A stretch of 26,168 nt of DNA, from IMG/VR virus record IMGVR_UViG_3300012930_000328, positions 1-26,168 of that record. One strand, 5' to 3'. This DNA is from a virus. Made by a program: the position numbers and the translations under genes. Positions 1-26,168 of this stretch are shown piece by piece; the stretch's first letter is position 1, and each line of letters opens with the position of its first letter. The notes under the pieces were generated by a model. The model saw only the letters and a program-made list of their open reading frames with translations, was not told the origin of the DNA and made no database searches.

Positions 1-1809
1 ATGAGCACTTCGACCTCTCAAAACTCAGCACTGAGCAGCTTGATCAGCTCGAGGACCTTATCGAATCAGCAGTTGTCGACGATCCGGGCACAAGCACGCT
101 TGGAGAGACTGAAGCAGGAAGCGAACCGGCTCAGCAGTGACCTGAGTGAATTTGTTCGCGCCGCGTGGCCGATCCTGGAGCCCGTCACCCAGCTGAGCTG
201 GAACTGGCACCTGGACCTGATCTGCGAATACCTGACACTGATCAAAGAAAACCGCTTCAAAAAAGTGTGCGGCGCGGCGATGGAAGGCATCATCTTTAAT
301 GTCCCGCCGCGGACCATGAAATCGTTGCTGATCACCGTGTTCTTTCCAGTGTGGGTATGGACCAGCGACCCGGCGCGGCGATGGATGTTTGCCAGCTACG
401 CCGAGAAGCTGAGCACGCAGCACAGTGTGTATCGACGGAACGTGATTGAGTCACCGTGGTATCAGCAGCGTTGGGGCCACGTTTTTGCGCTGGCCAAGGA
501 CCAGAACCTAAAAGCGCATTACGAAAACTCCGCACGCGGCGTGATGTTTGCCACCGCGATGCAAGCCGCCGCCACCGGCATGGGCGGCGACGTTCTAGTG
601 TTCGATGATCCCATGAACCCGGACCAGGCGCTCTCTGAAACGGAACGGCAGTCAGTAAATGATCGTTTCAACCAGACCTTCCGCAGCCGGCTGAATGATC
701 CGGCCACGGGTGTGAAGATCCTGGTGATGCAGAGGCTGCATGAAGAAGACCTTACCGGCCACGTGCTCAGCAAAGAGCGCGACTGCTGGGTGCACGTGAA
801 GCTGCCGGCCGTCGCTGAGATATCTGAAGCTATCACGTTCCCGAAGAGTGGCCGCACGGTTGAGCGTCGTCCGAATGATCTGCTCTGGCCCGGGCGTCTG
901 CCGGCCGCGCAGCTTGCTCATTTGAAAATCGGCCTGGGCTCATGGGCCTTTGCCGGACAGTACCAGCAAAACCCGGCGCCGCTGGAAGGCGGCATCATCA
1001 AGCGCAACTGGATCCGTTTTTATCGCGAGCTGCCGGAGCGGTTTGATCTGGTGGTGCAATCGTGGGACTGCACGTTCAAAGGCGAAGGCACGGCGCGCGG
1101 CTCTGACACCGACTTTGTTGCCGGCCAAATCTGGGGCAAGAGCGGCGGCAAATACTTCATGCTTCCCTACCGGATGCATGAGCGCCTGGACTTTGGGCCA
1201 ACCAAAGCGGCGATTCAAGCTTGCCACGCCGCGTACCCGCGCGCCCATGCGATTCTGATTGAAGACAAGGCCAACGGGCCGGCCATCATCAGTGAGCTGC
1301 AACAGGTAATCCCGGGGATCATTGCGATTGATCCGGAAGGCGGCAAACTGGCGCGAGCGCATTCGATCTCGCCGCTGTGGGAGGCAGGCAGTATTGAGTT
1401 GCCTGACCCGCAGATGTTCCACGTTGGCTGGGTGGAGCAGTACATACACAACATCTGCACGTTTCCACAAGCGGCGCACGATGATGACATGGACGCAACG
1501 TCACAAGCGCTGATCTATATGCGCCACAAAATGGGCGGCGGCATTCTGGATTTCTATCGCGGCCACGCGGAACAACAGAGCACCGGGCAGAACGCGGCAC
1601 GCGGGCTTCCAGCAAGAAAAAGCGCACGCGGGCCGGAGACGCGGCTGACGCAGTCGATTAAAGACGCCATGAACACAACTGGCGGGACGATTATGTGCAG
1701 CAGGAACCAATATCCCGAAGTTCGCCAGGCGCTGTTGGAACTTGGCAGTGAAGCTGCACTTGCGGAAGTGAAGCGGAGCGATGAGGTGATGGGATGGGTA
1801 ACGGTGTGA
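1..1809 (+). CDS. terL: Phage terminase large subunit
   Basis: This is the DNA-packaging motor: an ATPase that drives DNA into the prohead and a nuclease that cuts the concatemer. The 602-residue protein has a Walker A-like loop, NVPPRTMKS, at about residues 100-108 (the usual form is PPRhGKS). Walker B is DVLVFDDP at about 196-203, followed by the coupling region. The C-terminal RNase H-like nuclease domain starts with SWDCTFKGE near 354; further acidic positions are EDKANGPA near 421 and HDDDMDA at 493-499. Length and domain order fit an intact protein. The ATG is the first base of the window, so neither its ribosome-binding site nor a longer N-terminus can be judged. The small terminase subunit is presumably just upstream, outside the window. 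Confidence 0.95.
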   Translation: MSTSTSQNSALSSLISSRTLSNQQLSTIRAQARLERLKQEANRLSSDLSEFVRAAWPILEPVTQLSWNWHLDLICEYLTLIKENRFKKVCGAAMEGIIFNVPPRTMKSLLITVFFPVWVWTSDPARRWMFASYAEKLSTQHSVYRRNVIESPWYQQRWGHVFALAKDQNLKAHYENSARGVMFATAMQAAATGMGGDVLVFDDPMNPDQALSETERQSVNDRFNQTFRSRLNDPATGVKILVMQRLHEEDLTGHVLSKERDCWVHVKLPAVAEISEAITFPKSGRTVERRPNDLLWPGRLPAAQLAHLKIGLGSWAFAGQYQQNPAPLEGGIIKRNWIRFYRELPERFDLVVQSWDCTFKGEGTARGSDTDFVAGQIWGKSGGKYFMLPYRMHERLDFGPTKAAIQACHAAYPRAHAILIEDKANGPAIISELQQVIPGIIAIDPEGGKLARAHSISPLWEAGSIELPDPQMFHVGWVEQYIHNICTFPQAAHDDDMDATSQALIYMRHKMGGGILDFYRGHAEQQSTGQNAARGLPARKSARGPETRLTQSIKDAMNTTGGTIMCSRNQYPEVRQALLELGSEAALAEVKRSDEVMGWVTV

Positions 1810-2192
1810 GGTGCTTTTCATCGAGCGCCGCAGGCGCGAAATTATTGAGCCCACCGCGTCAGCGGTGGGAAAGGTGCAATGAATGAGCAAGCCCTGCAAC
1901 CGGAAGCCCAACGCGCACCTCGCGCGGCGGGAAGGGGCGGCATTCGACCCAAGTGCGATGCCTGGAAAAAAATGTCGCCCCTCCGGGGCTCAACCATATT
2001 CCCAGATCACCCAGGCCTTACGGCCTGGGCTCAATAATTTCGCGCCTGCGGCGCTGAAGCTCGCGCTCTGATACGAACCCACGTCCGCGCAGAAGCGTGG
2101 AGAACTACGATCGTGCTATGGAGCATCACAACCCACCGGCCCTTAGCCAAGAACCAAAAGCCAAAAGCAAAGAGCAATTTTTATATTCCATC
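1810..2192. repeat. Non-coding spacer filled with palindromic repeats
   Basis: This gap of about 390 bases carries composite repeats and no convincing gene. At 1820-1860 there is a GCGCCGCAGGCGCG palindrome and a CCCACCGC/GCGGTGGG hairpin. From about 1968 to 2082 there is a minus-strand copy of the composite element also found at 6670-6780. It contains the perfect hairpin CCCAGGCC-ttac-GGCCTGGG (2010-2029), a CCCCTCCGGGG box and an end matching GCTTCAG...GATACGAACC. At 2141-2170 the text GCCAAGAACCAAAAGCCAAAAG is inverted relative to 9838-9862. I read these as host-type dispersed repeats inserted between phage genes. Confidence 0.7.
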
Positions 2193-2206
2193 AAAGGAGA
2201 ACTACC

Positions 2207-2401
2207 TTGGCCAATACTTTAGCGACATTAAAGCACCCTGTCATCGCAGCCAATGGCGGCGCAGGCAACGCACTGGTGGGACCAGCGCCGGCTTCCGTCG
2301 TCGGCACGTTCACGGGCAACACTTATCTTGTGACTGCGAACCAGATTTCCGGTGTTGACACCAGAGACCTGGCGCCGCTGTTGCTCGCCGGCTGGGTTTA
2401 A
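2207..2401 (+). CDS. Small phage protein, possible virion/head accessory protein (TTG start)
   Basis: This 64-residue protein sits between the terminase and the portal genes. The start is taken as TTG at 2207 because AAAGGAGA lies about 8 bases upstream and no ATG follows in the hydrophobic, Gly/Ala/Val-rich N-terminus. The sequence ends with GVDTRDLAPLLLAGWV. That resembles the short C-terminal motif (a V-x-x-x-D-x-x-x-LL-x-AGW pattern) I associate with small virion-associated proteins encoded near head genes. The likeness is weak. No enzyme motif, signal peptide or metal site is visible. The next gene begins 16 bases downstream. Confidence 0.6.
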   Translation: MANTLATLKHPVIAANGGAGNALVGPAPASVVGTFTGNTYLVTANQISGVDTRDLAPLLLAGWV

Positions 2402-2417
2402 CCGGCGATTTACATTT

Positions 2418-2597
2418 ATGAAACACGTTGTAAACCACAATCCCCATGGCCGGTTTGGTCCCGCGCGCTGCGCGGAATGCAACACGCCGCTCGGCCCGGA
2501 CGACGATCAGGCCACAAAGATGTGCCGTGATTGCCAGGACACGCAAATTCAACAAGACGAAATTTTTGAGGTGAGAGATGAAACGAGTTCTAGGTAG
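2418..2597 (+). CDS. Small zinc-ribbon protein
   Basis: This 59-residue protein has two CxxC pairs, C-A-E-C near residues 19-22 and C-R-D-C near 38-41, spaced as in a single zinc ribbon. The tail is acidic (EIFEVRDE). The frame is open further upstream, but ATG at 2418 gives a compact protein beginning MKHVVNHNP, and it follows the stop of the previous gene closely. Its 3' end overlaps the start of the following gene (2578) by 20 bases in another frame, which suggests co-translation. Function is unknown. Small zinc ribbons in phages are often nucleic-acid or protein adaptors, but nothing here identifies a partner. Confidence 0.6.
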   Translation: MKHVVNHNPHGRFGPARCAECNTPLGPDDDQATKMCRDCQDTQIQQDEIFEVRDETSSR

Positions 2598-3159
2598 CTT
2601 ATTGGCGGCAGTTGCGTTGGTTGGATCGGTGGTCGCGTTCTTTCCCACGGCCTTTCCCGCAGGCACGGCCAGCGCGCAAACTTCCGGCCAGTTCCCCGAG
2701 ATGGACAAGAACGGCAAGCCCGTGCTGCCTCGACCCAACCCGTATTTGATCTATTCACCCACGGACCTGGGCCACAGTGCGGCCCCCTTCACGGCCTCAG
2801 GGACAACGGCCCCTACCACGATCATCCGGACCGCCGGCGTCACCAAGCTGACGTATTTTATGAATTGCACGCAGCAGACAAAGCTGACCATGAACGTCTA
2901 CACGGCGGACGATAAGGTGAATCCCCAGTCGGGCGATTTCACGCTCTATGCCAGTTACGATGTAGTGTTGGCCGTGCCCGCCGCTCCTCCGGCAACCCAG
3001 GTTTACATTGCCTCCGAGTTTACGCCCACTGTTACAGCGGGCACACTGACCGGCGGCTTGCCCGTGCGCTTTCCGCAAATCGCAGTCAGCTTTTCTGAAA
3101 CTAATACCAATGCCACGGCTGGGACTTGCACGGACCGCGTGGTCGTTGCTTATAACTGA
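2578..3159 (+). CDS. Exported protein of unknown function in the head module
   Basis: This 193-residue protein has a clear Sec-type signal peptide: MKR, a hydrophobic core of about 18 residues, and an A-S-A cleavage site near residues 31-33. The mature part is Thr/Ala/Val-rich and probably beta-stranded, with two cysteines (C-T-Q-Q near 97 and C-T-D near 185) that could pair after export. The start ATG follows GAGGTGAG by a few bases and lies inside the end of the zinc-ribbon gene. A signal peptide is unexpected between terminase and portal. The gene may be a lysogenic-conversion gene acting at the cell surface rather than a virion component. I do not recognise a family. Confidence 0.75.
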   Translation: MKRVLGSLLAAVALVGSVVAFFPTAFPAGTASAQTSGQFPEMDKNGKPVLPRPNPYLIYSPTDLGHSAAPFTASGTTAPTTIIRTAGVTKLTYFMNCTQQTKLTMNVYTADDKVNPQSGDFTLYASYDVVLAVPAAPPATQVYIASEFTPTVTAGTLTGGLPVRFPQIAVSFSETNTNATAGTCTDRVVVAYN

Positions 3160-3174
3160 CCATTGCATGGAGCG

Positions 3175-3366
3175 GGTCATTTTTCACGGTAGGGCGCGAA
3201 GTAGAAGGGCCCGAGAGATATTGAAGCATGAATACGGCATCGAGGCGCGCTCACGAGAGAGCATCGAGAGAACTCCCTGACGTTGCATCGTAATTCACAC
3301 ATCGTCGGGATCTTTCGCCTTCGTCCTCGCTCCCTTCGGTCGTGCAGCTTGCGCTCAAGATGACAG
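3175..3366. repeat. MITE-like repeat, family A copy 1 (degenerate left end)
   Basis: This is the first of three copies of an element of about 195 bases. Its right part closely matches 5335-5434 and 10015-10113: AACTCCCTGACG, then ATCGTCGGGATCTTTCG, then GCTCAAGATGACAG. The left end, GTCATTTTTCACGG at 3176, is a decayed version of the CTGTCATCCTGAGCG end seen in the other copies. Together with the hairpin repeats at 3454-3517 it fills the 450-base gap before the next gene. I see no gene in that gap. Confidence 0.7.
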
Positions 3367-3453
3367 ATTCGTGCGGTATGGATAGGACACGCAAGTTCAC
3401 GTGCGGTCATGTTGAATCCCGCATGTAGGACCAGCGCTAAAGCACATCTTCTA

Positions 3454-3517
3454 AACGATTTTCTTTCACGGCCCTCAAGGGCCGCTCTTCCACCAATCGC
3501 AGCCGAGGGCGGCTGCG
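3454..3517 (+). repeat. Family C repeat followed by family D hairpin
   Basis: Family C has the consensus AAACGATTNTCTTTCACGG followed by a CCCTnAAGGG palindrome and GCTCTTCCACCA. Related copies lie at 5477-5520, 11541-11588 and 22874-22921, and inverted at 11448-11490 and 22719-22763. At 3498-3517 it is followed by the family D hairpin CGCAGCC-gaggGC-GGCTGCG, which recurs at 8647-8670 and 21038-21061. No coding capacity is evident. Confidence 0.7.
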
Positions 3518-3609
3518 CTCTACAACGCAGAAGAAGTACAGAAAAAACCGGCGAGGGCGCTGGTGCCACACGAGCATCGAACAGCGCCGCTGAAGCACAA
3601 GGAGGGACC

Positions 3610-3777
3610 ATGGACTACAAAGGTGAATATCGTATTGATGAAATGGGCTTGGTCCATTGGCACCAGGGGCTGGCGATCGTGGACGAAGGGATCAAGGCCG
3701 CGTATCGCCAGAGCACTCTCATTGAATTTCTCATCGAGCACAGCGCGATCATGGGCGTAAAAGTTGGGATGGCATAA
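3610..3777 (+). CDS. Small phage protein directly upstream of portal
   Basis: This 55-residue protein starts MDYKGEYRIDEMGL. An AAGGAGGG ribosome-binding site sits just upstream of ATG 3610, which is why I chose this start over the longer open frame running back into repeats. The stop codon is immediately followed by the portal ATG with no spacer, so the two are translationally linked. The protein is a mix of short strand and helix with no signal peptide, membrane segment or recognised motif. Function is unknown; position suggests a head-assembly accessory. Confidence 0.7.
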   Translation: MDYKGEYRIDEMGLVHWHQGLAIVDEGIKAAYRQSTLIEFLIEHSAIMGVKVGMA

Positions 3778-5187
3778 ATGGCGTTCTTTCGCAAAGCAAG
3801 TCCAGCCGGCGGTAAGGCAATCGAACAGGGCATACTGGCGCGCGCCGGGCGCGCGCTCGCAAACCAGCTCAACTACTGGTTCGGCCCGGACCAGCCACAA
3901 CAAGTCAGCGCGCCGGAAGGCACGCAGCCGCGGACATTTGATTATCCCACCGGGTACAACATCAACCTACAGCCGCGCAATCTTGAGGCCGTGAGCTTTG
4001 AGCAATTGCGCAGCCTGGCCGATGGCTGGGACGTGCTGCGGCTGTTCATTGAGAAGGCCAAGGATTCGGTTGCGTCCGTGCCGTGGGAATTTCGCGTGAA
4101 AAAGCAGCCGGGCGAAAAGAAATCCGACTACGCCAGGCGCAACCAGAATGAGCAGCGCCTGAGCGCGATGACGGCATTCTTTGAGCAGCCCGACGGCGAA
4201 CACACATGGCACGAGTGGGTGAAGATGGCGCTGGAAGATGTACTGGTGATTGACGCGCTCTCCATTGCGCCGCTGGCTGACGTCGACGGGACGCTGTGGA
4301 GCGCGGGCGAGCCCAAAGCACTGGACATTATTGACGGCGCTACCATCGCGCGGAAGATCGATCAGAACGGACGCACGCCGTTGCCGCCGTTCGTCGCGTA
4401 TCAGCAAATCATCAAGGGGTTGCCGTCGGTGGACTTCACCCGCGACCAACTCATCTACAAGCCGCGCCACCTGCGCGTACACAAGTTCTTCGGCTTCTCT
4501 CCGGTCGAGCAGATCATTATGACGGTGAACATCGGCCTGCGCCGGCAGATGCACTTGCTCAACTATTACACCGAAGGCAACGTGCCGGAAGCCATCGCAC
4601 AGGTGCCAAAAGAATGGAGCGCCGACCAGATCACGGAATTCCAAGAGTGGTTTGACAGCAAGCTGGCCGGCAATTCAGGGCAGCGCCGGCGCATCACATT
4701 TGTTCCTGATTCCGGCAAGATCACTTTCACGCGCGATCCGCAACTGAAAGACTCGCTCGATGAATGGCTGGTGCGCGTGGTGGCTTATGCCTTCGGCCTG
4801 AGCCCGCAGCAGTTTGTGGCGATGATGAACCGTGCGACAGCGGAAACGTCGGTTGAGCAAGCGGCGAGCGAAGGGCTGTTGCCGATTCTTACGTACGTTG
4901 CCGACGTGGTCAATTTCATTGTGCGCAAATATTGGGGCGACAGCGATATTGAATTCGCCTGGCAAACACAAAGCCAAACCGCGAACCCGGTGGACCAGGC
5001 AACCATTGATGACATCTACATCCGAAACGGCGTGCTCTCCATTGATGAAGTGCGCCACGAACTGGGCAAAGACGCTCTGGGTATTCGCAACGCCGTTATC
5101 ACGACAACGCTCGGCCTGGTGCCGGTGGACGTATCGCAAGAGCAGGCGGACCATCCAGTGGAGCCGGCTGCGGCGAATACGAAATGA
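3778..5187 (+). CDS. Phage portal protein (HK97-type)
   Basis: The portal forms the dodecameric ring at the head vertex through which DNA enters and to which the tail attaches. The 469-residue length is normal for HK97-type portals. Typical features are the N-terminal stem region, the block DVLRLFIEKAKDSVASVPWEF near residues 85-105, G-F-S-P-V-E near 239-244 and GLSPQQFVAMMNRATAETS near 340-358. The last matches the conserved region preceding the crown. The C-terminus is Pro/Ala-rich. It lies between terminase and protease as in other HK97-type modules. The start follows the previous stop codon directly. No sign of truncation. Confidence 0.93.
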   Translation: MAFFRKASPAGGKAIEQGILARAGRALANQLNYWFGPDQPQQVSAPEGTQPRTFDYPTGYNINLQPRNLEAVSFEQLRSLADGWDVLRLFIEKAKDSVASVPWEFRVKKQPGEKKSDYARRNQNEQRLSAMTAFFEQPDGEHTWHEWVKMALEDVLVIDALSIAPLADVDGTLWSAGEPKALDIIDGATIARKIDQNGRTPLPPFVAYQQIIKGLPSVDFTRDQLIYKPRHLRVHKFFGFSPVEQIIMTVNIGLRRQMHLLNYYTEGNVPEAIAQVPKEWSADQITEFQEWFDSKLAGNSGQRRRITFVPDSGKITFTRDPQLKDSLDEWLVRVVAYAFGLSPQQFVAMMNRATAETSVEQAASEGLLPILTYVADVVNFIVRKYWGDSDIEFAWQTQSQTANPVDQATIDDIYIRNGVLSIDEVRHELGKDALGIRNAVITTTLGLVPVDVSQEQADHPVEPAAANTK

Positions 5188-5238
5188 TGACAGGTTCTTA
5201 TCAGGCCCAAGCTTCAGTCATGCGATGACCCCTTGCCT

Positions 5239-5434
5239 CTGTCATCCTGAGCGAAGCGCGAGCGCATGCGAGCGCGCAGTCGAAGGATCCCGAGAATGTC
5301 TGCGCCATGAATGCAGCATCAAGACGTTCTCACGAGAGAACTCCCTGACGCTTCATGGCAGATGAAACATCGTCGGGATCTTTCGACTTCGGCCTTGCTC
5401 CCTGCGGTCGTTCGGCCTGCGCTCAAGATGACAG
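5239..5434. repeat. MITE-like repeat, family A copy 2
   Basis: This 196-base element has terminal inverted repeats CTGTCATCCTGAGC / GCTCAAGATGACAG (13 of 14 bases complementary). A second nested inverted pair follows: AGTCGAAGGATCCCGA / TCGGGATCTTTCGACT. It could fold into one long hairpin. It lies in the 349-base gap between the portal and protease genes. It is preceded by a GGTTCTTATCAG...GCTTCAG box (5193-5217) and followed by a family C repeat (5477-5520). No transposase is encoded. Confidence 0.8.
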
Positions 5435-5536
5435 GTTAAGACGATCTGGTTTTTCCCAAGATTAAAGTGCATTTTCCAGAACATTCTCTTTTCGCAGCCG
5501 GAAGGCCGCTCTTCCACCAAGCCACAGGAGTATCCA

Positions 5537-6640
5537 ATGAAAAACTCTCTGCACTTATTTGCCCAGTTGGCCAAGATCGATGAATCTAAGCATGAAGTCT
5601 GGGGCGTGGCCACGGCTGAGATGGTCGATAAAGAAGGCGAGATCTTTGATTACGCCAGCAGCAAGCCCTACTTCAAAGCCTGGTCGGACGAGATCGCCAA
5701 AGCCACGGACGGCAGGAGTCTGGGCAACGTGCGTGAAATGCACGAGGCTTCGGCTGTCGGCAAGCTGGTGGCGCTCAACTTTGATGACGAGCTGAAGCAA
5801 ATCTATGTCGGCGCAAAGATCGTTGATCAAACCGCCTGGCAGAAATGCGCGGAGGGCGTGTACACCGGGTTCTCCATCGGCGGCCAATACGTGAAGGCGT
5901 GGAAAGACGGCGAGTACACACGCTTCGCCGCGGACCCGGCAGAGATCAGCGTCGTCGACAACCCTTGCGTTGCCGGCGCGCACTTTACCGCGGTGAAGGT
6001 GGATGGCCAGATCGAAATAAGGAAGTTCGCTATGACGAAACAAGAATTGGGCAAGACCGGCGCCAAACATTCAGCGGAGACCAAGGCGCACCATGAAGCC
6101 ATCCACCAATGCCTGGGCAAGATCGCCGCGGCCGCTGCCGATGCGCAGGACCACATCAATGCCCTGATGGACAAAGACGAAGGCGGCGCGGAGATGGCCG
6201 CTTGGGCAAAAGTTCACAAACATTCGGCGGAGACGCCGGAAATTCAAACCGGAGAGCTACAAATGTTGGATCCAAGAGAAAAAGAGCAGTTGGAAAGGGC
6301 CCGCGCCGATTCCGCTTCCTCGCTCTCGAAAATTGAGGAAGTGGAAGAGACGGTAAGAGAGATGAAGAAAGGGCAGGAGCAGATCGCGGCATCCATTGCC
6401 AACCTCACCAAGATCATCGCCAAAATGGCGGGCATCGACGAGAGCGGCTCGGCCGTTCAGAAAGTCCACCGCACCAGCGCACCGCAGTTCATCACCAAAG
6501 AGCAAGATAGTGGCGGCGCCGGAGCCAACGATTTTTCCAAGTTGAAGCCGGAAGAGCGCATCCATGAAGAGATGAAGAAAGCGCTGATGAATCCGGTGCT
6601 GAGCCAGGAACAGCCCGGCTTCTACCGCGCAGCCCGATAA
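5537..6640 (+). CDS. Prohead serine protease fused to a scaffold-like C-terminal region (XkdF-like)
   Basis: The N-terminal part, about residues 1-160, is an HK97-type prohead protease. It would cleave scaffold and capsid N-termini during head maturation. Candidate catalytic residues are His69 in REMHEASA, Ser113 in GVYTGFSIGG and Asp141 in EISVVDNP. The opening E-V-W-G-V-A-T-A-E-M-V-D-K-E-G-E is typical of the XkdF-like branch. The second half, about 160-367, is charged and helical, with a coiled-coil-like stretch around residues 245-300 (EKEQLERARADS onward). It probably acts as the internal scaffold, since no separate scaffold gene is present before the capsid gene. ATG 5537 follows CACAGGAG closely. 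Confidence 0.85.
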   Translation: MKNSLHLFAQLAKIDESKHEVWGVATAEMVDKEGEIFDYASSKPYFKAWSDEIAKATDGRSLGNVREMHEASAVGKLVALNFDDELKQIYVGAKIVDQTAWQKCAEGVYTGFSIGGQYVKAWKDGEYTRFAADPAEISVVDNPCVAGAHFTAVKVDGQIEIRKFAMTKQELGKTGAKHSAETKAHHEAIHQCLGKIAAAAADAQDHINALMDKDEGGAEMAAWAKVHKHSAETPEIQTGELQMLDPREKEQLERARADSASSLSKIEEVEETVREMKKGQEQIAASIANLTKIIAKMAGIDESGSAVQKVHRTSAPQFITKEQDSGGAGANDFSKLKPEERIHEEMKKALMNPVLSQEQPGFYRAAR

Positions 6641-6669
6641 ACCGTTTAGGTGGAAGTCTTTTTTCGACA

Positions 6670-6850
6670 GATTTGTATCAGGGCACGAGCTTCAGCGCCT
6701 CAGGCGCGAAAGAGGTTAGCCCAGGCCGTAAGGCTGGGTGATCTTGAGAGTGCGATTAAACCCCGGAGGGGCGACACTTGCGCACTTGCGCACACTACGT
6801 CGAATCCCACCCTTCGCAAGAACCAAGGGCGCGAAGGATGGGGCACCCAA
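6670..6850. repeat. Composite palindromic repeat, plus-strand copy, and GCGAAGG hairpin
   Basis: The stretch 6670-6780 is the inverted copy of 1968-2082. It holds in order GTATCAGGGCACGAGCTTCAG, a CGCCTCAGGCG palindrome, CCCAGGCCGTAAGGCTGGG and CCCCGGAGGGGCGACA. It is followed at 6806-6846 by CCCACCCTTCGC...GCGAAGGATGGGG, an imperfect hairpin. These occupy most of the 333-base gap between protease and capsid genes. A short open frame here overlaps the repeat and is not believable as a gene. Confidence 0.75.
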
Positions 6851-6973
6851 TATCAAGGTGATTCCACAAACAATTCCAACGGCAGAGATACTTTCCGCTA
6901 AGCATTTTTTTACAGGCCGCACCTGGCGCACACCAACCACTCTTTTACCAGGCTGAGAAAACGGACTACGACA

Positions 6974-8488
6974 ATGTTCGAAGATGTGACCCAGCAGACG
7001 ATTGATCTGCTGAACAGGATGCCCGCAAACGGCGCACTCTCTAAAACCACGATTAGCCAATCTCTTGCCGCAAACGGCCTGAACGCATTTGATCTGCGCG
7101 GGCCGGCGGTGAGTCTTTACCCCGTGCTCACGCCGCTGCGCAACACGCTGCCGCGTGAAATCAGCCAGCAGGGCGACACGGCCACACGCTGGAAAGCCAT
7201 CGTCGGCGTTAACACGGCCAACAACCCAATTCTTACAGCGGGCGTGCAAGAAGGCCGGCGCGGCGGTGAAATTGCCGTCACCGAGCAAGATTTCATCGCC
7301 ACGTACGCCGGGTTGGGACTGGAAGCTTCCATCAACTGGGAAGCTGTCTGGTCCGGTGGCAAGGTGTTTGACAACAAAGCTACGCTGACCAAGGCGCTGC
7401 TTAATTCCGTGATGATCGCGGAAGAAGCTGTGCTGCTGGCGGGAAATGCCTCGCTGGTGCTCGGTCCTCTTTCCGCTCCGGTAATCGGGACCGCGGTGGC
7501 GAACGGCAATCTCACCGTACAGACGGCAAACCTTGTCTTCTGCGTGGCGCTCACGTTGGAAGGTTTGCGCCTGGCCACCGGCAACATCAATGGCCAGGGA
7601 TTGCAGCCGGTCGTTTCAACCACCACCATCAAATCTACTGTCAGCCGCACCAACATTGACGGCAGCAGCACCGTGTTTAACGGCGGCGCCTCGCAAGTGA
7701 GTCCGGCTTCGAACGCCGTGGATACCACAGCCGGCTTCAGGACCTTACCCGTTACCATCCCCGCGGTAAGGGGCGCTGTTGCTTATGCGTGGTTTATCGG
7801 TCTCGCCATAGGGACCGCCAAACTGGCCGCTATCACCACCACCAACTCCGTGGTGCTCAACACCGATCCGATAAGCACACAGGTGGCAAGCGTTTTCAGT
7901 CCGCAGGATTTTTCCACGAACGCCACCGAGTTTGACGGCTTCCTGACGCTGGCGGCCAAAACGAGCAGCGGCGCTTACTTCAAGAGCCTGGACGGCGCCT
8001 TCCTCACATCCGATGGCGCGAACGGGATCGTGGAGATTGACGCCGCGCTGCAAAGCTTCTGGGACAATGCCCGCCTCAGCCCCAATGAGATCTGGATACA
8101 CTCCCAGGAAGCGCGCAACATCAACAAGAAGATCATCAACGCCGGCACCAGTTCGCTGGTGCGGTTCACCACGCAACAGGCCAACGAGCCGTTCATTATG
8201 GGCGGTACGTCGGTGGCCAAGTACTGGAACAAGTTCACCGCGCAATGGATTGACCTGAACATCCACCCGGCCATGCCGGCTGGGATGATGCTGTTCAAGA
8301 CCAATGAAATTCCCTATCCGATGGCGGAAGTGGGCGCAGTCAACCTGGTCCGCTGCCGGCGCGACTACTACCAGATCGAGTGGCCGTTTGTTTCGCGCCA
8401 GTACGTCTACGGCGTGTACACGGACGAAGTTCTGGTCTGCCGTGCACCGCTCGGCTTGGGCGTGATCGCGAACATTGCCAACGGCTAA
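6974..8488 (+). CDS. Phage major capsid protein (HK97 fold, with insertion domain)
   Basis: This is the main shell subunit, identified mainly by position directly after the protease/scaffold gene and by the pattern of its sequence. The N-arm is followed by a hydrophobic/polar segment (YPVLTPLRNTLPRE near residues 49-62) and an E-loop-like region rich in Gly and Arg. A C-terminal P/A-domain-like region runs from about residue 310. At 504 residues it is longer than the usual 300-400. The extra length appears to be a Thr/Val/Ala-rich, beta-predicted insertion at about residues 165-305, possibly Ig-like and surface-exposed. The ribosome-binding site before ATG 6974 is weak, odd for the most abundant virion protein. 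Confidence 0.82.
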   Translation: MFEDVTQQTIDLLNRMPANGALSKTTISQSLAANGLNAFDLRGPAVSLYPVLTPLRNTLPREISQQGDTATRWKAIVGVNTANNPILTAGVQEGRRGGEIAVTEQDFIATYAGLGLEASINWEAVWSGGKVFDNKATLTKALLNSVMIAEEAVLLAGNASLVLGPLSAPVIGTAVANGNLTVQTANLVFCVALTLEGLRLATGNINGQGLQPVVSTTTIKSTVSRTNIDGSSTVFNGGASQVSPASNAVDTTAGFRTLPVTIPAVRGAVAYAWFIGLAIGTAKLAAITTTNSVVLNTDPISTQVASVFSPQDFSTNATEFDGFLTLAAKTSSGAYFKSLDGAFLTSDGANGIVEIDAALQSFWDNARLSPNEIWIHSQEARNINKKIINAGTSSLVRFTTQQANEPFIMGGTSVAKYWNKFTAQWIDLNIHPAMPAGMMLFKTNEIPYPMAEVGAVNLVRCRRDYYQIEWPFVSRQYVYGVYTDEVLVCRAPLGLGVIANIANG

Positions 8489-8533
8489 ACCTTCTAGCGG
8501 TCCCACAGCCTGGTGACCGCTGGAAACCCTGAT

Positions 8534-8670
8534 GAGTGCTGCGCCAGCACACTTCAGGCCCAAAGGGGCGCGGTGCGATTGTCCTCCCATCGCGTCCCTT
8601 TGAATCTTTCTTGGTAAATTGTTTTCGTGCTCAAGCACGAAGAAGACGCAGCCGAGGGCGGCTGCGGTCC
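8534..8670. repeat. Short hairpins and family D repeat between capsid and connector genes
   Basis: The 240-base gap holds a GTGCT-gcgcc-AGCAC hairpin (8534-8548) and a CTTCAGGCCCAAAGGGGCGC segment related to family C. A clean family D hairpin, CGCAGCC-gaggGC-GGCTGCG, follows at 8648-8667. No promoter or gene is evident. Confidence 0.55.
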
Positions 8671-8728
8671 GTATTCACACATCATTTCGCACATCCTTAT
8701 ATATATGTCTCCAAATGAAAGGTGAACC

Positions 8729-9301
8729 ATGGCTGCTGCGCCTGACGATCTCTGCACTCTGGCTGAGCTAAAAGCATGGCTTCCCAACCAGGGGAGCAAT
8801 GACGATACCGCGCTCCAGAACCTCATCACCAATGGCAGCCTGCAAATCCTGCAATACATTGACAGGCCGCACATTCTGGCGGGCGTGATCGGGAGCCTGA
8901 ATGAAAATTATGACGGCAACGGTTCTGACCGGTTGCTACCGCGCACTTTTCCCATCATCACCGTGACTTCGGTTTCTGTGGACGGAGTTGCCATTCCGCA
9001 ATCGACGACACCGCAGATAATGGGGTTCCTGTTCGACACTCGACGCGTCTTGCTGCGCGGCTTCCGCTTCTGCCGCGGCGTGCAGAATGTGGCCATCAGT
9101 TATACGGCCGGCTATGCGTCGGTACCGCTGGATCTCAAGCAGGCGGGGCTTGAGATTTTTGCTCTGGCTTACCGCCAGCGCACGCACATCGGTGAGAAAT
9201 CGAACTCGATGGGCGGCCAGGTCACGCTCAGCTTTGACATGAGCGAAGTTCCGCCGCGCGCCGCGTGCGTGTTCAGCCAATATCGCAGGATCGCGCTGTA
9301 A
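8729..9301 (+). CDS. Head-tail connector protein (gp6-like)
   Basis: This 190-residue protein begins CTLAELKAWLPNQGSNDDTALQNLIT. It then has a helix typical of gp6-like head-tail connectors (which often start LxxLKxxL...DDxLLxxLI), a beta-rich middle with YDGNGSDRLLPRTFP and I-T-V-T-S-V-S-V-D-G, and the usual C-terminal helix with L-A-Y-R-Q-R. Connectors of this class bind under the portal and link it to the tail. Position after the capsid gene agrees. ATG 8729 follows AAAGGTG. The C-terminal residues slightly exceed the next gene's open frame start, but that gene most likely starts after the stop here. Confidence 0.82.
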   Translation: MAAAPDDLCTLAELKAWLPNQGSNDDTALQNLITNGSLQILQYIDRPHILAGVIGSLNENYDGNGSDRLLPRTFPIITVTSVSVDGVAIPQSTTPQIMGFLFDTRRVLLRGFRFCRGVQNVAISYTAGYASVPLDLKQAGLEIFALAYRQRTHIGEKSNSMGGQVTLSFDMSEVPPRAACVFSQYRRIAL

Positions 9302-9321
9302 GAGCGGGGAGAAAACAATCT

Positions 9322-9807
9322 GTGCTCACGTTCCGCATTGACCCGGAAAGCGAAAATCGGCTGAAGAAATTTCTTGCCACCCTTGTTCCCAGAATGATGG
9401 CAGAAGTTCACCAGACGCTCAAGTCCGCGCTTTATCAGGGCGCACAAGCGGGCGTGCAGAAATATTTTGCCGGGTCTGGGTCAAAGGGCGGGCCGACAAG
9501 CAGTTTGCTCACTTCGCGCAGCGGGGCGCTGGCCAACTCACTGCTGGCTTCCGCGGAGACCCTTGATCCGCCTTCACCCACGGACGACACGACAACAATT
9601 ACGGGATATCTGGGTTCGTCCCTGCCTTATGCGCGCATACAAGAGTATGGAGGCGTGGCCGGCAGAGCGGGCCCGTTCAAAAAACCAAATGGTCACCGGC
9701 CGTATCTGCCGCCGCGTCCTTACTTGGAACCGACCATGCAGGACATGCAGTCCACACTTTCCGATCAGCTTCGCGAAGCCGTGGCGCGAGCGCTGGAGCA
9801 GAAGTAG
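9322..9807 (+). CDS. HK97 gp10-like head-tail/tail completion protein
   Basis: This 161-residue protein probably forms part of the neck or tail-completion complex. The N-terminal half is helical (RLKKFLATLVPRMMAEVHQ). The diagnostic part is the later LPYARIQEYGG (near residues 100-110), followed after a short gap by YLPPRPYLEPT, the signature of gp10-like proteins. I chose GTG 9322 because AGCGGGGAG lies about 12 bases upstream. The open frame also extends back to 9265, overlapping the previous gene, but those extra residues are not family-like. Only 20 bases separate it from the previous stop. Confidence 0.82.
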   Translation: MLTFRIDPESENRLKKFLATLVPRMMAEVHQTLKSALYQGAQAGVQKYFAGSGSKGGPTSSLLTSRSGALANSLLASAETLDPPSPTDDTTTITGYLGSSLPYARIQEYGGVAGRAGPFKKPNGHRPYLPPRPYLEPTMQDMQSTLSDQLREAVARALEQK

Positions 9808-9861
9808 ATTTTGTTTTGGTGGAAGAACAGCCCCCCAGCTCTTGGCTTTTGGCTCTTGGCT

Positions 9862-10113
9862 GGTTCGTATCAGGGCAGGAGCTTCAGTCGTGCCTACGAA
9901 TAAACCTTATGTCTGTCATCCTGAGCGAAGCGTGAGCGCATGCGAGCGCGCAGTCGAAGGATCCCGAGAGTGCCTGTGGATAAATGCAGCATCAAGGCGT
10001 TCTCACGAAACAGAGAAAACTCCCTGACGTCGCATGGTAGATGAAACATCGTCGGGATCTTTCGACTCCGACCTCGCTCCCTTCGGTCGTTCCGCCTCCG
10101 CTCAAGATGACAG
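9862..10113. repeat. Box B plus MITE-like repeat, family A copy 3
   Basis: A box GGTTCGTATCAGGGCAGGAG followed by CTTCAG (9862-9887) leads into a 201-base family A element (9913-10113). The element has termini CTGTCATCCTGAGCG and GCTCAAGATGACAG and the inner inverted pair AGTCGAAGGATCCCGA / TCGGGATCTTTCGACT. All three family A copies point the same way. Upstream, 9833-9860 has a CTTGGCTTTTGGCTCTTGGC run, inverted relative to 2141-2166. These account for the 359-base gap; no gene is seen. Confidence 0.8.
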
Positions 10114-10166
10114 GGCAATGGCGATGTGGGTTTTCCTAACAAGTCGACGCCTGAACCGGAGAAGAA

Positions 10167-10616
10167 ATGATCATCGCACGTGAAACCATTTATGCCGCGT
10201 TGTTTGCGCAGTTGCAGAGCGCGCTTGGGGCCAGTTTCAAGACCATGTCGCGGCGCTGGCAGCCGCCGGACCAGATCTCACCCGCGGACCGTCCCGCACT
10301 TTATCAGGTGGAAACCGGCGAGACCGCAACCACATCGATGAAGATTGCCGGCTTGCCACTCAAATGGAATGCAAAAGTGGACCTGGTGATTTACACCGCC
10401 GGGGACACCTCATCGCTTACCCTACCCTCAACGGAGTTGAACAACTTAATTGACGCGGTGGAAGCCGCGCTTCCCAATGCCGCAAAAGCCCTGGCGCAAA
10501 CACTGGGCGGAAAAGTCCACACCGCGCGCATCGACGGAAAAATTGAGATCGTAGAAAACGTTGCCGGCTCCATGGCGCTGGCGGTTGTGCCGGTCATTTT
10601 GGTCCAAGGTTCTTAA
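10167..10616 (+). CDS. Tail terminator / tail completion protein
   Basis: This 149-residue protein lies between the gp10-like gene and the tail tube gene, where siphophages encode the tail terminator that caps the tube and joins it to the neck. The pattern fits: an N-terminal helix (ETIYAALFAQLQSAL), an early basic segment, beta strands (KWNAKVDLVIYTAG), a central helix (LNNLIDAVEAALP) and a final hydrophobic strand (GSMALAVVPVILV). ATG 10167 follows CGGAGAAG. The assignment depends largely on gene order because this family diverges strongly. The C-terminus overlaps nothing, and the next gene starts 26 bases downstream. Confidence 0.7.
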   Translation: MIIARETIYAALFAQLQSALGASFKTMSRRWQPPDQISPADRPALYQVETGETATTSMKIAGLPLKWNAKVDLVIYTAGDTSSLTLPSTELNNLIDAVEAALPNAAKALAQTLGGKVHTARIDGKIEIVENVAGSMALAVVPVILVQGS

Positions 10617-10641
10617 ATTTCTCACTGAAGGAGACACACAA

Positions 10642-11406
10642 ATGTTTGAGTTTGGAGCAGGTTCACTCTGGGGTTATCCGGTCGGCGGCAACATGGCGAC
10701 GAACCCCACCCCAATTTCTTTTGGTACGCTACAGGATGTCTCGCTCGATATCTCAGGCGACGTCAAACAACTTTATGGTCAGCGGCAATTTCCTGAAGCC
10801 ATTGCCCGCGGCAAGTGCAAGATCACCGGCAAAGCGAAATACGCGTGGATCAATGCCAAGCAGATGAATGATCTGTTCTTTGGCCAGACGCTGGCTACCG
10901 GCATGGTCCAAGTGGCCCGTGACGAAGTTCATACCGTACCGGCTACGCCATTTCAGGTGACGATTGTTCCTCCAAACTCCGGCGTGTTTGTGCCCGACTC
11001 ACGCGGCGATCAAGGCGTTCGCTACACGGCAACCGGAGTACCACTCACTCGCATTCCTTCCGGCACTCCTGTCGCTGGTCAGTACACCGTTACCACGGCT
11101 GGCGTCTACACCTTTGCCACTGCCGACCAGGGCACGAACAATATCCTCATCAGCTACATGTACACTTTGGCCGCGACCGGCAACCAGATCAACGTCACCA
11201 ATCAGGCCATGGGTTTTGCCCCAACTGTGCAGATGGTGCTGGAATCGGTCTACAACAACAATCAGTTCAACGTGGTGCTGTACAACTGCCTGGTCTCCAA
11301 ACTCACCTTTACCACCAAACAAGAAGACTTCATCATTCCAGAAATGGATTTTGAGGCCTTCTCCAATCCGGCCGGCAAGGTGTTGGATATTTACTCGAAC
11401 GAGTAG
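10642..11406 (+). CDS. Major tail tube protein
   Basis: This 254-residue protein probably builds the tail tube. It opens with a segment common in tube proteins (F-G-A-G-S-L-W-G then TNPTPISFGTLQDVSLDIS) and continues G-D-V-K-Q-L-Y-G-Q-R-Q-F-P. The middle, about residues 95-175, is a Thr/Val-rich block that may be an added beta domain. The final region, FIIPEMDFEAFSNPAGKVLD, returns to the tube fold. I chose ATG 10642 because AAGGAGAC lies 7 bases upstream; the longer frame to 10561 lacks such a site and overlaps the previous gene. Position between tail terminator and chaperone genes supports the call. Confidence 0.85.
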   Translation: MFEFGAGSLWGYPVGGNMATNPTPISFGTLQDVSLDISGDVKQLYGQRQFPEAIARGKCKITGKAKYAWINAKQMNDLFFGQTLATGMVQVARDEVHTVPATPFQVTIVPPNSGVFVPDSRGDQGVRYTATGVPLTRIPSGTPVAGQYTVTTAGVYTFATADQGTNNILISYMYTLAATGNQINVTNQAMGFAPTVQMVLESVYNNNQFNVVLYNCLVSKLTFTTKQEDFIIPEMDFEAFSNPAGKVLDIYSNE

Positions 11407-11429
11407 AGGAAGATCGGGGGATCGGGAGA

Positions 11430-11614
11430 TCTGCGCGCCGCAAGCCCTTCGGTGGAAGAACGGCGCTCATGGCCGTGAAAAGAGTTGATTGTAGAAACAC
11501 CCGCTTTAGCACCAGTGCACCAGGGCCAAGGCCCACCGTTGTAAAACGATCCCCCTTACGCGGCCCTGAAGGGCCGCTCTTCCACCATTTCTTCGCGCTG
11601 AAGGGCGAAAAACA
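11430..11614. repeat. Two family C repeats in opposite orientation
   Basis: The 286-base gap contains an inverted family C segment (11448-11490, GGTGGAAGAACGGCGCTCATGGCC and onward) and a direct copy (11541-11588, with GCGGCCCTGAAGGGCCGC and CTCTTCCACCA). A CGCTGAAGGGCG hairpin follows. The two copies flank a short GC-rich stretch. No gene is seen. Confidence 0.65.
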
Positions 11615-11692
11615 ATAACCTGCAAAAGATCACGCTTCTCGCTTCTCCGCGCATTTCTCTCAACCTTAACCAAATACCTGGAGGACAAATCT

Positions 11693-12025
11693 ATGTTGAA
11701 GCAGCAAACCATTCCAACCTCGTTAGGACCACTCACCGTTTCATCGCTCACCTTGGGCGAGCTTCGCCAGCTTGATCAGCTCTTTGCCTCAGCACGGGCT
11801 GACAACACCAGCGGCATCGGATCACTCCTGAAATACATGCCTATCATTTTCGCCAGCGCGCGCAAGGTCCATCAAGACCTCACGCTGGACCAACTGGAGA
11901 ACGGGCTCACGCTGGACGACTTCAACGCGGTCTTCAGCGCGGTGCTTGAGGTGAGCGGACTGAAGAAAAGCTCCGCGGGAGAAGATCGGGGGGAAGAACA
12001 GCCGGCACAGGTGGCGCCGGTCTAA
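11693..12025 (+). CDS. Tail assembly chaperone, short form (gpG-like)
   Basis: This 110-residue helical protein lies between the tail tube and tape measure genes, where siphophages encode chaperones that coat the tape measure protein during tail assembly. It starts with a strand-rich segment (GPLTVSSLTLGELRQLDQL), followed by helices and a charged tail ending EQPAQVAPV. ATG 11693 follows GGAGGACA. Its 3' end overlaps an open -1 frame (11950-12339), as in the lambda gpG/gpGT pair. The same reading frames would therefore give a short and an extended chaperone. Confidence 0.8.
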   Translation: MLKQQTIPTSLGPLTVSSLTLGELRQLDQLFASARADNTSGIGSLLKYMPIIFASARKVHQDLTLDQLENGLTLDDFNAVFSAVLEVSGLKKSSAGEDRGEEQPAQVAPV

Positions 12026-12339
12026 ATCTGGGATGGCTCTATCCGCACATCGCTACCTCTTCCGGCGGCTGGACGTACACGGAAATTGATCAGCTCACGC
12101 TTTGGGACGTGAATGAACTCATGGACTATTGGGGAGAACATCCGCCGGCCCACATTATTCTGGCGGCGGTCCACATGAAGCCGGGCGCGCGCAAGAAGAA
12201 GAAGCCGGGCAATATGCGGGAAGAGTTGTCCAGTGAGGCGGCCAAGTTCGGGCTGGGTGAAAATGCAGGGTCTCTGCCGGAAATTTATCGGAGCAAACAG
12301 GCCATGCCGAAGAATGCCCCCGCCGGGCCCCAAGGGTGA
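11950..12339 (+). CDS. Tail assembly chaperone -1 frame extension (gpT-like)
   Basis: This frame is open from 11950 to the stop at 12337 and overlaps the chaperone gene by about 75 bases. It has no good start before its conserved-looking part, L-Y-P-H-I-A-T-S-S-G-G-W-T-Y-T-E-I-D-Q-L, which lies upstream of the first ATG (12109). It is therefore probably reached by -1 frameshifting from the 11693 gene, giving a gpGT-like product. A run of six G bases at 11988-11993 is the most likely slip point, but it is not a canonical X-XXY-YYZ heptamer in the zero frame. The C-terminus is basic (PGARKKKKPGN). Confidence 0.6.
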   Translation, partial: GERTEEKLRGRRSGGRTAGTGGAGLNLGWLYPHIATSSGGWTYTEIDQLTLWDVNELMDYWGEHPPAHIILAAVHMKPGARKKKKPGNMREELSSEAAKFGLGENAGSLPEIYRSKQAMPKNAPAGPQG

Positions 12340-12423
12340 GAGCGACGGCGAAGCGTGAGTGGGGATAAGCGTGATGTTGTAGCACTCTTGCCTGTGCTTG
12401 CACTCTCAAGCAGGACGCTTTGA

Positions 12424-12470
12424 CACAGACAGGAGTGCCTGTGCCCACATATGTTCTGTGGCCCAGCCGC
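12424..12470. repeat. Short hairpin repeat upstream of cargo gene
   Basis: ACAGACAGGAGTGCCTGTGC forms an ACAGG-agtg-CCTGT hairpin. It is followed by CACATATGTTCTGTGGCCCAG, which is partly complementary to it. It resembles dispersed host repeats and lies between the chaperone and the zinc-ribbon gene. Confidence 0.4.
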
Positions 12471-12480
12471 GAAAAAGCGC

Positions 12481-12509
12481 TTGTGCCAGGACTCTACTTT
12501 TGCTATGCT
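12481..12509 (+). promoter_or_regulatory. Probable sigma-70-type promoter of the first cargo gene
   Basis: TTGTGC (12481-12486) and TATGCT (12504-12509) are separated by 17 bases, and TGC immediately precedes the -10 box (extended -10). It is 27 bases upstream of the zinc-ribbon gene's ATG, so the gene can be expressed independently of the late operon. Confidence 0.5.
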
Positions 12510-12535
12510 TTCGCCCCTGGAGGACAAAGCATTTT

Positions 12536-13420
12536 ATGCCAGCTTGCACTCAATGCGGCGCACCGTATGATCCGAGTTCTTCGTTTTGCCGGGGATGTGG
12601 CTCGGCCTTGCCAGTGCCACCTCCGCCCGCGGTGTCGGCTTCGCCCGCAGTGTCGGCCTTACCGCCTCCGCCCGCGGCCGTCGCGGCGAATCCGCCCTCC
12701 CCGGTCGTGACGCAGGCGCCGCGGAGCACGGGCAGAAAGGTACTGAAGATCGTCGGCATCACTGTGGCGGTTTTTTTTGCGCTCTTTATTGGTCTGGCCA
12801 TCCTGGGCGCGATTCTCGGCGGCGGCAAGAATGGCGCAGGCAACAATCGTGCGGGCAACAGCAATAAAGATAATTCCGCCAACGGCGCGGCCACAACACC
12901 TTCAGATCAGAAGGCCTCCAAACCAGGACAGAACAACGAACCGTGGGCCCAGCCTACGGCGGAGCAACTGGCCAAGGTACAAGGCTCTGACCTGAGCAAG
13001 GAATTCGCCACCAGCGCATGGCGGGTACAATCGCTGATTGCAAACGCTTACGGCTCGCGCATGCTTGGCTTAAACGTCCGTGAGGGCATGGTGCTTCCCT
13101 CGGACGAGGTCATGCGCGATGATCTAAAGGCAAGCAAAAGCAGCATTCGCAACGCCGCCGACCAGCGCGCCTATGACCAGTTGCATGCGTTGTTGTGGCT
13201 GCTCCACGTTGGCCCCAACTTCAAAACGAACGATCCCCGGGACTATCGTTACACTATTTATCGGCCATTTTTTGATGCGGCCGGCGACTGTGCCTCCGCC
13301 ATGTTCACAAATTTTTCCGGCAACACAGTAACACCTGGTGTGGGGAGATGCCTGAGCGAACAGGTCAAACTAAAGAACACCCTCGATAAGGTCAAGGTTC
13401 ACAACTGGGACGACTTCTAG
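12536..13420 (+). CDS. Zinc-ribbon membrane protein, cargo gene
   Basis: This 294-residue protein starts with a zinc ribbon, C-T-Q-C-G-A and C-R-G-C-G-S within the first 23 residues. A Pro/Ala-rich linker and one transmembrane helix (about residues 72-95, IVGITVAVFFALFIGLAILG) follow. After a Gly/Asn/Ser-rich spacer comes a globular domain with two cysteines (D-C-A-S and R-C-L-S). The expected topology is ribbon in the cytoplasm and globular domain outside. ATG 12536 follows GGAGGACAAAG. The open frame to 12398 is longer but runs through the promoter. It is not a structural gene. It has its own promoter and terminator and shares architecture with the gene at 18153. Function unknown. Confidence 0.8.
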   Translation: MPACTQCGAPYDPSSSFCRGCGSALPVPPPPAVSASPAVSALPPPPAAVAANPPSPVVTQAPRSTGRKVLKIVGITVAVFFALFIGLAILGAILGGGKNGAGNNRAGNSNKDNSANGAATTPSDQKASKPGQNNEPWAQPTAEQLAKVQGSDLSKEFATSAWRVQSLIANAYGSRMLGLNVREGMVLPSDEVMRDDLKASKSSIRNAADQRAYDQLHALLWLLHVGPNFKTNDPRDYRYTIYRPFFDAAGDCASAMFTNFSGNTVTPGVGRCLSEQVKLKNTLDKVKVHNWDDF

Positions 13421-13432
13421 ACCGAAGATCCG

Positions 13433-13596
13433 GACGTAGAGATGTGGCATTGCCACGTCTCACTGTTGGCCCCTCGATGATATTTGCTTTCACAAGAGTG
13501 TTTGCAATCGCCCGGATTGGCAACGTGCGATGCAACAGGTGCGGACACTCTTAGTAGCGCTGGTAGTGAGACGTGGTGATGCCACGGCTCTACGTC
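13433..13596. repeat. MITE-like element with 31-base inverted ends
   Basis: The left arm is 13433-13463 (GACGTAGAGATGTGGCATTG, then CCACGTCTCAC). The right arm is 13566-13596, reading GTGAGACGTGGTGATGCCAC then GGCTCTACGTC. The arms are complementary at about 27 of 31 positions and flank about 100 bases with no gene. It lies in the 321-base gap between the cargo gene and the tape measure. Confidence 0.7.
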
Positions 13597-13677
13597 TGAT
13601 TTTTTCGTTGCCCTCGCCCCCCGACTGAAGTCAGGCCCTGTTACGAATCATATTTTTGAAACACACTCTCATACTTC

Positions 13678-13702
13678 GCAGCCTGCGGGCTGCTTTTTGT
13701 TT
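13678..13702 (+). terminator. Rho-independent terminator E copy 1
   Basis: GCAGCC-tgcg-GGCTGC followed by TTTTTGTTT makes a clear intrinsic terminator after the zinc-ribbon gene and just before the tape measure gene. The same hairpin with its T-run recurs at 18814-18836 after the second zinc-ribbon gene. Confidence 0.8.
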
Positions 13703-13741
13703 GCCTAGATAAAAAGAGAAACATTTGCGGAGGTTAAAGAT

Positions 13742-15844
13742 ATGGGTCTTGCACCTGTTGTTGCTCCGATTGTGGTTGATGCTGCGGGCGCGGAAGCTGG
13801 GGCAGCGAAAGCCGCAACCGCTACTGATGCCGCCGCAGGCAAAATGAAGGACAGCGTTGCCTCAGCCGGAAAAAGCATCGGCGATTCCATGAAGGAGGCG
13901 GCGAAGAGGGTCGGCGAAGCCGTCGACGAAATCTTGACAAAGTTTATCGGCGCTGGAATGGGCGCGAATGCAGCCGCGGAATCGATCGCGTCAGCCTTGG
14001 ACAAACTGTCCGGGGTCTCGATCCTGGGCCCGATCGTCGAAGCCACGGACAAAGTAAAGGACTTTGTCCTCAATTTGAAGAATCTCTCCGGCATCGTGCC
14101 CATGAGCGTGGAAAACATTGTTGAAATCAAAGGCGCAATGGAGGAGGTTGGCGCGTCGTCAGAACATGTGCCCGACATCCTACAGGCGCTGGCGGCGAGC
14201 ATGAAGAAGGCCACCAAAGAAGGCGACGAAAACGCAACAAAGTTCAAGGAACTCGGCTTTTCCACCGACGACTGGAAAAACAAGATGCCGAGCCTCACCA
14301 GCGTTCTGATACAACTGGCTGAGCACATCAAGAACAGCAAAGATCCAATGGGAGAAATGACCAAGGCCCAGGAACTGCTGAGCGACAACTTCAAGGACAT
14401 GATGCCTCTCATGAGCCAGGGAGGAGCCAGAGTAAAGGAGTTGACGGAAGCGCACGCGGAAAATGCCAGGGCCGTCGCCGGCAGCGTGGAAACATTCCAG
14501 CATCTGCACAAAACGGAAGCCGAACTTGCGGACAAAATGCAGACCCTGCTCATCCCGGTCTTCAAGTTTCTGGCGGAAGCACTGGACAACAACCTGCAAG
14601 GGGTCATCCTGCTCATACGGGGGATGATCGACTTCGGCCACACAGTAGTTGCTGAAGCCAAGACCGTCATTGATGCATTCCGCGCACTCAACAAGATCAC
14701 GGTAGACCTGTTCCGCCCGGTCTTCGAATGGCTTAACGGAATGGTCATCCAGGTCATGAACAAACTCCGCGACTTGGGACAGTGGTTTGTGAACATCGGC
14801 CACATCGCGCTTGACGCCTTCACCAAGGTCAAGAATTTCTTCGCCGACCTCCTCCAACCCGTGTTCAAGAGAGTCGGTGAGGCCGTGGACTGGGTCGTCC
14901 AGAAATTCGACGTTCTGAAATCGTGGATTGGAAAAGTCAAAGACGCCATCTTTGAGATGGCCAAGCCGGTCATCGATGCCTTCAACGCCATCGCCAAAGA
15001 GATCGGTGACTTTTTTCACATGCACTGGGGCGATGTGGCCAAAGACGCGCGCGAAGCTGCCGCCACTTTAGGAGCGGACGTAAAAAAAGTTCTGGAAGCC
15101 GCGCAAGGACCGGCGCCCGCGGGTCCGAATGAGCAGTTTGGAGCTTCTGTTTCGGCCACAGTGTCGGTTGAAGGTAAGAAAACAACCGAGGTCAAAGACG
15201 GCGTCGCCAAGCGCACCGCCGCTGTCAAGCAGGGTGAAACCGCGTGTACCGCTGCCATCCAGATGGCCGGAGCCGTAGCGGTTGCTGCCACCGGCGCCGC
15301 CAACGCCCAGGTGGTCAAGAGTGATAAGGACGCCGGGGTGCAGGCCGTGTTCTTCGAGCAGCAGGTGGATTTACAGAAGCTTGGGCTTCTCGCCAGTTAC
15401 ACCTCAAAAGTAAAAATCATTGACGGCAAGGTGCTGGCCGATGCCGAAACGGCGGAAAAGAAATCGCTGGAAAAGCGGAAAGAGACTTTCCATAAATACT
15501 TTCAGGCCATCAGCGGCTACTTCACCACATTCATCAACGGCATGATCACCGGCAATCAGACGGCCGCCCAGGCTTTTTCCAAGATGGTCACCGACATGGC
15601 CAATCAGTTTCTCCAAGGACTGGAAAAACAACTCTCCGCTTTCATTGAGAAGAAGCTGATGGAAGTGTTCATCCACGAGAGTGCGGAGAAAACCAGGACG
15701 CAGCCAACCAGGCGTCTCATGCCAAGGAAGGTGAACGCACAGCCTTCTCCGCGGCCAAGCATGCTTATGATTCAGTCGTTGGCACGCCGTACGTCGGCCA
15801 CATCCTTGCTCCGATCGCCGCGGCGGCGGCCTTTGCCGGTATAG
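13742..15844 (+). CDS. Tape measure protein, N-terminal and central part (frameshifted near the C-terminus)
   Basis: The tape measure sets tail length and takes part in DNA ejection. The first about 650 residues are typical: Ala/Lys-rich helical N-terminus, long coiled-coil-like stretches, and a hydrophobic segment near residue 285 (GVILLIRGMIDFGH). Amphipathic repeats (V-K-N-F-F-A-D-L-L-Q-P-V-F and similar) follow, then FTTFINGMITGNQTAAQAFS before the C-terminal domain. After residue about 650 the frame turns into Arg/Pro-rich nonsense (R-T-Q-P-T-R-R-L-M-P-R), while the -1 frame carries the expected C-terminus. The break is at the AAAA run 15689-15692. ATG 13742 follows GCGGAGG. Confidence 0.9.
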   Translation: MGLAPVVAPIVVDAAGAEAGAAKAATATDAAAGKMKDSVASAGKSIGDSMKEAAKRVGEAVDEILTKFIGAGMGANAAAESIASALDKLSGVSILGPIVEATDKVKDFVLNLKNLSGIVPMSVENIVEIKGAMEEVGASSEHVPDILQALAASMKKATKEGDENATKFKELGFSTDDWKNKMPSLTSVLIQLAEHIKNSKDPMGEMTKAQELLSDNFKDMMPLMSQGGARVKELTEAHAENARAVAGSVETFQHLHKTEAELADKMQTLLIPVFKFLAEALDNNLQGVILLIRGMIDFGHTVVAEAKTVIDAFRALNKITVDLFRPVFEWLNGMVIQVMNKLRDLGQWFVNIGHIALDAFTKVKNFFADLLQPVFKRVGEAVDWVVQKFDVLKSWIGKVKDAIFEMAKPVIDAFNAIAKEIGDFFHMHWGDVAKDAREAAATLGADVKKVLEAAQGPAPAGPNEQFGASVSATVSVEGKKTTEVKDGVAKRTAAVKQGETACTAAIQMAGAVAVAATGAANAQVVKSDKDAGVQAVFFEQQVDLQKLGLLASYTSKVKIIDGKVLADAETAEKKSLEKRKETFHKYFQAISGYFTTFINGMITGNQTAAQAFSKMVTDMANQFLQGLEKQLSAFIEKKLMEVFIHESAEKTRTQPTRRLMPRKVNAQPSPRPSMLMIQSLARRTSATSLLRSPRRRPLPV

Positions 15845-16116
15845 TGGCCCTGGGTTCCGCCGAAGGCGGGCAATACCTGGTTCCCGGACCGCAGTTGACT
15901 ATGCTGCACGCGCAAGAAATGGTCCTACCCGCGGGACTGGCGGGCCGGATGCGGGATGTAATCGATGGCGGAGGCGGCGGAGGTGCAGGCGCTGTCCACG
16001 TCCATATGAACGTGAACGCCATTGACTCCAGTTCGTTCAAAGATACTCTGGGCCGGCATGGACACATGATCGGTGAGCTGGTCACGAAGGCGATGAAGAG
16101 AAAAGGGATGAAGTGA
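15693..16116 (+). CDS. Tape measure protein, C-terminal part in the -1 frame
   Basis: This frame reads N-Q-D-A-A-N-Q-A-S-H-A-K-E-G-E-R-T-A-F-S, then AAKHAYDSVVGTPYVGHILA. After a Pro/Ala segment it continues GSAEGGQYLVPG, H-A-Q-E-M-V-L-P and a Gly-rich run, ending K-R-K-G-M-K. AFSAAKHAY...PYVG...LAP and the EMV(L/I)P block are the usual end of siphophage tape measure proteins. No credible start exists where the frame opens, so it belongs to the 13742 gene. Adding one A at 15689-15692 would restore one frame of about 791 residues. The cause is either a single-base deletion in the prophage or a sequencing error. Confidence 0.8.
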
Positions 16117-16262
16117 TACGCGGCGGATCCCGCTGCATATCGGCCATCCGGTATCCGAGCGAACGAACCTGTTACCCCAAACATGCTCCCCAGGGATAAC
16201 TCTCATGTACGTGGCATCGGTCTTTGGCTGTGCTTTCGTCCTTGGAAGGAATACTACCTCGC

Positions 16263-16424
16263 ATGGCAGTTTGTACGTGGTGGTGCACCAACGATCCGGC
16301 TGGCGACATCGGTTTCGCGAAAGAAAAACGAATACCAATGTCTCTTCCCCAAAAGCCTCTTGTGTGGCACACTGATACCTCCCATCGGGTTGTACCAATA
16401 CAGGAATCTGTTAGCCGACTATGA
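16263..16424 (+). CDS. 53-residue protein, first gene of a coupled cargo operon
   Basis: This short protein begins MAVCTWWCTNDPAGDIGF and has a C-T-W-W-C pair near its N-terminus. It has no signal peptide or membrane segment. Two facts support it despite its size. A TGGAAGGA ribosome-binding site lies about 13 bases before ATG 16263. Its TGA stop overlaps the next gene's ATG as ATGA, the same 4-base overlap seen at the two following junctions. I do not recognise a family. As first gene of a coupled set it could be a small partner or inhibitor of the peptidase-like protein that follows. Confidence 0.6.
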   Translation: MAVCTWWCTNDPAGDIGFAKEKRIPMSLPQKPLVWHTDTSHRVVPIQESVSRL

Positions 16425-16945
16425 CGATGATTATTGGTCGCGGGTCAGAGCGTGATCGTGCCGCACTGCAATTGTTTACTACTGCCAATCGCTCCTATAT
16501 TGAGAACGAGCGCCCCGATGAGGAGCGTGCCGTTGAGGGGCTCCAAGCTGCACTTCGATTCGCGAAAGCTATCAGCCCAACAGCTAAATGTCGTTCCTTA
16601 ACAGCGATGTACAACTGTTTGGGCCTGGTTTTTGCGTCCCGGCGAACGATGGTAGATTGCAAACATCTCGATGTTATCCTCCGCGATGATGGATTTTCCC
16701 CGATCCCAAAAGTGCAAGCTATGGAGGGTGATGTCGTTGTCTACCGAAGAAATGGCATCTCACAGCACGTTGGGATCATCTATGAATTGCGGGATATCAG
16801 CTTGCAGCATAACGGGTCGCAGATCGAGTTTTGGGTGCTCAGCCAATGGGGCGAGGACGGCGAGTACCTTCACAAGATGGGAGAAGTGCCCACAATTTAC
16901 GGCAACCAGTTGGAGTTTTGGAGCGAAAGGAAGCCTATACGGTGA
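16421..16945 (+). CDS. NlpC/P60- or CHAP-like cysteine peptidase/amidase
   Basis: This 174-residue protein has a papain-like layout. The candidate nucleophile Cys66 lies in AMYNCLGLVFASRR. A central M-E-G-D-V-V-V-Y-R-R strand turn leads into I-S-Q-H-V-G-I-I-Y with candidate His116. The later polar block S-Q-W-G-E-D-G-E-Y-L-H would supply the third residue. GD(L/V)VxY...HVGI is characteristic of NlpC/P60 and CHAP domains, which cut peptidoglycan peptides or act as other amidases. There is no signal peptide, so it acts in the cytoplasm or is delivered by a partner. ATG overlaps the previous stop (ATGA) and has no separate ribosome-binding site. Confidence 0.65.
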   Translation: MTMIIGRGSERDRAALQLFTTANRSYIENERPDEERAVEGLQAALRFAKAISPTAKCRSLTAMYNCLGLVFASRRTMVDCKHLDVILRDDGFSPIPKVQAMEGDVVVYRRNGISQHVGIIYELRDISLQHNGSQIEFWVLSQWGEDGEYLHKMGEVPTIYGNQLEFWSERKPIR

Positions 16946-17550
16946 GCTTTTCTGCGGCGTTGCAACAGATCGAATCTCATGACTTTGCTGCGCATCTCGG
17001 CGTAGCAAATAATCTCGAAATGCTATACACGCTCGCTGGTCAAGAGCAAGTGGTGAAGGAACTGACCACTTCGCTGCTTGACTATACCGTGGCTGTCCGC
17101 CTGCTGACACATGTCGGCTCCATAATTCAGGAACAGGAAGACGTTCGTTTTCGGAATCCCCGAGATGCGGCGATTGCTGTTTATATCTGGGCTCTGGCAC
17201 AATCTCAACCGGCGCTCGCGGGGCTCGCAGCATCCGCTGCACTGAATGCGCCGCGGCTTTGGTGGGCAAAAAGAGCAGCTCTTAATGTAACTAGTGGTAC
17301 CTGGATGGAGGGTACCGCTGAGGCGGGAGCGCACAAGTTAATGACAAGAGCCACCGACTGGAAAGATGGTGGAGCTGGTCGGAAGGACGTTCTCATTGTA
17401 AGCGACCCGGGAAAAGATATGATCCGTGCGGGGCGAGTACTCCAATCGGAGCTTCTGAATCTGAACACGAATAACTTAGAGTCGGTGATCACAGACGCCG
17501 ACTATTCAACGAACGCCGTTTCAGAACAAACCGACGTGATACGAAAATGA
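16942..17550 (+). CDS. Helical protein of unknown function, third gene of the cargo operon
   Basis: This 202-residue protein is mostly helical. The first half contains AALQQIESHDFAAHLGVANN, then VVKELTTSLLDYTVAVRLL and F-R-N-P-R-D-A-A-I-A-V-Y-I-W-A-L. A Trp/Ala-rich segment, NAPRLWWAKRAALN, follows near residues 110-123, and the C-terminus is polar. The Ala-rich central helices (Q-P-A-L-A-G-L-A-A-S-A-A-L) are too polar to be sure membrane segments. GTG 16942 overlaps the preceding TGA (GTGA), and AAAGGA lies about 12 bases upstream. The open frame extends to 16831 but would overlap the peptidase gene heavily. No family recognised. Confidence 0.7.
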   Translation: MSFSAALQQIESHDFAAHLGVANNLEMLYTLAGQEQVVKELTTSLLDYTVAVRLLTHVGSIIQEQEDVRFRNPRDAAIAVYIWALAQSQPALAGLAASAALNAPRLWWAKRAALNVTSGTWMEGTAEAGAHKLMTRATDWKDGGAGRKDVLIVSDPGKDMIRAGRVLQSELLNLNTNNLESVITDADYSTNAVSEQTDVIRK

Positions 17551-18002
17551 TCCGACATTCGTGGAGTTTACTGTGTAGCCGTTGCATCACCGACCCGACA
17601 AGCAAAAACATCACATTGGTTGAGGTGCTTGAGCAGATCAACGCGCCACCAGGTACGGCCTTTCCGACCATGGCTCCTGTCCAGACTGACTTTGTGAGCA
17701 CATGGTACAGGTCTGATCCGAATCAGGGCGAACGAGGAACTGGCAGGATAGTTCTGAACGATCCGGGCGGAGCGTTGTTGGATACCACACAGTTTGCCAT
17801 CGACTTGACTTCCTTCTTTCGCTCCCGGATAGTCACCCGTCGATCCGGGATTAGTCTCGTTGGTCCAGGCGTGTATCATTTCACTGTCGATTTCAAACAG
17901 GAAGGTCAGGAAGAGTGGCAGAATGTAGCACGCATAGCGTTGAATGTAACAATTGCAGAGGGGGCAATCACATTGCAAGGCAGTGCTCTCACAACGCAAT
18001 GA
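17547..18002 (+). CDS. DUF6941-like beta protein, last gene of the cargo operon
   Basis: This 151-residue protein begins MIRHSWSLLCSRCITDPTSKNITLVEV. It has a strand pattern (P-V-Q-T-D-F-V-S-T-W-Y-R-S, T-G-R-I-V-L-N-D-P-G-G) and ends P-G-V-Y-H-F-T-V-D-F...V-A-R-I-A-L-N-V. This fits the DUF6941 type as I remember it: a beta sandwich beginning with CxS...D..t...SL and ending with a G.Y.F.v...g....ar.p..v strand. These proteins have no established function. ATG overlaps the preceding stop (ATGA) without its own ribosome-binding site. A short inverted pair (GCCACT/AGTGGC, 18076-18099) lies downstream, but no T-run follows it. Confidence 0.6.
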   Translation: MIRHSWSLLCSRCITDPTSKNITLVEVLEQINAPPGTAFPTMAPVQTDFVSTWYRSDPNQGERGTGRIVLNDPGGALLDTTQFAIDLTSFFRSRIVTRRSGISLVGPGVYHFTVDFKQEGQEEWQNVARIALNVTIAEGAITLQGSALTTQ

Positions 18003-18100
18003 AGGGCGCAAACAAGCGTCTTACTGGATACAAGGCGAGAGCGAATAACCGCGACTAGGAACGACCTTTTTTCTAGCCACTACCATTGTACCCAGTGGCC

Positions 18101-18129
18101 TTTCGCTTTTCTTACTCCTACGCTATAAT
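18101..18129 (+). promoter_or_regulatory. Probable promoter of the second zinc-ribbon gene
   Basis: A consensus -10 box TATAAT at 18124-18129 lies 23 bases before the ATG at 18153. The -35 position, 17 bases further up, reads TTTCGC and is poor. The perfect -10 box in a GC-rich setting is the main evidence. Confidence 0.45.
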
Positions 18130-18152
18130 CCTCCGCCAGGGAGGCCATAGCC

Positions 18153-18776
18153 ATGGCATTTTGCAGGAAGTGTGGTGCAGCGCTGAACGAAGGTACGGGC
18201 GTTTGTCATGCGTGCGGCGCGGCGGATGTCGCACCCGCGGGAACACCGCCAGTTGCTGTACCGGCTAAGAAGAAAAGCCGCGTCAAAACAATTTTGCTGG
18301 TGGTCGCAGGCGTTTTTGTAGGACTAATTGTCCTCAGCATGTTGGTGCCACCGGCGCCCAAAAGTTCCTCCGCGTCCAAGCCGCCGGACACCAGTTCATC
18401 CGCTCAACCCAGCGCCACGCCGCAGCAGCAGAAAACCGAGACGGCGTCTTCCCTTTCTCCGGAGAAACAGGAGGAAGGATCGCTTCTGTTGGGAGCCATT
18501 GGCGCGAGACAGATCATGTCCATGACGCCGTATCCCAGCAGTCTTGAATTCAATGCCATTGGTGTGATGGAAAACAACACCGTGTGCTATGCGTATCACG
18601 CCCGCGACAAGCATGGCGAAATGAAAGTGGGCCAGGCGGTCCTGACAGACACCGGAGAGTTCAAGAACTACACGGACAAGGACTTTACTCCGCTCTGGGA
18701 CAAAGAGTGCGCCCACAAGAGCGGCAAAAGCGTGACAGCAAAAGTCGTCGAGGTGCTGAACGCGTCCCTCAAGTAG
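18153..18776 (+). CDS. Zinc-ribbon membrane protein, second cargo gene
   Basis: This 207-residue protein has the same layout as the gene at 12536. A zinc ribbon (C-R-K-C-G-A and C-H-A-C-G-A in the first 24 residues) is followed by a Pro/Ala linker, a basic patch K-K-K-S-R-V-K and one membrane helix (TILLVVAGVFVGLIVLSMLV, about 46-65). Then come a Ser/Pro-rich spacer and a small outer domain, residues about 105-207, with two cysteines (N-T-V-C-Y-A and D-K-E-C-A-H). The outer domain is not obviously related to that of 12536, so only the membrane-anchoring half is shared. ATG follows GGGAGGCC. It ends about 37 bases before a terminator. Function unknown. Confidence 0.78.
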   Translation: MAFCRKCGAALNEGTGVCHACGAADVAPAGTPPVAVPAKKKSRVKTILLVVAGVFVGLIVLSMLVPPAPKSSSASKPPDTSSSAQPSATPQQQKTETASSLSPEKQEEGSLLLGAIGARQIMSMTPYPSSLEFNAIGVMENNTVCYAYHARDKHGEMKVGQAVLTDTGEFKNYTDKDFTPLWDKECAHKSGKSVTAKVVEVLNASLK

Positions 18777-18813
18777 ACCACCGCGCTGAAGCGGACAATA
18801 AGACTTCCATCAA

Positions 18814-18836
18814 GCAGCCTGCGGGCTGCTTTTTTA
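18814..18836 (+). terminator. Rho-independent terminator E copy 2
   Basis: GCAGCC-tgcg-GGCTGC followed by TTTTTTAT repeats the hairpin at 13678 base for base in stem and loop. It closes the second zinc-ribbon gene and lies 23 bases before the next phage tail gene. Confidence 0.8.
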
Positions 18837-18858
18837 TTTCCTTACAAAAAGGCATCAA

Positions 18859-19155
18859 GTGAGCAATATCCTGTTCCCCAAAATTCGCGGGCTGGCCTGG
18901 GACATCACCAAGGCACCCACTTTCAATACGGAAATCCAGGAGTCATTGGCTGGACGCGAAGTGCGCATACAGAACTTCCAGAACCCCATCTGGGAATTCA
19001 CGCTGCACTATGAGTATCTGCTGAACGATCCCAAGGTCCGCGATGAAAACGAACAGACGCCTCTGGAATGCCATCAATATCACTTCGCAAACCACAATTA
19101 CGATGACCGGATGTTCAGCGGGAAATGTGCTACACATAAAATTTGGACGCGATAA
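18859..19155 (+). pseudogene. DUF2460-like tail protein, N-terminal remnant
   Basis: The start, FPKIRGLAWDITKAPTFNTE, then S-L-A-G-R-E-V-R-I-Q-N, P-I-W-E-F-T-L-H-Y-E-Y-L, matches the first about 60 residues of DUF2460 tail proteins (FP...GL.w...k.P.f.T.v...sGrE.Ri......P.w.f.l.Ye.L). Those proteins are normally about 200 residues or more and lie just after the tape measure. Here the match ends near residue 60, after which the frame reads unrelated residues to a stop at 19155. Part of a second gene in another frame is joined on (19025-19222). I read this as a deletion product. GTG 18859 has AAGG about 10 bases upstream. Confidence 0.7.
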
Positions 19156-19222
19156 TACCGACACCTCAACCGCCACGGTAAAGGTCTTAAACGTGGCATT
19201 CACGATTCGGAGGTCGATGTGA
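19025..19222 (+). pseudogene. C-terminal remnant of a second structural protein, in another frame
   Basis: The +1 frame relative to the DUF2460 remnant encodes L-W-N-A-I-N-I-T-S-Q-T-T-I-T-M-T-G, then CSAGNVLHIKFGRDNTDTST, then A-T-V-K-V-L-N-V-A-F-T-I-R-R-S-M and a stop. This is a coherent beta-strand pattern of the kind that ends phage fibre or surface proteins. Its TGA (19220-19222) overlaps the next gene's GTG as GTGA, the coupling expected of a genuine gene end. There is no start codon or N-terminal part. The join with the DUF2460 remnant lies at about 19040-19060. Confidence 0.6.
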
Positions 19223-19866
19223 GAAAGCGGACCCTCACTCTCTTTCTTCTGCTGGTGTGTGTTGCGCTGGCATTCGCAACAAGCGCAGGCCCAACCCTAG
19301 CCGGTACGGGTGGTACTTCCGGAGGCTGCGACGGGGGCACAACATTTTGCTGGTCAAACCCCAGCAACATCACTGCGAACGATGGTACGTTTGCCACGGT
19401 TCTGCTAGCGACTGGTGGTGCTTCCAATGAGTTACAGGGAACTAACTTTGGGTTTTCCATTGCAGCCGGATCTACTATCAACGGCATCACGGTTGAGATT
19501 TTCAAAAAAACGGTCTCCGGAGTTGGAGCTCCTGCTGATGTGGACGTGACGATTCTCAAAGGCGGTGCAGCGACAGGAAGCAACCTAGGACACACTGGTA
19601 TCGGCAATACATGGTTGAGCGCGGGAGGTATTGATACCTATGGCGGCAGTACGACATTATGGGGAACTGCATGGGCTCCTTCTAACATCAACGCTTCTAG
19701 CTTCGGAGTACAAATTAGTTGCAATGAAGTTACAGGCTCTTCAAGTACCACCGCTGGAGTTGATTTCATGCGCATCACCGTCACGTTCACGCCTCCGCCT
19801 GGTGGTGGACACAGAATCATTCAAACCCAAATCCGGAACGGGATCCTCAAGCAACGCCCTGCATAG
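19219..19866 (+). CDS. Exported beta-rich protein, possible tail-fibre-associated or surface protein
   Basis: This 215-residue protein has a signal peptide (MRKR plus a hydrophobic stretch LTLFLLLVCVALAFAT), with cleavage probably after a T-L-A near residue 28. The mature part is Gly/Ser/Thr-rich beta structure: W-S-N-P-S-N-I-T-A-N-D-G-T, F-G-F-S-I-A-A-G-S-T-I-N-G-I-T-V-E, G-A-W-A-type turns and a final V-D-F-M-R-I-T-V-T-F-T. The tail is basic. The GTG start is set by the overlap with the previous stop. It follows the deleted tail-tip region, so it may once have belonged to the tail fibre set. A signal peptide makes export or host-surface modification equally possible. Confidence 0.7.
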   Translation: MRKRTLTLFLLLVCVALAFATSAGPTLAGTGGTSGGCDGGTTFCWSNPSNITANDGTFATVLLATGGASNELQGTNFGFSIAAGSTINGITVEIFKKTVSGVGAPADVDVTILKGGAATGSNLGHTGIGNTWLSAGGIDTYGGSTTLWGTAWAPSNINASSFGVQISCNEVTGSSSTTAGVDFMRITVTFTPPPGGGHRIIQTQIRNGILKQRPA

Positions 19867-19989
19867 ATACCACATAACATCAACGGGGACGTGAGGACTG
19901 TACCATCCTTTGAGCTTTTGGTTTTTGCAAAGGGCGGATTTAAGAGCATTTGCAGTGTGCATGTGAACTTATACGTTCTTCATGATTCC

Positions 19990-20106
19990 TCTTTAAGCTG
20001 TCACTCTGAGCGATGTGCCCAAGTCTCCAGCGCCGGGAGTCGCTAGAACGCAGCTCTATTCGCGCTGTTGTGGAGTGCGGATAAGGGCGAGTCGAAGAAT
20101 CTAGGC
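19990..20106. repeat. Degenerate family A-type repeat fragment
   Basis: TGTCACTCTGAGCGATGTGC at 19999 and GAGTCGAAGAATCTAGG near 20090 match the left half of family A (TGTCATCCTGAGCG...AGTCGAAGGATCC) with changes. The right half is absent. It lies in a 256-base gap without a gene. Confidence 0.5.
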
Positions 20107-20122
20107 ATTTAAAAGGTTACCC

Positions 20123-20338
20123 ATGAACTTTGATTTGACGTTCCATACCGCAGAACTGCTTACCATCATGACCGCTGCGGGATACGTAATCCGCGCCGCC
20201 AACCGCGTCTTTACTGTACTGAAAGATTTTCCCCCGCACCGTCACATTAATGGCTCGATTGTCTATCCGGAAGGTTATGAGCCCACTGTCATCCAGCACC
20301 TCTATCCGGACAAGCGTAGCGGAGCCGGAGCAAACTGA
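20123..20338 (+). CDS. Small phage protein upstream of endolysin
   Basis: This 71-residue protein starts MNFDLTFHTAELLTIMTAAGYV and continues N-R-V-F-T-V-L-K-D-F-P-P-H-R-H-I-N-G, then I-V-Y-P-E-G-Y-E-P. The first 25 residues could form a helix that touches the membrane. The PPHRH and YPEGY blocks look conserved-like, as in small proteins I have seen next to phage lysis genes, but I cannot name a family. AAAAGG lies upstream of the ATG. The endolysin gene starts 26 bases after its stop. Confidence 0.65.
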   Translation: MNFDLTFHTAELLTIMTAAGYVIRAANRVFTVLKDFPPHRHINGSIVYPEGYEPTVIQHLYPDKRSGAGAN

Positions 20339-20363
20339 AATCTATTTGGAGGAACGCATCGCC

Positions 20364-20909
20364 ATGTCCGATTTCGCACTCGCATTTGAACACACCATGA
20401 GCTTTGAAGACGATCCCCAGCACCCGGGAAAAGTTACGCATGACGCCGGAGGCCGCACGCGCTTCGGCATCGCGAACAAGTTCCATCCCGGTCTGCCGGA
20501 AGAATTCTGGACTGGTCCGGCCGACGAAGCTCGCGCCCAAGCTGAAACAATTGAACTGGAGCAGTACTGGAGGCCGCTCAGTCTGGACGACGTTGAAGCT
20601 CAAGCTGTTGCATCGAAGATCTTCGATATGGGCGTAAACATGGGCGTGCATCAGGCTGCTATCCTGTCTCAACGTGCGGTGAATTTTGTGCTCTCCATCA
20701 CTGGAGCACAGGCGCTTCCACCTGCGACTCGACTGACCGAAGACGGCGTTATCGGTTCCACAACACTGTTGCATCTCAACAGTCTAGATCCAGCAGATGT
20801 GCTCAAGACTCTCCGGGCTTTCGCTGATGCCTACTATCGGCACATCGTCGGGGTGAACCCCTCACAAGCCGTGAACCTGGACGGATGGCTGCGTCGCGCC
20901 GCAGTATAA
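20364..20909 (+). CDS. Endolysin, GH108-like muramidase with peptidoglycan-binding domain
   Basis: This 181-residue protein should degrade peptidoglycan at the end of infection. The N-terminal domain has D-A-G-G-R-T-R-F-G-I-A near residues 27-37, as in GH108 (DxGGxTxxGI), and a helical segment A-S-K-I-F-D-M-G-V-N-M-G near 90-101. The usual E-G-G-Y-x-x-D-P at the start is replaced by F-E-H-T-M-S-F-E-D-D-P, so the catalytic Glu could be Glu9 or Glu15. The C-terminal part (L-T-E-D-G-V-I-G-S-T-T, then Y-Y-R-H-I-V-G) fits a PG_binding_3 domain. ATG follows TTGGAGGA; the longer frame to 20250 overlaps the previous gene. Confidence 0.8.
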   Translation: MSDFALAFEHTMSFEDDPQHPGKVTHDAGGRTRFGIANKFHPGLPEEFWTGPADEARAQAETIELEQYWRPLSLDDVEAQAVASKIFDMGVNMGVHQAAILSQRAVNFVLSITGAQALPPATRLTEDGVIGSTTLLHLNSLDPADVLKTLRAFADAYYRHIVGVNPSQAVNLDGWLRRAAV

Positions 20910-21171
20910 GATCGGCTTAAATAATCGAAACGAGAAATCTCACAATAACTCTCTGTCCCCATCATTGCAATCAACATCCTTTGGATGTTTCGACTTCTTT
21001 CCCTTCTGCGCTGATTTTTCTGGGCAAACAAAGAAAACGCAGCCGAGGACGGCTGTGGTCCAGCTTTAGTTTTTTTGCGGCTTGCCAGGAACAGTCGCAG
21101 ATGCCACGCTCTGTTCTCTTGATCGGCCTTCTATTTCACAACCTCCAACTTCAAACATCCAAGGGGGACCT
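20910..21171. other. Spacer between endolysin and membrane gene, with family D hairpin
   Basis: This 262-base gap holds a family D hairpin at 21038-21061 (CGCAGCC-gaggac-GGCTGTG). No promoter or gene is convincing in the rest. Confidence 0.5.
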
Positions 21172-21480
21172 ATGCTCCGATTTGTACTCTTCATTAGCTT
21201 GGTAGTTCTGGTGGCCCTGTTCGCGATCACCTTGCACGTCAATTTTCTTGTGGCACTTCTTTTTCTTGCGCTTGGCGGGCTGCTCACCAGCACCAGTGAA
21301 GACCAAGTGGGATACAATTTCATTGACTGTCTGAAAAACCGCATTCTTGCGCTCTTTGGCTGGTTCCAGAGTTACGGCCATGCAAAGGTGGCCACCCTGA
21401 AGGCGCGCGCGGCAAAGATCGCCGGCGAGATTGAGACGGAAGAAAAGAAGATTGATGCCGTTATCCGCCGGAGGCTGTGA
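21172..21480 (+). CDS. Small membrane protein, holin candidate
   Basis: This 102-residue protein begins with two closely spaced hydrophobic helices, FVLFISLVVLVALFAITLHV and N-F-L-V-A-L-L-F-L-A-L-G-G-L-L. A polar C-terminal region with Lys/Arg and Glu (LKARAAKIAGEIETEEKKID) follows. Two-helix proteins with a charged cytoplasmic tail next to an endolysin gene are typical class II holins. ATG 21172 follows AAGGGGG by a few bases; the longer frame to 21082 has no such site. The stop codon overlaps the next gene's start (TGATG), so translation is coupled to the Rz-like gene. Holin function is inferred from location and shape only. Confidence 0.65.
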   Translation: MLRFVLFISLVVLVALFAITLHVNFLVALLFLALGGLLTSTSEDQVGYNFIDCLKNRILALFGWFQSYGHAKVATLKARAAKIAGEIETEEKKIDAVIRRRL

Positions 21481-22217
21481 TGCTCACCGCGTTGGTTCCC
21501 TTCCTCGGCAACAAGTGGGCCAAGCTCGGGATTGAAGTTGCTCTGGTGGCCGCGCTTGCCTTGGGCATCCGAGCGTACTTTCTGGCCGAAGGCAAACGCG
21601 CCGGACGTGATGAGGCTGCACAATCGCAGCAACAAGAATTGGAAAAGGCCCGCCAGCAGGACCGCAAAGACATGCAGTCGGTGGTCGACAAAGCCAACGG
21701 CGCCCTGGCCGACGCCGCAAAACAGCGCCAATCCGCAAAGGACACGCTGCAAAAACTCGCTGGCTTCCTGGGCGACCTGGCCAAGCAGCACACTGCTGGT
21801 GAAAGCAAAGTGGCCGCGCTTCCCGACGCCGATCTGCATGGATACGTCGTCAGCGCGCTAAACCTGCGTGCCGCGGGCGACAACTCCGCCGGCTATCTTC
21901 CCGTGGAAGAGCGCGCGCTGGCCGGATGCGTTACACAGTATCCGCTGTGCCAGAAACAGATTCAGACGGAAGAGGAGAAGATTGCCGCGGAGCAAAAAAA
22001 CACAGCCGCGTCTGACCAGGTGGGCGCAGCGCGGCTTGACGCTATCAAAGCTAAAGACGCTTACATTGCACAATTAGAATCCGCCTTTGCTACGCTCTAT
22101 AATCTGCAGCCGCCAAGATATCGCGCGGCAAAATGCTTATGGATGTGGAAGTGCGGGAAACGGACAGCCAGCTCGCCGAGTCATGACATTAAAGTGGTAC
22201 CGACAGCGGGAACGTGA
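21480..22217 (+). CDS. Rz-like inner-membrane spanin subunit
   Basis: This 245-residue protein has one N-terminal membrane helix (about residues 16-34, LGIEVALVAALALGIRAYF) followed by a long Gln/Lys/Glu/Ala-rich coiled coil (from A-A-Q-S-Q-Q-Q-E-L-E-K to A-A-A-K-Q-R-Q-S-A-K). More helix follows, and a short basic tail with two Cys residues (C-L-W-M-W-K-C). This is the plan of i-spanins, which link to an outer-membrane lipoprotein (Rz1) and disrupt the outer membrane during lysis. I searched the other frames here for an Rz1-like lipobox and saw none. ATG at 21480 overlaps the previous stop; GTG at 21477 is an alternative. Confidence 0.65.
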   Translation: MLTALVPFLGNKWAKLGIEVALVAALALGIRAYFLAEGKRAGRDEAAQSQQQELEKARQQDRKDMQSVVDKANGALADAAKQRQSAKDTLQKLAGFLGDLAKQHTAGESKVAALPDADLHGYVVSALNLRAAGDNSAGYLPVEERALAGCVTQYPLCQKQIQTEEEKIAAEQKNTAASDQVGAARLDAIKAKDAYIAQLESAFATLYNLQPPRYRAAKCLWMWKCGKRTASSPSHDIKVVPTAGT

Positions 22218-22409
22218 GTGCAGTCTTCCGCGTTTTATCTCTGAGAAGATCATAAAAGTACACAGGCAAGATAAGAACGCCCGTGCTACACAAGCGTGGA
22301 TTGATTGGAACTGTCTGAACCACGTCAACTATGTTGCACAACCGCCAGCTGTGCAGTAAGAACAGCGCCATCAAACGGTCTTGAGAAACTCTCGAGTACA
22401 GGTGACCCC

Positions 22410-22670
22410 ATGCATGACAACTTCAAAGGCTTCGCCGGATTCTGGCGCGGAGTGTTCTCTGAGCCGGACGGTACGCCCAGCTTCTCACGCGTGGCCACAG
22501 CCGTGGTCGTCGCCTTTGCTTGCGGATGGGTGACCGCGCTGGTCCATCACAATCACGTTCTGCCGGCGCTGATTGAACTTGGCGGATTCGTCGGCGTGCT
22601 CTACGGAGCAAATCAGATCCGTGCTGGATGGGGTAAGAACGGCCCGCCGCCAGGACCGACTGGAGTATGA
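22410..22670 (+). CDS. Small membrane protein, second holin-like candidate
   Basis: This 86-residue protein has two hydrophobic segments, FSRVATAVVVAFACGWVTAL and L-P-A-L-I-E-L-G-G-F-V-G-V-L-Y-G-A-N-Q, with a polar N-terminus and a short Gly/Pro-rich tail. Size and shape fit the holin or antiholin type found at the end of phage lysis modules. I chose ATG 22410; a longer frame reaches upstream without a good ribosome-binding site. AGGTGAC is about 7 bases upstream. With the gene at 21172 it gives two candidate holin/antiholin genes. Confidence 0.6.
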   Translation: MHDNFKGFAGFWRGVFSEPDGTPSFSRVATAVVVAFACGWVTALVHHNHVLPALIELGGFVGVLYGANQIRAGWGKNGPPPGPTGV

Positions 22671-23584
22671 ACCGCTGAAGACTCGCAACGTTGTTCTCCG
22701 CGCTTCAACGCGGAGAGATGGTGGAAGTGCGCCCCTTCAGGGCCACGTGAAAAGAATCGTTTAGAGTATTGGGCTGAAAGCTCTAGTAGATGCATGCTCC
22801 CAAAGAACTCTTGGTTCCCTTTAGCCATGAGTAAACCAACAATTGGGCCGGTGCCAATAGGGTCACACTCTTTTTCCAGAACATATCTTCCACGGCCCGA
22901 AAGCGCCGTTCTTCCATCATTTCTTCGGGCAACAAACGAAGACAAAGACTGTAAAGCGCAGAAAACGCGGCGCTGACGCGCGAGCACCCACCCACCATTT
23001 TACCGTCCGTGTACTGCACCACCACGTTGGTCATAGCGGTGCATTATGACACGCACAGCATTAGACCTATATTTAAATAAGGATAGCAAGGCGACACTAA
23101 CACACATGTTAATAGTTAGGTGAATATTCTTACTGACTAATCTGTGTGACTGTAGTGTTGCAAGCCTTCTGATTTCCCTTGAGCCACGATCTAGATACTA
23201 TCTACAAAACTATATTCCATTTCACCACTTTCTTTACCATCTCACGCAGCCACTCCCATTTCGAGGATCGGCGAAGAATACCGATTTTTTCTTGAGTACC
23301 GTATATCATCTGCACTCTTAGCAGCGGAAACCAACTGCCTTTAGCTTGTCACTTTGTTTTACTGTTCATGACATGTTTGAACATTGCAGTTTTTTAATCT
23401 TTAACTTCCTCATTCACAAGTCGTCAACAAAAGATGTGCATAACATAATAAAACTCTGCTACATTTGGGGCACCGAGCAACTCAGAACCACTAGATTTTG
23501 TGGTTGCGAAGGAAAAGCGAATAGGCTACTTTTGGGTTCCCCTTTGGGCCCTAACCGCAGAAATGTAAGAGGACAATTAAGACA
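22671..23584. other. Long non-coding stretch between lysis module and integrase, AT-rich from 23040
   Basis: I see no credible gene here. 22695-22716 is a perfect hairpin TCTCCGCG-cttcaa-CGCGGAGA. 22719-22763 and 22874-22921 are inverted and direct family C repeats. From about 23040 the base composition becomes AT-rich (many ATATTT, TAATAG and CATAATAA tracts), unlike either side. A possible -35/-10 pair, TTGAAC (23377) and TTTAAC (23400), and an AGAGGACA ribosome-binding site precede the integrase. The stretch may hold the integrase promoter and the attachment site, but I cannot identify the att core without the other prophage end. Confidence 0.5.
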
Positions 23585-24538
23585 ATGCTCAGCGCCACGC
23601 AGTTTGCCGAACTTACTTTTGAGCATGCCGCCGAAGAATGGCTTGAATCAAAGAAACTATATACCGTACCGAAAACTATTAAGTCCTATCACGATTATTT
23701 GCACCGAGCCAACCATGGATTCTCAGGCTTGAAGCTCAAAGAGATCCACATTGGCCACTTTGAAGAATATCAAAGAAGGAATAATAAAAAATATCATCCT
23801 ACTGCTGTTAACCATGACCTGAATGCAGTCTCCCAGATCTTGCGCAAAGCCAATTTGTGGAAGCCTATACAGGAGCACTACAAGCCCCTTAAGACTCCAA
23901 AATGGCATCCACCCAAGGTTCTTACTGAAGAGCAGGAAGATGCATTCTTTAAACTAGCGGCATCAAACTATGACTGGGCGCTGGCCTACTGGGTGGCGAG
24001 CCTGACCAGCAACACATCGGCTTCGGGAGTGGAGTTGCGAATGTTGCAGCTCAAGCATGTGCTGCTTGACCAGGAAGACCCAATTCTTTACATCCCGGAC
24101 GGCAAGAACCAATACCGGCCACGGACAATCTGGCTGAATGAAGTTGGCGTAAAGCAAATGCGGCGCATGCTGGACCGCGCTTCATCGCTCGGCGCCACCC
24201 AACCAGACCACTACATTTTTCCCTTCCGAGTGAAGCGCAACTTCTATGATCCCACCCGGCCAACTTCAGAATCATGGCTCAAGAAGATCTGGAAGAAATT
24301 GGTGGACTCGGCTATTGAGCAGGAGATCATTCCCTTCCGCATTACTCCGCATGATCTACGTCATCAGATCATCACCAAGTTGCTGGAGGCAGGGACTCCG
24401 GAAAACACCGTGATGGCCATCGCAGGCCATGTCCGACGGGAAATGCTGGAGCACTATTCGCACACTCGGATCGCGGCAAAGAAGGCGGCGCTGTCTGCTA
24501 TCATGCCGAAGAAACGGGGCGCAAACGTCGGCTTTTGA
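23585..24538 (+). CDS. Tyrosine recombinase (phage integrase)
   Basis: The 317-residue enzyme would insert and excise the prophage at att sites. The N-terminal SAM-like core-binding region (about residues 5-100) has T-F-E-H-A-A-E-E-W-L-E-S. The catalytic domain shows a box I of unusual form, NTSASGVELRMLQLKHV, where Arg152 stands after the Glu instead of in the normal T-G-x-R position. HDLRH is at 256-260 (His256, Arg259), G-H at 281-282 and the nucleophile Tyr291 in E-H-Y-S-H. Length is normal and the active site otherwise complete. It is transcribed like the rest of the prophage. ATG 23585 follows AGAGGACA. Confidence 0.9.
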   Translation: MLSATQFAELTFEHAAEEWLESKKLYTVPKTIKSYHDYLHRANHGFSGLKLKEIHIGHFEEYQRRNNKKYHPTAVNHDLNAVSQILRKANLWKPIQEHYKPLKTPKWHPPKVLTEEQEDAFFKLAASNYDWALAYWVASLTSNTSASGVELRMLQLKHVLLDQEDPILYIPDGKNQYRPRTIWLNEVGVKQMRRMLDRASSLGATQPDHYIFPFRVKRNFYDPTRPTSESWLKKIWKKLVDSAIEQEIIPFRITPHDLRHQIITKLLEAGTPENTVMAIAGHVRREMLEHYSHTRIAAKKAALSAIMPKKRGANVGF

Positions 24539-24544
24539 AGCACT

Positions 24545-24572
24545 GGGTCAGTTTGAACATTTGACTGACCCT
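24545..24572. other. Hairpin after integrase
   Basis: GGGTCAGT and ACTGACCC form an 8-base stem just behind the integrase stop, with an 11- to 12-base loop. No T-run follows, so it is either a poor terminator or a recombination-related palindrome near the presumed prophage end. Confidence 0.4.
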
Positions 24573-25376
24573 GCGCTGACTCTGACCTAAAGATCGTTGT
24601 CACGCTCTGAGCACGAAGAAGTCTGCACGCGCGACGTCCAGCCCGAGCCCTGGCCTGGACACACGAAACATAAAAGCGATAAAACGCACTAAATGACCTT
24701 GCAATCACGCTGGCCCCAACGATGGCGGCCGCCTTCGATAGGCAACCGTGTTCCGGCAAACACCAGCGCCGATTCCGATTGTGGTGTCTCTAACTTTGGT
24801 GATGCTCACGTCCTGCTTCCGCCCCCTCTCAGGGTTTTATCCAGCTTCAGCTGCGCCTGGTTTTTTACTCCACCAGCTTCCCGTGAAAATGCAGACGATT
24901 AGATCGCAGTATTCAGCCGGTACAAACCCAACGCCTTTTCCACCACAGTCACCGCTGCCAGTCTGCCGCGGGTGCGCAACCACCATCTGGCCTAACATAT
25001 CTCGCCGACGAATTGCTCATACCATCCCGTAGGCCCGATCTGCGAACCGCAGTGTAAGGATGATTAAAATCTAGACGGAGCATATCTAGCAAACTCACGT
25101 ATGCGAGTCACGCACATCGACTCGTCCAGTAGTCTTGGCCACTTGTAGCTATTTTTTGGCTTGTGTGTAAGATCACTTCTCATATCTTTGAGTTTTGCTC
25201 GACCCATCTCGCGTCGGTGCAATTTTGAGGTGAGCTCATCATCTTGTTCCTCCGCCTCAATATGTGAAGACTCACTAACTCCACGGACCCGCGCAAAGAT
25301 TTCTCAACCAGCCTTTCGGCAAATTGCTGGATGAACCCCTTCGGTACGTCACGCAAGCCGAACAAAATCGAAATGG
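24573..25376. other. Non-coding stretch between integrase and transposase remnant
   Basis: I find no credible gene in these about 800 bases. Open frames are short, Pro/Ser/Arg-rich and lack ribosome-binding sites. No tRNA-like cloverleaf or T-loop (GTTCRAAYC) is visible. The chromosome junction of the prophage may lie here. Confidence 0.45.
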
Positions 25377-26168
25377 GTGACGTCGATTGCCCGGTTGACG
25401 GTGGGAGAAGTGGTGACCATCGACGGCAACGCGTTCAGAGGCACGCGCCAGGCAGATGGCAAAGCCATCGTGCATCTGGTTTCTGCCTGGGCCAACGTCA
25501 ACAACATGGGCTGGCCCAACGTAAGGTCGATGACAAGTCCAACGAGATTACTGCGATTCCCCAGCTGCTTCGGGCCCTGGAGTTGAGCGGGACGGTAGTG
25601 ACAATCGACGCCATGGGCTGTCAAAAGGCCACTGCTGAGAAGATCGCGGGGAAGAAGGCTGACTACATTCTGGCGGTGAAGGAGAACCAGCCACTGCTGC
25701 TGGACGACATCAAGGATTCCTTCCAGGTGCTGGCTGCCGCCGTCTCGGAGCAGATCGACTGCGGTTATGGACGCGTCGAACGCCGCACCTGTTCGGTGTT
25801 CGGTGACCTGAGCTTGCTGGAAAAGCCTGCGGAGTGGGCTGCGCTCCGCAGTCTGGTGCGCATCAGGCTGAACGATTCCACAAAGCCACCGGCATACCTG
25901 AGCGCGAGATCCGCTACTACATCAGCAGCCATTCGCCGATACTGGAGCATCGAAAACAAAACTGCACAGGGTGCTTGACGTGGCCTTTGGCGAGGACCTC
26001 AGCCAAAAACGCTCGGGCCATGCTGCCCAGAACTTCTCCGTGGTGAACCGCATCGCTCTGAGCCTGCTCAAGCAGGACAAAACCTGCAAACTCGGCATCC
26101 ACGGCAAACACCTACTGGCCGCTTGGGACCACCAGTACATTCTCCATCTCCTCGGAGTCGAAAATTAA
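25377..26168 (+). pseudogene. ISAs1-family transposase, truncated and frameshifted remnant
   Basis: The parts read E-V-V-T-I-D-G-N-A-F-R-G-T (first DDE aspartate, codon 25422; the usual IDGK reads IDGN) and H-L-V-S-A-W-A-N-V-N-N-M-G. After a frame change near 25510 come V-D-D-K-S-N-E-I-T-A-I-P-Q-L-L and V-T-I-D-A-M-G-C-Q-K-A-T-A-E (second Asp). After another near 25880 comes T-G-I-P-E-R-E-I-R-Y-Y-I-S-S, and a deletion brings in R-R-Y-W-S-I-E-N-K. A third frame then gives L-D-V-A-F-G-E-D-L-S to the stop at the window's end. The N-terminal third is missing. At least three frame breaks make it inactive. Confidence 0.85.

Follow-up and report, generated by a model that had tools for sequence, protein, structure and literature searches.

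A three-gene cassette built around a predicted NlpC/P60-type hydrolase recurs in prophages and a recombinase island: a possible mobile conflict system

What is a tightly packed cluster of small genes doing between two tail genes of a phage? This question is raised by a 26,168-bp IMG/VR virus record (the whole stretch of DNA analysed here, referred to as the window), which carries terminase, portal, capsid, tail-tube, tape-measure, endolysin and integrase genes. A first-pass annotation had described at this site a cargo operon of four coupled genes whose products would act together, among them a cysteine hydrolase of the NlpC/P60/CHAP type and a DUF6941-like protein, and had speculated that the set might serve as an effector, exclusion or defence module.

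The reading frames are located where they had been placed originally (Table 1), and so are the 4-bp overlaps that join them: ATGA (16421-16424) between the first frame (orf1) and gene A, GTGA (16942-16945) between A and B, and ATGA (17547-17550) between B and C. Likewise, two of the three downstream starts are without a ribosome-binding site of their own; B is preceded by AAGGAAG about 7 nt upstream, A has only a distant AGGA, and C has none. The 4-bp overlaps exceed chance, since the same overlaps recur in related cassettes found elsewhere (see below), at both junctions in the loci L022 and L023 and at the B/C junction in L024. A and B overlap by 23 bp in L024 and are separated by a 4-nt gap in L038. 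The A/B pair displays the toxin-antitoxin trait of two adjacent, coupled small genes. What did not hold up was the fourth member of the operon. In its own frame orf1 has a codon signal of 0.44, below that of either alternative frame (0.46, 0.47), it matches no family, and nothing similar lies 5' of A in the relatives; the idea that it might be an N-terminal piece or leader of A was rejected. Hence, the operon consists of three genes, A-B-C, and not of four.

Table 1. Coordinates (window numbering) of the cassette genes and of the surrounding inserted DNA.
Feature	Position	Strand	Basis and remarks
Near-direct repeat (14/17), left copy	16100..16116	+	By eye; at tape-measure stop
Inserted DNA relative to close relative L007	16117..18834		Between tape-measure stop and DUF2460 start; alignment ends at 16114 and restarts at 18835
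orf1, 53 aa, probably no gene	16263..16424	+	Without codon signal, family match or conserved counterpart
Gene A, 174 aa	16421..16945	+	ORF; papain-like NlpC/P60-CHAP type cysteine hydrolase (predicted), Cys66/His116
Gene B, 202 aa	16942..17550	+	ORF; predicted helical, C-terminal tail unmodelled; putative regulator/antitoxin of A
Gene C, 151 aa	17547..18002	+	ORF; probable distant DUF6941 relative
Zinc-ribbon protein, probable single-TM	18153..18776	+	Zn_Ribbon_1 4e-4; weak PHROG Sie-like match 0.005
Strong hairpin followed by T run, terminator-like	18812..18831	+	Sequence; right edge of insertion
Near-direct repeat, right copy	18846..18862	+	By eye; at DUF2460 start

The origin of the cluster becomes apparent when the window is compared with L007, a close relative with about 80% identical DNA and an integrase that is 90% identical at the protein level. 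The distance from the tape-measure stop to the DUF2460 gene is about 140 bp in L007 versus 2.7 kb in the window, and A-B-C is absent from L007. Besides A-B-C, the insertion contains a gene for a zinc-ribbon membrane protein and a terminator-like hairpin. This zinc-ribbon gene is neighbouring cargo outside the conserved cassette and has no counterpart beside A-B-C at the other loci. The 17-nt near-repeat pair on both sides of the slot is, by eye, also present in L007, so that the slot was probably opened in a common ancestor. The lower GC content and deviating codon use noticed in the first-pass annotation were borne out by measurement: GC3 is 0.51-0.57 in A-B-C versus 0.61-0.75 in the head and tail genes, and codon use resembles that of the phage less closely in A-B-C (0.50-0.52) than in these genes (0.57-0.73). 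A-B-C is thus foreign cargo, lodged between two tail genes in a prophage that is broken.

Several other features of the window deserve to be recorded. Genes for zinc-ribbon single-TM proteins are present on both sides of the tape measure (12542-13420 and the downstream gene listed in Table 1), and L007 carries an unrelated lipoprotein gene in the slot upstream of its tape measure; both flanks of the tape measure therefore look like variable cargo slots. Dispersed, MITE- or REP-like repeats of about 150-250 bp occur on both strands between genes, at several places in the window (3192-3367, 5232-5458, 9864-10136) and in L007. As a guess from repeat style, the host might belong to the Acidobacteriota. 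A fragment of an ISAs1-family transposase at the right end (25331-25978) suggests host or IS DNA beyond the integrase.

The damage to the prophage is found on both sides of the cargo. The tape-measure gene carries a frameshift near position 15690, a sequencing error or a sign of decay, and its conserved C-terminus carries on in another frame (15600-16116). The DUF2460 tail gene (18859-19222) ends after about 70 of 218 codons and is fused to fibre-like C-terminal codons. In the relative G003, the points matching this join lie about 12.5 kb apart and enclose DUF2163, tail NlpC, tail-tip and fibre genes; this DNA is absent from the window, an internal deletion relative to G003 for which a metagenome assembly error may be the source. 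The reported location between tape measure and tail-tip genes is consequently correct in name, while the tape measure is frameshifted, DUF2460 is cut, and the tail-tip and fibre stretch is missing. If the breakage is real, the cassette has stayed whole in a prophage that has lost its tail-tip genes and is unable to build a tail, which makes a virion role for A-B-C unlikely.

BLAST-type searches with the single proteins A, B and C against viral contigs, GenBank phages and plasmids gave no useful match. Three further copies, all on IMG/VR contigs (L022, L023 and L024), were found with a degenerate DNA pattern for the A motif NC.G..FASRRT; gene C of L022 extends past the end of the locus. A fourth, L038 on a Bacteroidota-group chromosome, was found when an A profile was run on a draw of 395 genomes from the phylum that includes the genome of L003 (titled Rhodothermaceae). 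Together with the window, A-B-C is therefore present in the same order at five loci, and its members are not homologues scattered singly, in keeping with the proposal that these genes act as a unit. Another draw, of 398 genomes from the phylum that includes the genome of L002 (titled Alphaproteobacteria), contained no cassette and yielded nothing but ordinary NlpC/P60 proteins and L025, a stand-alone relative. L002 and L003 are themselves false loci from a genome-contig scan and were used only as centres for these draws. No second copy turned up in the family or the class to which G627 belongs, no E. coli genome contains DNA resembling the L024 cassette, and nothing above cut-off was found in Pseudomonadota with profile P0004 or PF22091. 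With a single copy among 395 genomes and none among 398, the cassette is rare and widely scattered. A short DNA pattern nevertheless sufficed for copies missed by protein BLAST, and many more may exist.

The degree to which the window genes can be linked to these copies differs from gene to gene. In leave-one-out HMM searches against the window, A was recovered at 4.7e-20 and C, as the sole window ORF matched, at 0.02; B was not recovered. Colinear pairwise comparisons of window C gave z scores of 7.5 (L024), 4.5 (L023) and 4.1 (L038), in each case above all 300 shuffles, and the comparison of window B with B of L038 gave a z score of 4.1, with 0/300 shuffles as high. Since window B was missed by the HMM and yet beats all shuffles against its L038 counterpart, its homology to B of the other cassettes is probable, not proven; it is deduced from position and one weak pairwise score.

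The copy in L024 is located immediately past the portal gene in a P2-like prophage, that in L023 near portal and head genes and just upstream of a gene with a SocA/Panacea antitoxin domain (L023 3762-4610), and that in L022 close to where the retrieved part of a 50-kb contig ends. The copy in L038 (with L045) is positioned at one edge of an island of about 11 kb with serine recombinases that splits comM, a YifB/Mg-chelatase-like gene whose N-terminal half is found at L038 3225-4106 and whose C-terminal half is found at L045 4350-5234. Apart from the Panacea-domain gene of L023, the neighbours of the cassette copies include none that was recognised as a known defence gene. Collectively, these contexts, prophages and a recombinase island, show that A-B-C is horizontally mobile. 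The comM island (L038 3225-4106, L045 1-5234) additionally carries a polymerase-like gene and the sequence ATAYACGGTT at both of its edges.

The A proteins have a signature in common (Y-N-Cys66-x-G, G-D, His116, S-x-W-G...E..H), and the residues invariant in all five homologues are Y64, N65, C66, G68, A72, R74, R75, G103, D104, Y108, H116, S141, W143, G144, E148 and H151. In the structural model of A (mean pLDDT 61; 76-86 over residues 81-120), Cys66 is found at the start of a helix (66-70) and His116 on a strand (113-126). The best Foldseek E-value is 0.016, and the best 50 structural alignments to PDB chains are nearly all to NlpC/P60, CHAP and type VI amidase (Tae) effectors, with Z scores of 5-7. 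A attains 17.5 bits against NlpC/P60 (PF00877), under the curated cut-off of 23, and window A does not match the DUF7689 profile (PF24738), against which its relatives score 16.2 and 14.2 (cut-off 22.6). The candidate catalytic pair and the peptidase-like fold named in the first-pass annotation are thus upheld, the latter weakly; the model supports, and does not prove, that A is a papain-like cysteine hydrolase of the NlpC/P60-CHAP type. Inspection by eye showed no signal peptide in any of the three proteins.

The A profile reaches beyond the cassettes to DUF7689-type proteins that are stand-alone (L025), multidomain (L034), secreted (L032) or C-terminal after an RHS core (L035). With the A model these proteins score 22-58 bits versus at most 8 bits for tail NlpC genes. 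In L035 (862-3183), two orphan RHS-core ends lie in tandem and differ in their C-terminal domains. The first of these ends carries the A-type domain; this RHS gene is followed, with a 4-bp overlap, by a small gene whose product starts like a signal peptide. L026-L028 were discarded as A relatives, being ordinary secreted NlpC/P60 proteins (L026 inspected).

The model of B is helical and of low confidence, and a fold search with it gave no matches. The C proteins of L023 and L024 align with DUF6941 (PF22091) at 6.7e-5 and 2.8e-5 (23.7 and 24.9 bits; cut-off 27) with near full-length coverage, and window C does not match this profile itself. Through these relatives, window C would be a distant relative of DUF6941, in agreement with its initial description as DUF6941-like. 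L037 and L041-L042 were set aside as weak partial DUF6941 matches (only L037 inspected).

None of the families in Pfam, NCBIfam, PHROG and PADLOC claims the three window proteins, let alone all genes of the set, and the relatives give sub-threshold matches at most. PADLOC-DB 2.0.0 yielded no match, whether for the window (E-values up to 1) or for the relatives (E-values up to 5), and none of the papers searched refers to DUF6941 or DUF7689.

We propose, with a probability of roughly 0.42, that A-B-C is a self-contained, horizontally moved conflict cassette, a cargo of prophages and mobile elements that serves the lysogen against other phages or elements and not phage assembly. A would be an intracellular cysteine hydrolase (Cys66-His116) cutting a peptide or amide bond of a cytosolic target. 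B, whose translation is coupled to that of A, would bind A and hold it silent, and the DUF6941-like C, coupled to B, would sense the trigger or help to choose the target. Upon infection, inhibition would be lifted, and A would stop the cell or the invader. We favour this reading because of the recurrence of the cassette, its mobile contexts, its absence from L007, the conserved residues, the RHS toxin relative and the persistence of an intact cassette in a broken tail module. The defence-type role speculated on earlier thus gains circumstantial backing from the mobile contexts and the RHS toxin-domain relative; that A is toxic, that B inhibits it, that C has the part described and that phages are warded off is what we infer. 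Against this reading stand the lack of a PADLOC match, the small number of copies (n=5), the thin homology of B, and an A model with a pLDDT of 61 and Foldseek E-values of at least 0.016. Somewhat short of an even chance, in our estimate, is also the more specific proposition that the cassette is an anti-phage or anti-plasmid system not described before, one that crosses phyla via prophages and comM islands and whose cytosolic NlpC/P60-type hydrolase is controlled by a DUF6941-like protein together with a helical partner.

The mobile contexts, the coupled small genes, the RHS relative with its overlapping downstream gene and the Panacea antitoxin-domain gene near the L023 copy would also fit a plain toxin-antitoxin (addiction) pair, A-B, which stabilises the mobile element without any specific anti-phage role and to which C is an accessory. 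However, three genes are conserved rather than two, and the DUF6941-like C has no obvious place in such a pair; we regard this explanation as rather unlikely. A lower probability still attaches to a moron that alters the envelope or physiology of the lysogen, for example through a peptidoglycan-related amidase or surface superinfection exclusion. NlpC/P60 and CHAP enzymes act mostly on peptidoglycan, and the next gene of the insertion, for a zinc-ribbon membrane protein, has a weak Sie-like match; yet A, B and C show no signal peptide by eye, the zinc-ribbon gene is not a companion of the cassette elsewhere, and the phage already has its own GH108 endolysin (20250-20909).

It is very improbable that A serves as an NlpC/P60 peptidase of tail assembly (lambda gpK or GTA g14-like) and that B and C are tail proteins. 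The position after the tape-measure gene, a weak phage-tail match and the presence of an NlpC-type gene among the tail genes of L007 might be taken in favour of this view, but L007 has this tail NlpC gene at the usual place (14026-14487) without A-B-C, tail NlpC genes score far below the DUF7689-type proteins with the A model, and the cassette also occurs beyond tail operons, including in a non-phage-like island. The earlier judgement that the set is not structural is thereby sustained. Chance or decaying ORFs without function, as the broken prophage (tape-measure frameshift, tail-tip deletion) and the unsupported orf1 might insinuate, are scarcely credible given that gene order and catalytic residues are kept in distant bacteria, and functional loss is possible for the window copy alone.

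Returning to the proposed conflict cassette, it places two unannotated protein families, the DUF7689-like hydrolase clade and relatives of DUF6941, in a common genomic context for the first time and gives them a role that can be tested. It also suggests that cytosolic effectors of mobile conflict cassettes are a further use of the NlpC/P60 fold, which is best known from cell-wall cutting. Like members of the NlpC/P60 and CHAP families (PF00877, PF05257), the A model has the Cys at a helix start and the His on a beta strand within the same general fold; A differs from them by its sub-cut-off scores, the lack of a visible secretion signal and the motif S-K/Q-W-G...E..H, which is confined to the A clade. 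The pattern YNC...GD..Y...H...SKWG....H is common to A and its DUF7689 (PF24738) and RHS C-terminal relatives (L025, L034, L035, L032), but these are stand-alone, secreted or RHS-fused, and neither B nor C is found beside L025, L034 and L035. NlpC/P60-type domains, including RHS toxin domains, have been described as polymorphic toxins (Tox-NLPC/P60; PMC3482391), and these resemble A in their papain-like Cys-His domain and in an overlapping downstream gene as in toxin-immunity pairs, whereas A is free-standing and apparently cytosolic, and it belongs to a unit of three genes. The C proteins of L023 and L024 align over almost the whole DUF6941 profile (PF22091), yet all C proteins stay below its cut-off, and neither A nor B lies alongside L043, a canonical DUF6941 gene. 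With regard to location, the region between the portal gene gpQ and gpA of E. coli P2-like phages is a hotspot of anti-phage systems (old/tin; PMC9122126), and the L024 copy likewise lies directly beyond the portal gene; gpA was not found on its other side up to the contig end, and the A-B-C genes are unrelated to the systems catalogued in PADLOC. Mobile conflict cassettes are a known kind of element, to which A-B-C would add a combination of genes that appears to be undescribed.
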